A DNA stretch of 64,000 nucleotides from Candidatus Pullichristensenella stercorigallinarum (GTDB lineage Bacteria; Bacillota; Clostridia; Christensenellales; Aristaeellaceae): contig DVFZ01000100.1 in assembly GCA_018712945.1 (NCBI GenBank), positions 1 to 64,000 on the forward strand. Direction: 5' to 3'. The notes under the pieces were generated by a model. It saw nothing but the letters and a program-made list of their open reading frames with translations, searched no databases and had not been told where the DNA came from. Shown here piece by piece: positions 1-64,000 of the stretch; the first letter of the stretch is position 1; each line of letters begins with the position of its first letter. The position numbers and the translations under genes were made by a program.

Positions 1-152
1 TTTGCGGCGGGGGCTTTCCCATCCGCCTGCAAACGGGCGAGCTGGTGGCTGTGGCGCTGGCCTCTGGATTGCCGGATATAAAGGATCACGGCTTCCTGGT
101 CGATTGTTTGGCCGGCCACCTGGGCGTGGAAGCCCCGGCCATTGATCTGTAA
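1..152 (+). CDS. C-terminal end of a UPF0303 / heme-degrading-domain family protein (partial)
   Basis: The gene enters from the left edge; the frame read from base 3 gives 49 residues and a TAA at 150-152. The visible part has a GGGFPIRL motif, then VALASGLPDIKDHGFLVD, then a short C-terminal helix. This is the usual end of the UPF0303 family (HbpS/GlcG-like fold), where the GGxFPI turn and the SGLP...DH motif are conserved. The biochemical role of the family is poorly defined. Only the last third of the protein is present, so the assignment rests on these two motifs. A bidirectional terminator follows directly. Confidence 0.6.
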   Translation, partial: CGGGFPIRLQTGELVAVALASGLPDIKDHGFLVDCLAGHLGVEAPAIDL

Positions 153-200
153 AAAGCGGCCCGGCGGAGGTTCCGTGACCTCGCGCCGGGCCGCTTTTTT
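151..200. terminator. Bidirectional rho-independent terminator
   Basis: A perfect 15-bp stem, AAAAAGCGGCCCGGC (151-165) with its complement at 185-199, ends in a T run on both strands. It separates the rightward UPF0303 gene from the leftward ydcF gene and can serve both. Confidence 0.85.
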
Positions 201-201
201 G

Positions 202-798
202 TCAAAACACCTTTTTGAGCACATAGACAATCCAACTGCATGCCTCACGCATGCGGTTTTTCAGCCATATTCCCAAGGGATGGGGCGATTCGGCGGCGAT
301 GCCGCTAGCCTCAATGCCCACATCGCGGGCAATCCACAGAGCACGCTCCAAGTGGTAATCGCTGGTGACAACGATAGCGCTTTCCCAACCGCGTTCGCGC
401 ATCAGGGCCTGCGCGTTTTGCAGGTTCTGTTCGGTGTTGTAGGAGCCGTCCTCCAGGACGATGTTTCCCTCCGGCACGCCCTGTTCCACCAGCCAAGCGC
501 GCATGGCTTCAGCTTCGGAAACAGGTTCGTCCCTGCCCTGCGCGCCGCAGACGATGACCTGGGCCGCCAAGCCCTGTTGCCATGCCTCCAGCGCCGCTTC
601 GCAGCGATAGCGCAGGCTGTCGGAGAGCGTGCCGTCCGGCCGCACGCGCGCGCCCAATACGATGATGCAATCGGAAGCAACAGGCGTGCGCGCAACCCCG
701 GAGCGCCAGCATACCGCGCCGAAAAGCGCCATAAACATCACCACTCCTACAAGCGCGAGCAGAGCCACGGCGCGCAGCAGGCGCGCTTTTTTCGTCAT
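202..798 (-). CDS. YdcF/SanA-like DUF218 family membrane protein
   Basis: 198 residues. One N-terminal membrane segment (about residues 8-30) is followed by the DUF218 fold. Visible family marks are the first strand with IIVLGARVRPDG, the VSEAEAMRAWLVEQGVP helix, the NTEQNLQNA motif and VVTSDYHLERAL. DUF218 proteins (YdcF, SanA, ElyC) are linked to envelope or vancomycin-barrier functions, but no reaction is firmly known. It lies 8 bp behind the LCP gene and is probably cotranscribed with it, which fits a cell-wall role. The bidirectional terminator at 151-200 ends the unit. Confidence 0.8.
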   Translation of the reverse strand: MTKKARLLRAVALLALVGVVMFMALFGAVCWRSGVARTPVASDCIIVLGARVRPDGTLSDSLRYRCEAALEAWQQGLAAQVIVCGAQGRDEPVSEAEAMRAWLVEQGVPEGNIVLEDGSYNTEQNLQNAQALMRERGWESAIVVTSDYHLERALWIARDVGIEASGIAAESPHPLGIWLKNRMREACSWIVYVLKKVF

Positions 799-806
799 AC
801 CGGCCT

Positions 807-1787
807 TTATTCCTCCGTCAGGAAGGCGGCGATGGCTTCCATGGTCTTGGTGCGGTCGGGCACGATGACCGACATGCCGCGCACGGTCTGGAAGCTGTAG
901 CCGTTGTCCACGGGAATGCGCAGCTCCTCAAACTCCGCGTCCTTGAGCGAGAGCATGGCCGGAGCCAGCAGCATGATGTCCTGCAAAGTGAGGTTGGTTA
1001 CAACATTGTCTATGTTGGCCATGGCCAGCGCTGAAAGTTCCACCATGGACATGTCCACCAGCTTGTAGAAGATTTTGGTGATGACCTCGCGCTGGCGGGC
1101 GGTGCGGCCGAAATCGCCGTCGGAGGTGCCATAGCGGTAGCGGGCGTAGGCTTGCGCCTGTTTGCCGGTCATGAGCTGTTCGCCCGGCTCGGTGAGCAGG
1201 CCGTCGTTTTCATCAATGCCCAATACCTTGTTGTCCTCTTTGATGACGGCGTTGATGCGGTCCATATAGTACTCGCTTTCCACCGTCAGGGTCAATCCGC
1301 CAATTTGGTCGATCAAGTCGGCCAACATGGAAAAGTTGACGCCCACATAATGGTCGATTTGAATGCCGAAGTTATTCTCAATCGTCTGCAAAAGCAGATC
1401 CGCGCCGCCAAATACGTAGGCCGCGTTGAGCCGGTTGTTTTCATGGCCGGGGATGGCGACGATGATATCGCGCATCAGGCTCATCAGCTTGATCTTCTGG
1501 TTATCTGTATCCACAGTGAGGATAATCATGGTATCCGTACGCCCTGTGGTCTGCCCCGGACGGGCATCAATGCCCAGCAGCAGTATGTGGCGAAGCTCGT
1601 TGACCTTGGCGATGGACGCTTCCAGGGATTCGCTCATCTCCGCGTCGTGAAACTCGATCTGGTCGCCGTCCTCAAGCAGGATCTCCTCCAGATAGCCCTC
1701 TTCATCCACCATTACGGCGGAGGCGGCGCCTAACGTCAGCACGATGGCCAACAGCGCTGCAAGCGTGGCACGAAACATTTTTCCCAT
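807..1787 (-). CDS. LCP (LytR-CpsA-Psr) family cell-wall glycopolymer ligase
   Basis: 326 residues from the ATG at 1787, chosen because AGGTG lies 8-9 bases upstream and a signal-anchor (MGKMFRATLAALLAIVLTLG) begins there; the frame stays open further upstream without a better start. The LCP core is clear: ILLLGIDARPG, the GRTDTMIILTVD motif, an arginine in SLMRDIIV, LNAAYVFGG and GGLTLTVE. LCP enzymes move undecaprenyl-linked teichoic acid or other glycopolymers onto peptidoglycan outside the membrane, using the conserved Arg and Asp residues to bind pyrophosphate. First gene of a two-gene unit with the ydcF-like gene. Confidence 0.9.
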   Translation of the reverse strand: MGKMFRATLAALLAIVLTLGAASAVMVDEEGYLEEILLEDGDQIEFHDAEMSESLEASIAKVNELRHILLLGIDARPGQTTGRTDTMIILTVDTDNQKIKLMSLMRDIIVAIPGHENNRLNAAYVFGGADLLLQTIENNFGIQIDHYVGVNFSMLADLIDQIGGLTLTVESEYYMDRINAVIKEDNKVLGIDENDGLLTEPGEQLMTGKQAQAYARYRYGTSDGDFGRTARQREVITKIFYKLVDMSMVELSALAMANIDNVVTNLTLQDIMLLAPAMLSLKDAEFEELRIPVDNGYSFQTVRGMSVIVPDRTKTMEAIAAFLTEE

Positions 1788-1869
1788 TTGTAAAACACCT
1801 CGTTGCATATTGCGTTTGTTACAGCACTTTGACGCGAAAACCCGCGCGTTGGTTGCATGTTCATGTTCA

Positions 1870-1898
1870 ATATTACACATTTTTCGGCGCTTCGTAAA
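1870..1898 (-). promoter_or_regulatory. Candidate sigma-A promoter for the LCP-ydcF unit
   Basis: Reading leftward: TTTACG (1898-1893), 17 bp, TAATAT (1875-1870), about 85 bp before the LCP start. The -10 is imperfect, so this is only a candidate. Confidence 0.45.
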
Positions 1899-1964
1899 GC
1901 ATGGGAAGGTGAATTAACCAGGTTCTAAACGCATTGAGCGAATCTTGTCTAGATGCCGCCACAA

Positions 1965-3176
1965 CTAACGCTCGCGGCGCACGAGCAGCAGCGTAAGCGC
2001 CAGGCATAAAAGCGAAAGCGCGCCGTTGGCATAGAAGTTCACGGTCATGCCCTCAAGCTGCGTAGGCAGCGCGGAGATGATCCACCCCGCCACCACCGGG
2101 CCGATGAACACGCCCACGCCGTACACGGCCTGGTACACGCCCATGGCCGCGCCGCGCCGCTCGTCGGGGATATCGCGGATCGAGAGGGAAAGCGTCAGCG
2201 GCAGAATCAGCCCCATGCCCACGCCGAACAGCGCCTGTGTGCCCATCATGGGCCAAAGCCCCATGGCGCGCGGATAAAGGAAACAGGCCAGCCCCACCAG
2301 GGCAAAGCCTGCCGACAGCACGGCGCGGAAGCCAAAGCGCGGGGCCAAATAAGCGCCGCTCAGGCGTGCCATGATCGTATTGGGCAAAAGATACATGACC
2401 GAAAGATAGCCGAGCTGGGAAACTGTCAACCCCGCTACATCCCGCGCCCAGTTTGGCACGAACCCCAGTATCGTGCCCCAACACACCAGCCGGAACAGCG
2501 TGCCCAGCAGCGTGCCCACCCGCAGCCCGCGGTTGGAAAGCACGGCCTTAAAGCTGCGCAGTGAAAGCCGCTCGCCCTCCGGGGGCCGGTCGGGGACGCG
2601 GCGCATGAGCAAAAGCCCCGCCAACGCCGCGGCCAGCGCCAGGCCAAAAGCAGCCGTTTCGTCAACGCGCTGGGCGAGCTGCGCGCCCAACAACATCGCC
2701 ACGATCTGCGAACCGTATTGGGGAACCATCAGGCGGCTCACCGCCGGGGCGATTTCATCCGCCTCATAGGAAGCGGAATAGAGCACAGAAAAGGAGACCC
2801 ACGTCGCCGCCGTCACGCCGGACAGGCCGCGCGCAACCAGCGCCGTGATGTGCGTGAGCGTCAGCGGCACGCCGCTTGCGGCCAACAGATCGGTCAGTAT
2901 AAGCCCGCCGCAAGCCAGTATCGAGGCGCAGAAACCAAGCGTCACAAAGGGTTTGCGCCGCCGGGTCAGGTCAGACGCGATGCCCAGCGGGATCGGCAAG
3001 ATCATTTGCGCAAAGCCATACGCGCCCACAATCAGCCCGGTCATCACCTCCGGCGCCAGCAGGCGGTCGGATACATAGGTGGAAAAGAAAGACGGGTAGG
3101 TGTACATCGAAAACCAGAACAGGAAGATGGCGGCGAGTACAGGCAGTTCGTTTTTGCGAGAGGGTTTCCCAGCCAC
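1965..3176 (-). CDS. Major facilitator superfamily (MFS) transporter
   Basis: 403 residues with about 12 hydrophobic segments and a loop GIASDLTRRRKPF between segments 2 and 3, the MFS signature (G-x-x-x-D-R/K-x-x-R-R). A second half begins near LRVGTLLGTLFRLV. The family exports drugs or small metabolites by cation antiport; the substrate cannot be read from sequence. The GTG at 3176 is preferred over the TTG two codons upstream because the ribosome site AGGGAGG then has 7-base spacing. It is a single-gene unit with its own promoter. Confidence 0.85.
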   Translation of the reverse strand: MAGKPSRKNELPVLAAIFLFWFSMYTYPSFFSTYVSDRLLAPEVMTGLIVGAYGFAQMILPIPLGIASDLTRRRKPFVTLGFCASILACGGLILTDLLAASGVPLTLTHITALVARGLSGVTAATWVSFSVLYSASYEADEIAPAVSRLMVPQYGSQIVAMLLGAQLAQRVDETAAFGLALAAALAGLLLMRRVPDRPPEGERLSLRSFKAVLSNRGLRVGTLLGTLFRLVCWGTILGFVPNWARDVAGLTVSQLGYLSVMYLLPNTIMARLSGAYLAPRFGFRAVLSAGFALVGLACFLYPRAMGLWPMMGTQALFGVGMGLILPLTLSLSIRDIPDERRGAAMGVYQAVYGVGVFIGPVVAGWIISALPTQLEGMTVNFYANGALSLLCLALTLLLVRRER

Positions 3177-3203
3177 GCGCAAGCCTCCCTTCCGTTTTCT
3201 TCA

Positions 3204-3232
3204 ATTATAACGCCGTGGCGATGTTTTGTAAA
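3204..3232 (-). promoter_or_regulatory. Sigma-A promoter of the MFS gene
   Basis: Leftward TTTACA (3232-3227), 17-bp spacer, TATAAT (3209-3204), 28 bases before the GTG start. Confidence 0.7.
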
Positions 3233-3339
3233 GAAAAAATGAAATGTACTCTTGCCGCCGGTTTCTGGAAGCTCTTGGCATTTTGCGCCGCGTTTGGGGA
3301 ATACTGTGCGTGTATGCTCAAAAGCGGAGGTGAACGCGC

Positions 3340-3873
3340 GTGCTCTTTATCGTTGCGGCGCTGGCGGCGGGATTTTGCATGTTGCAAATTCCGCTCAAAG
3401 TGGCGTTTTGCGTGCGGGCGGATGAGCGCGTGGGCGCAACGCTGGGTGTGCGGCCATTTGCGGGATATTCTGCCATGCAGGCCGCGCGGATGCGGTTGGA
3501 AAATGGCAAGTCAAAGAAAAAACCAAAGAAGAGGCGAAAGAAAAAGCCAAATCTGGGACTTTTGTGGGCGATAGGCCGCCGTTTGCTCGCCCATGTGCGT
3601 TTGGAGGAGTTGCGCGCGCAGGGAGAAATGGGCCTGTCGGACGCCGCCGCCACCGCGATGGCTGTGGGATGCTTGCAAGCGCTGTTGCGCGCCGTAGGCG
3701 CGGCGACGGGCGCGCAAGTGGTTTGGCGCGTACAACCACAGTTCCAGGCACAATGCTTGCGCGGCGAGATTTCAGGAATCGTATCCATGCGCGTGGGGCA
3801 TATTATTCTCGCGGCCCTGGCGGGCGTCATTGAAAATAGCAGGAGGCGCCGATATGGAAAAGCATCCGATTGA
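3340..3873 (+). CDS. ytfI: DUF2953 protein, YtfI-like
   Basis: 177 residues from the GTG at 3340, which follows GGAGGTGA by about 6 bases. It has an N-terminal hydrophobic segment, a strongly basic stretch (KSKKKPKKRRKKK, about residues 58-70), then a helix-rich C-terminal part with LRGEISGIVSMRVGHIILAAL. The match to DUF2953 comes from the C-terminal half and from the position: in Bacillus and many Clostridia ytfI sits directly before ytfJ, as here, with the genes overlapping by 20 bp. Function is unknown; the association is with sporulation. Confidence 0.75.
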   Translation: MLFIVAALAAGFCMLQIPLKVAFCVRADERVGATLGVRPFAGYSAMQAARMRLENGKSKKKPKKRRKKKPNLGLLWAIGRRLLAHVRLEELRAQGEMGLSDAAATAMAVGCLQALLRAVGAATGAQVVWRVQPQFQAQCLRGEISGIVSMRVGHIILAALAGVIENSRRRRYGKASD

Positions 3874-4261
3874 AAGCATTATGACCACGACAATGGAGAA
3901 CATACGCGACATGGTGGACGTCAATACCGTCGTCGGAGAGGCGATCGTCACCGGCGATGGCTCCACCGTCATCCCCGTTTCCCGGGTGGCTTTCGGCTTT
4001 GTGGCAGGCGGCGGAGAGTACAAGTGCGCCAAGCAGGCTGCGGAAGCGCCGTCCTTTGCCGGGGGCACCGGCGCGGGCGTGAGCGTACAGCCTGTGGGCT
4101 TTATCGTCGTCAGCGAGGGGCAGGTGCGCCTGCTGCCGGCGCAGGCTTACGCGCCTGTGGACAGGATCATCGAAATGGTTCCGCAGCTCATGGCACAGAT
4201 CAAAACCGCGCTGGAAAACCGCGCCGCGAAAAAGGCGGAAAGCACGCCGCCCGAGGGTTGA
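3854..4261 (+). CDS. ytfJ: GerW-family sporulation protein YtfJ
   Basis: 135 residues. The ATG at 3854 follows AGGAGG by 8 bases. The family core is plain: an N-terminal IESIMTTTMENIRDMVDVNTVVGEAI helix, ISRVAFGF-like VSRVAFGFVAGGGEY, then the glycine-rich GTGAGVSVQPVGFIVV strand. GerW/YtfJ is made under sporulation control in Bacillus and is needed for normal germination in some species; the molecular role is unclear. It lies between ytfI and sigK, forming a sporulation cluster. Confidence 0.9.
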   Translation: MEKHPIESIMTTTMENIRDMVDVNTVVGEAIVTGDGSTVIPVSRVAFGFVAGGGEYKCAKQAAEAPSFAGGTGAGVSVQPVGFIVVSEGQVRLLPAQAYAPVDRIIEMVPQLMAQIKTALENRAAKKAESTPPEG

Positions 4262-4307
4262 ATTCCAGCGAAAGGCGGCGAAAACAAGCCCTGCTGCGTT
4301 CTGAACA

Positions 4308-4349
4308 GGCCGCGCCGGCGCATAGGATGCCCTATGCTCAGGCGCGGCC
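4308..4349 (+). promoter_or_regulatory. Long hairpin with CATAGGAT box upstream of sigK
   Basis: GGCCGCGCC (4308-4316) pairs with GGCGCGGCC (4341-4349), and inside it GCATAGG pairs with CCTATGC. There is no T run, so it is a poor terminator. The inner CATAGGAT also fits the CATAnnnT -10 of mother-cell sigma factors (sigma-E/sigma-K), and the same 12-mer GCATAGGATGCC recurs upstream of cotJA. Whether it acts as RNA hairpin or promoter is open. Confidence 0.4.
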
Positions 4350-4380
4350 GTTTCGCGGTGCGCCGGAAGGGGAGAGTGGC

Positions 4381-5076
4381 ATGCTGTTTCTGGGGGAAGC
4401 GCTTTTATGGGCGGCGGAAAACCTTTGGGCATTGATCTTACATATCACCGGGCGAAGCTCATTTCCCAAGCCCCTTTCCGCCACAGAGGAAGCCGAGCTG
4501 ATCCGGCGCATGGGGGAGGGGGACACGGCCGCGCGTGACGCTCTGATCGAACACAATTTGCGCCTGGTGGCGCACATCGCCAAAAAATACCAGGGCGGCG
4601 CCTTGGATGCGGACGATATGGTTTCCATCGGCGCGATCGGCCTGATTAAAGCGGTAAACACCTTCCGCCCAGAGGCGGGAAAGTTGACGACCTACGCTTC
4701 GCGCTGCATTGAAAACGAGATTCTCATGCAGCTTCGCGCCGGGCGCAAGACGCGCGGCACCGTGCAGCTGGAGGAGCCGATCGGCACGGACAAGGAGGGC
4801 AACGAAATTCGCCTGACTGACCTGATGGGCACGGACAAAAATGTCGTCAGCGACGCGGCGGAGACTTCCATTGAATCCGCCCGCGCCCTGCGCCTGTTGC
4901 AGACGCCGTTGTTGGAGGAACGCGAACGGCGGGTGGTCGAAATGCGCTACGGCCTGCGCGACGGCCAGCCGCGCCCGCAGCATGAAGTCGCCCGAGCGTT
5001 GGGCATTTCGCGTTCGTATGTATCGCGCATTGAGAAAAAAGCGCTGGAGAAGTTGCGGAACGCCCTGGGAGAATAG
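4381..5076 (+). CDS. sigK: RNA polymerase sporulation sigma factor sigma-K (pro-sigma-K)
   Basis: 231 residues in one unbroken frame, so no skin element splits it. Region 2 carries NLRLVAHIAKKY, DMVSIGAIGLIKAV and TYASRCIENEILMQLRA; region 4 carries the helix-turn-helix ALGISRSYVSRIEKKAL. The first 20 residues form a hydrophobic leader that lines up without gaps with the Bacillus pro-sequence, ending before FPKPLS, so the protein should be made as a membrane-held precursor cut by SpoIVFB. The ATG at 4381 has GGGGAG upstream; the frame is open further left but runs through ytfJ. Sigma-K drives late mother-cell genes. Confidence 0.93.
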   Translation: MLFLGEALLWAAENLWALILHITGRSSFPKPLSATEEAELIRRMGEGDTAARDALIEHNLRLVAHIAKKYQGGALDADDMVSIGAIGLIKAVNTFRPEAGKLTTYASRCIENEILMQLRAGRKTRGTVQLEEPIGTDKEGNEIRLTDLMGTDKNVVSDAAETSIESARALRLLQTPLLEERERRVVEMRYGLRDGQPRPQHEVARALGISRSYVSRIEKKALEKLRNALGE

Positions 5077-5248
5077 GCGAGGACGCGCAACCCCGGTACT
5101 GGCGTTATTCAACGGGTGGAAGCGCGGCAAAGCGGCCTGGCCGTGTGCTTTGAGGGGCGAGGAATGAGCGCAGGATGCTACCTGAGGCGCTGGAATGTGG
5201 GGCCGCCCAGCCCTGCTCATTTGGCGGCATGGGAAAGGGCGCAATTTC

Positions 5249-5292
5249 AAAGGGCTTGCCGCCTGCGGCGATGTGCCGGCGGCAAGCCCTTT
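5249..5292 (+). terminator. Strong hairpin downstream of sigK
   Basis: Perfect 15-bp stem, AAAGGGCTTGCCGCC (5249-5263) with 5278-5292. Only three Ts end the stem, so termination efficiency is uncertain. It lies between the convergent sigK and GntR genes. I see no gene in 5077-5330. Confidence 0.6.
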
Positions 5293-5330
5293 GGGGTGGG
5301 CGGCGTTACCATGGCCGTTGGTACGTGCGC

Positions 5331-6374
5331 CTAAAGCTCAAGTTCGCATTTTTCCGGCAGTTCCAGGCGGTGAAAGTCGAGGTTACTATCCATTTCAGTA
5401 AAGCCATTTTTGCAGTTGTTGCTCCATACATTGCGCACCGTTGAACGAAGGAACAAGAGGCTGCCACGATCCAGCTCGTAGTTGATATAGAGAACTTGAA
5501 CGCCGCTTTGCGTAGCAGCCAGCACTTTTTCGAACATCCCCGGATGGCGTTGCATCGTCGTCTTGGGCGGGACAACCAGTACAGGGCAGGAGATTAACGC
5601 TTCGGCACTGGGTTCCTTACCCGTAACCGAAAACAACCGCCCAGCATTGTGATGCGGCAAAAAACGGTTTTTTACCGTTTTTTCAAAAATATCCTCGATA
5701 CACCAGAACAATATCGGCGTATCTTCTTTGATCTGCGCGATTTCGTACACGGATTCCCTTTTCATCGTCAGTGAAATCTGATAAACGCGGTCGCGCTGAT
5801 TTGACAGAAGCCTGCATACCTGTGTGTAATAACGCTCCGTAGTGATAACCAAATCGAAATGATCTTGCAGAAGAGAAGGATTCCTTTGGACTTGCGCAAT
5901 CGTAAAACTGTCCAGCTTTACAAGCGGCATGCTGGCCAATTCCGCAACGGTCGTTTCCAAAAGCTCCTCGCAGGCACATACCCACGCGATATGCACATTG
6001 GGCGTTCTGCGCTTGAAACGCGCGATTTCCTGTTCGAGTATATCCCGGATCTGCTCTTCTGTAATTTCGGCTGAAAATGCCCGGTTCAGCGCCTGGTCGA
6101 TTTCGGCGCGCAGGTGTGCCATCTCAAGCTCCGTTTCCATGCGCATGACATATGTTCCGCTGCCTTGCACGGAGATCACCTTGTTCATCTGAACGAGTTT
6201 CTTGTAAGCCGCTTTTGCAGTGCCCACAGAAATGCTGTATTCCTGCTTGAGTTCCCGCTCTGTGGGCAGCTTTTCGCCGCTGACAAGTTCCCCGCTGCGG
6301 ATCATCTCCAATACCTGGTCAACGATCTGCAGATAAATGGGCACATCGCTGCTTTTATCCAATGTCAATTTCAT
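5331..6374 (-). CDS. GntR-family transcriptional regulator
   Basis: 347 residues. The ATG at 6374 follows AAAGGGG by 6 bases. Residues 1-75 are a GntR winged helix: VPIYLQIVDQVLEMIRSGEL, GEKLPTERELKQEYSISVGTAKAAYKKL, VQGSGTYV. The remaining 270 residues are a large effector domain. It is not an obvious UTRA, FadR or aminotransferase domain; alternating helices and strands such as HFDLVITTERYYTQV and CPVLVVPPKTTM suggest a Rossmann-like two-lobe sensor. It follows the peptide/D-amino-acid operon on the same strand and is its likely regulator, an inference from position only. Confidence 0.85.
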   Translation of the reverse strand: MKLTLDKSSDVPIYLQIVDQVLEMIRSGELVSGEKLPTERELKQEYSISVGTAKAAYKKLVQMNKVISVQGSGTYVMRMETELEMAHLRAEIDQALNRAFSAEITEEQIRDILEQEIARFKRRTPNVHIAWVCACEELLETTVAELASMPLVKLDSFTIAQVQRNPSLLQDHFDLVITTERYYTQVCRLLSNQRDRVYQISLTMKRESVYEIAQIKEDTPILFWCIEDIFEKTVKNRFLPHHNAGRLFSVTGKEPSAEALISCPVLVVPPKTTMQRHPGMFEKVLAATQSGVQVLYINYELDRGSLLFLRSTVRNVWSNNCKNGFTEMDSNLDFHRLELPEKCELEL

Positions 6375-6427
6375 GCGATACCCCTTTTCAAATCCACCTT
6401 TTGCCGAACGGATTGGCACGCCGTCTC

Positions 6428-6445
6428 TGTATATCTATTCCTACA
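6428..6445. promoter_or_regulatory. Candidate operator upstream of the GntR gene
   Basis: TGTA-N10-TACA (6428-6445) lies in the leader between a weak TAGAAT box and the GntR start. Small inverted repeats of this kind often serve GntR autoregulation, but the match is short. Confidence 0.25.
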
Positions 6446-6497
6446 CATATTCTACCATAGCTCGTTGCGAAAGTCACCCGGAATTCGCGCAGATGCC

Positions 6498-6531
6498 AAA
6501 AATACCCGCGAAGGGTTGCTCCCTACGCGGG
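6498..6531 (-). terminator. Terminator of the peptide/D-amino-acid operon
   Basis: Leftward stem CCCGCG/CGCGGG (6531-6526 with 6510-6505) with an inner AGGG/CCCT pairing, followed by TATTTTTGG. It closes the unit after the M28 peptidase and separates it from the GntR gene. Confidence 0.75.
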
Positions 6532-6541
6532 CAAACGGCCG

Positions 6542-8278
6542 TCAGATTGCTTTCTCTAGGTAGCGGTTTATATCTTCAATAACCTGATCTACCTCTGTGC
6601 GGAAGCGGTTTACCTGCCGGAGGAAATCTGTCTGATGGAATACGATCCATTCGGGGCTGGTGTTCTCCCGCGTGATGCCGCATACGCGATAGAAGCCATG
6701 GAAGGCCTTTAGATCATAAGCCACATCCTGATAATAGGGGCTCACCGTTGTATACATCAGGGCGTTCAGCCGGCCGGCCGCGGTTTTATACAGGGCATTG
6801 AGCGCCTCGCTGTCCGCGGCGCCTTTCAAGGCGACTTGCTCAGCGGCCTGCCGCAGTTCCTCCGCCTTGGAGATGACGCTGGAAAGGTCAAAGGCGTCGC
6901 ACAGGTCTGTTTCGTAGCCGCGCAGAATCTCCAGCATCTTTTCCGCCATCGCCACAAGGTCCACCGGAAGCACTTTGCTTTGCATGATGCGCAGGGCAAA
7001 CGATGCAAATATGCGGCTATCGCGCACGAGGATATCAAGGTCGGCCTTATCATAGGTATCCTGTTTCGAATGCCACCACCAGCCGCCGCCAGAGCCGCCG
7101 ACCTTCGCGCCGGCGTGTTCCGCGTCGGGCCTGTCGCGCAGCATCAGGTGGAAGGGCACGAACGCGCCCCACATGGAGTTGTCTCCCGCCCGGATCGGGA
7201 AATCCCAGACTGGCTCGGCCCCGGCAACATCGCGGACGGCATCCTCGAAATAGCCCGGCTTTTCGCTGAGTGTCGAGCGCACCAGCGGAATAACGCCAAA
7301 GCGGCTTCCGGGCGAATCAGCGTTGATATAGGCCACGCAATGCTTGCGCAGGCTTTCAAATTCGCGGTCGCAATAATATGTGGAGCCCGCATAGCGGCCG
7401 TTGGAATGCCCGGGCCACCAGGCGATGCGAATGCCTCGCTTGAGTTCCGCGCGATGCTCGTGGAACAGGCGCGCCATTTCCAGGCAGAGGGCGTTGCCCA
7501 CGGCATTGTCGGTAATGCCGACATACCAGGAATCGAGATGGCCGGAAAGGAGCACGTAGTCGTCGCTCTGGCCGGGAATTTCCGCGACGGCCAGGTGCAG
7601 TTTGCGCACGCCGGAATCCGTGCAGGCGGTCAAGCGCACGCGGGCATTGCCTTTCTTCGCCATTTCGATGAGCATTTCGCCATCGGAATTCTTGACGGAA
7701 ACCTCTGGGATGGTGGGCAGTAGGCGATGCGTTTCCGGCGTGGGCGCGCCCCAAACGGGCGATGCCGTCATTTCGTGGATTACGTCTTCCTTTGATGGCC
7801 AGACGTGGATCAGGGCGATTGCGCCAAGCTCTATCGCTTTATCCATATGCTGCGGGCCGCCGCCCTCGCTGACGATGATCTTTCCTTCGACCTGCTCGCG
7901 CGTCCAGTTGATCTGCGCCGCCGTGTCGAAATCAATGCCGCCTTTTCCCGTGGCATACACCAGTTCGCCGGTCACGCCGTCCGGGCAATTGGCTGAGAAG
8001 GCGCGCGTTTTCGCGGGAATTTCCAGCGTGGCGCCATCCGGCTGCAGCACGCTCAAAGACGCCTTCTTGGGATCGCTCAAATACGAATCAAAAACGTATT
8101 CCCGATAGGGGACGCCGTATTCATCGAGCTTTCCGAGAAGATACTGCAATGCTTCCAGCTCTCCGGCGCTGCCGGAAAGGCGGTCGATGGTGTCAAATTT
8201 TTTCAGGACCATATCCAGGTTTTCCCTGCTGATAGATTCCAGAATAGCCCTTTCCGTTTCGTCAAAGTACTTTGCCAT
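6542..8278 (-). CDS. M28 family zinc peptidase with PA domain
   Basis: 578 residues, no signal peptide, so probably cytoplasmic. Residues about 100-200 form a protease-associated (PA) insert (GKIIVSEGGGPQHMDKAIELGAIALIHVW). The M28 core begins near 235: LLSGHLDSWYVGITDNAVGNALCLEMARLF supplies the first metal ligands (H, D), then RIAWWPGHSNGRYAGSTYY and YINADSPGS. The usual ligand pair EE is replaced by GHSNG, so the second metal site is atypical. M28 enzymes are aminopeptidases or carboxypeptidases. It is the last gene of the operon and could finish digestion of imported peptides. Confidence 0.85.
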   Translation of the reverse strand: MAKYFDETERAILESISRENLDMVLKKFDTIDRLSGSAGELEALQYLLGKLDEYGVPYREYVFDSYLSDPKKASLSVLQPDGATLEIPAKTRAFSANCPDGVTGELVYATGKGGIDFDTAAQINWTREQVEGKIIVSEGGGPQHMDKAIELGAIALIHVWPSKEDVIHEMTASPVWGAPTPETHRLLPTIPEVSVKNSDGEMLIEMAKKGNARVRLTACTDSGVRKLHLAVAEIPGQSDDYVLLSGHLDSWYVGITDNAVGNALCLEMARLFHEHRAELKRGIRIAWWPGHSNGRYAGSTYYCDREFESLRKHCVAYINADSPGSRFGVIPLVRSTLSEKPGYFEDAVRDVAGAEPVWDFPIRAGDNSMWGAFVPFHLMLRDRPDAEHAGAKVGGSGGGWWWHSKQDTYDKADLDILVRDSRIFASFALRIMQSKVLPVDLVAMAEKMLEILRGYETDLCDAFDLSSVISKAEELRQAAEQVALKGAADSEALNALYKTAAGRLNALMYTTVSPYYQDVAYDLKAFHGFYRVCGITRENTSPEWIVFHQTDFLRQVNRFRTEVDQVIEDINRYLEKAI

Positions 8279-8310
8279 CTCTCCAGTTTCCCTCCCTGAT
8301 CAGATAAAGT

Positions 8311-9513
8311 TTAATGCCAGACCTCTTTCAGCACGCGCAGGGCGTTGCCGCCGATGACTTTTTGAATGTCCGCATCCGAATAGTCATGTTTGACGAGCCA
8401 ACGAACGATGTTCAAGGATGCCTCTGTGGGATTTTCCATGCCGCGCACGTATTCGACATGCGTAAAGCTATCCTTGGACTGCGTGTTTTTCACGGCCAGG
8501 TGTGAGGAAAACGCTTTGTGGAGGCCCACATGGTCGCCATACAGTGTATCCGGGCCGAAGGCGACATGGTCAATGCCCACCAGATTGACCAGGTATTCAA
8601 AGTGCTCCATGACCGAATCAATGCTATGCACGCGGTTGTTGCGCGTGATGGTGGTGTGCGGCGCCGCTTCAACGCCGACCACGCCGCCTTTGTCCGCGAG
8701 CATGCGAATTACCTCGTCGCCCTTCAGGCGCTTGCTGTCCCAGAGCGCACGGGCGCCCACATGGGTAAGCATGATGGGCTTTTTGCTTTCCTGAATGGTT
8801 TCCATGGTCGTCAGGTCGCCCGCATGGGAGCAGTCGATAAGCATGCCGACCTCGTTCATGCGGCGGATCGCTTTGCGGCCGAGCATGGTCAGGCCGCCAT
8901 CGCGCTCCTCCTGGATGCCGCCTCCCAGCAGACTGGACTGGCTGTAGGAAATGCCCATCTGCCGCACGCCCAGGCCGTAGAGCACGTCGATGCGCTCCAC
9001 CTCGTTTTCGATCGGGCCCGGGCCTTCAAGCGCGGGAACGAAGGCGAGCTTGCCCTCGTTGTGGGCGCGCACGATGTCGTCCACCGTAGCGCCGCGAATG
9101 ACAAACTTCTGCTGCGCAACGTCGCAAAGGCGCATGCCCAGATCGTGTATGATATCCGTCCACTTCCAGCCGTTTTTGGAGGTAATGACACACGTGCCGT
9201 CCATCATATTGTCAAACACGGCGTCCAGACACGAATTTGCCAAGGCCTGGTAGGCCATGAATTGGCGGCCAGAGTGCTTATAGGCAACGTTGTTGTGCAT
9301 GTCCTTGGGGAAAAGGCAAGCATGCTCGTGGAGCGAAATGACGATACTTTCCTCCATCAGCCGCTTTGCGCGCGCTTCCTGCTCCTCAGTGAGCGGCACC
9401 AGCTCCATGGGGATCCACTGGCCGCTGGGATCAATAAGTTCCACCGTGTCAAATTCAGAATTGTCTACGTAGGAATACGCATAGTAGCCGTCGTATTGCT
9501 TATTCAGTCCCAT
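8311..9513 (-). CDS. Membrane dipeptidase (peptidase family M19)
   Basis: 400 residues. Family marks: SLHEHACLFPKD near the N-terminus, FVPALEGPGPIEN (metal-bridging Glu), GVRQMGISYSQSS, MLIDCSHAGDLTTMETI (His), PIMLTHVGARAL (His) and IDHVAFGPDTLYGDHV. M19 enzymes hydrolyse dipeptides, including ones with a D-residue at the C-terminal side, by a binuclear zinc site. The usual HxD motif reads HEH here, so one ligand may differ. The ATG at 9513 follows AGGAGGAAGG. It sits between the deacylase and M28 peptidase of the same operon, consistent with a role on mixed L/D peptides. Confidence 0.88.
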   Translation of the reverse strand: MGLNKQYDGYYAYSYVDNSEFDTVELIDPSGQWIPMELVPLTEEQEARAKRLMEESIVISLHEHACLFPKDMHNNVAYKHSGRQFMAYQALANSCLDAVFDNMMDGTCVITSKNGWKWTDIIHDLGMRLCDVAQQKFVIRGATVDDIVRAHNEGKLAFVPALEGPGPIENEVERIDVLYGLGVRQMGISYSQSSLLGGGIQEERDGGLTMLGRKAIRRMNEVGMLIDCSHAGDLTTMETIQESKKPIMLTHVGARALWDSKRLKGDEVIRMLADKGGVVGVEAAPHTTITRNNRVHSIDSVMEHFEYLVNLVGIDHVAFGPDTLYGDHVGLHKAFSSHLAVKNTQSKDSFTHVEYVRGMENPTEASLNIVRWLVKHDYSDADIQKVIGGNALRVLKEVWH

Positions 9514-9556
9514 ATGTCTTTTCCTTCCTCCTGTTGCTTATAGAGTGCGTGCGCTG

Positions 9557-11182
9557 TTATAGGATTCGTTTTCCGTACATGCTGATCAGCTGACCGGAAC
9601 GCTTGCCGGTCAATTTGCCATCCAGCATTGCCGCTTCGCCGTTGACCAATACTGTGCTGACTCCGCTTGCCATGATGTTCGGATCCGTGCAGGAAACCTG
9701 CGAGGCATCGGGATAGCTGAACTTGTCCAGATCCACAATGGCCACATCGGCGGCCCGGCCCTCGGCCAGCATACCGCGGTCGCTCATGCGGAATTGCTGC
9801 GCGGGCAGGCTGGTCATGCGCCGGATAATTTCCTCACGCCGCACGCCGGCGGCCAACATATTGCGGTAGAAAATCGGCATGGCGCCTTTGCGGAACAACT
9901 CGTACCAGGCGGTGCGGTCGAAAACCTCTCCGAATATTCGATCTGATCCAGGCCCGACGATGGGGCAACCGGCGACGGTTTCGTTGTAGGGAGTGCCCGG
10001 AAAATCCACACGGCTCATGCCGCCCTGCCAGAAAGTCAGCGTATCTGGCGCTTTCTCCAGCAGCTCCAGGAGCAGCTCGTCCAGCGTTGTACCGCGCTCG
10101 GCGGCAATATCGCGCAGGGCGCGGCCTTCCAGGGCCGGGTCGCCCGTATTGATGATCAGCATTTCGTCCTTAAAGCGCGTGCTGCGCAGTATCTCTGCAC
10201 GCCCCTCAGGCGTTTTGAGCGCCGCCTCGAATGCGGCCCGGTCTTTGCCAAACAGGACGTTGGAGGCGGATATGATAAACTGGATCAGGCGGTCTTTGCG
10301 CTTGAGATGACCGCTGCTTTTGGGAATGGTGTCAATGGCGATTTCCAGGCCGCGCGCGCGTGCGTCCATGGCCATGCGATAGCCTTCAACGGCGCGGGGC
10401 GCATAGTGCGATACCTGTACGCGCGCGCCGGATCTTTCGCCGATTTCAATGGCCTCGGCAATGGACTTTTCAAACCCGTCCTGCATGCGCAGGTGGGATG
10501 CGTATACGCCATCCTTTTCCGCGACCATTTTTGCGCACTCGATCAGCTCTTCCGTATCCGCGTAGCGGCCGGGGATATAGGAAAGGCCTGTTGAAATGCC
10601 CATCGCGCCCTCATCCATACCGGCGGCAATGAGCTCCTTCATGCGCGCCAGTTCCGCTTCGCTGGGCTTGCGGTCTTTGGAGCCTCCCATAACGCACCAG
10701 CGGATGGTGCCGTGCCCCAGCAAAAAGGACATATTGATATTCACGCCGCCCCGGTCGCGCAGAACCTTTGCATATCCTTTCAGGCCGGTCCATGCGGGGT
10801 TTTCCGCGATGAAGCGACGCTTTGCTTCCGCGGACGCCAAGCCGTTTTCATACATATATGTGTAGATCTGCTCTGAATCTCCGCCCGTCAGCGAATGGCC
10901 ACAGTTGCCGTTGACCGTGGTCGTCACGCCCTGGCGCAGATAGCTTTCAAGGGTATCCCCACCCAGGGCGGCCAATTCTTCATGAACATGCGGATCAATG
11001 AACCCGGGGCAGACGGCTTTGCCGCCCGCGTCAATCACCACGCCGGCCTCGCCGTCTACATGCGTGGCGATCCGCGCGATCTTTCCATCGCGGATGCCAA
11101 GTTCCGCGAAAATTCCAGGGTTGCCTGTTCCATCAATTACAAAGCCGTTGATGATCTTGGTATCAAAGCGTTCCACGCTCAT
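9557..11182 (-). CDS. N-acyl-D-amino-acid deacylase (amidohydrolase superfamily)
   Basis: 541 residues. An N-terminal composite beta domain (IINGFVIDGTGNPG) is followed by the TIM barrel with GFIDPHVHEE (first His pair), TTTVNGNCGHS (the Cys ligand characteristic of D-aminoacylases), YASHLRMQ and VSHYAPR (further His ligands), INTGDPA, then the C-terminal FPGTPYNETVAG and GRAADVAIVDLDKF closing the beta domain. The family removes acyl groups from N-acyl-D-amino acids; some relatives act on dihydropyrimidines or D-glutamate derivatives. Together with the racemase 11 bp downstream it could bring D-residues into L-amino-acid metabolism. The ATG at 11182 follows GGAGAGA. Confidence 0.9.
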   Translation of the reverse strand: MSVERFDTKIINGFVIDGTGNPGIFAELGIRDGKIARIATHVDGEAGVVIDAGGKAVCPGFIDPHVHEELAALGGDTLESYLRQGVTTTVNGNCGHSLTGGDSEQIYTYMYENGLASAEAKRRFIAENPAWTGLKGYAKVLRDRGGVNINMSFLLGHGTIRWCVMGGSKDRKPSEAELARMKELIAAGMDEGAMGISTGLSYIPGRYADTEELIECAKMVAEKDGVYASHLRMQDGFEKSIAEAIEIGERSGARVQVSHYAPRAVEGYRMAMDARARGLEIAIDTIPKSSGHLKRKDRLIQFIISASNVLFGKDRAAFEAALKTPEGRAEILRSTRFKDEMLIINTGDPALEGRALRDIAAERGTTLDELLLELLEKAPDTLTFWQGGMSRVDFPGTPYNETVAGCPIVGPGSDRIFGEVFDRTAWYELFRKGAMPIFYRNMLAAGVRREEIIRRMTSLPAQQFRMSDRGMLAEGRAADVAIVDLDKFSYPDASQVSCTDPNIMASGVSTVLVNGEAAMLDGKLTGKRSGQLISMYGKRIL

Positions 11183-11193
11183 TCTCTCCTTTG

Positions 11194-11946
11194 CTATTCG
11201 TGAACATACAGCTCCCTATAGCTGGAAGCCAGCCCGGTTCGCAGCTTGACCGGCTGTGGAAAGGCGCGCTTGGAATGCATCAGTCCGCAGTTAAGCAGCG
11301 CCTCCGCCAACTTCAGCGCCGCTTTGGCCGGGTTGACCACCGGAATCCCCAGCGCATTCCCAAGCTCACGATCCACTTCCATGAAGGCCATCGTCATGCA
11401 GCCAATCGCCAGAGCGTCCACATGTTTTTCGCGGATTGCGCGCCCGGCGGCCTGAACGACTGTTTCAATTATTTTCCCACGGCTTTTTTGCATTTCCAGC
11501 ACAGGTATGTCCACGCCGATCACTTCTGCCAGCTTTTCAGATACGCCGGCGCGGAAAGCCAGCTCAACGCTGGAAAAGAAGCGATCGCCGTTGGTCTTGA
11601 GCACGCCGAAGCGGTGGCCGAGCATTGCGGCGATGTGGAAGGACGTCTCTCCCGGGCCGAGCACCAGCATGCGCGTGGTCAGCTCGCGGATGGCGTCAAG
11701 CCCGGGATCGCCGCCACAACCCAGAATAGCGGCGTCAAAGCCCTCTTCCTCTTTGCGCATTGCGACCTCGACTGCGCCGGGAATGGAAAGATATTCCTCG
11801 TACATACATTCGATTGACCGCGGGCCATTCGCGGCCACGGCGAGCTCTACATACGTCTGCGCATCGGCCCAGGATCTGAGTATCCTTTCCCGGCGCGCGG
11901 CCTCGTCGGCTTCCATCTTTCCCGGAACGATATAGACGATCTTCAT
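11194..11946 (-). CDS. Aspartate/glutamate/hydantoin racemase family protein
   Basis: 250 residues. Two-domain racemase fold with the paired catalytic cysteines visible: AAILGCGGDPGLD in the first half and ALAIGCMTMAF in the second, each at the end of a strand as expected for cofactor-independent racemases. SIECMYEEYLSIPGAVE and LGPGETSFHIAAMLG support the hydantoin-racemase branch. The substrate is not fixed; aspartate, glutamate, hydantoins or another amino acid are possible. The ATG at 11946 follows AAGGAGGG directly after an internal terminator, so this gene starts the enzyme half of the operon. Confidence 0.85.
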   Translation of the reverse strand: MKIVYIVPGKMEADEAARRERILRSWADAQTYVELAVAANGPRSIECMYEEYLSIPGAVEVAMRKEEEGFDAAILGCGGDPGLDAIRELTTRMLVLGPGETSFHIAAMLGHRFGVLKTNGDRFFSSVELAFRAGVSEKLAEVIGVDIPVLEMQKSRGKIIETVVQAAGRAIREKHVDALAIGCMTMAFMEVDRELGNALGIPVVNPAKAALKLAEALLNCGLMHSKRAFPQPVKLRTGLASSYRELYVHE

Positions 11947-11960
11947 GCCGCCCTCCTTGC

Positions 11961-12004
11961 AAAAAAAGGCTCTCTGGCAACCGGCGCGTGCCGGCCGCCA
12001 GAGA
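11961..12004 (-). terminator. Internal terminator between transporter and enzyme genes
   Basis: Leftward stem TCTCTGGC (12004-11997) with GCCAGAGA (11978-11971) and an inner GCCGG-type pairing, then seven Ts. It probably gives partial termination, so transporter genes would be expressed above the racemase, deacylase and peptidases. Confidence 0.8.
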
Positions 12005-12019
12005 ATGCCGCTTTAATGG

Positions 12020-13618
12020 TTACTGTACTGCATGCACATTCAGCAGGCTCTCGGCATCGCAAACGCCATACAGGCCGGGCTTGAGGCTCCAACCGGTGTA
12101 ATTGGCGTTGGAATAGGCGTAGGCATTGGTGCGCACCAATACGCTCACAACCGGCAGTTCTTCCACAAACGCTTCCTGGAATTTGTAGGTGAGTTCCAGG
12201 CGCGTGTCGGCATCCGCAGTAGCGGAGATCTCGTCAAGCAGCGCGTCGATTTCGTCGTTCTGATACTGCATGAAGTTCATCGTGGCAGTGGAGTGATAGA
12301 TGGAGGTCATGCCCATATCGCAGTCCTCGATCACGCCCCACTCAATGTAGTTGATATCGAAGGTCTTCTGCTTGGTAACGAGATCGGTATAGGTTGCCGG
12401 GTCGACGATGTTGATGTCGATATTCACACCGATCTCCGCGCAGTTGGCCTTGAAGATGTTGGAAATGGCGTCAATATTGCTGGTATTGTTGCGGCAGGTG
12501 AGCGCAAAGGAAAGCGGATCGCCGCTCTCGCTTTCGCGTATGCCGTCTCCGTCGCGGTCGATGTAGCCGGCCGCTTCAAGTTCGGCATTCGCCGCCTCGA
12601 CATCCAGCGCCGGGAAGGTCGCGGCTCCTTCGACAAGGGTGGAATACACGGGGGAAATGGGGGTTTCCATCTTCACACCGCCGCCTTCAATGGCGATATT
12701 GATCAGCGCGTCGCGGTCAATGCACTGCGCGATGGCCTTGCGCACCACGTTGTCGGCAAGCAGTTCGTTGGCATAGCTGAAGCCGAAGTAGCCGAAACCG
12801 AGGGAGGGCACGGTAGCGACCGCGTAGGGCTCGCCCGCATTCGTCACCTGGTTCTGCAGGGAAACCGCCAGCGTGGAGGTGATCGCCTCAATTTCGCCGG
12901 AGAGCAGCGCCAGCACGGCGGAGTTCGCGTCGGCATAGATGCGGACGGTCAGCGTATCCAGGTAGGGGCCTTCCAGTCCGAACGGCTCGCCCCAGCCCTT
13001 GACCGCAGAGAAGGTGTAGTATTCGCCCTGGGAGTAGTCTTCAAGTTTGAAGGGGCCGTAGCCGATCGTGGGATATTCGCAGGTGGCGAAATCCTCGACG
13101 TCGCGGAGCAGGTGCTCCGGCATGATGTCTACCCAGTATCCGGCCTTGGTCAGCATATTGACCTGCGGGGTCTTCATATAGACCTTGACGGTATAGCCAT
13201 CCTCGAGCACCTCGGCATGATCGACATTGGAATAATAGTCGGAGCCGAAGTTCACGGTCTTGTTGACGCAGGTATTGATGGTAAAGGCAAGATCCTCGCC
13301 GGTGAGCGGCTCGCCATCATGCCAGTAGAAACCTTCACGGAGCTTGAGCGTGGCGGACATCAGGGTGTCGTCGTCCCACGCATAGCTTTCGAGCATGTAG
13401 GGAACCTTCTCGGCGTTTTCGTTAAAGGTAACTTGGCCCGGATAGAGCAAGTTGGCGATCATGCCTGAGTTCAGGTCGTTGCTCGTCCACGAGTTCAGGC
13501 TGTACGGCTCGCCGACCATGCCGACGATCAGATCGCCGCCGGAAGCGGTCTCTTCCGCTATGCCAAGGACAGGCAGCGCCAGAAGCATGCACACGAAGAT
13601 AGCCAGGATTCTTTTCAT
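12020..13618 (-). CDS. Peptide ABC transporter substrate-binding protein (SBP family 5)
   Basis: 532 residues from the ATG at 13618, which follows AAGGAGAG. The signal peptide (MKRILAIFVCMLLALPVLG) has no lipobox cysteine. The mature part is a DppA/OppA-type protein: YPGQVTFNENAEKVPYMLESYAW, LREGFYWHDGEPLTGEDLAFTINT, YGPFKLEDYSQGEY, DNVVRKAIAQCIDRDALI. It would capture peptides outside the membrane and hand them to the permeases encoded just upstream. The order permeases-then-SBP places it next to the internal terminator. The exact ligand is unknown; the enzymes that follow suggest peptides containing D-residues. Confidence 0.88.
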   Translation of the reverse strand: MKRILAIFVCMLLALPVLGIAEETASGGDLIVGMVGEPYSLNSWTSNDLNSGMIANLLYPGQVTFNENAEKVPYMLESYAWDDDTLMSATLKLREGFYWHDGEPLTGEDLAFTINTCVNKTVNFGSDYYSNVDHAEVLEDGYTVKVYMKTPQVNMLTKAGYWVDIMPEHLLRDVEDFATCEYPTIGYGPFKLEDYSQGEYYTFSAVKGWGEPFGLEGPYLDTLTVRIYADANSAVLALLSGEIEAITSTLAVSLQNQVTNAGEPYAVATVPSLGFGYFGFSYANELLADNVVRKAIAQCIDRDALINIAIEGGGVKMETPISPVYSTLVEGAATFPALDVEAANAELEAAGYIDRDGDGIRESESGDPLSFALTCRNNTSNIDAISNIFKANCAEIGVNIDINIVDPATYTDLVTKQKTFDINYIEWGVIEDCDMGMTSIYHSTATMNFMQYQNDEIDALLDEISATADADTRLELTYKFQEAFVEELPVVSVLVRTNAYAYSNANYTGWSLKPGLYGVCDAESLLNVHAVQ

Positions 13619-13679
13619 GTTCTTCTCTCCTTCAGATTTTTTTATATGACGGTTCAAGGAACCGCATATAGCGATGGGT

Positions 13680-14519
13680 TTAACGGGCTTTGGGGTTGAG
13701 CGTATCGTTTATGGCGTTTCCAAGGATGTTGAAGCAGACCACATAGAGCATGATCGCCAGGCTTGGGAACGTCCACCACCAAATGGGGTTGGGGGATTTC
13801 ACCAGCGCGCCTGTGTCCCAGGCTTTTTTCAGGATCAAGCCCCAGCTCCATGTGTTGGGGTCGCCGAGGCCGAGAAAGCTCAGGCCGGATTCGCTCAGTA
13901 CCGCCGTAGCCATGACCAGCGTAAGGTTGACCATCACCGGGCCGATGACGTTGATGAGCACATGCTTGCCCAGAATGGTGCGCCGGGAAAGCCCCAGGCA
14001 GCGGGAAACCTCGATAAAGGGCATTTCCGCCACGCGCATGGTCGCGTTCCGCGTCACACGGGCCAGAGAGGGCCAGCTTGTCACGCCGATGGCAATGGCC
14101 ACGTTCGTCACGGAGGAGCCGGCCACCGCGGCGATGACGATCGTCAGCGCCATCATCGGCAACGTCATAAAGATTTCGATCAGGGAATCAATCACACCGC
14201 CGATGCGGCCGCCAAAGTATCCGCTGATCAAACCGAGCGGAAGCCCAAGGGCGGCGGCAAAGCAAACGGCAATGGCGGAAACATATACGCTCGCGCGGGC
14301 GCCCCAAACGATTTCGCCGAAAATATCCAGGCCCAGATTGTCTGTGCCAAAGGGATGTTCCCTGCTGGGCGGCATGAGGATTTCCGAACCATAACCCGTC
14401 GGCTTTGGCGTGATCAGCGGCGCGCAGATGCCAACCAGTACGATGACGAGCACGACAAACAGCCCCACCATGCCCAGTTTGTTACGGACAAACGATTGAA
14501 GAAAAGTGCGCTGGTTCAT
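13680..14519 (-). CDS. Peptide ABC transporter permease (DppC/OppC type)
   Basis: 279 residues. An N-terminal segment KLGMVGLFVVLVIVLVGICAPLI precedes the OppC_N-like loop HPFGTDNLGLDIFGEIVWGARASVYVS. The BPD_transp_1 domain follows with five more membrane segments and the EAA coupling loop AEMPFIEVSRCLGLSRRTILGKHVLIN. It pairs with the DppB-type permease, whose stop it overlaps by 4 bp, to form the channel. Confidence 0.9.
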   Translation of the reverse strand: MNQRTFLQSFVRNKLGMVGLFVVLVIVLVGICAPLITPKPTGYGSEILMPPSREHPFGTDNLGLDIFGEIVWGARASVYVSAIAVCFAAALGLPLGLISGYFGGRIGGVIDSLIEIFMTLPMMALTIVIAAVAGSSVTNVAIAIGVTSWPSLARVTRNATMRVAEMPFIEVSRCLGLSRRTILGKHVLINVIGPVMVNLTLVMATAVLSESGLSFLGLGDPNTWSWGLILKKAWDTGALVKSPNPIWWWTFPSLAIMLYVVCFNILGNAINDTLNPKAR

Positions 14520-15487
14520 GCTCTCTTCCCTCCCAGCTTGATTCTCGGGTCGATCCAGGCAAGGATGATATCCGTAATAATATTGACGATCACGGCTGTG
14601 ATTGCAAGCAGTAGGAAAGTACCCTGCAATACGGGGTAGTCCAGCGAAGAAACGCTGTCATAGATCATTCGCCCAACCCCAGGCCAGGAAAAGATCGTCT
14701 CTGTCATAATGGCGCCGCCGACCATTTTTGTCACCATCAGGCTCGTAGCGGTGACGGTGGGAATCATGGCGTTGCGCATGGCGTGTTTGCGCGTAATGTA
14801 GCGATCGTCCCAACCCTTCATGCGGGCGGTGCGGATATAGTCTTCCTTGGAAACGTCGAGCATGCTGTTTCGGGTGTAGAGGATGATCGACGTACAGTTG
14901 CTGAGCATCAATGCCAGCGCCGGCAGGATCGCGTGTTTCGCTACGTCCAGAATGTAGGCAAAGCCCTGCGCCGGCGGTGGGTTATAGGCTCCGCCTGTCG
15001 GCAGCCATTTGAGCGTGTAGCTGAAGATATACAAAAGACCAAACGACAAAAACGGCACGAATATGGACACGCAGATCATTGTGAACACATTCACGAATTT
15101 ATCGAAGGCGCCGTTGCGCTTCTTGGCGGCCTTCAGGCCGATTGGGATGCCGATCAACAGCGCCAGGGAAACGCTGATCCCCAACAAAAGCAGCGTCCAC
15201 GGCAGCTTTTGCATCAGCATTTCCGAAACCGGCGTGCGGTTGCGGAACGAAGTGCCCAGGTTGCCTTGCAGCAGTTGGAGCAGGTACGCCCCATACTGCA
15301 CCAGAAGCGGCTTATCCAAACCGTATTGCGCAGTGATCGCGTCAATCGTCTCTTGCGACATCTGCGGGTCGATCATCATGGATACCGGATCCGCGGGCAT
15401 CAACCGCAGCAGGAAAAATGTAATGGTCACGGAGAAGAATATCGTCAACAATCCGCGAGCCAGGCGCTTGAGCAGGAATCTTCCCAT
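14516..15487 (-). CDS. Peptide ABC transporter permease (DppB/OppB type)
   Basis: 323 residues. LLKRLARGLLTIFFSVTITFFLLRLMPADPVSMM is the typical DppB start, followed by YGLDKPLLVQYGAYLLQLLQGNLGTSFRNRTPVSEML and the BPD_transp_1 domain with coupling loop SKEDYIRTARMKGWDDRYITRKHAMRNAMIP. Six membrane segments. It is cotranscribed with the DppC-type gene (4-bp overlap). Confidence 0.92.
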   Translation of the reverse strand: MGRFLLKRLARGLLTIFFSVTITFFLLRLMPADPVSMMIDPQMSQETIDAITAQYGLDKPLLVQYGAYLLQLLQGNLGTSFRNRTPVSEMLMQKLPWTLLLLGISVSLALLIGIPIGLKAAKKRNGAFDKFVNVFTMICVSIFVPFLSFGLLYIFSYTLKWLPTGGAYNPPPAQGFAYILDVAKHAILPALALMLSNCTSIILYTRNSMLDVSKEDYIRTARMKGWDDRYITRKHAMRNAMIPTVTATSLMVTKMVGGAIMTETIFSWPGVGRMIYDSVSSLDYPVLQGTFLLLAITAVIVNIITDIILAWIDPRIKLGGKRA

Positions 15488-15509
15488 TATTCCAACCTCC
15501 GATCCATCG

Positions 15510-16484
15510 TCATTCGTTTGCGAAGAGGCATCGCACGGCGTGCCCGGGGCACAATTCCGTCAACTGTGGATGCTCTTCGTGACAGCGCTGGCGCGCTTTT
15601 TGGCAACGCGAGGCAAAGCGGCAGCCGATCGGTGGATCCACAGGGCTGGGAATATCCCCTTCCAGCAGGATGCGCTGCTTTTTCGCCAGCGGGTTGGGAT
15701 CGGGGATGGCGGAGATCAGCGCCTGGGTGTAGGGATGCGCCGGTGTTTGGAAAAGCTCGTTTGTCGAGGCCATTTCCATCATCTCTCCCATGTACATGAC
15801 GATAATCGTATCGCTGACAAACTTTACCACGGATAGATCATGACTGATAAACAAATACGTCAGGTCAAATTCCCATTTTAATTGGTTAAACAGATTCAAA
15901 ACCTGTGCCTGTACGGAAACGTCCAAGGCGCTGACCGCCTCGTCGCATATGATAATGCTGGGATTCATCAGAAGCGCCCGGGCAATATTGATGCGCTGCC
16001 GCTGGCCGCCCGAGAATTCATGCGGAAAGCGCGAAACCATTTCCCGTTGCAGGCCAACCTTTTCCAGCATGTCCCCGATCATTTCCCGCATTTGCGAATG
16101 GGGAATGATCTTATGCTCCCGCAAGGGTTCTTCCAGCGAGCTGCCGATTTTGAAGCGGGGATCGAGCGAAGCATAGGGATCCTGAAAAATCATCTGCATC
16201 TGCTGGCGGACAAATTTGCTTTGGTGTTCCCGCAGAGGCAGTATGTCGCGCCCTTCGTAGATCACACGGCCGGCCGTGGCAGGGATCAGCTTGAGAATCA
16301 ACCGCGCGACCGTGGATTTCCCAGAGCCGCTTTCGCCTACGATGCCAATGGTTTTTCCTTTATAGACGTTAAAGCTCATATCCTCCACGGCATGGAGTTG
16401 CGCTGTGCGCTCAAACAGTTTTCCGCGGATAGGGAAATACTTGGTTAAGCCCTCTACTTGCAGAATTGGTTCGTTTCCCTGCAT
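15510..16484 (-). CDS. Peptide ABC transporter ATP-binding protein (DppF/OppF type)
   Basis: 324 residues from the ATG at 16484, which follows AGGAGGAGAG. Walker A is GESGSGKST, the signature is FSGGQRQRINIARAL, Walker B is PSIIICDEAVSALDVSVQ and the switch His lies in YLFISHDLSVVKF. The C-terminal oligopeptide-transporter extension CRFASRCQKARQRC carries the cysteines that bind an iron-sulfur cluster in this subfamily. Complete and apparently functional, in contrast to the adjacent OppD-type partner. The two reading frames overlap by 31 bp. Confidence 0.93.
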   Translation of the reverse strand: MQGNEPILQVEGLTKYFPIRGKLFERTAQLHAVEDMSFNVYKGKTIGIVGESGSGKSTVARLILKLIPATAGRVIYEGRDILPLREHQSKFVRQQMQMIFQDPYASLDPRFKIGSSLEEPLREHKIIPHSQMREMIGDMLEKVGLQREMVSRFPHEFSGGQRQRINIARALLMNPSIIICDEAVSALDVSVQAQVLNLFNQLKWEFDLTYLFISHDLSVVKFVSDTIIVMYMGEMMEMASTNELFQTPAHPYTQALISAIPDPNPLAKKQRILLEGDIPSPVDPPIGCRFASRCQKARQRCHEEHPQLTELCPGHAVRCLFANE

Positions 16485-17467
16485 GTTACGCTCTCCTCCT
16501 CTATCAGATAGCACGCTACATCGTGCCCGTTGCCAAGATCCCGCCGCGAGGGCCGCTCCTGGCTGCACTCCTTTTTCGCGTAGGCGCACCGGGGTGCATA
16601 GCGGCAACCTTTGGGGAAATTCTGTACTGTGGGCACGACGCCTGGAATGCTTTCCAGCGTTTTGGCGGTTGTGTTCAACATGGGGATCGCGCGCAGCAGG
16701 CCTTGCGTGTAAGGATGCGCGGGATGCAGGAATACTTCTTTTACCGGCCCGCTTTCAATGATTTGGCCTGCATACATGACCGCCACGTCTTCACACACTT
16801 CCGCAACCACGCCGAGGTTGTGGGTGATAAGCATCAGCGAGCCGCCTTGCTTGAGGCGCATCATTAGATCCAACACCTGGGCTTAAATGGTCACATCCAA
16901 GGCGGTGGTTGGCTCATCGGCGATCAGAAGCTGGGGCGAACATGCTATGGCGATGGCGATCATTGTCCGTTGGCGCATACCGCCCGAGAATTCATGCGGA
17001 TAGCTCTTGAGCCGCTTTTCTGGGTTCGGGATCCCTACTTTTGCAAGCAAGTCGATCACTCGTTCGCGCCTTTCCGCTTTGGTGAGGCTGCTTTCATGCC
17101 GAATGAGCATTTCTTCGATCTGGAAACCTATGGTTAAAACGGGGTTGAGCGATGTCATCGGTTCCTGGAAGATCATGGACATCTCTTTTCCGCGGATTTC
17201 ATACATTTCCTTTTCCGATTTGGCGGTGATATCCATGTCTCCAAGCATAATTTTGCCGCTGGAAATATGCGCGGCGGGAGGCAAAAGACGCATCGCCGCC
17301 AAACTCGTCATACTCTTTCCGCAGCCAGATTCCCCGACCACGCCCAGCGCGCGGCCATCGGGAACCGCAAAGGAAATGTGGTCGAGCAGATTGTATGCTT
17401 GACCGTCGTCATCGTGCAGGTCCAGGCAAAAATCGGAAAAAGTAAGTATGTTTTTCACGGGATCCAC
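16454..17467 (-). pseudogene. Peptide ABC transporter ATP-binding protein (DppD/OppD type), interrupted by in-frame TAA
   Basis: The frame encodes a full OppD-type ATPase, with Walker A GESGCGKS, signature [16 protein letters not shown], Walker [16 protein letters not shown], switch His in LMLITHNLGVVAEV, and C-terminal CRYAPRCAYAKKEC. The codon right after ALDVTI is TAA (16885-16883). Relatives have Q here, CAA, so a single C-to-T change explains it, and AQVLDLMMRL continues in the same frame. The stop removes the switch region and C-terminal part, so the product would be non-functional unless read through. The GTG at 17467 has GGAG 11 bases upstream; a TTG at 17488 and a GTG at 17458 are alternatives. 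It is the first gene of the operon. Confidence 0.85.
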
Positions 17468-17488
17468 TGGCTGCTCATCTCCGATCAA

Positions 17489-18112
17489 ATTTAATAATTT
17501 GAATTATATCAATTATATAAGTTCGATTTTTGACCTAGAAATTTTGAATCTGTCAATGTTGTATTTTTCACAATTATCGCATAAATCCAGGCATAAATCA
17601 ATGGTATTTGAAATATTTAACTTATGTGGCTGCCAAATTGGGCAAATTTAACGTGCTGAACTTTCATGATTATGCAGAATTGAACTATACCTTTTACATG
17701 TTTATCCATATCTTCCATCCTGGAACCGCGACATGTGGAGGCGCGTGTTTAACGAACGTGTTCCATAATGGCAAATCATGCCGAAAAACAGCGGCTTTCT
17801 ACAAATAAATGGATTTGCATGGATATGTTACAACTGAATTCGGAAAGGGTTATTTTGAACCCAAAGTGCAGGCGAGAATGCTTCTTGACCGGCCCGGCCG
17901 GCTGTATACAACATGACCCTGGAAAGACAGATATAGTTTTTATCAAAGCAGTTTGCGCGCGCTATGCGTCTGCGTGCCGCCAAGCCTGTTGGGAGACACG
18001 CGGTCGAGACAGGTCAGGAAACGATCAATACATCTGTCCCTGGCGCTGGTGTAGCACGGCGCAATTGGCGCGCTTTTGAGAAACGCTTCGCTTGGCGGGC
18101 TGAAAACGGCAT
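17489..18112. other. Gene-poor region upstream of the peptide operon
   Basis: 624 bp without a convincing gene. 17490-17720 is strikingly AT-rich compared with the rest of the window and includes several TATAAT-like strings leftward (for example in 17505-17520), so it probably holds the operon promoter and operators, but no -35/-10 pair with 17-bp spacing stands out. 17870-18110 is GC-rich again; short frames there show no family resemblance. Confidence 0.5.
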
Positions 18113-18156
18113 AAAAACGGGCGGGCACGGCTGCCAATTTGCATCCCGCGCCCGTC
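18113..18156 (-). terminator. Terminator of the HAD hydrolase gene
   Basis: Leftward stem ACGGGCG (18155-18149) with CGCCCGT (18123-18117), with a run of Ts after it. The stem is short with a long loop, so moderate confidence. Confidence 0.5.
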
Positions 18157-18181
18157 CGGCCAGATTATCATCAGATGGCTT

Positions 18182-19093
18182 TTATTCTATGCTGTCTTCT
18201 TCTACCAGGCCGCCGCGCATGGCAATGTCCGGCGGGGCCGGCTCGCCGCTGCGTTCGTAGGCGCGGCGCACCTGCCGCGCGTGACGCACGGACAGGTCGT
18301 GCGAGGCGCGGATGCGGCGGATCAAATCGGTCACGACGCTTTCCAGTTCGCTGCCCGCCGAATAATCGGCTTCCATGGCGAAGTCCGCCCGGCCCTGCAA
18401 AAGCAGTCCGTCGGCAATGTCCGTGTCGCCCGGGGCATGTACGGCAATGGAAAAGCCGCCCTTCTGCTTGGTCATTTTCATGCAGGGCACGTCGGTAAGG
18501 CCGTCGCCGATATAGATCATATTGGAAAAAGGCACACGGCGCTTGTATTCGGGGGTGTAGGCGTTGAGGTCGCGGTCGTTGGTGACGTCAAGTATGCCCT
18601 TGTTGATGCGGAAAAGGTACTGCGTTTTGGAAGTGTAGTTGACCGCTGAAGCCGGCCATTCGGCGCGCCCGTCTTTGTCGTAGCAAAACGAGGCGGCAAA
18701 CACCGCCTTGAAGCGGTTGCCGATGCGGGATCCCTGGATGATTTCCTGCAAACCCGAGGAGATGATGTAATGCTCTACGGTCACGCCGTTTTGACGGCCA
18801 ATTTCGCCAACACGGTCGAACCAGGTTTCCACCCCGGGGAAGAACTCCACTTTTTCGCCCAGACGCGAGAGCGCCTCGCGGGACAACTCCATCGTGCCCT
18901 CCGCCAGCTTTTTCATCATGTACATATAGGCAAGGATGCCGTCCATGTTGGTCTTGAGCGATAATTCACGGCACAGGCCCCAGAAGGCAGCCGGTTCCAT
19001 GCTCAGGCCGGGGATGAAGCTGTATTCCTGCATGTCCTTGGGCGAGAGCGTTTTGTCAAAATCGTAGATCAGGGCGACGATGGGGGTTTGCAT
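18182..19093 (-). CDS. Haloacid dehalogenase (HAD) superfamily hydrolase
   Basis: 303 residues from the ATG at 19093, preceded by GGAGGTG. Motif I is YDFDKTLS, with the nucleophile Asp and the acid Asp two residues on; motif II is the serine in IISSGLQEI; motif IV is IYIGDGLTDVPCMKM. A large cap domain lies between I and II (about residues 15-110). The family splits phosphate esters; the substrate is unknown. The length and the KTQYLFRINKGI segment resemble phosphoserine-phosphatase-like HADs of Firmicutes. It lies 60 bp after the zinc-ribbon gene, behind a terminator, and no promoter is evident, so it may depend on read-through. Confidence 0.85.
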   Translation of the reverse strand: MQTPIVALIYDFDKTLSPKDMQEYSFIPGLSMEPAAFWGLCRELSLKTNMDGILAYMYMMKKLAEGTMELSREALSRLGEKVEFFPGVETWFDRVGEIGRQNGVTVEHYIISSGLQEIIQGSRIGNRFKAVFAASFCYDKDGRAEWPASAVNYTSKTQYLFRINKGILDVTNDRDLNAYTPEYKRRVPFSNMIYIGDGLTDVPCMKMTKQKGGFSIAVHAPGDTDIADGLLLQGRADFAMEADYSAGSELESVVTDLIRRIRASHDLSVRHARQVRRAYERSGEPAPPDIAMRGGLVEEDSIE

Positions 19094-19111
19094 GCCTTTC
19101 ACCTCCGGAGG

Positions 19112-19140
19112 AAAAAACGCGCGGGGGAGATCCCCCGCGC
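19112..19140 (-). terminator. Terminator after the zinc-ribbon/peptidoglycan-binding gene
   Basis: Perfect 10-bp stem GCGCGGGGGA/TCCCCCGCGC (19119-19128 with 19131-19140), followed leftward by six Ts. It overlaps the leader of the HAD gene. Confidence 0.85.
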
Positions 19141-19153
19141 ATGCGGTTGTAAA

Positions 19154-20662
19154 TCAGGCCTGTGCGCCCGTATTGTTGGCCGCTTCCGGCTCCGGCGTGG
19201 GCGTAGCCGCGGCGGTCGGGGTGGGCGTGGGCTGGGCGCTGGGGTGGTAAGGCGCGTCGTCCGCATAGAGGGCGGCCTGGGTGGCCGCGTCGGCAATACC
19301 CGTTTCCTCCAGCCCCACCGCGGCCTGGAACAGTTCCACGGCGGTTTGCGTATTGGTACCGAAGTTGCCGTCGATGCTGTCGTTCAAGTAGCCCAGCTCC
19401 GTCAGGCGCTGTTGCAGGGTAATGACGTCGTTATTCTTGTCGCCACGGCTGAGCGTAGTATAGGGAACCGGCGTGGGTGAGGGCGTGACCTCGGCGGTGG
19501 GCTGGCTGACGTCAATCACTTCGCCGCCGATGATGGCCGAAAGTTCCGCCACGCTGGTAGCGCTGCTTAGTTCCGTGATGGCATTGCGCACGATATTCCA
19601 GTTTTCGCTGGAACGCGCTTCCTTTTCCGCGTCGGTGGTAGTGGTGTCGCTCAGGGCCAGCGCGTCGATAGTGACGGCGTTGCTGATGTTGTTTTGGATG
19701 GACGACAGCGCGTTCACAAACTGCTGGTCAGCTTCGCTGGCCTCGGCGGGCAAGAGCGCGTTGATGGCCTGGGCGTCGCTCTCCAGTGTGCTGACAATGC
19801 CCAGCAGGCCGTCGGTCTGCGATTGGGTAAGCAGCGTTTGCACATAGGTATTATCCGCGTGCGCGTTGATCAACGCCAGGCCCTGATCGTAAAGCTCGTT
19901 GGACACGCCGGCGATGGGCGAGTTCGCCTCCTGTACGTTGTTTACATTGCGCACAAAATACCATATGCCCACGGCCACCACCGCTACGATGGCCAGCGCG
20001 CCAATGATGCGCACGATCATGCGCGTGTTGCCGCGCGGGGCGGCCTCGTATTCCTCGGGGATGTCGGCAAATACGTCGTCGCCCTCCTGCGCTTCGTAGG
20101 CGGGCGCGTTTGCGTAATCTTCCGGTTCTTCGCCGTATACCTTGCGGCGGCGGCCGCGGCGGCTACGACCGGCGGCCTCGAGCTGTTCCACATATTCGCT
20201 CACATCGCGGCTGATGCCGGCGCGGCCGTCCGAGGTAATCGGGCGGGAGCGGAGCTGGGAAAGGTCGAAATCATCAATGGCGCCTTCGTCTTCGTCAAAC
20301 ATTTCGCGCACCAACGGGTCTTCCTCCATGGGGGGCGCGGCTTCTTCGTCCACATCCTCCCCGCCGCCCACGGCCCGGCGCACGTCGCCACGGATCTCCT
20401 CCGGCACGGACGCGCCTTCATATACGGGACGGTAGGTTGTGCGTGCGTCGTCGTCCGCGTCGGCCTGCATTTGTTCGTCCTTGCCGGTATAGGTGGTGCG
20501 GGTATAGGGCAGGGCGTCCTGGAGGGCGTCCGCATCCGGTGCGATGCGCGGCTGCGCCGATGTATAGGGAACGCCCTCAAACCGGCTGTCGCCGACCGCC
20601 TGCCCACAGGAGCAGACCTCAACGCCCGGTTTCAGCGTTTTTCCACATTTGGAGCAAAACAT
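19154..20662 (-). CDS. Zinc-ribbon membrane protein with C-terminal peptidoglycan-binding domain
   Basis: 502 residues. Residues 1-20 form a zinc ribbon (MFCSKCGKTLKPGVEVCSCG, paired Cys). An acidic disordered cytoplasmic part (20-215) leads to one membrane segment, MIVRIIGALAIVAVVAVGIWYFV. The outside part has a helical region (about 255-395), a Pro/Thr linker, a PG_binding_1 domain (LSRGDKNNDVITLQQRLTELGYLNDSIDGNFGTNTQTAVELFQ, about 420-465) and a Thr/Pro/Ala-rich tail. The layout suggests a link between a cytoplasmic signal or assembly partner and the cell wall; no precise function is known. Its ATG follows AAGGAGGG. Confidence 0.85.
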   Translation of the reverse strand: MFCSKCGKTLKPGVEVCSCGQAVGDSRFEGVPYTSAQPRIAPDADALQDALPYTRTTYTGKDEQMQADADDDARTTYRPVYEGASVPEEIRGDVRRAVGGGEDVDEEAAPPMEEDPLVREMFDEDEGAIDDFDLSQLRSRPITSDGRAGISRDVSEYVEQLEAAGRSRRGRRRKVYGEEPEDYANAPAYEAQEGDDVFADIPEEYEAAPRGNTRMIVRIIGALAIVAVVAVGIWYFVRNVNNVQEANSPIAGVSNELYDQGLALINAHADNTYVQTLLTQSQTDGLLGIVSTLESDAQAINALLPAEASEADQQFVNALSSIQNNISNAVTIDALALSDTTTTDAEKEARSSENWNIVRNAITELSSATSVAELSAIIGGEVIDVSQPTAEVTPSPTPVPYTTLSRGDKNNDVITLQQRLTELGYLNDSIDGNFGTNTQTAVELFQAAVGLEETGIADAATQAALYADDAPYHPSAQPTPTPTAAATPTPEPEAANNTGAQA

Positions 20663-20716
20663 GCAATGCCCTCCTTGCCGCCATGACTTTTACATGGCAT
20701 ACCTATTGTATCTTAC

Positions 20717-20745
20717 ATGATACGGCTCCCAAGGGGCCGCGTCAA
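20717..20745 (-). promoter_or_regulatory. Promoter of the zinc-ribbon gene
   Basis: Leftward TTGACG (20745-20740), 17 bp, TATCAT (20722-20717), 55 bp before the start codon. Confidence 0.6.
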
Positions 20746-20910
20746 GTATATTCTTATGACTTTCCTACGACAAAAGTCCGATTTTCTTTACAAAGGACGG
20801 AAAAATGGCGTGCGTGGTTTTGTAAAATCGCGGCGTTCATGTACTTTGAAATCTTTTGCCATCAAAAAGACAAAAAATTCCACTTTCAGGGAAATATAGC
20901 AAACCTCTAT

Positions 20911-20925
20911 CGAAAACGTTTTGTG
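20911..20925. promoter_or_regulatory. cre/LacI-type operator candidate upstream of the sugar ABC operon
   Basis: The sequence CGAAAACGTTTTGTG contains the perfect palindrome AAAACGTTTT (20913-20922) with a central CG, the layout of catabolite-response elements and other LacI-family operators. It lies about 55 bp upstream of the -35 box of the sugar operon, in an otherwise gene-free 20746-20977 stretch, so it could mediate sugar-dependent control. Confidence 0.45.
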
Positions 20926-20977
20926 TAATTACGGCAAAAGACAAAAAAATCCCATACAATTTTCGGATAATCATGAA

Positions 20978-21006
20978 TTGTGTGTCCGTTAAATTGACGT
21001 TACAAT
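20978..21006 (+). promoter_or_regulatory. Candidate promoter of the sugar ABC operon
   Basis: TTGTGT (20978-20983), 17 bp, TACAAT (21001-21006), 52 bp before the ATG. Confidence 0.5.
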
Positions 21007-21057
21007 ATATACATCGGGCGGATTCCGCTCAAATATGGAAACGGAGGGTATGTTCCA

Positions 21058-22050
21058 ATGAAAAAACTGATTGCTTTGGTATTGGCTCTGACCCTGGTTC
21101 TGAGCGCCTCCAGCGCGTTCGCGCTGACCATCGGCTTCTCCCAGATTGGTCAGGAGTCCGACTGGCGTACCGCCAACACCGACAACGTCTGCAACGCCAT
21201 CGAGGCGGAAGGCTGGGAACTCGTCTACTCTGACGGCCAGCAGAAGCAGGAAAACCAGGTGCAGGCGCTGCGCAACTTCATCACCCAGGGCGTTGACTAC
21301 ATCCTCTTCACCGGCGTTGTTTCCACTGGTTGGGACGAGGTGCTCAAAGAGGTCAACGAGGCTGAGATCCCGCTGATCCTGCTCGACCGCATCCCCTCCT
21401 GCGTGGATGACATCGAGTACGCCGCCGCGTTCGGCGGAGACTTCGTCGAGGAAGGCAAGCGCATGGTGCGCTGGCTGGCCAACTACCTTGAGAAGGAAGG
21501 CCGCGGCGAGGAAGAGATCAACATCGTCATGCTGGAAGGCACCACTGGCGCTGACGCGCAGGTCGGCCGCTCCGAGGGTATTCTCGCCGAGCTGGAGAAT
21601 CATCCGAATATGACCCTGGTTGAGTCCCAGACCGGCAACTTCACCCGCGCCGAAGGCCAGCAGGTCATGGAGACCTTCCTGAACTCTATTGATGATATCG
21701 ACGTCCTCCTTGCCCAGAACGACGACATGGCGCTGGGCGCCATCGAGGCCATCAAGGCCGCCGGCCTGAAGCCCGGCGAGGACATCATCATCATCGGCTG
21801 CGACTCCGTCAAGGCTGCTTTCGAAGCCATCGTCGCCGGCGAGATGAACTGCACCGTCGAGTGCACGCCCCTGTACTCCGACTTCCTCATCCCCACCATC
21901 AAGGGCCTTGAGGCTGGCGAGACTTACGGCCGCGACATCATCCATCCCGAAGAGTACTGCTATGACGCCGAGGGCGGCATCCCCTACACCGAGGACGGCG
22001 AAACCCTGTCCATCAAGGCTGCGGACGTCATCGACGAGCGTCTCTACTAA
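21058..22050 (+). CDS. Sugar ABC transporter substrate-binding protein (YtfQ-like)
   Basis: 330 residues. The signal peptide ends at SASSAFA without a lipobox cysteine. The mature start TIGFSQIGQESDWRTANTDNV and the following DGQQKQENQVQALRNFITQGVDYI closely match the galactofuranose-binding protein YtfQ; VVSTGWDEVLKEVNEAEIPLILLDR and LLAQNDDMALGAIEAIKAAGLKPGEDIIIIGCD complete the type-I periplasmic-binding fold. It would bind a sugar, by homology a furanose such as galactofuranose, and deliver it to the two permeases. Codon choice is heavily biased to C-ending codons, as in highly expressed genes. The ATG follows GGAGGG. Confidence 0.9.
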   Translation: MKKLIALVLALTLVLSASSAFALTIGFSQIGQESDWRTANTDNVCNAIEAEGWELVYSDGQQKQENQVQALRNFITQGVDYILFTGVVSTGWDEVLKEVNEAEIPLILLDRIPSCVDDIEYAAAFGGDFVEEGKRMVRWLANYLEKEGRGEEEINIVMLEGTTGADAQVGRSEGILAELENHPNMTLVESQTGNFTRAEGQQVMETFLNSIDDIDVLLAQNDDMALGAIEAIKAAGLKPGEDIIIIGCDSVKAAFEAIVAGEMNCTVECTPLYSDFLIPTIKGLEAGETYGRDIIHPEEYCYDAEGGIPYTEDGETLSIKAADVIDERLY

Positions 22051-22075
22051 GACAAAACGCTGAGCGATCAGCCAT

Positions 22076-22105
22076 GGCGGGGCTGCCGGGTGCGGCAGCC
22101 CCGCC
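22076..22105 (+). other. Intercistronic hairpin after the sugar-binding protein gene
   Basis: Perfect 12-bp stem GGCGGGGCTGCC (22076-22087) with 22094-22105 and a 6-base loop, no T run. It probably protects the 3' end of the binding-protein message or lowers expression of the downstream ATPase, as seen in many binding-protein-dependent transport operons. Confidence 0.7.
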
Positions 22106-22147
22106 GCTGAATCTGCCTCCGAATCCTGTTTGCAAGGAGGGATCCAT

Positions 22148-23656
22148 TTGTCGGAACTGTTGGAAATGAGGGGGATTGAAATTCAGTTCCCCGGCGTCAA
22201 GGCGCTGGATAAGGTGGACTTTACCCTGCGCGCCGGCGAGGTACACGCCCTGTTGGGTGAAAACGGCGCGGGCAAATCCACGCTGATCAAGTGCCTGACC
22301 GGCGTAAACCGCATGGATGCGGGCGAAATTCTGCTGGAAGGCAAGCCCATCCGCCCCACTTCGCCGCAGGCCGCCATAGAGCTGGGCATCTCCACGGTGT
22401 TTCAGGAAATCAACCTCTGCCCGAACCTCACCGTGGCCGAAAATATATTCGTCGGCCGCCAGCCGATGAAGCATCATCAAATTAATTGGAAGGAAATCAA
22501 CCGCCGCGCCGCTGAATTGATGGAGCGTTTCAACGTCCATATCGACGTCACGCGGCCGCTCTCCTATTATTCCACCGCCATTCAGCAGATGGTGTCCATT
22601 GCCCGCGCGGTGGATATTGATGCCAAGGTGCTGATCCTAGACGAGCCGACATCTTCTCTGGATGAGAACGAGGTCAAGCAGCTTTTCGCGGTTATGCGTT
22701 CGCTCAAGGAGCAGGGCATCGGCATCATTTTCATCACGCACTTCCTCGATCAGGTGTTTGAAATGTCCGACCGCCTGACGATTTTGCGCAACGGCCATCT
22801 GGTTGGCGTGTACGACATCAACCAGATCAGCAAGCTGGAGCTGGTCACGGAGATGATCGGCAAGGATATGAACGAGATCTTCAACCTGAAGCGCGCGCAT
22901 GTGGCCGAGGACGCGCCCATCATGCTCAAGGCCGAACACCTCGGCGCGCCGGGCAAGGTGGACGATGTGTCCCTGGAAATCCGCAAGGGCGAGATGATCG
23001 GTTTTGCCGGCCTGCTCGGCTCCGGCCGCACCGAAACCGCGGAACTGATCTTCTGCGTGGCCAAACCCACAAAGGGCAGCCTGGAAATGGGCGGCGAGCC
23101 GCTCAAGGCCCGCAACCCGCTGGATTCGATCAACCGTAAGATGGCCTTCTGTCCCGAGGACCGGAAGCGCGACGGCATCATCGGCGATCTGTCTATCCGT
23201 GAAAACATCATCCTCGCCATGCAGGCCAAGCGCGGCTTTTTGCATCCCATCAGCCGTAAGGAGCAGAACGAGATTGCCGACAAGTACATCAAGATGCTTT
23301 CCATCGCTACGCCAGACGCCGAAAAGAAGATTGGCGAGCTTTCCGGCGGCAACCAGCAAAAGGTGATCCTTGCCCGCTGGATGGCCACGGAGCCGGATCT
23401 GCTGATCCTCGATGAGCCGACCCGCGGCATCGACGTGGGCGCAAAGGCCGAGATCCAGCGCTTGATGCTGGAAATGTGCGAACGCGGCGTATCTGTGGTG
23501 TTTATCTCCAGCGAGCTGGAGGAAGTCATCCGCTGTTCCAACCGCATACTCATCATGCGCGACGGCAAGAAGGCCGGCGAACTGGGCGGCGAGTTTGGCA
23601 CGGATACGCAGAACGATATTCTCAAGATCATTGCCGGAGAGGGGGCGAGCGCGTGA
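22148..23656 (+). CDS. Sugar ABC transporter ATP-binding protein (YtfR/RbsA type, two nucleotide-binding domains)
   Basis: 502 residues from the TTG at 22148, chosen because AAGGAGG ends 7 bases before it. Domain 1: Walker A GENGAGKST, signature-region LSYYSTAIQQMVSIARAV, Walker B VLILDEPTSSLDENE. Domain 2: GLLGSGRTE in place of a standard Walker A, then CPEDRKRDGIIGDLSIRENI, signature LSGGNQQKVILARW and LLILDEPTRGIDVGAK. The degenerate second P-loop is normal for this carbohydrate-uptake class. Energises import together with the two permeases that follow; the last bases overlap the next start (GTGA). Confidence 0.93.
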   Translation: MSELLEMRGIEIQFPGVKALDKVDFTLRAGEVHALLGENGAGKSTLIKCLTGVNRMDAGEILLEGKPIRPTSPQAAIELGISTVFQEINLCPNLTVAENIFVGRQPMKHHQINWKEINRRAAELMERFNVHIDVTRPLSYYSTAIQQMVSIARAVDIDAKVLILDEPTSSLDENEVKQLFAVMRSLKEQGIGIIFITHFLDQVFEMSDRLTILRNGHLVGVYDINQISKLELVTEMIGKDMNEIFNLKRAHVAEDAPIMLKAEHLGAPGKVDDVSLEIRKGEMIGFAGLLGSGRTETAELIFCVAKPTKGSLEMGGEPLKARNPLDSINRKMAFCPEDRKRDGIIGDLSIRENIILAMQAKRGFLHPISRKEQNEIADKYIKMLSIATPDAEKKIGELSGGNQQKVILARWMATEPDLLILDEPTRGIDVGAKAEIQRLMLEMCERGVSVVFISSELEEVIRCSNRILIMRDGKKAGELGGEFGTDTQNDILKIIAGEGASA

Positions 23657-25116
23657 ACAACAGTAAAAACCGGCTCGGTCTTGCCCTGCTGGCGGTATTG
23701 TGCGTTGCCATGGTCGCCATGGGCATATGGGGCTTTGCGCTGGGCGGCACCGTTACGCTGAGCGCGGCCGAGATGGCGGCTCCGGTTGCCACAGAAGCGC
23801 CCGTGGAGGACGCGGCCGCCGCAATCGAAGAAGCCGCCGCGGATACGGCGGAGGACGCCGCTGCCGGGGAAGAATTGGCAGAGGTTGTCGAGGATTCGAC
23901 GGTCAGCCTGCAGGAATCGGCCATCGCGGAGCACCTTGCCGAGCGTAGCGGGTTGCAGTCTTTCGCGTATCTCAAGCGCTTTCCGCTTCTGATTACGGGT
24001 ATCCTTCTGGGGGCGGCCTTCGTCTTTGCCCTGATGATTATGGGCAAGAAGATGCGCGTGCCGGAAAACCTCCTGCATTCCAAATTAACCTACGCGGTGG
24101 TCGCGGAACTGGCCATCCTCATGGTTTGCCTGTGGATTCGGCCGGACTTCTTCTCCATCCGCTATGAGCCGAGTTCCGGCATGCTGATCGGTTCGCTGAT
24201 CACGATCCTCAACCGTTCGGCCGAGATTACCATTATCGCCATGGGCATGACGCTGGTCATCGCTCTGGGCGGCACGGATATTTCCGTCGGCGCTCTGGTG
24301 GCCGTGTCCGGCGCGTTGGCGCTCAAGTTCCTGCGTTGGGATATCGACGTGTACACCACGCCGGGCGACTACACCGTGCAGCCCTTCGTCTGGGTCATTG
24401 TGGTACCTCTGGCCGTCTGTCTGCTGATGGGCCTGTTCAACGGCACCCTGGTGGCAAAACTGAACATCCAGCCTATCATTGCCACGTTGATTCTTATGGT
24501 GGCGGGGCGCGGCATTGCGCAGATCGTCACCGACGGTAAGCAGTACACAACTGGCTACGCGCCGTTCCAGTTCATCGGCGGCGGCAGCGTCTTGGGCATG
24601 CCGATGCCGGTCGTCATCTCCATTGTGGTGGTGGCGGCGGTGGCACTGTTCACCCGCAAGACGGCGTTTGGCATGTTCGTCGAGTCTGTGGGCGTCAACC
24701 GCAGCGCCAGCCGCGTATCCGGCCTACGCTCGGATCGCATTATCCTCATCGTCTATATGCTCACCGGATTCCTGGCGGGCATTTCGGGCCTGATCTATTC
24801 CAGCCGCATCTCATCATGCGACTCCAACAATGCCGGCCTCAACTATGAGATGGATGCCATACTGGCCGTAGTCATCGGCGGCACTAGCATGTCTGGCGGT
24901 AAATTCTCCATCGCCGGCACGGTGATCGGCTCCATTATTATCCGCACCATCGTTACCTTCGTGCTTTACTTCGGCATCACGTCCGAATCGACGATGGCGT
25001 TCAAGGCCATGATCATTGCCGTGGTCATCGTGTTGCAGTCCGAGCCGGTGCGCAACTGGATGGCGAAGCGTTCCAAGGCCCGCAAAAGCGTTGTAAGGGG
25101 GGAAGTACATGCTTAA
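23653..25116 (+). CDS. Sugar ABC transporter permease (YtfT-like) with an N-terminal acidic insert
   Basis: 487 residues from the GTG at 23653, overlapping the ATPase stop. Usual YtfT proteins are about 330-340 residues. The added part is a first membrane segment (8-30), an Ala/Glu/Asp-rich stretch (about 38-88: APVATEAPVEDAAAAIEEAA and similar), and a second segment (110-130). The normal permease follows: MGMTLVIALGGTDISVGALVAVSGALAL, NIQPIIATLILMVAGRGIAQIVTDGKQYT, FGMFVESVGVNRSASRVSGL (coupling region) and GGTSMSGGKFSIAGTVIGSIIIRTI. By topology the insert would face outside. Its composition resembles the C-terminal tail of the amino-acid-binding protein at 53995. Confidence 0.88.
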   Translation: MNNSKNRLGLALLAVLCVAMVAMGIWGFALGGTVTLSAAEMAAPVATEAPVEDAAAAIEEAAADTAEDAAAGEELAEVVEDSTVSLQESAIAEHLAERSGLQSFAYLKRFPLLITGILLGAAFVFALMIMGKKMRVPENLLHSKLTYAVVAELAILMVCLWIRPDFFSIRYEPSSGMLIGSLITILNRSAEITIIAMGMTLVIALGGTDISVGALVAVSGALALKFLRWDIDVYTTPGDYTVQPFVWVIVVPLAVCLLMGLFNGTLVAKLNIQPIIATLILMVAGRGIAQIVTDGKQYTTGYAPFQFIGGGSVLGMPMPVVISIVVVAAVALFTRKTAFGMFVESVGVNRSASRVSGLRSDRIILIVYMLTGFLAGISGLIYSSRISSCDSNNAGLNYEMDAILAVVIGGTSMSGGKFSIAGTVIGSIIIRTIVTFVLYFGITSESTMAFKAMIIAVVIVLQSEPVRNWMAKRSKARKSVVRGEVHA

Positions 25117-26158
25117 TACGCAGCCAAAGCGCAGAAGTCTCATCTCGCGCATACTCAACCCCAAGTACATCATGGTATACTCCACGGTGGCCGTGTTCCT
25201 GGTCATCTATCTGGTCGGCGCCATTGCATACGGCGACAAGGGCTTCACAACGCTGCGCACGTTCCTGCTGCTCTTTACGGACAATGCCTATATCGGCATC
25301 AGCGCCGTAGGCATGACGATGGTGCTCATCACCGGCGGCATCGACCTGTCGGTGGCGGCGGTGGCCTCGCTCACGGGCATGTTCATTGCCTATGGCAATA
25401 CCATCCTGGGCATTAACCCGTTCATCTGCATCGGCTTTGCGCTGATCGTCGGCGTAGGCCTTGGCCTTTTGATGGGCGCGACCATCCACTACCTGAATGT
25501 GCCGCCGTTTATCACCACGCTGACGGGTATGTTCCTGGCGCGCGGCGTGTGCTCGTTGATCAGCCGTGAGTCGATTCCCATTTCCAACGAGGCTATCGAC
25601 GCGCTGGCGAGCTGGAAGCTCACGTTCTACCATCTGGTGGACGGCCAATGGGAGAAGATCAAACCCGTGGCCACCATCAATTTCAGCGTCATACTGTTCC
25701 TCGTCATGATCGTCATCGGCGCCATTATCTTGCAAAAGACGCGCTTTGGCCGCAACGTCTACGCGATTGGCGGGAACGAGCAGTCGGCCAAGCTGATGGG
25801 CCTGCCTGTGGCGCGCACGAAGGTGCTCGTTTATGGCTTCAACGGCTTGTGCTCCGTGCTGGCGGGCGTGGCCTATGTGCTCTACGTCAAGTCTGGCTGG
25901 AATCTCGCTTTGCAAGGCGGCGAGCTGGACGTCATCTCCGCCACTGTCATCGGCGGCACGCTGCTGACCGGCGGCGTCGGCTATATGTTCGGCACGCTTT
26001 GCGGTGTGTTGCTCAAGGGCACTATCCCGGCTCTGATTACGTTCAACGGCACGCTGTCCTCCTGGTGGGGCAAGATCGCCACGGGCGCTCTGCTGCTGCT
26101 TTTCATCTTGCTCCAGCGCGCGGTGGTGTCCGGCTCGGAACGCAAGAAGAAGGTTTAA
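25109..26158 (+). CDS. Sugar ABC transporter permease (YjfF-like)
   Basis: 349 residues, starting at ATG 25109 within the end of the previous gene, after AGGGGGGAAG. Features: TLRTFLLLFTDNAYIGISAVGMTMVLITGGIDLSVAAVASLTGM, NVPPFITTLTGMFLARGVCSLISRESIPI, RFGRNVYAIGGNEQSAKLMGLPVARTKVLVYGFNGL (coupling helix) and VIGGTLLTGGVGYMFGTLCGVLLKG. Together with the YtfT-like subunit it forms the heterodimeric channel of a YtfQRT-YjfF-type furanose importer. Last gene of the operon; the L10 promoter begins 10 bp later. Confidence 0.92.
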   Translation: MLNTQPKRRSLISRILNPKYIMVYSTVAVFLVIYLVGAIAYGDKGFTTLRTFLLLFTDNAYIGISAVGMTMVLITGGIDLSVAAVASLTGMFIAYGNTILGINPFICIGFALIVGVGLGLLMGATIHYLNVPPFITTLTGMFLARGVCSLISRESIPISNEAIDALASWKLTFYHLVDGQWEKIKPVATINFSVILFLVMIVIGAIILQKTRFGRNVYAIGGNEQSAKLMGLPVARTKVLVYGFNGLCSVLAGVAYVLYVKSGWNLALQGGELDVISATVIGGTLLTGGVGYMFGTLCGVLLKGTIPALITFNGTLSSWWGKIATGALLLLFILLQRAVVSGSERKKKV

Positions 26159-26168
26159 CACAAATTTC

Positions 26169-26197
26169 TTGACACGGAACACATCCTTTGCTATAAT
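26169..26197 (+). promoter_or_regulatory. Consensus sigma-A promoter of rplJL
   Basis: TTGACA (26169-26174), exactly 17 bp, TATAAT (26192-26197). A perfect consensus match, as expected for ribosomal protein genes. Confidence 0.9.
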
Positions 26198-26203
26198 ATC
26201 CCT

Positions 26204-26378
26204 TGGCTGGAAAGCCGCTTCGCCATAGACAGCGAGCGCGTATGCTCAATGGCCTTCGGGCCGCTCGCCGAGGCGCAAAGGAAATTGTGTTTGCAACGCC
26301 CTTGCGCCATGCGCAGGGGCTTTTTTATGGGACATCCCATCAGCCGTCATTTGGGACGGGACAGGAGGTGTCAATGCA
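26204..26378 (+). ncRNA. Ribosomal protein L10 leader (autoregulatory mRNA element)
   Basis: About 170 bases of GC-rich, foldable leader between the consensus promoter and rplJ. Segments such as CTGGAAAGCCGCTT and GGCCTTCGGGCCGCTCGCCGAGGCG are typical of the element bound by the L10-L12 complex. It ends in an attenuator stem (26298-26320) followed by six Ts. Excess L10-L12 would bind the leader and favour termination. The identification is from position and the attenuator rather than a covariance model. Confidence 0.7.
26298..26326 (+). terminator. Attenuator terminator in the L10 leader
   Basis: Ten-base-pair stem GCCCTTGCGC/GCGCAGGGGC (26298-26307 with 26311-26320, one G-U pair), a three-base loop and T6. 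It lies 50 bp before rplJ. Confidence 0.8.
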
Positions 26379-26906
26379 ATGTCCAAAAATTTTGAGATCA
26401 AAAAGACTATCGTTGCGGATATCAAGGATAAGATGACCCGCGCGCAGTCCGTCGTACTGATCGACTACCGCGGCCTCACCGTGGAGGAAGTGACCGACCT
26501 GCGCAATCAGTTCCGCAAGGCGGGCGTTGAGTACGCGGTGTTGAAAAACACCATGCTCACCCTCGCGGCGCGCGATCTGCAGATCGAGGGCCTCGAGGAG
26601 CACCTCAAGGGCCCGACCGCCGTGGCGTTTGGCTACGAGGATCCGGTGGCTCCGGCCAAGATCATCACCGAGTTCATCAAGAAGAACAAGAAGATCAGCG
26701 TCAAGTGCGGTATGGTCGATCAGAAGGTGATCGACGTCAACGCCGTTACCGCGCTGGCCGAGCTGCCGCCGAAGGAGGTACTCATCGCCAAGTTGATGGG
26801 CAGCCTCAATTCGCCGATCAGCGGCTTTGTGGGTGTGCTTTCCGGTGTGCTGCGTTCCTTTGTGTACGCGGTGGAGGCTGTTCGCAAGCAGAAGGCCGGG
26901 GAATAA
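26379..26906 (+). CDS. rplJ: 50S ribosomal protein L10
   Basis: 175 residues, standard length. Visible: VADIKDKMTRAQSVVLIDYRGLTVEEVTDLRNQFRKAGVEYAVLKNTML, LKGPTAVAFGYEDPVAPAKII and the C-terminal helix that binds L12 dimers. It anchors the stalk on 23S rRNA. The ATG follows AGGAGGTG. First gene of a two-gene unit; rplK/rplA are not directly upstream. Confidence 0.96.
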   Translation: MSKNFEIKKTIVADIKDKMTRAQSVVLIDYRGLTVEEVTDLRNQFRKAGVEYAVLKNTMLTLAARDLQIEGLEEHLKGPTAVAFGYEDPVAPAKIITEFIKKNKKISVKCGMVDQKVIDVNAVTALAELPPKEVLIAKLMGSLNSPISGFVGVLSGVLRSFVYAVEAVRKQKAGE

Positions 26907-26966
26907 GCTTCCCGCTGGCTGGTTGACAGGATTTTTTGATTACGAAATTAAGATGGAGGTATCATC

Positions 26967-27344
26967 ATGAACCGCGAAGAGATCATTTCCGCTATTGAGT
27001 CCATGACTGTTCTGGAGCTTGCTGACCTGGTAAAGGAACTTGAGGAGAAGTTCGGCGTTTCCGCCGCTGCTCCCGTCGCCGTGGCTGCCGCCCCCGCCGC
27101 CGCCGCTGCTGCCGCTCCCGAAGAGGAGAAGACCGAGTTCGACGTCATCCTCAAGGATGTCGGCTCCGAGAAGATCAAGGTCATCAAGGTCGTCCGCGAA
27201 GTGTGCTCCGGCCTGGGCCTGAAGGAAGCCAAGGATCTGGTGGACAACTGCCCGAAGCCCATCAAGGAGGCTGTCTCCAAGGAAGCCGCCGAGGAAATCA
27301 AGAAGAAGTTCGCCGAGGTCGGCGCGACTGTCGAAATCAAGTAA
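26967..27344 (+). CDS. rplL: 50S ribosomal protein L7/L12
   Basis: 125 residues. N-terminal dimerisation domain ([31 protein letters not shown]), an Ala-rich hinge (about 33-52), then the factor-binding domain [40 protein letters not shown]. It recruits translation GTPases. A terminator follows, and rpoB does not come next, unlike the common rplJL-rpoBC order. Confidence 0.97.
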
Positions 27345-27361
27345 GCAAGGGCTTTTGCTGG

Positions 27362-27393
27362 GAATCCGCTCCGGTATGGGGCGGATTCTTTGT
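27362..27393 (+). terminator. Terminator after rplL
   Basis: Stem GAATCCGCTCC/GGGGCGGATTC (27362-27372 with 27378-27388, one G-T pair) followed by TTTGTGGTTT. Confidence 0.75.
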
Positions 27394-27527
27394 GGTTTCT
27401 GGAAGATGATAGGGAGAGGAACGCTGCCTGAACGCGCTGGGAGGCCGCCTGGGTGGGCAGTTGGCGTTGCCCTGTTCCGCTGAGGCAGGAATACTGTGGC
27501 GGCGCGTCCTGCTTGCTGGGCGCTGTG

Positions 27528-27647
27528 GCGCTTGGCCGGGATGATTTGAACAGGCACGCTGTGGGGGTAGGGGAATGCCAAGCGCGGCCCGTCCCGCTGC
27601 TGGGCTTGGAAAATCACTTGGGGCTTTTGGCGGGGCCGCGGTTTTTT
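27528..27647 (+). promoter_or_regulatory. Structured GC-rich leader with terminator-like end before the DUF362 gene
   Basis: GCGCTTGGC (27528-27536) pairs with GCCAAGCGC (27577-27585). Overlapping it, GCGGCCC (27584-27590) can pair with GGGCCGC (27633-27639), followed by GG and T6 (27642-27647). The two pairings share bases and are mutually exclusive at 27584-27585, the geometry of an attenuator. No known riboswitch was recognised. Confidence 0.35.
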
Positions 27648-27662
27648 AGAGGGGGTTTATGT

Positions 27663-28799
27663 ATGGCGGATGTGGCAATCGTGCGTTGCGAAGATTACAC
27701 GGCTGTGGAAGGGGCCTTGCGGCAGGCCATAGAGCTTGCCGGAGGCCTGGACTGGGTGCGGCCGGGGATGAAAATTGCCCTCAAGGTCAATCTGGTGGCC
27801 GCGGGCAAGCCGGACAGCGCCGTGACCACGCATCCCCTGTTTGTGGCGGCGCTTGCGCGTCTGCTCATCGCCCGTGGCGCGGAAGTGCGTGTGGGCGACA
27901 GCCCTGGCGGTTTGTATACGGCCGCCTTTGTGGGGCGCATTTACGCGGCTTCCGGCATGGAAGCGGTGGAGGAGACAGGCGCACAGCTCAATCGAGATTT
28001 TTCCCAGCGCGAGGCCGTCTTTCCGGAGGGCAAAACGCTGCGCTCCTTCCAGTATACCGCATGGCTGGATTGGGCCGACGCGGTCATCAACGTATGCAAG
28101 CTCAAAACGCATGGCATGATGGGCATGTCTTGCGCTGCCAAAAATCTTTTTGGCGTCGTACCCGGTACGCTCAAGCCGGAGTATCATTTCCGGCATTCCC
28201 GGCCCGAGGACTTTGCGGGTATGATTCTTGACCTTGATGATTTTGTGCACCCGCGTCTGAGCGTATGCGACGCGATTGTCGGCATGGAGGGCAACGGCCC
28301 CACCGCCGGTACGCCGCGCATGGTGGGCGCGGTACTGGCCGCGCGCAGCCCGCACGCGCTGGATCTGGCCTGTGCGCACATCATTGGCATCCGCCCTGAT
28401 GACGTGCCTACCCTCGCCGCCGCGCAAAGGCGGGGCGATATTCCCGCTACGGCCGCAGAGTTGGATTTGGCCGGGGCGTTGTTCTCTGTGCCTGGCTATG
28501 AATTGGTAACACGGCGCAGCTCGTTGGAATTTACGCAGCCCTTTCCCGGCCCGTTGGGTACGTTGGCTGGCAAGGCCATGCGGCGTTTCATGCGCGCCCG
28601 GCCGGCGGTGGAGATGGACTCGTGCGTGGGCTGTGAACAGTGCGCCCGTCTTTGCCCGGCACATGCCATTCGCATGCGCCGTGGCGTACCGCACATCAAC
28701 CGGCATGTCTGCATCGGCTGTTTCTGCTGTCAGGAGTTTTGCCCTAAGGGAGCAATGAAGGTAAAACGCACGGCAATTGCACGGTTTTTGGGTGGCTAA
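27663..28799 (+). CDS. DUF362 protein with C-terminal 2x[4Fe-4S] ferredoxin domain
   Basis: 378 residues from the ATG at 27663 (GAGGGGG upstream). Residues 1-285 are DUF362: ADVAIVRCEDY, PGMKIALKVNLVAAGKPDSAVTTHP, VGDSPGG, INVCKLKTHGMMGMSCAAKNLFGVVPG, DAIVGMEGNGPTAGTPR. The C-terminal part has two clusters, CVGCEQCARLCPAHAI and CIGCFCCQEFCPKGAM. Related proteins are common in anaerobes, but the reaction is unknown; an electron-transfer or metal-cofactor role is plausible. It is a single-gene unit behind the structured leader. Confidence 0.88.
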   Translation: MADVAIVRCEDYTAVEGALRQAIELAGGLDWVRPGMKIALKVNLVAAGKPDSAVTTHPLFVAALARLLIARGAEVRVGDSPGGLYTAAFVGRIYAASGMEAVEETGAQLNRDFSQREAVFPEGKTLRSFQYTAWLDWADAVINVCKLKTHGMMGMSCAAKNLFGVVPGTLKPEYHFRHSRPEDFAGMILDLDDFVHPRLSVCDAIVGMEGNGPTAGTPRMVGAVLAARSPHALDLACAHIIGIRPDDVPTLAAAQRRGDIPATAAELDLAGALFSVPGYELVTRRSSLEFTQPFPGPLGTLAGKAMRRFMRARPAVEMDSCVGCEQCARLCPAHAIRMRRGVPHINRHVCIGCFCCQEFCPKGAMKVKRTAIARFLGG

Positions 28800-28830
28800 A
28801 TGAATTTTGATGCACAGCAGGCCAAAGCGG

Positions 28831-28858
28831 TTGTTGATTTAACAAATAGATATATAAT
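28831..28858 (+). promoter_or_regulatory. Candidate promoter of the GGDEF-EAL gene
   Basis: TTGTTG (28831-28836), 16 bp, TATAAT (28853-28858). Transcription would begin near 28865, so the G10 tract lies in the 5' untranslated region. Confidence 0.55.
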
Positions 28859-28955
28859 GTAAGTGTATCCCCTAGCGGCGCCGGTATTTTGTTTTTTTAT
28901 TCAGGCAAAATCCGTGGCTGTGCGCCTCCATTAAGCTTCGAGCGCATTTTTCGGT

Positions 28956-28965
28956 GGGGGGGGGG
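28956..28965 (+). repeat. Homopolymeric G10 tract in the leader of the GGDEF-EAL gene
   Basis: Ten consecutive Gs, 25 bases upstream of the chosen GTG start. Tracts of this length are prone to slipped-strand length change. Confidence 0.9.
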
Positions 28966-28990
28966 TACGCGCTCGTGGAAAGCAGTTATT

Positions 28991-31282
28991 GTGGACGAGA
29001 AGGTTGTTTGGAGACGTGTCAATCGCCTGGCGGTGGTCACGATCCTGACAGGTATTGTATTTATGCTCCTGGGCGGTGTTTTGCACGGCCTCTTAGGCGA
29101 TATGGCGACGGAAAGCGCTATCATGGAGATAGATTTGCGGGTCGCGGAGTATCAGAGGACTGTCGAGAACATGCTGGAGCGCACGGTGCAAATGCTGGAT
29201 ACATTGTCCTGCTTTGTTAGCCCGTGGGAAAATGCGGACACGCACGAGATTGTTATGGAATTGAAGCAGGCCAATCAGCGCAATGATTTTGCGGCCATGG
29301 CCTATTTCCCCGTGGATGACGCGGGCAACGTCATTGTTACTCGTGATGGCGGCAGTTATATCGGCTTGCCGCTTTCTTCACTGGCCGATGAAGTGCAGCA
29401 GGCAGTACAGAGCGCCTGGGCGGGGGAAAGGGCGATTTCAGATATTTACGAAGGGAGCCTGGTGCTTCCCGAAGGGGAAGAAGGGCTACTTTACGCTGTT
29501 CCTGTTGAGAGCAATGGACAAATCGTGGCCGCTCTGGCCGCCAGCGACGACGCCCATGTATTGACCGCCGCAGGCGGCAGCAATGCGCCTGGCAACCCGG
29601 GATATATTCTTCATATTGTCGATTCCGAAGGCAGAGTGCTGGTGTATTCAGAAACTCGGATTCTCGGTCAGCATATTGAGAATGTTTTTGATACCACTTA
29701 CCTTTCCGAGGCGGAGGAGGCAGCGCTTTACGGAGCGATGCAGGGCGGCGAAATTGCGCATACTTCCTTTTCCAATCAGGGCAGAGAATACTACATTGAA
29801 ATGGCTCCGGTCGGCATCAACGACTGGTATGTGCTGTGCGTCAGCGATGCCGAGACGGTCAATAGCCCAATGCGCTCGCTGACCAGCATTTTGCAGGTGG
29901 GTGTGGGCGCGGCGCTGGCGCTGCTGATGATCCTGCTGGGATATTATTATAGCCTCCTGCGCAAAAGCAACCGCGAGGCTATGCGTCTGGCTTATGCCGA
30001 CACGCTCACCGGCGCGGATAATTTTGTGCGCTTTTCAGGCCGGTTGGCCAGGCGGCAGGATGGCGAGCCGGATTACAGCCTGGCTGCGCTCAACATCAGT
30101 CAGTTCAAGTTTATCAATGGCCTCTTTGGCCGCGCGCAGGCCGACCAGCTTCTGTGTTTTGTAAAGGGTGTTCTGGATGAAAACCTGCGCGCAGGCGAAT
30201 TTTTCTGTCGTGATTCGGCGGATATCTTTTACCTGTGTCTCAACGAGACAGACCGGCAGGCCATCCGCGTCCGCCTGGAAAAGGTCATGCGGGAAATCAG
30301 CAAAACGGCCATGGGCGATCAGAGCAATTTCCAGGTGCTCACGTATTGCGGCGTGGCCATTGCCCGTGAAGCGGGCGAGAAGGAAAACGTGCTAACGCAG
30401 GTGCTGTTCGCGCTGGAAAACGCGCGCAATCTGCGCCGCAACAACATTTGCTTTTATGATGATTCCCTGCGCAAAGATGAAGAACTGGAATACTATATCG
30501 AAAGCCACATGCACAAGGCGCTGGAGGAGGGTGAATTCAAACTCTACTTCCAGCCTAAGGTAGATCTGCGTACCGACCGCGTGGCGGGCGCGGAAACGTT
30601 GGTGCGCTGGGCAACTGCGGACGGGCGCATACTGCTGCCAGGCAAGTTTATTCCTCTGTTTGAAAAGAACGGCTTTTGTGAAGAACTGGACATGTATGTG
30701 TTTGAAAACGTGTGCCGGCAGATTCGCCAGTGGATGGATGCGGGCGTCGAACCAATGCGCGTCTCCATCAATCAAACCAAGACGTTGTTTTACCGCAAGG
30801 GCTATGTGGAAAGCCTTTGTGCGCTTGTCGACCGCTATGGCGTAGACCCGCGTCTGATTACGTTGGAAATCCTCGAAGGATTGGCCATGGAGAACATGGA
30901 CGAACTCAACGCCGTCATTGCCGCGCTGCATGCGAAAGGGTTCGAAGTTTCCATGGATGATTTTGGCACCGGTTATTCCTCGTTGAATACGCTGGCCAAC
31001 CTGCGCATTGATGAATTGAAGCTGGACAAAGGCTTCCTGAAAACCCTTTCCGAAGGCGCGGGATGGCGGCTGCGCGTGGTTATGGAACAAACCCTGACAA
31101 TGGCCCGCAAGCTCGGCATTCACACCGTGGTTGAAGGTGTGGAAAGCGAGGAAGGCCACCGCATTGTGCATGGCCTGGGCTGCGATATGGGGCAGGGCTA
31201 CTTCTACGGCAGCCCCATGAGCGCGGATGTATTTTGCAAAAAATTCCTCAAGCCGTGTCAAGGCGAGACAGACGGCATGTGA
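28991..31282 (+). CDS. Membrane dCACHE-GGDEF-EAL protein, probable c-di-GMP phosphodiesterase
   Basis: 763 residues from the GTG at 28991; the frame is open back to a TTG at 28889, but that would translate the G10 tract and lacks a ribosome site. TM1 (about 12-35) and TM2 (about 305-330) bracket an outside dCACHE sensor (FAAMAYFPVDDAGNVIVTRDGG, GYILHIVDSEGRVLVYSETRILG). The GGDEF domain (about 340-495) has SADIF where GGDEF belongs, so cyclase activity is unlikely. The EAL domain keeps the needed residues: AETLVRW, VSINQT, LEILE, MDDFGTGYSSLN, LKLDKGF, VVEGVES, GQGYFYG. It should lower c-di-GMP in response to an external ligand. Confidence 0.9.
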   Translation: MDEKVVWRRVNRLAVVTILTGIVFMLLGGVLHGLLGDMATESAIMEIDLRVAEYQRTVENMLERTVQMLDTLSCFVSPWENADTHEIVMELKQANQRNDFAAMAYFPVDDAGNVIVTRDGGSYIGLPLSSLADEVQQAVQSAWAGERAISDIYEGSLVLPEGEEGLLYAVPVESNGQIVAALAASDDAHVLTAAGGSNAPGNPGYILHIVDSEGRVLVYSETRILGQHIENVFDTTYLSEAEEAALYGAMQGGEIAHTSFSNQGREYYIEMAPVGINDWYVLCVSDAETVNSPMRSLTSILQVGVGAALALLMILLGYYYSLLRKSNREAMRLAYADTLTGADNFVRFSGRLARRQDGEPDYSLAALNISQFKFINGLFGRAQADQLLCFVKGVLDENLRAGEFFCRDSADIFYLCLNETDRQAIRVRLEKVMREISKTAMGDQSNFQVLTYCGVAIAREAGEKENVLTQVLFALENARNLRRNNICFYDDSLRKDEELEYYIESHMHKALEEGEFKLYFQPKVDLRTDRVAGAETLVRWATADGRILLPGKFIPLFEKNGFCEELDMYVFENVCRQIRQWMDAGVEPMRVSINQTKTLFYRKGYVESLCALVDRYGVDPRLITLEILEGLAMENMDELNAVIAALHAKGFEVSMDDFGTGYSSLNTLANLRIDELKLDKGFLKTLSEGAGWRLRVVMEQTLTMARKLGIHTVVEGVESEEGHRIVHGLGCDMGQGYFYGSPMSADVFCKKFLKPCQGETDGM

Positions 31283-31300
31283 GCGCGTCCGGCAAATTGT

Positions 31301-31325
31301 TTCCCGGCTGATCGCCGGGAATTTT
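31301..31325 (+). terminator. Terminator after the GGDEF-EAL gene
   Basis: Perfect 8-bp stem TTCCCGGC/GCCGGGAA (31301-31308 with 31314-31321) followed by TTTT. Confidence 0.65.
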
Positions 31326-31355
31326 CGCACATATGGAGCTGTCAAAATATTTTAC

Positions 31356-31384
31356 TTGACAAGCATGCGTGTGCCTGCTACAAT
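31356..31384 (+). promoter_or_regulatory. Promoter of the ylxM-ffh operon
   Basis: TTGACA (31356-31361), 17 bp, TACAAT (31379-31384), 41 bp before ylxM. Confidence 0.85.
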
Positions 31385-31425
31385 GGCATGGTGGCAAGGA
31401 AATTTGCTTTACAGGGGGAACCGCC

Positions 31426-31752
31426 ATGGAGCCGCGCGTTGAAACCACATATCTGTTGGATTTTTACGGCGCGCTTTTGACCCCCAAGCGCCGCGAGATG
31501 TTGCGCATGCGCTATGAAGAGGACATGTCCCTGTCTGAAATCGGCGCGCAGATGGGCATTTCCCGTCAGGCGGTGAGTGACGGTATGCTCGCCGCCCGCA
31601 AAAAGCTTGAGGAATATGAGGCCAAACTGGGCCTGGTGCGCCGCTATCTGGCCATTACCGCCGAAGCTGAGGCCGGCTTAAGGGCCTTGGATGGCGGCAA
31701 TATTGATGAAGCGCGGCGCTGTCTTACAAATATAATGCGGATTGAGAGGTGA
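31426..31752 (+). CDS. ylxM: YlxM-family SRP-associated helix-turn-helix protein
   Basis: 108 residues. The sigma-70 region-4-like HTH is clear: LLTPKRREMLRMRYEEDMSLSEIGAQMGISRQAVSDGMLAARKKLEEYE. In Firmicutes YlxM is encoded next to ffh and modulates the signal recognition particle; binding to SRP RNA and Ffh has been reported in streptococci. The ATG at 31426 follows CAGGGGGA. Ends 6 bp before ffh. Confidence 0.92.
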   Translation: MEPRVETTYLLDFYGALLTPKRREMLRMRYEEDMSLSEIGAQMGISRQAVSDGMLAARKKLEEYEAKLGLVRRYLAITAEAEAGLRALDGGNIDEARRCLTNIMRIER

Positions 31753-31758
31753 ACGCGC

Positions 31759-33102
<1,344 letters not shown>

Positions 33103-33157
33103 TCACGGTCTTTCCGTATGATTATACATTTAATGGGTTTCTAAGGAGGAAACACAC

Positions 33158-33397
33158 ATGGTCAAGATTCGTCTCAAGAGGATGGGCATGAAGAAGATGC
33201 CGTTCTATCGCCTGGTGGTCACCGACAGCCGCAACCCCCGCGACGGCCGCTTCATCGAGGAAGTGGGCTACTACAACCCCCTCACCGACCCGATTGAGCT
33301 GAAGATCAACGAAGAGCGCGCGAAGTACTGGCTGGGCGTCGGCGCGCAGCCGACCGATACCGTGCGCGGCCTGCTGAAGAAAGGCGGAGTGCTGTAA
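33158..33397 (+). CDS. rpsP: 30S ribosomal protein S16
   Basis: 79 residues: [41 protein letters not shown] is the standard S16 start, and [20 protein letters not shown] the standard end. Strong ribosome site AAGGAGG. Follows ffh by 55 bp in the conserved operon. Confidence 0.97.
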
Positions 33398-33399
33398 GC

Positions 33400-33627
33400 A
33401 TGGCGGAATTGGTCAGGTATATCGCCCGGTCGCTGGTGGAAAAGCCGGACGCGGTGGACGTGCGCGAGGTGGAAAACGCCGACAGCATCGTCGTAGAGCT
33501 GCGTGTGGATCCTGACGATATGGGCAAGGTCATCGGCAAACAGGGCAGGATTGCCAAGGCCATCCGCACGGTGGTCAAGGCCGCGTCCGTGCACAGCCCC
33601 AAGCCGGTGTTTGTGGAGATTATTTAA
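33400..33627 (+). CDS. khpA: KH-domain RNA-binding protein KhpA (YlqC)
   Basis: 75 residues with one KH domain: VELRVDPDDMGKVIGKQGRIAKAIRTVVKAAS, where GKQG is the GxxG loop. KhpA (with KhpB/Jag) is a broad RNA chaperone linked to cell-wall growth in Firmicutes. Starts 2 bp after rpsP. Confidence 0.95.
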   Translation: MAELVRYIARSLVEKPDAVDVREVENADSIVVELRVDPDDMGKVIGKQGRIAKAIRTVVKAASVHSPKPVFVEII

Positions 33628-33681
33628 ACGGAACGGCACGGGGACGGCGGGGCCGCCGCCGTGCGTTCCATGCTTTCAACG

Positions 33682-33920
33682 GGGCGGCCGAAGGCTGCCT
33701 CAGAGCGCTGACAAAGCCTGCAAACGCAAAAATTGCCCTGAACAAAGAGAAATCAGAGGCAATTTTTGCTTCCTGCGTCAGCTGCGCTTGCGGCCTGCGG
33801 TCACTTACGTCCATGTAAGCTCCCTTGGCTGCAAGTTTGCTTCCTTGTCTTGCAGGCTTTCTCATCGCTCTGGCAGTCTGTTGACTTTGTCAACATCCTG
33901 GGGCGGCCGAAGGCCGCCTC
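33682..33920 (+). repeat. Dispersed structured intergenic repeat, copy A
   Basis: A 200-bp body (33701-33900) lies between two 20-bp direct repeats, 33682-33701 and 33901-33920, differing at one base and each able to fold as GGCGGCC-GAA-GGCCGCC. Inside the body: an outer stem AAAGCCTGCAA (33713-33723) with TTGCAGGCTTT (33850-33860); a 12-bp stem GCAAAAATTGCC (33726-33737) with 33758-33769; a hairpin CTTAC-GTCCAT-GTAAG near 33803-33819; and TGTTGAC-TTT-GTCAACA at the end. Copies B (37105-37360, inverted) and C (56389-56620) share the layout. It separates khpA from rimM and carries no credible gene. Confidence 0.9.
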
Positions 33921-33939
33921 TTGTCATTGGGAGGCATCT

Positions 33940-34464
33940 ATGGAAAACTACCTCGTCATCGGGGAAATCACCAAGCCGCAGGGCGTGCGCGGCGAAATCA
34001 AGCTGCGCCCCATTACCTGCGATGTGGAGCGCTTCGACGGCCTGACGCTGGCCTATCTCAAGCGCGGGGAGGAATATGTGCCCCTGCGCCTCACGGTCAA
34101 CCGCCGCGCGGCGGACGCGGTGTTTCTCTCCATCGAAGGCGTGACCGACCGCAACGCCGCTGAAAAGCTGCGCGGCGAGCTGCTCTACATCGACCGCGCC
34201 CACGCCGTGCCGCTGGATGAGGACACGAACTTCCTCTGCGACCTGATTGGCCTGCGCGGCGTGGACGACGAGGGCGGCGAATGGGGCACATTGCGCGACG
34301 TGCTCCAGCCCGGCGGCAACGATGTATACGTCTTTCAGGGCCCGCGCGGGGAAGTGCTGGTGCCCGCCCTCAAGAGCGTGGTAAAGAAGGTCGATCTCGC
34401 CTCCGGCGAAATGGTGCTGGCGGCGGCGCGGATGCGGGAAGTGGCGGTGTTTGATGAGGATTAA
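33940..34464 (+). CDS. rimM: Ribosome maturation factor RimM
   Basis: 174 residues. N-terminal barrel [23 protein letters not shown], middle [29 protein letters not shown], and PRC-barrel end [33 protein letters not shown]. It binds S19 during 30S assembly. The ATG at 33940 follows GGGAGG. The repeat element sits between it and khpA, so RimM and TrmD transcription must pass through it. Confidence 0.95.
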
Positions 34465-35179
34465 GGTGCTGACCATCTTCCCGGAAATGCTGCGCGCGGC
34501 GCTAAGCGAATCCATCGTTGGCCGGGCGCTGGAAAAGGGGCTTTTCGAGGTCGAATTGATCGACATCCGCGCCTATTCGCAAAACAAGCATAAGAATACC
34601 GACGATTACCCCTTCGGCGGCGGCGCGGGCATGGTGATGCTGGCTCAGCCCATTGTGGACGCCTGCGAGGCGCACATGGAGGCGGGGCAGCGGCGTATCT
34701 ACCTTTCCCCGCGCGGGCGCACGCTTAATCAAAGCGTGGTGGAGGAGCTTTCCCGCGAGACGGAGCTCATGCTCCTGTGCGGCCATTACGAGGGCGTGGA
34801 CGAACGGGCCTTGGAGATGTGCTTCCCGGAGGAGCTTTCCATCGGCGATTATGTGCTCACCGGAGGTGAGCTGGCGGCGTTGGTGGTAATCGACGCGGTT
34901 TCGCGCCTGATTCCCGGCGTACTGGGCAGCAGCGAAAGCGCCGGGGACGAGAGTTTCACCACCGGCCTTCTGGAATACCCGCAGTACACGCGCCCGCGCG
35001 AGTTTCGCGGCCGCGAGGTGCCCGAGGTGCTGCTCAACGGCAACCATGCCCTCATCGAGCGCTGGCGGCGCGAACAGGCGCTGAAAATCACCCGCCAGCG
35101 CCGCCCGGAGATGCTCAAGAGCGCACCGCTCGATAAAAAAGACCGGGCGTTTTTGCAGGCGCTGGAGGAAGAACCGTAA
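34454..35179 (+). CDS. trmD: tRNA (guanine-37-N1) methyltransferase TrmD
   Basis: 241 residues. [35 protein letters not shown] and the knot motifs [16 protein letters not shown] and [30 protein letters not shown] bind S-adenosylmethionine; [30 protein letters not shown] is the C-terminal domain. It makes m1G37 in tRNAs and prevents frameshifts. The ATG at 34454 overlaps the rimM end by 11 bp. rplS, which often follows, is absent. Confidence 0.96.
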
Positions 35180-35235
35180 AAGCGCATGAAAGACCCCGCC
35201 TTCTGCATAGTGTTTGCACAGAAAGGTGGGGTAGC

Positions 35236-36114
35236 ATGCGGGAGCTTCTGTTTTCCGTGATCATTCCGGTGTATAATACGCGGCGTTATTTGCAGGAATG
35301 CCTGCAAAGCGCAGTGGGACAGACATTGGAAGATGCGGAATTTATCTGTATAGACGACGGTTCCACAGATGGCTGCGCTGAAATTCTCGCCGCTTTTGCC
35401 CAAAAAGATGCGCGTGTGCGCGTCATCCGCCAGGAAAATGCCGGGCTTTCTGCGGCGCGCAACAGGGGAATGGAGGCGGCGCAGGGGGAATACCTATGCT
35501 TTCTGGACAGCGACGATCTGCTCATGTGCGATGCGCTTGAGACGATGCGCGCTTGTATCCTTCAGGAACGCCCGGATATGGTTTTGTTCGAGTGTGAAGT
35601 ATTCTGCACGCCGCAGGTACGGGAAATCCCTCCGGACATACTGCGGCGCTCGCGCGCCTATGCAGGGCGATGGAACGGCGAACAACTGTATGTGGATATG
35701 TATCGCGCCGGTGATTACCGTTGCATGGTCTGGAGCCAGTGCATGCGCCGCGCCTTTGCAGAAGAAAAGCGCCTGCGCTTTGACGCAGGCCTTCTCTATG
35801 AAGACGAACTGTTTTCCCTGCGGGCGATGCTCGCGGCGGAAAGCGTGCGCCATTTGTACAGGCCGCTGTACCGTTACCGCCAGCGCTCAGATTCCATTGT
35901 CAATTCGCCGCGTTCCCTGCTCAAGCTCATCTCCAAACTGCACATCGCTCTGGAAGAAGCGGGCCTGTGCATGCAGGGTGGCATTTCTTCCGCGGCCCGC
36001 TTTTGCGTATTGGATGCGGCGAAGGGTATGTTGGAAAACGTGCGGCGCGAATACGCCGGCTATTTTTCCGACGCCCGTTCCTCGCAGGCCGAGCAGTCGC
36101 CCGCGCAGCCTTGA
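35236..36114 (+). CDS. Family 2 glycosyltransferase (GT-A fold)
   Basis: 292 residues. FSVIIPVYNTRRYLQECLQSAVGQTLEDAEFICIDDGSTDGCAEIL is the nucleotide-sugar-binding start; RVIRQENAGLSAARNRGMEAAQGEYLCFLDSDDLL contains the DxD metal site (DSDD). The C-terminal half (DALETMRACI..., LYEDELFSLRAMLAAESV) matches capsule or teichoic-type transferases such as EpsJ/CpsI. Donor and acceptor are unknown. The last 55 bp overlap the convergent GNAT gene. Ribosome site AAAGGTGGGG. Confidence 0.88.
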   Translation: MRELLFSVIIPVYNTRRYLQECLQSAVGQTLEDAEFICIDDGSTDGCAEILAAFAQKDARVRVIRQENAGLSAARNRGMEAAQGEYLCFLDSDDLLMCDALETMRACILQERPDMVLFECEVFCTPQVREIPPDILRRSRAYAGRWNGEQLYVDMYRAGDYRCMVWSQCMRRAFAEEKRLRFDAGLLYEDELFSLRAMLAAESVRHLYRPLYRYRQRSDSIVNSPRSLLKLISKLHIALEEAGLCMQGGISSAARFCVLDAAKGMLENVRREYAGYFSDARSSQAEQSPAQP

Positions 36115-36587
36115 CAGCGGCGCGCGCCGCCGCAACTGCCTTCCAGATTGATTTCTTCGGCCTCGGCCTTCATCATCCGGTGGGGCACGCCCTCGTCGTC
36201 ATACACCTCGCCGTAGGGCTTGAAACCATAGCGGGCATAAAAGTCCACCACGGGAAGCTGCGCGCCGATATACACCGCGGTTGCACCCAATTCCAGCGCC
36301 CGGTACAGGAGCATGCGCACGATGAGGTCGCCAAGGCCCTGCCCGCGCGCCTCGCGCAGAACGCACACGCGGCCAATCTGGAAATGGCTGTGATCGTCGA
36401 TATAGAGCCGCCCCGTGCCCGCCGGGCGGTCGTTTTCGTCAAAGGCGAGGGCGTAGACGGCCAGTTTGTCATACCCGTCGATTTCTGTATCGGGCGAAAA
36501 GCCCTGTTCGTCCACAAACACGCGCTTGCGTATATCCATCACCGCGCTGGGATCGTCCTGCGAGGTCAGGAATTTGCCACGGATCAT
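36060..36587 (-). CDS. GNAT family N-acetyltransferase with Cys-rich C-terminus
   Basis: 175 residues from the ATG at 36587 (AAGGTGG 8 bases upstream). GNAT core: VMDIRKRVFVDEQGF, AVYALAFDENDRPAGTGRLYIDD, the acetyl-CoA loop IGRVCVLREARGQGLGDLIVRMLL, and GAQLPVVDFYARYGFKPYGEVYDDEGVPHRMM, closest to the ElaA-like branch. An extra tail holds five cysteines (CGGARRCQGCAGDCSAC), perhaps a metal site. The tail is encoded opposite the end of the glycosyltransferase gene. Substrate unknown. Confidence 0.85.
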   Translation of the reverse strand: MIRGKFLTSQDDPSAVMDIRKRVFVDEQGFSPDTEIDGYDKLAVYALAFDENDRPAGTGRLYIDDHSHFQIGRVCVLREARGQGLGDLIVRMLLYRALELGATAVYIGAQLPVVDFYARYGFKPYGEVYDDEGVPHRMMKAEAEEINLEGSCGGARRCQGCAGDCSACEERASEK

Positions 36588-36667
36588 CGTTTTTTCCACC
36601 TTTCAAGCATTGTATTTATTGTACCACCGCCGGATGCGATTTTGTAGCCCCAAAGCGCAAATAACTG

Positions 36668-36696
36668 TTGATTTTTTTGCATACAGCGGGTATAAT
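36668..36696 (+). promoter_or_regulatory. Promoter of the DUF1292 gene
   Basis: TTGATT (36668-36673), 17 bp, TATAAT (36691-36696), 53 bp before the start. Confidence 0.75.
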
Positions 36697-36749
36697 AAGT
36701 GCGAATGGGCGGGGCCTGTTCAATACACCGAAGAAAGGAGCGTGACGAA

Positions 36750-37073
36750 ATGGATGAGGAACTGGATCTCGTCGTCTTTGAGGATGATGAGGGCAACGAA
36801 ATCACCATGGAGGTGCTCGATTATTTCTTCTACGAGGGTAAGGAATACGCTCTGTTGGCAGAGGTAGACGAGGACGACGAATGCGGATGCGAGGAGTGCG
36901 GCGATGATTGCGATCATCAGCGCGACGCCTACATCATGGAAGTCGTTGCCGTCGGCGACGATCAGGAGGAATTTGTTCCCGTCGCCGAGGAGCTGGCAGA
37001 CAAGCTCATCGAGATCGTCCAGAACGAGCTTTTCGAGGATGACGAGGAAGCCGGGGACGACGAGGAGGAATAA
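36750..37073 (+). CDS. DUF1292 family acidic protein (YrzB-like)
   Basis: 107 residues, about 40 percent Asp/Glu. LDLVVFEDDEGNEITMEVLDYFFYEGKEYALLAEV is the family core (VTLIDEEGNE-x-x-F-x-V-L-x-x-F-x-x-x-x-KEYALL), then a Cys cluster CGCEECGDDC, and EFVPVAEELADKLIEIVQNELFED. Firmicute DUF1292 proteins are often encoded near the Holliday-junction resolvase YrrK and IreB; here it stands alone. Function unknown. The ATG follows AAAGGAG. Confidence 0.88.
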   Translation: MDEELDLVVFEDDEGNEITMEVLDYFFYEGKEYALLAEVDEDDECGCEECGDDCDHQRDAYIMEVVAVGDDQEEFVPVAEELADKLIEIVQNELFEDDEEAGDDEEE

Positions 37074-37104
37074 CCGGCGCCTTGCAAGGGCGACGGGAGC
37101 CGGT

Positions 37105-37360
37105 GGCCGCTCCGCCAAATGGCGGGGCGGCTTCAGGATGTTGACGAAGTCAACAGACTGCCAGAGGGATGAGAAAGATTGCAAGACAAGGAAGCAAACT
37201 TGCAGACAAGGGAGCTTACATGGACGTAAGTGACCGCAGGCTGCAAGTTTGCTGACGCAGTAAGCGGAAATTGCTTTTCCATTCCTTTTTGAGAAAGCAA
37301 TTTTCGCGTTTGCAGGCTTTATCAGCGCTCTGCGGCCGCTCCGCCAAATGGCGGGGCGGC
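37105..37360 (-). repeat. Dispersed structured intergenic repeat, copy B (inverted)
   Basis: A 199-bp body (37134-37332) read leftward aligns along its whole length with copy A. It is bracketed by two identical 27-bp direct repeats (37105-37131 and 37334-37360), each a hairpin CCGCTCCGCC-AAAT-GGCGGGGCGG, different in sequence from the brackets of copy A. The central stem is perfect here: GCAAACTTGCAG (37194-37205) with CTGCAAGTTTGC (37241-37252). The second stem reads GCTTT/AAAGC where copies A and C have GCC/GGC, a paired change on both arms. Located between the DUF1292 and alkyltransferase-like genes, opposite to their direction. Confidence 0.9.
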
Positions 37361-37383
37361 CTTTCGACATTCAGGGAGGACGC

Positions 37384-37674
37384 ATGAACGCCTTTTATCA
37401 GCAGGTATACGACCTCGTGGCCCAGATTCCCCGCGGCAAGGTGATTTCCTATGGGCAGATTGCCCGCGTGCTCTGCCGTCCCCGCGCGGCGCGCGAGGTG
37501 GGGCGTGCCATGCGCTTCTGCCCGCCGCACTTGCCCTGGCAGCGCGTGGTGATGCGAGATGGTTCCATCGCCGCCGGCGGCGATCCCGCCATGCGGCGCC
37601 GGATGCTGGAAGACGAGGGCGTGGCCTTCCGGCCCGATGGCCGCGTGGATATGGACGCCTGCCGCTGGTTGTGA
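37384..37674 (+). CDS. Alkyltransferase-like (ATL) DNA-binding protein of the MGMT family
   Basis: 96 residues, only the DNA-binding domain: FYQQVYDLVAQIPRGKVISYGQIARVLCRPRAAREVGRAMRFCP, then PWQRVV where true O6-alkylguanine methyltransferases have PCHRVV. The reactive cysteine is therefore Trp, as in ATL proteins, which flag alkylguanine lesions for nucleotide excision repair rather than repair them directly. The ATG at 37384 follows GGAGGACGC. Confidence 0.93.
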   Translation: MNAFYQQVYDLVAQIPRGKVISYGQIARVLCRPRAAREVGRAMRFCPPHLPWQRVVMRDGSIAAGGDPAMRRRMLEDEGVAFRPDGRVDMDACRWL

Positions 37675-37719
37675 GCCTTTTTGAAAAAACGCTTCCCCCG
37701 CGAACGGAGGAAGCGTTTT

Positions 37720-38715
37720 TCAGGCGATCATCGTTACCAGTTCAAAGAGAATCATCAGCGAAAGCACGTCTACCACAGTGGTCAAAAGCGGGCCGGCCAT
37801 CAGCGCCGGGTCCAGGCGCAAAAGCCGCGCCAGCATCGGCAAGAGGGTGCCCAGCGCGTTGGCCGCCACCACGGTGAGGAATACTGCCAGCGAAATGGCC
37901 GCCGCCTCCAGCGCCGTGTTTCCGGAAATCAGAACCATGCGCAGGAAATTGACCGCGCCCAACCCCAGGCCGCAGATGAGCGATGTAAGCAGTTCCTTGC
38001 CCAGCGCCACGCCCGTGTCGCGCGGGGCAAGCTCGTCCAACGCCAGGGCGCGGATAATCAATGTGGAGGACTGCGAGCCGGCGTTGCCGCCCGTGTCCAT
38101 CAGCATCGGCATGTTGCTGACCATCACGCCGCCCATCGCCGAAGCCAGCAAAAGGGCCTCGTAGCTTTGAATCAGCCACGCGCACAGTACCGACGAGGCC
38201 ATTAGAATCAGCAACCAGGGCAGGCGGTGCAGCGCCAGTGTCCAGACGCTGGAGGCGGCGTAATCGTCCTCATTGGGCACCAGGGCGGCCATGCGCTCAA
38301 AGTCTTCAGTGTCTTCTTCTTCGATGACGTCCACGATGTTGTTGACCCCGATTGCGCCCACCAGCCGCCCGGATTCGTCGGTGACGGGCAGGCTGATCAG
38401 GTCATATTTGCGCACCAGCATGGCCGCTTCCTGCTGGTCGTCGCCGGTCTTTACGGCGTAGAAGGCCGTGTCCATCAGGCTTTCCAGCGTCGCGTTGTCC
38501 CTCGCGGCCAACAGGGTGCGCATTTCCAGCGTGCCCAGCAGACGGCCGTCCGCGCCGGTGACGAAAATGGTGTAAATCGCGTCGCTGTCCAGCCCTGAGA
38601 CGCGCACGGCGCGAATGGCGTCGTCCGCGCGCATGTTCGCGCGCAGGCGCACAAATTCGGGCGTCATGATTGCGCCCGCCGTGTTTTCCAAGACGTTTTC
38701 CATGGTTTCAATCAT
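37720..38715 (-). CDS. MgtE-type magnesium transporter lacking the N domain
   Basis: 331 residues; usual MgtE proteins have about 450. It begins directly in the CBS pair (AGAIMTPEFVRLRANMRADDAIRAVR and KYDLISLPVTDESGRLVGAIGVNNIVDVIEEED), then five membrane segments with the pore motif MPMLMDTGGNAGSQSSTLIIRALALDEL. The acidic N domain that helps close the channel at high Mg2+ is missing, so gating may differ. The ATG at 38715 is preferred over GTG 38724, as AAAGGAG then has 8-base spacing. It has its own consensus promoter and a leader with an upstream ORF. Confidence 0.9.
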   Translation of the reverse strand: MIETMENVLENTAGAIMTPEFVRLRANMRADDAIRAVRVSGLDSDAIYTIFVTGADGRLLGTLEMRTLLAARDNATLESLMDTAFYAVKTGDDQQEAAMLVRKYDLISLPVTDESGRLVGAIGVNNIVDVIEEEDTEDFERMAALVPNEDDYAASSVWTLALHRLPWLLILMASSVLCAWLIQSYEALLLASAMGGVMVSNMPMLMDTGGNAGSQSSTLIIRALALDELAPRDTGVALGKELLTSLICGLGLGAVNFLRMVLISGNTALEAAAISLAVFLTVVAANALGTLLPMLARLLRLDPALMAGPLLTTVVDVLSLMILFELVTMIA

Positions 38716-38802
38716 TTCCCGCACTCCTTTCGCAATACAAAGTAGACGTCAGCCCCAACGGGCGGCGCCGTTCAGCAGAAAGATGGGGAAACAAGCGATG
38801 GG

Positions 38803-38862
38803 TCAGCGAACACGCGCGGCCCATGCGCCCGGTTTCCTTCGACTTCCGCCGCAGTCGTCCAC
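38803..38862 (-). CDS. Upstream leader ORF in the mgtE mRNA
   Basis: 19 codons from GTG (38862-38860) to TGA (38805-38803), preceded by AAGGAGGTGG, a stronger ribosome site than that of mgtE. The peptide reads MDDCGGSRRKPGAWAARVR, basic and lacking any family match. Its placement, 35 bp behind a consensus promoter and 87 bp before mgtE, is that of a translated leader peptide controlling a downstream gene. It could also be a stand-alone small protein. Confidence 0.5.
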   Translation of the reverse strand: MDDCGGSRRKPGAWAARVR

Positions 38863-38896
38863 GCGAGTCCACCTCCTTGAAAGATAGGTCATATTC

Positions 38897-38925
38897 ATTA
38901 TAAGCGATTTTCCGGCCTCTGTCAA
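38897..38925 (-). promoter_or_regulatory. Consensus promoter of the mgtE unit
   Basis: Leftward TTGACA (38925-38920), exactly 17 bp, TATAAT (38902-38897). The -35 overlaps the stop codon of rluD. Confidence 0.88.
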
Positions 38926-39839
38926 CGCAATTCGAGGCGCTTTAGCCAGGCCAAAAACCGCGGCTCCGGCTGAGCTTCAAAGCGCATGCGCTTGCCGGTG
39001 GCGGGGTGGTCAAAGCCGATGACCGCCGCATGTAAAAGCTGCCCGCCGGCGACGGGATAGGGCGATTTCTTCGGCCCATACACCGGGTCGCCCAGCACTG
39101 GATGGCCGATGGAGGCCATATGCACGCGGATTTGATGCGTGCGCCCGGTTTCCAGCCGCGCTTCAATATAGGAACAGCCGCGCAGTTCCTCCAGCACGCG
39201 CCAGTGCGTCACCGCACGGCGTCCGCCTTCGCGGATGGCCATTTTTTTGCGGTCGGAGGGGTGGCGGCCGATGGGCGCGTCCACCACGCCGAGAGGCTCC
39301 CGAAAGCGGTCGATGCAGATGGCGAGATAGGCGCGCTCCACGCTGTGTTCCTTGATTTGTTCCGCAAGGGATACGTGGGCGCGGTCGTTTTTGGCCACGA
39401 GCAGCAGCCCCGAGGTGTCCTTGTCGATGCGGTGTACCAGCCCCGGCCGCTTTTCCCCGCCCACGCCGGAAAGGTTGTCCAGATGAAAGAGCAGGGCGTT
39501 GACCAGCGTGCCGTCCGGGTTGCCCGCAGCCGGGTGCACAACCATGCCCGAGGGCTTGTAAACGACGGCCAGGTCGTCGTCCTCATAAACGATGCGCAGG
39601 TCGATGTCCTGCGCATCCAGGGACGGCTCGCGTGCTTCCGGGATTTCCAGGTGTACCTCGTCGCCTGCGCGCAGGCGCAAGCCGGCCTTGCTCGCCGCCG
39701 CGCCGTTGACAAGCGCCTGCCCTTCGCCAATGAGGTTGCCCACGCGCGAGCGCGTCAGCTCCGTGCGCGCGGTTATGTAGGCGTCTAGCCGTTCCCCGGC
39801 CTCGCCGGGTTCCACATGCCAGTAGAGGTTTTCAGCCAT
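38922..39839 (-). CDS. rluD: RluA/RluD-family 23S rRNA pseudouridine synthase
   Basis: 305 residues. An S4 domain (GERLDAYITARTELTRSRVGNLIGEGQALVNGAAA) precedes the catalytic part: VVYKPSGMVVHPAAG, GLVHRIDKDTSGLLLVAKND (catalytic Asp in HRIDKDTSG), ARLETGRTHQIRVHMASIGHPVLGDPVYG. Members of this ylyB/rluD branch modify 23S rRNA. Overlaps lspA by 8 bp, the usual firmicute order lspA-rluD. Confidence 0.93.
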   Translation of the reverse strand: MAENLYWHVEPGEAGERLDAYITARTELTRSRVGNLIGEGQALVNGAAASKAGLRLRAGDEVHLEIPEAREPSLDAQDIDLRIVYEDDDLAVVYKPSGMVVHPAAGNPDGTLVNALLFHLDNLSGVGGEKRPGLVHRIDKDTSGLLLVAKNDRAHVSLAEQIKEHSVERAYLAICIDRFREPLGVVDAPIGRHPSDRKKMAIREGGRRAVTHWRVLEELRGCSYIEARLETGRTHQIRVHMASIGHPVLGDPVYGPKKSPYPVAGGQLLHAAVIGFDHPATGKRMRFEAQPEPRFLAWLKRLELR

Positions 39840-40272
39840 GTTTTTGCCCTCCCTCCGCGCGCAAAAGGGCGATGAAGGCCAGGACGCAGCCCAGCACGAC
39901 GCACACGTCCGCTACGTTGAACACCGGGAAGCGGATGAAGTCAAATTCCAAAAAGTCGATCACATAGCCGTAGCGCAGGCGGTCGTACAGGTTGGAAAGC
40001 CCGCCCGCGAACACCAGCCACAGCCCGGCGCGCGCCGTTTTCTGCATTTGCGGAAAGCGGAAAAGCACGAACAGCAGCGCCGCGCATAAAACCAGCACCA
40101 GCGCGACCAAGAGCACCGTGCGCCCGGAAAATACGCCAAAGGCCGCGCCGTAATTGCGCACTGGCCGGAAGTTCAAAATTCCCGGCAGTGCCGGGATGGG
40201 GCCGTCCAGCGTCAGCGACCACAGCTTTGTGACTCGGTCGAGCGCGAACGCCACGATCGCCAGCCAGAGCAT
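39832..40272 (-). CDS. lspA: Lipoprotein signal peptidase (signal peptidase II)
   Basis: 146 residues from the ATG at 40272 (CAAGGA upstream; an in-frame ATG at 40296 also has a ribosome site). Four membrane segments. Catalytic aspartates lie in LSNLYDRLRYGYVIDFLEF and FPVFNVADVCVVLG; NYGAAFGVF is the other conserved block. It cuts prolipoproteins after Lgt has modified them. Its presence contrasts with the lipobox-free binding proteins in this window. Confidence 0.94.
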   Translation of the reverse strand: MLWLAIVAFALDRVTKLWSLTLDGPIPALPGILNFRPVRNYGAAFGVFSGRTVLLVALVLVLCAALLFVLFRFPQMQKTARAGLWLVFAGGLSNLYDRLRYGYVIDFLEFDFIRFPVFNVADVCVVLGCVLAFIALLRAEGGQKHG

Positions 40273-40273
40273 G

Positions 40274-40546
40274 TTACATCCTTGCCTGAATCGCATTGAT
40301 GACCTCCGCGAGAAATCCGCCGATGACGGGGATATTCTCCACCACGATATTTTTCAGGATTACCGCGCACAACGCCGCCAGCACTGCGAAGCCCAGCGTA
40401 AAGCCAAAGCCGCGCAGCATGCCGTAAAGCAGGTTGTCAAAGATCAGACGGCGGCGGTTGGAAATATGTTCCACATATTCATCCAGTTGCATCCGTTCCA
40501 GCGTACCGGCCAGCTTTTCCAGGCGCCGCTCCAGTTCGTCGTTCAC
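40274..40546 (-). CDS. DUF5665 small membrane protein
   Basis: 90 residues from the GTG at 40546 (GGAGGGG upstream). An N-terminal coiled stretch NDELERRLEKLAGTLERMQLDEYVEHISNRRRLIFDNLLYGMLRGFGFTLGFAVLAALCAVILKNI fits DUF5665: a helix, then one membrane hairpin, then PVIGGFLAEVINAI. Function unknown. It takes the place ileS has between divIVA and lspA in Bacillus. Confidence 0.8.
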   Translation of the reverse strand: MNDELERRLEKLAGTLERMQLDEYVEHISNRRRLIFDNLLYGMLRGFGFTLGFAVLAALCAVILKNIVVENIPVIGGFLAEVINAIQARM

Positions 40547-40612
40547 GCGCGTCCCCTCCTCTGGCAAAGGTTTCCCGCATGCGGGGGAAGGTATGCGCGC
40601 AAAATAGCGCGA

Positions 40613-40640
40613 GGCGGCGCGGCTTTCTTGCCACGCCGCC
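40613..40640 (-). terminator. Weak hairpin between divIVA and the DUF5665 gene
   Basis: GGCGGCG/CGCCGCC (40613-40619 with 40634-40640), extended by TGGC/GCCG-type pairing, followed leftward by TCGCGCTATTTT. Possible partial terminator that divides the division cluster. Confidence 0.4.
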
Positions 40641-40745
40641 CCACGAAGCGGTTTTAAAGCGCGGTATACATGCGCTCCAATCGGAAATCCGCATGCCGGA
40701 TGGCCTTGCGGCGGTGGGGCTCGATGGCCCTGCCCGCCGGCCCTG

Positions 40746-41324
40746 TCAGTCAAACAGGGAATCCGTCTCCTTGAGTACCTGCACCTGCCCTTCCACCAGG
40801 CGGCGGAAGTTGGCGCGGTAGGTAGCAATGGTCTTGCGGATGTTGTCGGCCTCGGCCTTGACGCCCTCGGCCTCCACCTTGGCGTTGGAAACGGTGGTAG
40901 CGGCCTGCTCCTCAGCGGAGGAGATCAACTCCTGGGCCTTCTTGCGCGCTTCGGCCACGGTATCGTCGGCGATGCGCTGGGCGTTGACCAGCGTGTCGCG
41001 CATGGCCAGCTCCAGGTTTTTAAAATAGCTCGGCTCGTCGTAGGCGGTTTCCGTGCTCGCGACTGTTTCCACAGGTGCGGGCGCGGGTGTGGGCGCGGGC
41101 GTCGGGGCGGCTTCCACGGCCGGAGCGTTCGCGGAGGCGGCGAGCTTTTCGTTCTCCGCCTGCAGCGTCTTGACCTGCTCGGCCAGCGCCATGTTCTCGC
41201 GGATGAGGACGCTCAACTGATCGGAGATCTCGTCGAGAAAATCATCGACTTCTTCGATGTTGTAGCCATCCCGCTTCTGTCTGCTGAACTCTTTTTCCTG
41301 AATATCCCTGACACTGATCGGCAT
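40746..41324 (-). CDS. divIVA: DivIVA domain protein
   Basis: 192 residues. MPISVRDIQEKEFSRQKRDGYNIEEVDDFLDEISDQLSVLIREN is the curved-membrane-binding DivIVA start; a Pro/Ala/Thr linker (about 75-90) leads to a long coiled coil (AMRDTLVNAQRIADDTVAEARKKAQELISSAEEQAATTV). It marks poles and division sites and recruits division or growth proteins. It follows ylmH in the conserved order. The ATG follows AAAGGGAGAG. Confidence 0.93.
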   Translation of the reverse strand: MPISVRDIQEKEFSRQKRDGYNIEEVDDFLDEISDQLSVLIRENMALAEQVKTLQAENEKLAASANAPAVEAAPTPAPTPAPAPVETVASTETAYDEPSYFKNLELAMRDTLVNAQRIADDTVAEARKKAQELISSAEEQAATTVSNAKVEAEGVKAEADNIRKTIATYRANFRRLVEGQVQVLKETDSLFD

Positions 41325-41448
41325 GTTTTCTCTCCCTTTCGTTGCAGTGCGCGCGTTGGTTACAATGCGCGATCGTAGAATCGTCCTCTTTCGGTATTCG
41401 TCGTGGGGGGATAAAATCCTCCCCTTTATCGGAAAAGTTGAATTTTCT

Positions 41449-42183
41449 TCACTTTCCGTACACGAACAAACGCATTCCCACGCGACCCTTGCGGGTAAGG
41501 CCGGTGATTTCACGCAGGCGAAAGCGCCCCAGCCCCCGCGCGGAGACGATATCGCCCTCATCAAGATGGCAATCGCCCCTCGTTTCCACCACATGGTTGA
41601 CCTTGACCAGTTCCGCGCGCACGAGGGATTGCGCCTCCTGCCGCGAAAGGTCGTAGGCAGCGGCGAGCACGGCGTCCAACCGCTCGGAGGGGACGGTGCG
41701 GTACACAAGCGCGCCTTCCGGTTCCGGCGGTACGACTTCTTCGCCGCAGGCGGAAACGCGCACCTTCACGCGCCCGCAGCTCTCCAGGTTGCCCAGCACG
41801 TAGTCCGCCACGTCCGCGTGTACAAAAACCAGCGCGCCCTCTTTGAGCAGGGCGATGTCTCCCAGCGTTTCCCGGGCCACGCCCAGGCCCATCAGCGCGC
41901 CCAATATGTCGCGGTGGCCGGGCGAGCCGTAGCGCGGGTTCCAGGAAAGCAAAAGACGGCGGATGGGGAAGGAAAGCTCCCCGGAATCCCCCGAATAAAA
42001 GCCCGCCACGCGGCGTTCTGCGCCGTCATAGCCGCCAAAGAAAGCGACCGCGCAGCCCGCGGCGTTGGCGGCGGCGCGGCAGAGCGCTTCGCTGGGCGGC
42101 TCCAGAAAGCGCGTACAGGCGCAAACGCCCGTGTGCGCGGCGCGCATGGCCAATTCACGCAGGCGCTTTGCTTCCACATCCAT
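41449..42183 (-). CDS. ylmH: S4-domain RNA-binding protein YlmH
   Basis: 244 residues. YlmH-type N-terminal domain (RFLEPPSEALCRAAAN, AFFGGYDGAERRVAGFY, LGALMGLGVARETLGDI) and a C-terminal S4 domain (SERLDAVLAAAYDLSRQEAQSLVRAELVKVNHVVETRGDCHLDEGDIVSARGLGRFRL). YlmH binds stalled ribosomal 50S-tRNA complexes and aids rescue in Bacillus. It starts 2 bp after yggT. Confidence 0.93.
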   Translation of the reverse strand: MDVEAKRLRELAMRAAHTGVCACTRFLEPPSEALCRAAANAAGCAVAFFGGYDGAERRVAGFYSGDSGELSFPIRRLLLSWNPRYGSPGHRDILGALMGLGVARETLGDIALLKEGALVFVHADVADYVLGNLESCGRVKVRVSACGEEVVPPEPEGALVYRTVPSERLDAVLAAAYDLSRQEAQSLVRAELVKVNHVVETRGDCHLDEGDIVSARGLGRFRLREITGLTRKGRVGMRLFVYGK

Positions 42184-42185
42184 GC

Positions 42186-42482
42186 TCAATACAACCCCAA
42201 TGGCAGGAAGACGCGGGCGTAGAGCACGAGCAGCAGCTCGCTGACGATGTTGACGCCAATCATCGCAAACCAGAGGGTAAAGTCGATGGGCCATCCCGTG
42301 CGGCGCATCACCCACATCGCCGGGCGGCGGAAGGGGCGCACGAACGGATAGATGAACTTGGCCAACAGCTCCACCAGGCGGCTGTTGAAGCGCAGAAGCG
42401 TCAATATCCAGTAGACGAACATGGCGAGGCTGAGGAGACGTAAAAACACCCGCACAGCATCGATGACGGAGTACATGGTCAT
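42186..42482 (-). CDS. ylmG: YggT family membrane protein (YlmG)
   Basis: 98 residues with two membrane segments (about 9-30 and 68-90) and the family loop NSRLVELLAKFIYPFVRPFRR. YggT/YlmG proteins affect division-site or thylakoid nucleoid organisation; the mechanism is unclear. Ribosome site GGAGG, ATG at 42482; a second ATG lies two codons on. Confidence 0.9.
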   Translation of the reverse strand: MTMYSVIDAVRVFLRLLSLAMFVYWILTLLRFNSRLVELLAKFIYPFVRPFRRPAMWVMRRTGWPIDFTLWFAMIGVNIVSELLLVLYARVFLPLGLY

Positions 42483-42485
42483 GGA

Positions 42486-43088
42486 TCAGAACCTCCGCTC
42501 CACGTCATAGGTTTCGTTGACCTCGACGGTATTGGGCGCCAGCACATAGGTGCGGTCGGAGGCTTTGCGGATGGTGGCGCTCAGGGCGAACACCGCGCCC
42601 GAGAGCGTGTCGATGGCGCGTTGGGTGAGCTTGGGGTCGATTTCATCCAGCGTCAAAACCACCACGTTGCCGGCGATGAGGCTGTCGATGACGTCACAGC
42701 AGTCCTCCAGCGTGTTCAGCGAACACATCAGCGTGCGCTGGCGCTGCACGCGCGTCTGGGTGCGCTGCGAAGACGGCTCGTAGGCGCTGGAACGGGTGCT
42801 CTCCCGCGGCGTATAGTCGTAGCCCGTGGATGTACTGCGCCGCGAGGTGGGCGTGGACACGCGCGTGGAGCCGTAGCGGTCCGAGCCATAGCGCGAGCGC
42901 TCGTCCTTGACGATGGTACGCCGGCGGGTATCCTCCGTGCGCGAGCGCTGCTGCTTGGGCACATAGGTAGACGGACGGCCATAGCCGTCTGCGTACCCAT
43001 CGCCTGCCGCGGCCCTCTGTGGCTCATCGTCGTCTACCAGGCCGATGAAGTTCAGAAATTTGTTTACGCCGCCCTGCTTGCGAGCCAT
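42486..43088 (-). CDS. sepF: Cell division protein SepF
   Basis: 200 residues. The start MARKQGGVNKFLNFIGLVDDDE includes a short amphipathic membrane helix, then a basic Ser/Thr/Arg-rich linker (about 25-115), then the SepF core (LMCSLNTLEDCCDVIDSLIAGNVVVLTLDEIDPKLTQRAIDTLSGAVFALSATIRKASDRTYVLAPNTVEV). SepF tethers and bundles FtsZ at the septum. The linker is longer and more basic than in Bacillus. Confidence 0.95.
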   Translation of the reverse strand: MARKQGGVNKFLNFIGLVDDDEPQRAAAGDGYADGYGRPSTYVPKQQRSRTEDTRRRTIVKDERSRYGSDRYGSTRVSTPTSRRSTSTGYDYTPRESTRSSAYEPSSQRTQTRVQRQRTLMCSLNTLEDCCDVIDSLIAGNVVVLTLDEIDPKLTQRAIDTLSGAVFALSATIRKASDRTYVLAPNTVEVNETYDVERRF

Positions 43089-43104
43089 TGCGATTCCTCC
43101 CTGC

Positions 43105-43788
43105 TTATATCCTGGCGCCGAACAGCGCCCGTCCGGGGCGCACCATGGTCGCCCCTTCCTCGGCGGCGACGATGTAGTCGCCGGACATGCCCATCGACAA
43201 AACGCGCATTTGCGCGCCCGCTATGCCCTCTTCGCGCAGGCGGTCGAACCACGCGCGCATGCGGCGGAAGTACGGCCGCACCTCTTCCGGGTCATCTACC
43301 AGCGGCATGATGGACATCAGGCCCTCCACGCGCACACCCTGCCGAGAGGCGGCATCGCGCACGAAGGCTTCCAGATCTTCTTCCAGAACGCCCGCCTTTT
43401 GGCTTTCGCGGGCGATGTTGACCTGTATAAGCACCGGCATCGGCGCTCCCAGCGCCTGGGCGCGGCGGTCGATTTCATCAAGAAGCTCGCGCCGGTCGAG
43501 CGATTGAATCATCCTGACCAGCGGCAAAACCTGTTTGACCTTGTTCAGCTGCAAACGGCCGATCAGGTGCGCTTCCAGCTCCGGCATGAGAAGCGGTTTT
43601 TTGGCGGCAAGCTCCTGCACGCGGTTTTCACCGATGATGCGCACGCCCAGTTCGCCGGCGCGGTTGATCGTTTCCACATCGACGGTCTTGGTCACCGCGC
43701 AGATTTCCACCCGCCCCCAGCGCTCGGAGGCTTCATCCAGACGCGCGCGCACAATGCGCAGGTTTTTTTCCAGCATTTCGCGTTCCAT
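43105..43788 (-). CDS. yggS: YggS/PLPBP family pyridoxal-phosphate protein
   Basis: 227 residues from the ATG at 43788 (AGGTG upstream). VEICAVTKTVDVETINRAGELGVRIIGENRVQE contains the PLP-lysine (AVTK), then HLIGRLQLNKVKQVL, VLIQVNIARESQKAG, GLMSIMPL, LSMGMSGDYIVAAEEGATMVRPGRALFG. The family balances vitamin B6 and amino-acid metabolism rather than catalysing racemisation. Cotranscribed with sepF. Confidence 0.94.
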   Translation of the reverse strand: MEREMLEKNLRIVRARLDEASERWGRVEICAVTKTVDVETINRAGELGVRIIGENRVQELAAKKPLLMPELEAHLIGRLQLNKVKQVLPLVRMIQSLDRRELLDEIDRRAQALGAPMPVLIQVNIARESQKAGVLEEDLEAFVRDAASRQGVRVEGLMSIMPLVDDPEEVRPYFRRMRAWFDRLREEGIAGAQMRVLSMGMSGDYIVAAEEGATMVRPGRALFGARI

Positions 43789-43799
43789 TGCTTTTTCAC

Positions 43800-44975
43800 C
43801 TACTTGATCAGCACGATCTGGCCGCTTTGCAGAGCGTTTTCCACCAAGGGCTGGATCAGGGCGTTGTTGCCGTCGTTGGAGAGCACTTCCACGGGCACGA
43901 ACGTTCCTTCCGGCACATCGTAGAGCCAAACGCCGGTCTGACCGTTCTGATTATAGAGCGCTTCGGATACGACCAACAGGCCAGTCAACTCGCTGCTGAG
44001 CGTCACCCGGCCGCTGCGCTGATAGATCAGCGGCCCTATCGGGTCTTCCACCATGAACACAGCCAGCACTTCGTTGTCGATATTCTGTACGCGCGTGACC
44101 TTGGCCGTATAGACCAGATCTTCGAAGCCTTCAAAGCGCAGGTAGTATTCCTGGTCGAGCACTGGGTTCCAGGTGCGGCCGTCAGTGAGGATGGCCACAT
44201 ACCAGGTATCCTGATCCACCAGGCGGTAAATGTTGGTCAGGCGCGAGGACTCTTCGCCCAGGCTGCCCCCGGACATGACCGTGCGGATATCCGCGGGGGT
44301 CAGGGTGTCCAACATGTCGGGCGTGAGCACGCTCTCATAACCGTCGGTATAAAAGGAGATTACACCCTCCCTGTCCGCCGTGGCCTCTGTCCGCCAGGAA
44401 GCGATGGAATTCAGGCGCGTGTTTTCCTGCTGGTAAAGGCGGTTGAGATTGAGATCCTCGCGCTGGTTGGCGCGCATATATTCCTGCCGGTTGACCATGG
44501 CCGTCTCCAACTGACGGGTGAGGGAGAGCAGGTTGCCGGTGGTCTGGTGCGTCACCAGGGACTTGAGCTCCAGCGCCGTCATGTCCACAATGCGGTCGAG
44601 GCGCTCCAGGTCTGAGTCGATGATGTTATTGAGGATCGTCTTGTGGTAGGCCTGTATGTTGGCGCGAATTTCCTCCAGCCGCGTCAGCTCGCTCTCAGAA
44701 TATCCCGTGGAGTAGAGGTAGGCGATGGTATCGCCCTCATTGAGCAGCGTGTTTTCCGTGGCCACGTATTCCACACGCGCGATGGTGCCGGAGGAATATA
44801 CCTCCTCGTCGCGGATGATCACCGCGTCGGTCTGCTGCACATAGGAGGTTGTGCCCACATCAATCAACGCCTGCCTTGTGCCAAAACGCAGGTGGGGGCG
44901 AACGATCAAAAAGGCGATGACCAGTATCGCCAACAGGAAGATGTAAAACCTTCCGGTCACCCGTTTTCGGCGCAT
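43800..44975 (-). CDS. HlyD family / membrane-fusion adaptor-like protein
   Basis: 391 residues from the ATG at 44975, with GAGGGATTCC before it; an in-frame GTG at 45041 is weaker. One N-terminal membrane segment (VTGRFYIFLLAILVIAFLIV) then a biotinyl/lipoyl-like arm (YVQQTDAVIIRDEEVYSSGTIARVEYVATENTLLNEGDTIAYLYS), a coiled coil (TRLEEIRANIQAYHKTILNNII), and beta domains. Similar proteins precede yggS-sepF in many Clostridia, without an ABC or RND pump nearby, so a division- or envelope-linked role is more likely than efflux. First gene of the division cluster. Confidence 0.8.
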   Translation of the reverse strand: MRRKRVTGRFYIFLLAILVIAFLIVRPHLRFGTRQALIDVGTTSYVQQTDAVIIRDEEVYSSGTIARVEYVATENTLLNEGDTIAYLYSTGYSESELTRLEEIRANIQAYHKTILNNIIDSDLERLDRIVDMTALELKSLVTHQTTGNLLSLTRQLETAMVNRQEYMRANQREDLNLNRLYQQENTRLNSIASWRTEATADREGVISFYTDGYESVLTPDMLDTLTPADIRTVMSGGSLGEESSRLTNIYRLVDQDTWYVAILTDGRTWNPVLDQEYYLRFEGFEDLVYTAKVTRVQNIDNEVLAVFMVEDPIGPLIYQRSGRVTLSSELTGLLVVSEALYNQNGQTGVWLYDVPEGTFVPVEVLSNDGNNALIQPLVENALQSGQIVLIK

Positions 44976-45064
44976 GGAATCCCTCGCTCCAAATCTTCTT
45001 GATTGCGGCGCATTTTGTGCGCGACGCATAAAAGCAGACACTTCTGCCCACCGTATACTATTAT

Positions 45065-45093
45065 ATTATAATCGCTTCGGAGGCAAGATGCAA
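45065..45093 (-). promoter_or_regulatory. Promoter of the division cluster
   Basis: Leftward TTGCAT (45093-45088), 17 bp, TATAAT (45070-45065), back to back with the lgt promoter. Confidence 0.7.
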
Positions 45094-45103
45094 CCGGCCA
45101 CTC

Positions 45104-45133
45104 TTGACATTACCTAGACGAAATCATTATAAT
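45104..45133 (+). promoter_or_regulatory. Promoter of lgt
   Basis: TTGACA (45104-45109), 18 bp, TATAAT (45128-45133). The -10 overlaps an in-frame ATG at 45132, which therefore cannot be the start of an mRNA made from here. Confidence 0.75.
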
Positions 45134-45158
45134 GACGGAAGATTCGGGAGGCGAAATT

Positions 45159-45932
45159 GTGGTGGAATGGACGCGGGACGCACTGATTGTGGGAAATTTT
45201 TCCTTGCATTACTATGGCATGCTGATTGCCCTGGGGGTGCTTTTGGGCGTTTTATTGGCGGTAAAACGCGAAAAGCGCCTGGGATTGCCCAAGGATACGA
45301 CCATCGACCTTTCGCTGGTCTGCGTGCCCTGCGCGCTGGTGGGGGCGCGCCTTTATTACGTGGCCTTTTCGTGGGATTTCTATAAGGACGACCTCTGGCG
45401 CATCTTTTCCGTGCGCGAGGGCGGTATGGCCATTTATGGCGGCGTTCTGGCGGGGCTGCTGGCGGGGTGGATATTCTCCCGCGTGCGTAAAATTCCCTTT
45501 TTGTCGCTTGCGGACCTGGCCGCGCCCTCCCTGGCGCTGGGGCAGGCCGTGGGGCGCTGGGGGAATTTCGTCAATCAGGAAGCTTATGGTTACGCTGTAA
45601 CGAATCCGGCACTCTGCCGCTTTCCCATTTCCGTGTATATCGAGGCGGACGGCTGCTGGCACCTGGCCACATTCTTTTATGAATCCGTATGGTGCTTTTT
45701 CATCGTCCTGTTTATTCTGCTCATGGAGCGCGGCGGGCGCTTTCGGCAGCGCGGCGACGCCTTTTTGTGGTATCTGCTGTTCTACGGCGTGGAACGCGCC
45801 GTGGTAGAGGGGTTGCGCACTGACAGCCTGATGCTCGGCCCGGTGCGCGTATCGCAGGTTTTGGCGGCTATTTTGGCATTGGGCGCGCTTGTGGCGTTGG
45901 TTGTGCGCGCAAGGCGGCGAAAAAAGGCGTAA
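45159..45932 (+). CDS. lgt: Prolipoprotein diacylglyceryl transferase Lgt
   Basis: 257 residues from the GTG at 45159, chosen because GGGAGG lies 7 bases upstream and because the earlier ATG (45132) falls within the promoter. Seven membrane segments; the signature GQAVGRWGNFVNQEAYG and REGGMAIYGGVLAG hold the residues for phosphatidylglycerol. Lgt adds a diacylglyceryl group to lipobox cysteines, preceding LspA. Single gene, possibly read through into degV. Confidence 0.95.
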   Translation: MVEWTRDALIVGNFSLHYYGMLIALGVLLGVLLAVKREKRLGLPKDTTIDLSLVCVPCALVGARLYYVAFSWDFYKDDLWRIFSVREGGMAIYGGVLAGLLAGWIFSRVRKIPFLSLADLAAPSLALGQAVGRWGNFVNQEAYGYAVTNPALCRFPISVYIEADGCWHLATFFYESVWCFFIVLFILLMERGGRFRQRGDAFLWYLLFYGVERAVVEGLRTDSLMLGPVRVSQVLAAILALGALVALVVRARRRKKA

Positions 45933-45959
45933 GAAGCGGTCGTTTTCTGCCCGCGCGCA

Positions 45960-45988
45960 TTGCGCTTTGGCCGTGGCTATGTTATAAT
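45960..45988 (+). promoter_or_regulatory. Promoter of the degV pair
   Basis: TTGCGC (45960-45965), 17 bp, TATAAT (45983-45988), 57 bp before the first degV. Confidence 0.7.
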
Positions 45989-46045
45989 TATTATTAATGA
46001 ACGAAACAATAGCCGCGGGGCGGCGAGCAGACGGAGGGGACACAC

Positions 46046-46918
46046 ATGGCGGAGTATACGATCATTACGGATTCCTCGTGCGATTTGCCGGATAATGTGG
46101 CGGCGGAGCTTGAACTCAAGGTTGTGCCGCTTTCCCTTACGATGGAGGGAAAGCAGTACCTGAACACCACCGACGAGCGCGGCATTCCCGACCAGGAGCT
46201 GTATGCCCGTCTGCGCGCCGGGGCGATGGCCAAGACATCGGCCGCGAACGCGGGTTCGTTTGTCGCGGTGATGGAGCCGGAATTGCAGGCCGGCCGCGAC
46301 GTGCTCTATATCGGCTTTTCTTCCGCCCTGAGCGCCACCTGTTCCGTAGGCGCGAACGTGGGCCGCGAACTCATGGAGCGCTATCCGGAGCGCAAGGTGT
46401 ATACGGTGGATTCACTGTGCGCCTCGCTGGGCCAGGGTTTGTTTGTGTACCTTCTGGCGCAGAAAAAGCGCGAGGGCATGGAGCTGGAGGCGCTGCGCGA
46501 CTACGCGGAGGATCTCAAGTTGCACATCTGCCACTGGTTCACGGTGGAAGATCTGCAATTTTTGCGCCGGGGCGGGCGCGTGAGCGCGGCGGCGGCGGTG
46601 ATCGGCTCCATTTTGAGCATCAAGCCGGTCATGCACGTGGACAACGAGGGCAGGCTGATCCCCGTTTCCAAGGTGCGCGGCCGCAAGGCTTCCCTGCGCG
46701 CCATCGCGGACAAGGTGAAGGAAACCATGCTCGACCGTCCGGATCAGACATTGTTTATCAGCCATGGCGATTGCGAGGAGGACGCCCGCCTCATCGCGGA
46801 AATGATCAAGGAGCGCACGGGGCTGGAGCTCAACGTGCTCAACTATGTTGGACCGGTGATTGGCTCGCACTCCGGGCCGGGCACCATCGCGGTATTCTTT
46901 ATCGGCAAAGAGCGATAA
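46046..46918 (+). CDS. DegV family fatty-acid-binding protein (first paralog)
   Basis: 290 residues. YTIITDSSCDLPDNVAAELELKVVPLSL, KTSAANAGSFVAVMEPELQAGRDVLYIGFSSALSATCSV, VYTVDSLCASLGQGLFVYLLAQ, FLRRGGRVSAAAAVIGSILSIKPVMHVDNEGRLIPVSKVRGRKASLRAI and GPVIGSHSGPGTIAVFFIGKER match DegV fully. These proteins bind fatty acids; family members (FakB) feed fatty acids to the kinase FakA, but no fakA is nearby. The ATG follows GGAGGGG. Confidence 0.92.
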   Translation: MAEYTIITDSSCDLPDNVAAELELKVVPLSLTMEGKQYLNTTDERGIPDQELYARLRAGAMAKTSAANAGSFVAVMEPELQAGRDVLYIGFSSALSATCSVGANVGRELMERYPERKVYTVDSLCASLGQGLFVYLLAQKKREGMELEALRDYAEDLKLHICHWFTVEDLQFLRRGGRVSAAAAVIGSILSIKPVMHVDNEGRLIPVSKVRGRKASLRAIADKVKETMLDRPDQTLFISHGDCEEDARLIAEMIKERTGLELNVLNYVGPVIGSHSGPGTIAVFFIGKER

Positions 46919-46938
46919 TTTAAGGGAGGCAATGGGGA

Positions 46939-47781
46939 ATGGTCAGGGTATCGGCGGACAGCACCTGCGACCTGTCGCCAGAGTTGATTGCGCGCTATGG
47001 CTTGGAAATCGCGCCGCTGTACATCGTTCGGGATGGCGAATCCCTGCGCGACGGCATGGAGATTCGCCCGCAGGACATCTTTGACTATGTGGACAAGACT
47101 GGCAAGCTCTTAAAGACCTCGGCGGTGAGCGTGGAGGATTACATATCCCTGTTTCGCCGCCTGACGCAGGACGGCAGCGAGGTGGTGCACATTACCATCA
47201 GCGCGGAAATGTCCGCCTGCTACCAGAATGCCTGCCTGGCGGCGCAGGAGGTGCCGGGCGTGTTCCCGGTGGATTCGCGCAACCTCTCCACAGGCATGGG
47301 CTTGGTGGTCATTGAGGCGGCAAAGCGGGCGCAGGCGGGTGAGGACGGCGCGGCCATCCAGAAAGCCATGAATGCGCTTACCCTGCGGATAGAGGCCAGC
47401 TTTGTCATCGAGCGGCTGGATTACCTTTACAAGGGCGGCCGTTGCTCGGCGCTGGCGGCGCTGGGCGCGAACATTCTGCACTTAAAACCCTGCATCGAGG
47501 TGCGAAACGGCAAAATGGGCGTGGGCAGGAAGTACCGCGGCTCTTACGACAAGGTTCTGCGCCAGTACGCGCGCGACCGGCTGCATGGCCGCGACAACAT
47601 CGAGCGAGAGCGCGCCTTCGTTACCTATACCACCTGCGCGCCGGAAACCGTGCGTGCGGTCAAGGAAATCTGCGCGGAAGAAGGGCGCTTTGCAGAACTT
47701 CTGGAAACACGGGCCGGCTGTACCATCAGCAATCACTGTGGTCCCAATACGCTGGGCGTGCTCTTTATTCGCAAGGGGTAG
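46939..47781 (+). CDS. DegV family fatty-acid-binding protein (second paralog)
   Basis: 280 residues, a divergent tandem copy of the preceding gene, 20 bp after it. VRVSADSTCDLSPELIARYGLEIAPLYI, KTSAVSVEDYISLFRRLTQDGSEVVHITISAEMSACYQNA, DYLYKGGRCSALAALGANILHLKPCIEVRNGKMGVGRKYRG, ISNHCGPNTLGVLFIRKG. A pair of DegV proteins often differ in fatty-acid chain preference, so the two may sort saturated and unsaturated acids. A terminator follows. Confidence 0.92.
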   Translation: MVRVSADSTCDLSPELIARYGLEIAPLYIVRDGESLRDGMEIRPQDIFDYVDKTGKLLKTSAVSVEDYISLFRRLTQDGSEVVHITISAEMSACYQNACLAAQEVPGVFPVDSRNLSTGMGLVVIEAAKRAQAGEDGAAIQKAMNALTLRIEASFVIERLDYLYKGGRCSALAALGANILHLKPCIEVRNGKMGVGRKYRGSYDKVLRQYARDRLHGRDNIERERAFVTYTTCAPETVRAVKEICAEEGRFAELLETRAGCTISNHCGPNTLGVLFIRKG

Positions 47782-47862
47782 GGCGGAGCGCCGCGGGTGC
47801 GAAGCGGTTCCTTTCGCCAAATTACGCGGCGGCCTTTTCTGTATGATCAATACGCATCGAAA

Positions 47863-47894
47863 AAAGCGCCGGGCGAGCGATTGCCCGGCGCTTT
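47863..47894 (+). terminator. Terminator of the degV unit
   Basis: Perfect 12-bp stem AAAGCGCCGGGC/GCCCGGCGCTTT (47863-47874 with 47883-47894); Ts are few on the plus strand, many on the other. Confidence 0.75.
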
Positions 47895-47961
47895 CGCGCG
47901 CCCAAAAAGGGACGAACCGCCACGCTGCGGATCGTGGCGGCCCGTTAAAAAGGAGAAGATC

Positions 47962-47988
47962 ATGAAGAAACATCCAACACTGATATAG
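47962..47988 (+). other. Eight-codon minigene with a strong ribosome site
   Basis: ATG (47962) to TAG (47986-47988) encodes MKKHPTLI, preceded by AAGGAGA with good spacing. It lies between the degV terminator and cotJA. It may be a leader peptide, or the start of a decayed gene whose body has been lost. The surrounding 47895-48089 holds no other gene. Confidence 0.35.
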
Positions 47989-48089
47989 TACCAAATGAAT
48001 ATTGAGATTTCGCCGAAATGCCGTTAACTTACGATGGAAAATACAAATATAACAAAAATCCCGGCCTTGTTTCGACATCCATGTGCAAG

Positions 48090-48132
48090 AACGCCCCTTT
48101 CCGGCGCGGCATAGGATGCCGCGGGGCGTTTT
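48090..48132 (+). terminator. Hairpin upstream of cotJA
   Basis: AACGCCCC (48090-48097) with GGGGCGTT (48123-48130) and an inner GCGGCAT/ATGCCGC, followed by TTTT. The inner GCATAGGATGCC is identical to a 12-mer in the sigK upstream hairpin; CATAGGAT (48110-48117) fits a mother-cell sigma -10, with AC 17 bases upstream. It could thus be a terminator, a promoter or both. Confidence 0.5.
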
Positions 48133-48160
48133 GCCCCGAGAACGCAAAGGAGACAGACGT

Positions 48161-48316
48161 ATGAACAACGATAAAATGACATGCCCTCCGCTGGCGATGG
48201 CCTGTATGCCCTGGCAGCGGTGGGAAGGCACGCTCTCGCCTGCCGACGCATTGGCGCGCGGCACGGCTTTTGCGGCGCTGGATATGCCCTTTCTGGGGAA
48301 GGGGGTGCGCGCATGA
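48161..48316 (+). CDS. cotJA: Spore coat protein CotJA
   Basis: 51 residues: MTCPPLAMACMPWQRWEGTLSPADALARGTAFAALDMPFLGKG is the CotJA pattern (PPLA-x-A-x-x-P-x-Q-x-W...ALxxGTxFPxLxxPF). A component of the spore coat, made in the mother cell under sigma-E in Bacillus. The ATG follows AAAGGAG, and the stop overlaps cotJB by 4 bp. Confidence 0.9.
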   Translation: MNNDKMTCPPLAMACMPWQRWEGTLSPADALARGTAFAALDMPFLGKGVRA

Positions 48317-48552
48317 ATTATGAAACGGATCTTCGCGCGGTAAACGAGTGGAGCTTCCTGGCTACGGAATTGCAGCTTTATCTCGATACGCATCCCGACG
48401 ACGCGCGCGCATTGGCAGCGTTGAAAAACGCCCTGAGCGAGCGCCAGGCCGCCGTTTCCACCTTTGAGCAGGCGCATGGCGCGCTCACTGTGGATGGCCT
48501 TCTGTCTGCGCGCCGCTACAACTGGGTCGAGCGGCCCTTTCCGTTCGAATAG
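48313..48552 (+). CDS. cotJB: Spore coat protein CotJB
   Basis: 79 residues: AVNEWSFLATELQLYLDTHPDDARALAALKNALSER...HGALTVDGLLSARRYNWVERPFPFE. The ending (W-x-x-x-PWPWE in most relatives) reads WVERPFPFE. Needed with CotJA and CotJC for coat assembly. Confidence 0.92.
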   Translation: MNYETDLRAVNEWSFLATELQLYLDTHPDDARALAALKNALSERQAAVSTFEQAHGALTVDGLLSARRYNWVERPFPFE

Positions 48553-48563
48553 GAGGGCTGCTT

Positions 48564-49160
48564 ATGTGGATTTATGAAAAACGCCTGGAATTCCCGGTGA
48601 AGATCAAAAACAAAAACGCCCGCCTTGCCAAAGCCATCATCAGCCAGCTCGGCGGGCCGGATGGCGAGCTCGGCGCCGCGATGCGCTATTTTTCGCAGCG
48701 TTATGCCATGCCCGACCGCCGCGTGGCCGGGCTTTTGAACGATGTAGCCACCGAAGAACTGGCGCATTTGGAAATGGTGGGAACCATCGTCCGCCAGCTC
48801 ACCAAAGGTCTGAGCGCCGAAGAGTTGCAGAAGCAGGGCTTTGCCGATTATTATATCGACCATACCGATGGGATTTGGATGCAGGCGGCCTCGGGCACGC
48901 CGTTTACCGCCGCGTATTTCCAATCCAAGGGCGATCCTGTCACCGACCTGCACGAATCAATGGCTGCCGAGCAGAAGGCACGCACCACCTATGACAACAT
49001 CCTGCGCCTGGCCGACGATCCCGACGTGATTGCCCCGATTCGCTTTTTGCGCCAGCGCGAAGTGGTGCATTACCAGCGCTTCGGCGAGGGACTGCGCCTG
49101 GTGACGGAAACGCTGGATAAACGCAACCCTTACGCCAGCAATCCAGCCTTCGACGGCTAG
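48564..49160 (+). CDS. cotJC: Spore coat protein CotJC, manganese-catalase family
   Basis: 198 residues. WIYEKRLEFPVKIKNKNARLAKAIISQLGGPDGELGAAMRYFSQRY; the metal-binding Glu/His set lies in LLNDVATEELAHLEMVGTIV and MAAEQKARTTYDNIL...LRQREVVHYQRFGEGL. Ferritin-like di-manganese site; CotJC may destroy peroxide in the spore coat. Completes the cotJABC operon. Confidence 0.95.
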   Translation: MWIYEKRLEFPVKIKNKNARLAKAIISQLGGPDGELGAAMRYFSQRYAMPDRRVAGLLNDVATEELAHLEMVGTIVRQLTKGLSAEELQKQGFADYYIDHTDGIWMQAASGTPFTAAYFQSKGDPVTDLHESMAAEQKARTTYDNILRLADDPDVIAPIRFLRQREVVHYQRFGEGLRLVTETLDKRNPYASNPAFDG

Positions 49161-49229
49161 GCATACAACGGCGGCGCGGCGGATTTCCGCCCGCCGAAGC
49201 AGGGGACAAACGCATAAATTTATGGAAAA

Positions 49230-49258
49230 GGGCCGCGCTCGGTTTGACAGCGCGGCCC
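49230..49258 (+). terminator. Terminator of cotJABC overlapping the deoC promoter
   Basis: 10-bp stem GGGCCGCGCT/AGCGCGGCCC (49230-49239 with 49249-49258). The loop and right arm contain the TTGACA -35 of the next promoter. No T run, so strength is uncertain. Confidence 0.55.
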
Positions 49259-49272
49259 CGTGATGTTATGAT
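49244..49272 (+). promoter_or_regulatory. Promoter of deoC-nfnAB
   Basis: TTGACA (49244-49249), 17 bp, TATGAT (49267-49272), 61 bp before deoC. Confidence 0.8.
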
Positions 49273-49332
49273 ATATACTGTACAAAATGGGCGGGCAGGC
49301 CCGCTCCAAATTGCGGGAGGATTGAAAATATT

Positions 49333-50001
49333 ATGAAGATTGCGCGTTACATTGATCACGCGGTGCTTAAGCCCGCCATGACGCCCGAGGAAGTGCGAAA
49401 TGCCATCCAGCTCGGCATCGACAACGACGTGTACTCCGTATGCGTGCAACCGCGCGACATTGAATTGGCGCTGAAGATGTGCAAGAACACGAATACGCTG
49501 GTTTCCTGCGTGTTGGATTTCCCGCATGGCTGCGGCGGCGCGGAGGCCAAGCGCGCGGCGGCGCGCGCCTACGCGGAAATGGGCGTGCATGAGATCGACA
49601 TGGTAATGAACTATGGCGCCGCCAAGGGCGGCGATTGGGCCGTTGTGCGCGCGGAGATTTCCGGCGTGGTCGAGGAAGCGCATGCGCGCGGCGTTCTGGT
49701 TAAAGTAATTTTTGAAACCTGCGAACTGGACGAGCGCACCATCCGCGAAGGCGTGGATGTCTGTGTGGATGTGGGCGCGGACTTTGTCAAGACCTCCACT
49801 GGTTTTGCCGCCAAGGGCGCGACCCCGGAAGCAGTGCAGGCCATGGTTTCGCAGGCGGCGGGTCGCATCCGCGTCAAGGCTTCCGGCGGCATTCGCACCA
49901 TCAATGATGCGCGCGGCTATGTGGAAATGGGCGCGGAGCGCTTGGGCGTGGGCTTTACCACTACTCCCGCGCTCGTGGCCGCGGACGAAGAAAGCAAGTA
50001 A
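49333..50001 (+). CDS. deoC: Deoxyribose-phosphate aldolase
   Basis: 222 residues. RYIDHAVLKPAMTPEEVRNAIQLGIDNDVYSVCVQPRDI, CVLDFPHGCGGAEAKRAAARAYAEMGVHEIDMVMNYGA, VKVIFETCELDE, and the Schiff-base lysine in FVKTSTGFAAKGAT. Splits 2-deoxyribose-5-phosphate into acetaldehyde and glyceraldehyde-3-phosphate in deoxynucleoside salvage. It precedes nfnAB by 63 bp with no terminator. Confidence 0.95.
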   Translation: MKIARYIDHAVLKPAMTPEEVRNAIQLGIDNDVYSVCVQPRDIELALKMCKNTNTLVSCVLDFPHGCGGAEAKRAAARAYAEMGVHEIDMVMNYGAAKGGDWAVVRAEISGVVEEAHARGVLVKVIFETCELDERTIREGVDVCVDVGADFVKTSTGFAAKGATPEAVQAMVSQAAGRIRVKASGGIRTINDARGYVEMGAERLGVGFTTTPALVAADEESK

Positions 50002-50064
50002 GCCCCGGCGCGCGGACAGCGTTCCCGCCGCGCGCCGTCGGATAAAAGACAACGGAGGCCAATT

Positions 50065-50919
50065 ATGTTTCAAATCCTTGAAAAGCGCCGTCTCAACGAG
50101 ACGACCACGCTAATGCGCGTGCATGCGCCGCGCGTAGCGAAGAAGGCTGGCCCGGGGCAGTTTATTATCCTGCGCATCGACGAAAACGGCGAGCGCATCC
50201 CCCTGACCATTGCCGGGTACGACCGCGAAAGCGGCAGCGTGACCATTATTTTCCAAAAAGTCGGCAAAACCACCATCCACCTGGACGAACTGGAGGCGGG
50301 CGACAGCCTGCTCGACTTCGTCGGCCCCCTTGGCCGCGTCAGCGAGTATGGCGACGTCAAGGGCAAGCGCGTAGCGGTGATCGGCGGCGGCCTGGGCATC
50401 GCCATCGCCTATCCGCAGGCCGTGGCGCTTACCGAGCTGGGCGCGGAAGTGGATATGATCGTCGGCTTCCGCAATATCGGCCTGGCCATCCTCATGGACG
50501 AATTGCAGAACGCCTCGAAAAACCTCATCGTCATGACCGACGACGGCTCCAATGGCAAAAAGGGCTTTGTCACCGACGCCCTGCGCGAGCAGCTTGAGAC
50601 GGGCGTGAAGTATGAGCACGTGGTCGCCATCGGCCCGATGCCGATGATGCGCGCCGTGTGCGAAATGACCCGGCCTTACGGTATCCATACGGTCGTCAGC
50701 ATGAACCCCATCATGATCGACGGCACCGGCATGTGCGGCGGCTGCCGGCTCACCGTGGGCGGGGAAACCAAGTTCGCCTGCGTGGACGGCCCGGAGTTCG
50801 ACGGCCATCTGGTCGATTTCGACGAGGCCATGAAGCGTTCCCGCATGTATTCCGCCGAAGAAAAACTGAGCAAGGAAAAGCACATCTGCCGCATGAAGGA
50901 GGCCGCCGCGCATGTATAA
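50065..50919 (+). CDS. nfnA: NADH-dependent ferredoxin:NADP+ oxidoreductase small subunit (NfnA)
   Basis: 284 residues. Ferredoxin-reductase-type FAD domain (ARVAKKAGPGQFIILRIDENGERIPLTIAGYD), NAD site (VAVIGGGLGIAIAYPQAVALTELGAEVDMIVG), and the [2Fe-2S] cysteines GMCGGCRLTVGGETKFACVDGPEFDGHLVDFDE. In Clostridia the partner of the large subunit in electron-bifurcating NADPH/NADH/ferredoxin transhydrogenation; the same pair is often annotated sulfide dehydrogenase. Overlaps nfnB by 8 bp. Confidence 0.92.
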   Translation: MFQILEKRRLNETTTLMRVHAPRVAKKAGPGQFIILRIDENGERIPLTIAGYDRESGSVTIIFQKVGKTTIHLDELEAGDSLLDFVGPLGRVSEYGDVKGKRVAVIGGGLGIAIAYPQAVALTELGAEVDMIVGFRNIGLAILMDELQNASKNLIVMTDDGSNGKKGFVTDALREQLETGVKYEHVVAIGPMPMMRAVCEMTRPYGIHTVVSMNPIMIDGTGMCGGCRLTVGGETKFACVDGPEFDGHLVDFDEAMKRSRMYSAEEKLSKEKHICRMKEAAAHV

Positions 50920-52297
50920 CAAATCCATGACCAAGCTGCCCGCGCGCGAACAGGCCCCGGAAGTCCGCCGCCACAACTTTGCGGAAGTCTCTCAGGGCTA
51001 CGATGAGGCCATGGCCCGCGAGGAGGCCACGCGCTGCATCGGCTGCAAAAACGCCCCCTGCATGACCGGTTGCCCGGTGGGCGTGCATATCCCCGAGTTC
51101 ATCGCCCACGTCAAGGAGGGCGAATTTGAAAAGGCGTATGAGACTATCCGCTTAACCAACAGCCTGCCCGCCATCTGCGGCCGCGTCTGCCCGCAGGAGA
51201 CGCAGTGCGAATCCAAGTGTGTGCGCGGCGTGAAAGGCGACCCGGTGGGCATTGGCCGTCTGGAGCGCTTCTGCGCCGACTATGCCATGCAGAAAGGCCA
51301 GCCCGCGCCGGAAAAGCACGCCCCGAACGGCCATCGCGTGGCCGTGGTCGGCTCTGGCCCGTCGGGCCTGACCTGTGCTGGCGATCTGGCCAAGTTGGGT
51401 TACGATGTAACGATTTTCGAGGCGCTGCATACCCCCGGCGGCGTGCTGGTCTACGGCATTCCCGAGTTCCGCCTGCCCAAGCATTTGGTGCGTGAGGAAA
51501 TTGCCACCGTGGAAGCGCTGGGCGTGAAGATTGAAACCAACGCGGTGGTGGGCCGCTCCGTGTCGCTGGACGAGCTGTTTGACGAGGGTTACGACGCGGT
51601 GTTCATCGGCTCCGGCGCGGGCCTGCCGCGCTTCCAGGGCATTCCGGGCGAAAACCTCAACGGCGTGTATTCCGCCAATGAATTCCTGACCCGCATCAAC
51701 CTGATGAAGGCCTACGCCTTCCCGGAGACGGACACTCCCGTGCGCGTTGGCAAGCGGGTGGCCGTGGTCGGCGGCGGCAACGTGGCCATGGACGCGGCGC
51801 GCTCGGCGCTGCGCCTGGGCGCGGAAGAGGTTTCCATCATTTACCGCCGTTCGGAAAAGGAGATGCCCGCGCGCCTGGAGGAAGTGCATCATGCCAAGGA
51901 AGAAGGCGTGAACTTCCGCATGCTCACCAACCCCACCGCCATTCACGGCGACGAGGCGGGCAATGTGCAATCCATGACCTGTGTGGAAATGGAACTGGGC
52001 GAGCCGGACGCCTCCGGACGCCGCCGCCCGGTGGTCAAGCAGGGCAGCGAGTTTGACATCGCCGTCGATACCGTGGTCATCGCCATCGGCAATTCCCCGA
52101 ATCCGCTGATTCGCAACACCACACCCGGCCTGGAGACGCAGAAGTGGGGCGGCATCATCGCCGATGAAAACGGCTTGACCAGCCGCGAAAACGTCTATGC
52201 CGGCGGCGACGCAGTCACCGGCGCGGCCACGGTCATCCTCGCCATGGGCGCGGGCAAGACCGCCGCGAAGGCCATTCACGAAAAACTGAGCCGTTAA
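50912..52297 (+). CDS. nfnB: NfnAB large subunit (glutamate-synthase small-chain-like)
   Basis: 461 residues. N-terminal [4Fe-4S] domain with CIGCKNAPCMTGCPV and ICGRVCPQETQCESKC, FAD site VAVVGSGPSGLTCAGDLAKLGYDVTIFEA, NADPH site VAVVGGGNVAMDAARSALRLGAEEVSIIYRRSEKEMPA, and the closing GDAVTGAATVILAMGAGKTAAKAI. Without a GltB large subunit nearby, and adjacent to nfnA, it should bifurcate electrons from NADPH to ferredoxin and NAD+ or the reverse. Confidence 0.93.
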   Translation: MYNKSMTKLPAREQAPEVRRHNFAEVSQGYDEAMAREEATRCIGCKNAPCMTGCPVGVHIPEFIAHVKEGEFEKAYETIRLTNSLPAICGRVCPQETQCESKCVRGVKGDPVGIGRLERFCADYAMQKGQPAPEKHAPNGHRVAVVGSGPSGLTCAGDLAKLGYDVTIFEALHTPGGVLVYGIPEFRLPKHLVREEIATVEALGVKIETNAVVGRSVSLDELFDEGYDAVFIGSGAGLPRFQGIPGENLNGVYSANEFLTRINLMKAYAFPETDTPVRVGKRVAVVGGGNVAMDAARSALRLGAEEVSIIYRRSEKEMPARLEEVHHAKEEGVNFRMLTNPTAIHGDEAGNVQSMTCVEMELGEPDASGRRRPVVKQGSEFDIAVDTVVIAIGNSPNPLIRNTTPGLETQKWGGIIADENGLTSRENVYAGGDAVTGAATVILAMGAGKTAAKAIHEKLSR

Positions 52298-52326
52298 GCA
52301 CGGCCTGCTAAGCGTGAAGCGTTCTG

Positions 52327-52358
52327 ACGCCGAACCTCATGTTGGGGTTCGGCGTTTT
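52327..52358 (+). terminator. Terminator of nfnAB
   Basis: Perfect 10-bp stem ACGCCGAACC/GGTTCGGCGT (52327-52336 with 52346-52355) followed by TTT. Confidence 0.8.
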
Positions 52359-52643
52359 CATGGGTTCACGGGCGCAAACGGCGGCATTGTTCAGCAGGGC
52401 AATCCCGGCGTGGAAACGCCCTGTGGGGAAATTTCGTCTGCAGCGCAGTATGATCGGGAATATCTCTATGAAGCCGCTGGCAGCGCCGCCGGTGGATATG
52501 CGCTCCAGCCGGTTGTGAAAGTTTAAGGCATGCCCGTATTGACCGGCACGAAAAGAGCCGCGAAGGATCGCCGCGAATGCGCGCGTATCTCCAAGCCCCG
52601 GGGAAACGGCACCCTGGGGCTGTATTTTTGAAGCGGCAGAATG
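52359..52643. other. Gene-free stretch between nfnB and ruvA
   Basis: No credible gene. It contains one terminator-like hairpin on the plus strand, AGCCCC-GGGG...CCCT-GGGGCT (52594-52621) followed by GTATTTTTG, with nothing recognisable upstream for it to terminate, so a small RNA in 52400-52630 is possible but unsupported otherwise. Confidence 0.4.
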
Positions 52644-52688
52644 CAAAAAAGCGCCCTCTCACCCGTGAAAACCGGGAAGGCGCTTTTT
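52644..52688 (-). terminator. Terminator of ruvCA
   Basis: Leftward stem AAAAAGCGCC/GGCGCTTTTT (52688-52679 with 52655-52646), ending in a T run. Confidence 0.85.
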
Positions 52689-52696
52689 GCAGCCGT

Positions 52697-53284
52697 TCAG
52701 GAGCCGAGGCTCTTGAGGGCAAGGAAAATCAATTCGTCGGCTTTGCTGGCCTGGCCCGCCACGGCGCTGACCGCGCGCGCGGCTTCCGAGGAGGCGTAGC
52801 CCAGCGCCATCAGCGCGGCGATGGCTTCGCTTTCGGCGCTGCCGGCAGGGGCCGCAGCGGCGGTTTGGCCGGTCAGCTCGCTTTCGTCCACTTTGTCGCG
52901 CAATTCCAGCACCAGCCGCTGCGCCGTCTTTTTGCCGATACCGGGCACGCGCGTCAAAGCCGCCGCGTCGCCCGCCACCAGGGCGATGGAAAGGTCATTG
53001 AGCGGCATGGACGAAAGGATCGCCAGCGCCATGCGCGGCCCAACGCCGTTTACCGAGCGCAACCGCTCAAACATGCGCTTTTCCTCGCGGCTGTGAAAGC
53101 CAAACAGCTCCATGGCGTCTTCGCGTACGCTCAAAATGGCATATAGCTTCATGCGTTCGCCTGCGGCCGGGGCCAGTGAAAGCGTCTGCGCGCTCACCTG
53201 CAAAAGATAGCCCACGCCGTTTACGTCCAATACAATGCTGTCCGCGGTCTTTTCAGCCACCACGCCGTCAAAATGTGCGTACAT
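52697..53284 (-). CDS. ruvA: Holliday junction branch-migration protein RuvA
   Basis: 195 residues. Domain I (MYAHFDGVVAEKTADSIVLDVNGVGYLLQVS), domain II with helix-hairpin-helix motifs LRSVNGVGPRMALAILS and LTRVPGIGKKTAQRLVLELRDKV, a loose linker, and domain III (SEAIAALMALGYASSEAARAVSAV). Tetramer that binds four-way junctions and loads RuvB. Follows ruvC by 12 bp; ruvB is not next, since a terminator closes the unit. Confidence 0.95.
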   Translation of the reverse strand: MYAHFDGVVAEKTADSIVLDVNGVGYLLQVSAQTLSLAPAAGERMKLYAILSVREDAMELFGFHSREEKRMFERLRSVNGVGPRMALAILSSMPLNDLSIALVAGDAAALTRVPGIGKKTAQRLVLELRDKVDESELTGQTAAAAPAGSAESEAIAALMALGYASSEAARAVSAVAGQASKADELIFLALKSLGS

Positions 53285-53296
53285 ACCTGCCTCCGC

Positions 53297-53791
53297 CTAC
53301 TGTATCTTGAACAGTTTTTTCATATTCATGGAATTGGCGTGCGTCAGCGCCACGGCCAGAGCGTCGGCCGCGTCGTCGGGGCGCGCGATTTCTTTCATAT
53401 TCAAAAGCGCCTTCACCATGCGTTGCATCTGCACCTTGTCTGCGCTGCCATAGCCGGTGATGGCCTGTTTGATTTGCATGGGCGTATATTCGTATACATT
53501 GTCCGTGCGCGTGGCCACCGCCGCCAGCGCCGCCCCGCGCGCCTGCGCCACGGCGATGCCGGTGGTGACGTTTTTGGAAAAGAACAACTCCTCAAAGGCC
53601 ACGTCGTCCGGGGCGTAGATGTCCAGAAGCTGGTTGACCCCCTGGAAAATCGAGCGCAGGCGCTGCGGCGTGGGCACGCCGGCGCGGGTATTGATGGTGC
53701 CAAACTGCACAACCCGGCGCTTCTGCCCCTCTGCTTCGATGACGCCATAGCCCATCGTGGCCAGGCCCGGGTCGATGCCGAGAATAATCAT
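53297..53791 (-). CDS. ruvC: Holliday junction resolvase RuvC
   Basis: 164 residues. MIILGIDPGLATMGYGVIE (first catalytic Asp), FEELFFSKNVTTG (Glu), TGYGSADKVQM, and ARPDDAADALAVALTHA (last two Asp). Cuts Holliday junctions symmetrically. Ribosome site GGAGGTGGG. Confidence 0.96.
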   Translation of the reverse strand: MIILGIDPGLATMGYGVIEAEGQKRRVVQFGTINTRAGVPTPQRLRSIFQGVNQLLDIYAPDDVAFEELFFSKNVTTGIAVAQARGAALAAVATRTDNVYEYTPMQIKQAITGYGSADKVQMQRMVKALLNMKEIARPDDAADALAVALTHANSMNMKKLFKIQ

Positions 53792-53817
53792 TGCCCACCT
53801 CCAAGCGTACTATGGAC

Positions 53818-53847
53818 ATCATAGCCCATCCGGGCGCGGCTTGTCAA
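53818..53847 (-). promoter_or_regulatory. Promoter of ruvCA
   Basis: Leftward TTGACA (53847-53842), 18 bp, TATGAT (53823-53818), 27 bp before ruvC. Confidence 0.75.
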
Positions 53848-53920
53848 GCGCCGTTGCAAATGTATATTCGAATATTTATGCACATATTGCGCATATTTTG
53901 TTAAATCAATGCGGAACTTA

Positions 53921-53949
53921 TTGCATTTTCGCTGGAACGGATGTATAAT
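53921..53949 (+). promoter_or_regulatory. Promoter of the amino-acid ABC operon
   Basis: TTGCAT (53921-53926), 17 bp, TATAAT (53944-53949), 46 bp before the start. The region upstream (53860-53920) is AT-rich with ATATT repeats. Confidence 0.75.
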
Positions 53950-53994
53950 CATCACATCAAAGCGCGAGAGCGCATAAATTTGGAGGCTGAGAAC

Positions 53995-54825
53995 ATGAAA
54001 AAGCTGTTGAGCATTCTTTTGGTTCTTTCCATGCTTCTGATGGGCGCGGCCATGGCCGAGACCACCACGCTGACAATGGCGACCAACGCCGCCTTCCCGC
54101 CGTATGAGTATTATGACGACGAAACCGGCGAAGTTACCGGTATTGACGTAGAGATCGCGCAGGCCATTTGCGACAAGCTCGGCTACGAGCTGGAAGTTGT
54201 GGATGTGGACTTTGACTCGATCGTGCCCGGCGTGCAGTCTGGCAAGTATTCCTTTGGCATGGCCGGCATGACCGTCACCGAGGACCGCCTTGAGTCTGTG
54301 AACTTCTCCGATTCCTACGCCACCGGCATCCAGGTGGTCATCGTGCCCGAGGATTCCGCGATTACCAGCGTGGATGACCTCCTGGCCGAAGGCGCGAGCC
54401 ATTCCATTGGCGTGCAGCAGGGCACCACGGGCGATATTTACGCCACCAGCGATATTGAAGAAGCGGGCCTTGGCACCGTTGAGCGCTTCAAGACCGGCAC
54501 CGACGCCGTGCTGGCGCTGACCACCGGCAAGCTCGACTGCGTTATCATCGACAACGAACCTGCCAAGAACTTCGTGGCCGCCAACGAAGGCCTGAAGATC
54601 CTCGATACCGAGTACGCGGTGGAAGACTACGCCGCTTGCTTCGCCAAGGACAACACCGAGCTGCTTGATGCGTTCAACACCGCTCTGGCGGAGTTGACCG
54701 AGGATGGCACTATCCCGGCCATCATCGAGAAGTACATCCCCAGCACTGAGACCGCCGCTGAGGAGGCGCCCGTTGAGGAGGCCGCCGCTGAGGAGGCTGC
54801 CGCGGAGGAAGCTGCTGCGGAATAA
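53995..54825 (+). CDS. Polar amino-acid ABC transporter substrate-binding protein with acidic repeat tail
   Basis: 276 residues from the ATG at 53995. The signal peptide MKKLLSILLVLSMLLMGAAMA has no lipobox. SBP family 3: LTMATNAAFPPYEYYDDETGEVTGIDVEIAQAICDKLGYELEVVDVDFDSIVPGVQSGKYSFGMAGMTVTEDRLESVNFSDSY. A tail of about 25 residues (AAEEAPVEEAAAEEAAAEEAAAE) follows the fold and is not part of the family. It may serve to keep the protein near the membrane or wall; composition matches the insert in the sugar permease at 23653. Confidence 0.9.
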   Translation: MKKLLSILLVLSMLLMGAAMAETTTLTMATNAAFPPYEYYDDETGEVTGIDVEIAQAICDKLGYELEVVDVDFDSIVPGVQSGKYSFGMAGMTVTEDRLESVNFSDSYATGIQVVIVPEDSAITSVDDLLAEGASHSIGVQQGTTGDIYATSDIEEAGLGTVERFKTGTDAVLALTTGKLDCVIIDNEPAKNFVAANEGLKILDTEYAVEDYAACFAKDNTELLDAFNTALAELTEDGTIPAIIEKYIPSTETAAEEAPVEEAAAEEAAAEEAAAE

Positions 54826-54846
54826 CGCCGTTCGCATTGGAACGAT

Positions 54847-54881
54847 GCAAATAGGGGAGCGCGTAGACGCCCCCTATTTGC
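54847..54881 (+). other. Intercistronic hairpin after the binding-protein gene
   Basis: Perfect 11-bp stem GCAAATAGGGG/CCCCTATTTGC (54847-54857 with 54871-54881), no T run, in the same place as the hairpin after the sugar-binding protein gene. Likely stabilises the upstream message. Confidence 0.65.
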
Positions 54882-54920
54882 GCGCATGGGCAAAACGCAA
54901 GCGATGGAGGAGGGACTTCT

Positions 54921-55649
54921 TTGGCAGAGTGGTTTGAGTCGGTCAGAGCCGAATTTGAACTCAACTTCATCAAGGCCAACCGTTGGGAATATCTCGTGGA
55001 CGGCCTTAAAAACACACTGCTTCTGACGCTGGTAGCGTTGATTATTGGCGTGATTATCGGCGTGCTGGTGGCGGCGGTGCGCTCCACTTACGACAAGACG
55101 AAGGAAACGGCGCGCCCCACGTTTGGCCGCCGCGTGTTCGGCTTTTTCAACGGCCTTTGCAAGGTCTATCTTACCGTCGTGCGCGGTACGCCTGTGGTTG
55201 TACAGGTGATGATTTTCTTCTACGTCATCTTTGCCGCCGCAAAGGATGGCACGATGGTGGCGGCGCTGGCTTTCGGTATCAACTCCGGCGCGTATGTGGC
55301 GGAGATCATCCGCGGCGGCATCATGTCTATTGACAACGGCCAGTTTGAGGCCGGCCGCAGCTTGGGTTTCAATTATTTGCAGACCATGCGCTATATTGTC
55401 GTACCCCAGACGATTAAAAACGTGCTGCCTTCGCTGATGAACGAGTTTATCGCCCTTTTGAAAGAAACTTCAGTTGCCGGCTATGTGGCCGTGCAGGATC
55501 TGACCAAGGCGGGCGACATCATCCGCAGCCGCACCTATTCGGCGTTTATGCCGCTGATTGCGGTAGCGCTGATTTATCTGGTGGTGGTCATGTTCTTTAC
55601 ATGGCTGGTCGGCAAACTGGAAAGGAGGCTGCGTGCAAGTGATCACTGA
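54921..55649 (+). CDS. Polar amino-acid ABC transporter permease (HisM/GlnP type)
   Basis: 242 residues from the TTG at 54921, which follows [67 protein letters not shown], the coupling loop [70 protein letters not shown] homodimeric permease with one gene, as typical of this class. Confidence 0.93.
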
Positions 55650-56382
55650 TGCGCTCATCACGGTGGAAGGGCTTTATAAGGAATTTGGCCATGGCAAAGT
55701 ACATGCCCTCAACGGCGTGGACGCCCAGGTGCGCAAGGGCGAGGTGCTGGTGGTCATCGGCCCGTCGGGAAGCGGCAAGAGCACGTTTTTGCGCTGCCTG
55801 AACCTGTTGGAGCTGCCCACCAAGGGCAAAATCACCTTTGAAGGCGTGGATATCACCGACAGCAAGGTCAATATCAACATCCATCGCCAGAAAATGGGCA
55901 TGGTGTTTCAGCACTTCAACCTCTTTCCCAATATGACGGTGCTGAAAAACCTGACGCTGGCCCCGCGCAAGCTCAAGGGCATGCCGCAACAGGACGCCGA
56001 CGAAAAGGCCATGGCGCTGCTCAAGCGCGTGGGCTTGGCAGACCGCGCCGACGCCTATCCCAACCAGCTCTCCGGCGGCCAGAAGCAGCGCATCGCCATC
56101 GTGCGGGCGCTGGCGATGGATCCCGAAGTGATGCTCTTTGACGAGCCGACTTCGGCGCTTGACCCGGAAATGGTTGGCGAGGTGCTGGAAGTCATGAAGT
56201 CTCTGGCGCGCGAGGGGATGACAATGGTGGTCGTCACCCACGAAATGGGCTTCGCCCGCGAGGTGGGCGACCGCGTGCTGTTCATGGATGAAGGCAAGGT
56301 CATGGAAGAAAACACCCCGGAAAACCTCTTTGGCAACCCGCAGACACAGCGGGCGAAAGAGTTTTTGAGTAAGTTGTTGTAA
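55633..56382 (+). CDS. Polar amino-acid ABC transporter ATP-binding protein (GlnQ type)
   Basis: 249 residues from GTG 55633 (GTG 55639 is an alternative with better ribosome spacing). Walker [19 protein letters not shown]-loop [15 protein letters not shown], signature [40 protein letters not shown], switch His [13 protein letters not shown]. Overlaps the permease by 17 bp. The repeat copy C starts 7 bp after the stop. Confidence 0.95.
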
Positions 56383-56388
56383 AATACA

Positions 56389-56620
56389 GGCCGCCGGGCA
56401 TCTTCGCCCAGCGGCCGCAGAGCGCTGACAAAGCCCGTAAACGCGAAAATTGCCCTGATAAAGAAAGAGTCAGAGGCAATTTTTTCTTCATGCGTCAGCT
56501 GCACATGCAGGCTGCGGTCACTTACTTACGTCCATGGAAGCTCACTTGCCTGCAAGTTTGCTTCCTTACATTCATCAGCCATCAGGCGCTTTTGCCCGGC
56601 AGTCTGTTGCGTATTGTAAA
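56389..56620 (+). repeat. Dispersed structured intergenic repeat, copy C (degenerate at the right end)
   Basis: Left bracket hairpin GGCCGC...GCGGCC (56389-56416), then the body from CAGAGCGCTG (56418). It keeps the AAAATTGCC/GGCAATTTT hairpin with inner CTGA/TCAG, the CATGCAGGC/GCCTGCAAG stem and GGCAGTCTGTTG, but the right part (56565-56620) has drifted and no right bracket is seen. Same strand as the preceding ABC operon. Confidence 0.85.
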
Positions 56621-56853
56621 CGTATTCTCTTTCGAGCCGGGATTCTGGAAGGCTGATCGCTATGCGCCCGTTCGCAAACGCCTGCCCCAATCAGAATAGA
56701 ACGGGCTTGCAGCAATCAAAGGAAGAAGGACGTTGGCCACTTTGAGCAGCCAGGGGCAACCGGCGCGGAAGCTGGAAATTCGGGGCGCGTGAGCGTTGCC
56801 GGTCGTTAGCGTTTATAGGGCCTTATTCAAACCGCTGGCCAGGGTTGTTGGAT
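56621..56853. other. Gene-free stretch between repeat C and the ligA terminator
   Basis: 233 bp. GAACGGGC (56699-56706) is complementary to GCCCGTTC (56667-56674) and makes a modest hairpin; no gene or promoter is evident. Confidence 0.35.
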
Positions 56854-56894
56854 GAAAAAACCGCCGTTGGATGGAGCCATCGTCCAACGGCGGT
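56854..56894 (-). terminator. Terminator of yerC-pcrA-ligA
   Basis: Perfect 12-bp stem ACCGCCGTTGGA/TCCAACGGCGGT (56860-56871 with 56883-56894); leftward it ends in TTTTTT. Confidence 0.88.
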
Positions 56895-56906
56895 AATTTT
56901 TGCCCA

Positions 56907-61125
<4,219 letters not shown>

Positions 61126-61129
<4 letters not shown>

Positions 61130-61425
61130 TGGTTATCCTCGGCAAATTTTTCAAAAATAAGCTGGTAGCCGCCCGCGCCATAGTTAAGGCAGCGGTTTAC
61201 CCGGCCGATGGTGGCCGTGGAGACCCCTGTCTTTTCCACGATTTCGGAATAAGTGGCCCCATCGCGCAGCATGAAAGCCACCTCCAGCCGCTGGGACAGT
61301 TCGCCAACTTCGCGGATGGTGAGCAAATCTTCCAGTACGCGGTAGACCTCCTCCTCGTTTGAGAGGGACAAAAGCGCCTTGACCAGCGCGTCTGTGCGTT
61401 CGTTTTTGAGGCGGGATGTGTACAT
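61126..61425 (-). CDS. yerC: YerC/YecD family TrpR-related regulator
   Basis: 99 residues. LKNERTDALVKALLSLSNEEEVYRVLEDLLTIREVGELSQRLEVAFMLRDGATYSEIVEKTGVSTATIGRVNRCLNYGAGGYQLIFEKF: the TrpR/YerC helix-turn-helix family. Targets are unknown. The stop overlaps the pcrA start (ATGA), a conserved firmicute arrangement. Confidence 0.93.
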
Positions 61426-61435
61426 GGCAACCCCT

Positions 61436-61489
61436 CGCTTTCATGCGTTAGCATGTAAACATTATAGCGTGAAAGCGACAGGGCGTCAA
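61436..61489 (-). promoter_or_regulatory. Promoter of yerC-pcrA-ligA with an inverted repeat around the -10
   Basis: Leftward TTGACG (61489-61484), 17 bp, TATAAT (61466-61461). CGCTTTCA (61436-61443) and TGAAAGCG (61470-61477) form an inverted repeat flanking the -10 box, a possible operator for YerC itself. Confidence 0.65.
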
Positions 61490-61578
61490 TCATTGATGCG
61501 TAAAACCCACCGCATCAATGCCAAAAAAGCGGAAGAAGCCCGCGCTGGCTTCTTCCATGGAGGAGGATTGAAAGGGGT

Positions 61579-63609
61579 TTAGCTGTTCAGAGTCAACGTG
61601 GTATTGATCAGGCCGGCATAATTATCGACATATTTTATATCGGAAGAAATGCCGTTTGCCTCAACACGCGTCTCCTGCGGGCCGTTGCGCAACTGGACGG
61701 CGAAGCTGCCGCTGGCATCGGTGGTATAGCTTCCCACCAGTTCCCATTCGATGCCGTCGGCTTCGCCATAGTTGACATAAAGGTCAACGTCGATGCCGCC
61801 CAGAACGGCGTTTTCTGCGTCCACAACGGTAACGGTGCTTTTAAAGCTGTCCGCACTGTAATCGCCGATCACAGTGACGCGGCTGCTGTTGAGCGGATAA
61901 TAGACGTCGCCCGTTTCTGCGTAGAGCTGCGCCATATACTGCGTCGTTGCCTCCAAGGAGGTTACAGTCGCCTCGCCAATCTCCGTCAATAGGCCGGCTT
62001 CTTCCGCCGCAGCGAAACAATAGTAGCCGTCGCCGCCCTCCAGCTCGTAGGAGGAGATGCACATCACCAGTTCGAGATCGGAATCCGGGGTGATTTCGGT
62101 GCCATCGTCCAGTGTGACGCTGACCAGACGGGAACCCATGGCGTAGGTATCGCTGGTATAGTCGATTGGCGTGGAAGGTTCGTTGCGGATATCATATACA
62201 TAGGATACGCCCGCTAAATTCGGAAAACGCCCATGGTAGGAGCCGTTGGCGTAGATTTCGCCGGTTTCCGGGTTTTGATCCGTAAGGGCGGATAACCCCC
62301 ATTCAATGGCTTCCCACAGCACGGCGCCGGTCGTTTTTACATAAAGACCGCTAGAACCCATGCCGCCGCTCAGGAACAGAGACATGACGTCGGAGTAGGC
62401 CACGTCGCCAGCGGCAATGGAAGAACGGCAGCTGCCTCCGCACAACAACGCGACGATAGGAAGATCTTCATATTCGGAACCGGCAAAAAATTCTTTGGCG
62501 GCGGCGAGCTTGGCGTCCGCCATCATGGAATTTGCGTTGGTTTCTCCGCGGCGGGCGATGGAGGCTGTAATGTTGCCGTTGGTATAGTTGCCGCCGTACA
62601 GCCCCATGGAAATATTGGCGAACACCTCGCCGGCTTCGGTATCTACTTGGTTGACCACGCCGTCCAAATAGGCGTGCACCACATCGTCCTCGGCATAAAA
62701 GTTCAGGGCGTCGGCGGCGGAGATGGAGGCGCTTTCGCTGGAAAGCACTTCATGTGTGTTCGCGTCCACGCAAAGCTCCACCCAACCGACATTGGCCATG
62801 GCAGTGCCGGTGGATACAATCAGCGTATCGTCAATGCGGATTGCATCCGCGCCCATCAGGGTCTGGTGCGCATGACCGTCGATAATGACGTCTATGCCCT
62901 CGACGTTGGCGGCAATGGCGTTGGAGGTGATGCCATCCGCGCCCTGATCGCCTGTGTCATAGCCAAGATGCGCAAGGCAGATGATGACCTGCGCGCCTTC
63001 CGCGTTCAGTGCGTCGACACACCGCTGCGACGCGGCCGATACATTTTCAAAAGTAAGCCCTTCGCAGGCGCTTGGGCTGGCGGTGATGACGGTAGAGGGT
63101 GTGGTCACGCCGAAAATGCCGATTTTCACGCCTTCACGTTCAATGATGATGTACTCCGGGAGAGATTCAAGTTGTTCATCGCCGGTGACATTTGCGTTCA
63201 CAAGCGCTACGGGTTCTCCGACGGTCTGTTCGCTCGCTTCTTCCGTCAACGCGTCGATAAACATGGAACGGTTGGCGGTAAATTCATGGTTTCCCAGAAC
63301 GACGGCGTCATATTCCAGCAGGCGCATGGCGTTGATGGTCGCCAGGCCGTTTGTCAGCGAGGCGTAGACCGTTCCGGCGCTGAAGTCGCCGGCATCCACC
63401 AGAACAACATTTTCAAAGACGTCCTTCATGGCAGGGATCTGGCTGAAGCGGATCATGCTTTCGGTGGATGCGGAAATTCCAGAGCCATGGGTATCGTTCG
63501 TGTGCAGGATGGTCAGCGTAATGGTTGAGTCTGCCTCGCTCAGGGCAAAGGGAGTAAGGCTGCTGAGGGCAACACAGAGCGTCAGGAGAAGAATAAACCA
63601 TTTTTTCAT
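61579..63609 (-). CDS. Secreted 5'-nucleotidase / 2',3'-cyclic phosphodiesterase (UshA-CpdB type)
   Basis: 676 residues from the ATG at 63609. A signal peptide (MKKWFILLLTLCVALSSLTPFALS) without lipobox is followed by the metallophosphatase domain: ITLTILHTNDTHGS, VLVDAGDFSAG, YDAVVLGNHEFTANRS, IICLAHLGYDTG, DVIIDGHAHQTL. The 5'-nucleotidase C domain covers about 340-560 (NSMMADAKLAA, LPIVALLCGGSCRSSIAAGDV), then a C-terminal domain of about 90 residues with beta-sandwich look. It would release phosphate and nucleosides from extracellular nucleotides. Confidence 0.9.
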   Translation of the reverse strand: MKKWFILLLTLCVALSSLTPFALSEADSTITLTILHTNDTHGSGISASTESMIRFSQIPAMKDVFENVVLVDAGDFSAGTVYASLTNGLATINAMRLLEYDAVVLGNHEFTANRSMFIDALTEEASEQTVGEPVALVNANVTGDEQLESLPEYIIIEREGVKIGIFGVTTPSTVITASPSACEGLTFENVSAASQRCVDALNAEGAQVIICLAHLGYDTGDQGADGITSNAIAANVEGIDVIIDGHAHQTLMGADAIRIDDTLIVSTGTAMANVGWVELCVDANTHEVLSSESASISAADALNFYAEDDVVHAYLDGVVNQVDTEAGEVFANISMGLYGGNYTNGNITASIARRGETNANSMMADAKLAAAKEFFAGSEYEDLPIVALLCGGSCRSSIAAGDVAYSDVMSLFLSGGMGSSGLYVKTTGAVLWEAIEWGLSALTDQNPETGEIYANGSYHGRFPNLAGVSYVYDIRNEPSTPIDYTSDTYAMGSRLVSVTLDDGTEITPDSDLELVMCISSYELEGGDGYYCFAAAEEAGLLTEIGEATVTSLEATTQYMAQLYAETGDVYYPLNSSRVTVIGDYSADSFKSTVTVVDAENAVLGGIDVDLYVNYGEADGIEWELVGSYTTDASGSFAVQLRNGPQETRVEANGISSDIKYVDNYAGLINTTLTLNS

Positions 63610-63633
63610 GATGCATACAGCTCCTTTCACCAC

Positions 63634-63803
63634 TATATTAACAATTTATCGTCGAAAAATCAGTAACAGACATCACATTAGTTTAATAATTTCAATATAT
63701 ATTTCATCAAAAGAATAATTTTAAGTAAAATAAATTCGAATTATAAAATTTTTCGCGGCGCGCTGCAAAAGGCGGCGCCCCGCGTTTCAAACTATTTGGA
63801 CAC
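63634..63803. other. AT-rich intergenic region
   Basis: Upstream of the 5'-nucleotidase gene, 63640-63750 is very AT-rich (for example TATATATTT near 63695) and probably holds its promoter on the minus strand, but no clean -35/-10 pair was found. Confidence 0.35.
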
Positions 63804-63833
63804 AAAAATAGGAGGCCCCTTTGGGGAGCCTCC
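63804..63833 (-). terminator. Terminator of the sugar-binding protein gene at the right edge
   Basis: Leftward stem GGAGGC/GCCTCC (63833-63828 with 63816-63811) with inner CCCC/GGGG, followed by TATTTTTG. Confidence 0.8.
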
Positions 63834-63852
63834 CAAAACGCGTCGGATTTGT

Positions 63853-64000
63853 TTAGTCGTACACGAGCATGGCGATGTCGGGATCGTCGATGTTCTCGGC
63901 GGTGTACCACTGCGCGCCGGTATCGACGTCGGAAACTTCCTCGCCGTTGGCGGCCTTCACAGCCAGCTCAACCGCCAGATAGCCGATGCGGTAGGGATCC
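63853..64000 (-). CDS. C-terminal end of a periplasmic sugar-binding-like protein (partial)
   Basis: 48 residues up to TAA (63855-63853). DPYRIGYLAVELAVKAANGEEV followed by DVDTGAQWYTAENIDDPDIAMLVYD resembles the end of RbsB-type sugar ABC binding proteins, where Y-x-x-G-x-x-A-x-x-L-A-x-x-A-x-x-G and VDTG-x-x-x-x-x-x-x-N occur. The rest lies beyond the window. Confidence 0.7.
   Translation of the reverse strand, partial: DPYRIGYLAVELAVKAANGEEVSDVDTGAQWYTAENIDDPDIAMLVYD

Follow-up and report, generated by a model that had tools for sequence, protein, structure and literature searches.

A 200-bp multicopy element flanked by duplicated terminator-like hairpins in Candidatus Pullichristensenella stercorigallinarum

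Between khpA and rimM, with trmD next in line, the genome of Candidatus Pullichristensenella stercorigallinarum carries a strongly folding 200-bp element that is present in three copies in the 64,000-nucleotide stretch of contig DVFZ01000100.1 analyzed here (the window). The locus raises the question of what kind of element this is, how it came to occupy its sites, and whether its fold serves its movement or something else.

Copies in the window and in related genomes

Copy A occupies positions 33701 to 33900 of the plus strand (246 bits with a covariance model), begins with CAGAGCGCTGACAAAGCC and ends with GACTTTGTCAACATCCTG; its interior holds an outer stem, stems II and III, the latter carrying the core GGTCACTTAC-N6-GTAAGCTCCC, and a right terminal hairpin. 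Copy B, on the minus strand at 37134 to 37332 (210 bits), follows a gene for a putative small acidic protein and precedes a reading frame that may encode a putative alkyltransferase-like protein, and copy C, on the plus strand at 56418 to 56611 (104.5 bits), lies behind an ABC-transporter ATPase gene. The initial annotation had described a three-copy repeat, alignable end to end between A and B and in large part in C. The first alignment holds over the full length and the second over about the first 146 bases, the left three quarters of copy C being intact and its right end diverged and decayed. The repeat itself was borne out and proved larger than claimed, with at least 40 copies in the host genome and with relatives across the order.

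In the host draft genome (2.96 Mb in 130 contigs), 40 copies among 82 candidates were scored at E ≤ 1e-62, and exact matches to the core pattern numbered 40 versus 0 for the reversed control, so that the similarity is not due to chance. It traces to neither a coding exon nor a known Rfam family, none of which matched the element or its core above the gathering score. An ordinary feature of the window, a ribosomal protein L10 leader (RF00557, 48.1 bits), lies at 26205 to 26335. By DNA similarity, 15 of 150 genomes contain the element, and the exact 24-base core pattern occurs in four MAGs, those of Candidatus Pullichristensenella stercoripullorum, Ca. P. avicola, Ca. Faecivicinus avistercoris, and an uncultured Clostridia bacterium. 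Phage and plasmid collections searched with the element DNA gave no match, and viral contigs gave 0 matches to the exact 24-base core. Most of the genomes compared are short-read MAGs, in which copies frequently fall at contig ends and swaps of flanks occur (L002, L013, L103).

Whole-hairpin duplication at the insertion sites

The initial annotation overlooked the boundary of the element, a duplicated hairpin that sits exactly at both ends, and did not recognize terminator hairpins as the sites targeted for insertion; its span of 33682 to 33920 already takes in both hairpins of copy A. The left one (GGGGCGGCCGAAGGCTGCCT) lies at 33681 to 33700 and the right one (GGGCGGCCGAAGGCCGCCT), followed by CTTGTCAT as at the empty site, at 33901 to 33919, both on the plus strand. 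Copy B, read in the orientation of the element, has its left-hand hairpin at 37333 to 37361 and its right-hand hairpin at 37105 to 37131, both on the minus strand. At copy C, a left-end hairpin (GGCCGCCGGGCATCTTCGCCCAGCGGCC) occupies 56389 to 56417 of the plus strand, and no right hairpin is recognizable beside the decayed right end.

A strong hairpin stands on each side of the copies in general, with a sequence that is specific to the site and mostly identical left and right. For 52 of the 53 copies, a hairpin finder located a hairpin within 0 to 3 bases of each end; the median energies were -20.7 and -19.6 kcal/mol, versus -4.3 at random window positions. Among host copies, 25 of 34 passed the ungapped duplication test, as did 12 of 20 from relatives, versus 2 of 1122 and 0 of 380 mismatched left/right pairs, respectively. 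At the strict threshold, the same hairpin is found on both sides at 40 of 52 sites, and several sites below it visibly carry the same one. As the hairpin is site specific and agrees between the two sides of most copies, the repeats of 19 to 40 bp around the element are target-site duplications of an entire hairpin. Some copies have unrelated left and right hairpins, at least two of which are explained by exchanged partners (L002/L013/L103), with others unexplained.

Empty sites, which the initial annotation had proposed to look for at orthologous loci, exist in sister genomes for both A and B, with one hairpin each. In G006 and G001 (L128, L132), khpA is followed by a single hairpin, CTTGTCAT, and rimM, with no element, and in G002 and G003 (L191, L192), site B reads ...AAAGGCCGCCC...GCGGCCACCGGCTCCC, again with one hairpin and no element, versus hairpin-element-hairpin within the same flanking sequence in the window. 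These single-hairpin sites, set against the occupied sites, demonstrate insertion with duplication of the hairpin. A flank query for further empty sites covered 10 sites, among which site B was clean and L026 proved to be an occupied orthologue; at L010, L017, L024, L025, and L003, the intergenic region is not conserved in relatives and is uninformative on empty sites, L004 and L005 gave no usable matches, and L020 gave none at all.

A T-tract follows the right hairpin at 25 of 52 sites, an A-tract precedes the left hairpin at 23 of 52, and one or the other is present at 40 of 52, which makes the sites terminator-like. The near-even split between the two sides agrees with the earlier remark that the orientation of the element varies between genes, and it argues against an orientation-dependent cis-regulator.

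One host copy (L101 1999 to 2201; host C53:29198 to 29400) lies between 23-bp direct repeats that agree at 20 of 23 positions and form no hairpin, so a palindrome is perhaps not strictly needed for long duplications. At L107, L030, L022, L059, and L050, the two flanking hairpins carry the loop in opposite orientations, which records naturally how loops flip within short palindromes. Inversion by transposition itself was dropped as the simplest account of these five sites, given an orthologous insertion (L026/L185) with the loop inverted in one genome only, from which it follows that inversion can come after insertion; template switching within the palindrome is a suggestion for its source.

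Relation to IS1182 elements

To account for these features, we propose, with considerable confidence, that this element of about 200 bp is a MITE mobilized in trans by an IS1182-family DDE transposase, targets terminator-like hairpins, and duplicates the whole hairpin. A length too short for a transposase, the copy number, terminal inverted repeats, and a duplication backed by empty sites all agree with a MITE. Ends that are related, although inexact, and the same target choice and type of duplication as in autonomous elements place it, as judged from sequence, with IS1182. The initial annotation had suggested a nonautonomous mobile or REP-like family; mobility is upheld by the copy number, the empty sites, the target-site duplications, and the related autonomous element, whereas the REP-like part is not supported, given the terminal inverted repeats and the target duplication.

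The host genome encodes one intact IS1182-family transposase (L031, 437.9 bits to NF033551), which is of the DDE type with Pfam domains DUF772 and DDE_Tnp_1_6, together with 16 fragments. The ends of these host elements, mostly CAGACCATTGACAAAC, likewise abut hairpins, and in 5 cases, left and right ends on separate contigs could be paired by an identical hairpin. In relatives, six full-length IS1182 elements are flanked by perfect 20- to 30-bp hairpin repeats, and whole-hairpin duplication was found in 12 of 12 close members examined on finished plasmids (nine, then three more), from Salinivibrio, Rhizobium, Aminobacter, Sphingobium, Alkalihalophilus (ISBspe1-like), Brevibacillus, and Enterococcus. 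A further close element (L214) is disrupted, and the five distant IS1182 members tested (L215 to L219) gave no hairpin duplication. At L106, L033, and L040, neighboring copies of one hairpin are occupied by an IS and by the MITE.

The terminal inverted repeats of the MITE are imperfect (CAGNNNNYTGACAAANNC), with CAGAGCGCTGACAAAGCC and CAGGATGTTGACAAAGTC matching at 13 of 18 positions. The MITE left end agrees with a Rhizobium IS1182 end at 16 of 18 positions in the window and 17 of 18 in a copy from G021.

Several findings stand against this reading. No exact autonomous parent was found, the IS1182 ends of the host's own genome agreeing with those of the MITE at only 12 to 14 of 18 positions. 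G003, which is reported to be 100% complete and holds many copies, has no recognizable IS1182 transposase; the helper may have been lost, or the IS may have collapsed during short-read assembly. At L031, the sole host IS1182 copy contained in full on one contig, the left and right hairpins differ, and at L101, as described above, there is no hairpin.

An nhmmer search of the IS1182 loci in relatives found no match to the MITE interior. In the host, a fossil IS1182 (L047/L116, C98, about 49430 to 49570) is the only IS1182 with MITE-like sequence at its left end, MITE positions 4 to 91 and 149 to 194 lying directly before the transposase N terminus, and it may be a record of how the MITE originated. 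A 58-bp almost perfect palindrome (L115 389 to 446; host C67:30388 to 30445) consists of two IS1182 right ends (CAGAGCATTGACAAACCCCTGCATTT...), possibly a minimal element made of ends alone.

In the pathway that we envisage, the transposase would recognize the imperfect terminal repeats of the MITE in trans, and the transpososome would choose hairpins resembling rho-independent terminators by structure, not sequence. The transposon 3' ends would then be joined to the hairpin's 5' foot on both strands, in the geometry of an extruded cruciform, leaving the hairpins as single-strand gaps whose filling would copy the whole hairpin and yield hairpin-element-hairpin; joining at the 3' feet would instead delete the hairpin. 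After such an insertion, a T-tract would still lie behind the right hairpin and an A-tract still ahead of the left one, so that termination would probably be preserved in both directions and insertion would be nearly harmless. Duplication of the whole hairpin thus offers a simple reason for the high copy number, as the terminator should survive on both sides.

Structure-guided targeting by a DDE transposase is rarely documented. IS1272 and TnSha1, IS1182-family elements of Staphylococcus, target stem-loops or terminators by structure with no sequence consensus, and IS1272 deletes (replaces) the target stem-loop and leaves no target duplication (PMC4923244, PMC5678879). A duplicating pathway by way of the 5' foot was drawn in 2017 as hypothetical pathway b, without examples (PMC5678879); our hairpin duplications fit it, with the cruciform as its presumed intermediate. 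The elements described here share with IS1272 an IS1182-family transposase, structure-based targeting of stem-loops, and insertion downstream of genes. Unlike IS1272, they duplicate the whole stem-loop, and the hairpin on both sides does not agree with transposition of the stem-loop-replacing type. The published example thus removes the hairpin, whereas here dozens of insertions within a single genome, and elements from several phyla, show the opposite outcome, together with empty sites, a contrast that makes attack at the 5' versus the 3' foot testable by comparison of transposase subgroups. The novelty of the duplication itself is lowered by the long or variable direct repeats that ISfinder material presumably gives for some IS1182 members.

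Other known elements share some of these properties. MITEPye1 of Paracoccus yeei is an IS1182-related MITE with 4-bp direct repeats and 1 to 3 copies per chromosome (PMC11578231). Like it, the present element is short, gene-less, and intergenic, with IS1182-type terminal repeats and a stable fold; unlike MITEPye1, for which no hairpin targeting is reported, it has 19- to 40-bp hairpin duplications and at least 40 copies. The ISBspe1-like IS1182 of Alkalihalophilus plasmid pBpOF4-01 (L212) is autonomous and lies within a perfectly duplicated terminator hairpin, and its end, CAGGCTGTTGAGAAAGTC, agrees with the MITE right end at 16 of 18 positions; unlike the MITE, it is full length with a transposase, and the inner core was not seen in it by eye. 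BOX, RUP, REP, and ERIC-type repeats (PMC10969869) are likewise small, multicopy, intergenic, and strongly folding, but no passage found in that paper concerns insertion at, and duplication of, whole terminator hairpins.

The inner fold and alternative readings

The interior of the element is conserved in a way that exceeds what a MITE requires, which counts against a plain MITE reading. Over 46 copies, 92.0% of cells are paired and 27 pairs have changed on both sides, with two-sided change in 117 cells versus a shuffle mean of 30.6 and 18 to 45 in slid-structure controls. Pairs were counted on the majority-of-MFE structure, as RNAalifold collapsed the structure on the hand-made alignment; the core regex demanded five paired positions, and the perfect pairing in that set, being partly circular, was excluded as evidence. 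The paired change that the initial annotation had noticed in the second stem, GCAAAAATTGCCCTGA/TCAGAGGCAATTTTTGC in A versus GCGAAAATTGCTTTC/GGAAAAGCAATTTCCGC in B, is real, and its reading as selection on structure is strengthened by the 27 covarying pairs. Between genera, stems II and III are 53 to 56% identical and still paired, and the outer 5' arm (89%), core loop (82%), and linker (83%) are more strongly conserved. Stems that diverge and yet pair, alongside a conserved loop and linker, point to selection on the fold and the loop sequence beyond the needs of the ends.

The inner core also recurs across the order with different outer arms. The covariance model gave matches in 48 of 396 genomes from the order. 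Among the strong matches are elements of other families with CAG-type ends and duplicated hairpins (L228, L232), and others have in common only the core GGTCAC-NTAC-N6-GTAN-GCTCCC and linkers, within long outer arms of differing sequence. Antisense copies in the window score 32 to 38 bits with the model, and matches below about 45 bits without the core sequence were therefore left uncounted. In a class-wide sample, the exact core pattern was present only in the host genome and in G809 (another family, 4 copies). Seven IMG/VR contigs also carry this pattern, which is looser than the exact 24-base core.

This conservation could mean that the inner domain (the outer stem, stems II and III, the GGTCAC...GCTCCC core of stem III, and the linkers TGCGTCA and TTCCTTGTC) is a functional structured RNA family, or folded ssDNA, that IS1182-like ends have spread, with mobility secondary. 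The covarying pairs, the stems that stay paired as they diverge around a conserved loop and linker, the lack of an Rfam match, and the reappearance of the core within different arms throughout the order, as well as its presence in G809 and a few IMG/VR contigs, all fit such a function. It is harder to reconcile with an orientation that is unbiased relative to terminator T-tracts and with a gene neighborhood that is not fixed among copies; the structure might equally serve transposition, and the weakest covariance model matches are unreliable, given the antisense scores. We regard this reading as possible but somewhat doubtful, and the core as a candidate family of structured nucleic acids that has no Rfam entry.

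The remaining alternatives turn on the hairpin duplication. REP/BIME-like palindromes mobilized by RAYT or another Y1 single-strand transposase would also be palindromic, intergenic, and multicopy, and the host genome contains a Y1_Tnp gene. However, Y1 transposition makes no such terminal repeats or target duplications as are present here, and a Y1_Tnp search of the copy-rich G003 gave no match; REP/RAYT membership failed on the target duplication and on this absence, and we hold it to be very unlikely. Derivation from a group IIC intron would explain the choice of site, as such introns insert just downstream of terminator hairpins, but intron homing gives no target duplication, whereas here duplication extends over the whole hairpin, the inverted repeats at the ends are shared with a DDE transposon, and there is no Rfam intron match, all of which makes this origin extremely improbable. 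As implausible, in our estimate, is that the duplication arose artefactually, through assembly of a short-read MAG or through homologous recombination. The many copies at contig ends and the flanks swapped between some copies would suit such an error, but neither the single-hairpin empty sites in sister genomes nor the perfect duplications around related IS1182 elements on finished plasmids would.

A MITE moved by an IS1182-type transposase remains our preferred reading of the window element, which could at the same time represent a single branch within a superfamily of mobile structured elements that spans the order. The core, read as folded RNA or ssDNA by a protein or a host process, would then be the common property, and IS1182-type ends only one vehicle. 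This broader view is conceivable, and we lean slightly against it. The shared core comprises a CTGCGTCA-like linker, GGTCAC, a 5-bp hairpin, GCTCCC, and a TTCCTTGTC-like linker, and the arms and stems of the members turn over freely with pairing kept.

In another family of the order, at least four units with the core stand in tandem (L229; G100:C11:20481 to 23660). On two IMG/VR contigs, which are classed as viral, elements with the core are found a short distance past the ends of long reading frames (L265 5944 to 6028 and 9995 to 10079; L267 5002 to 5088), and on L265 the two copies have similar outer arms.
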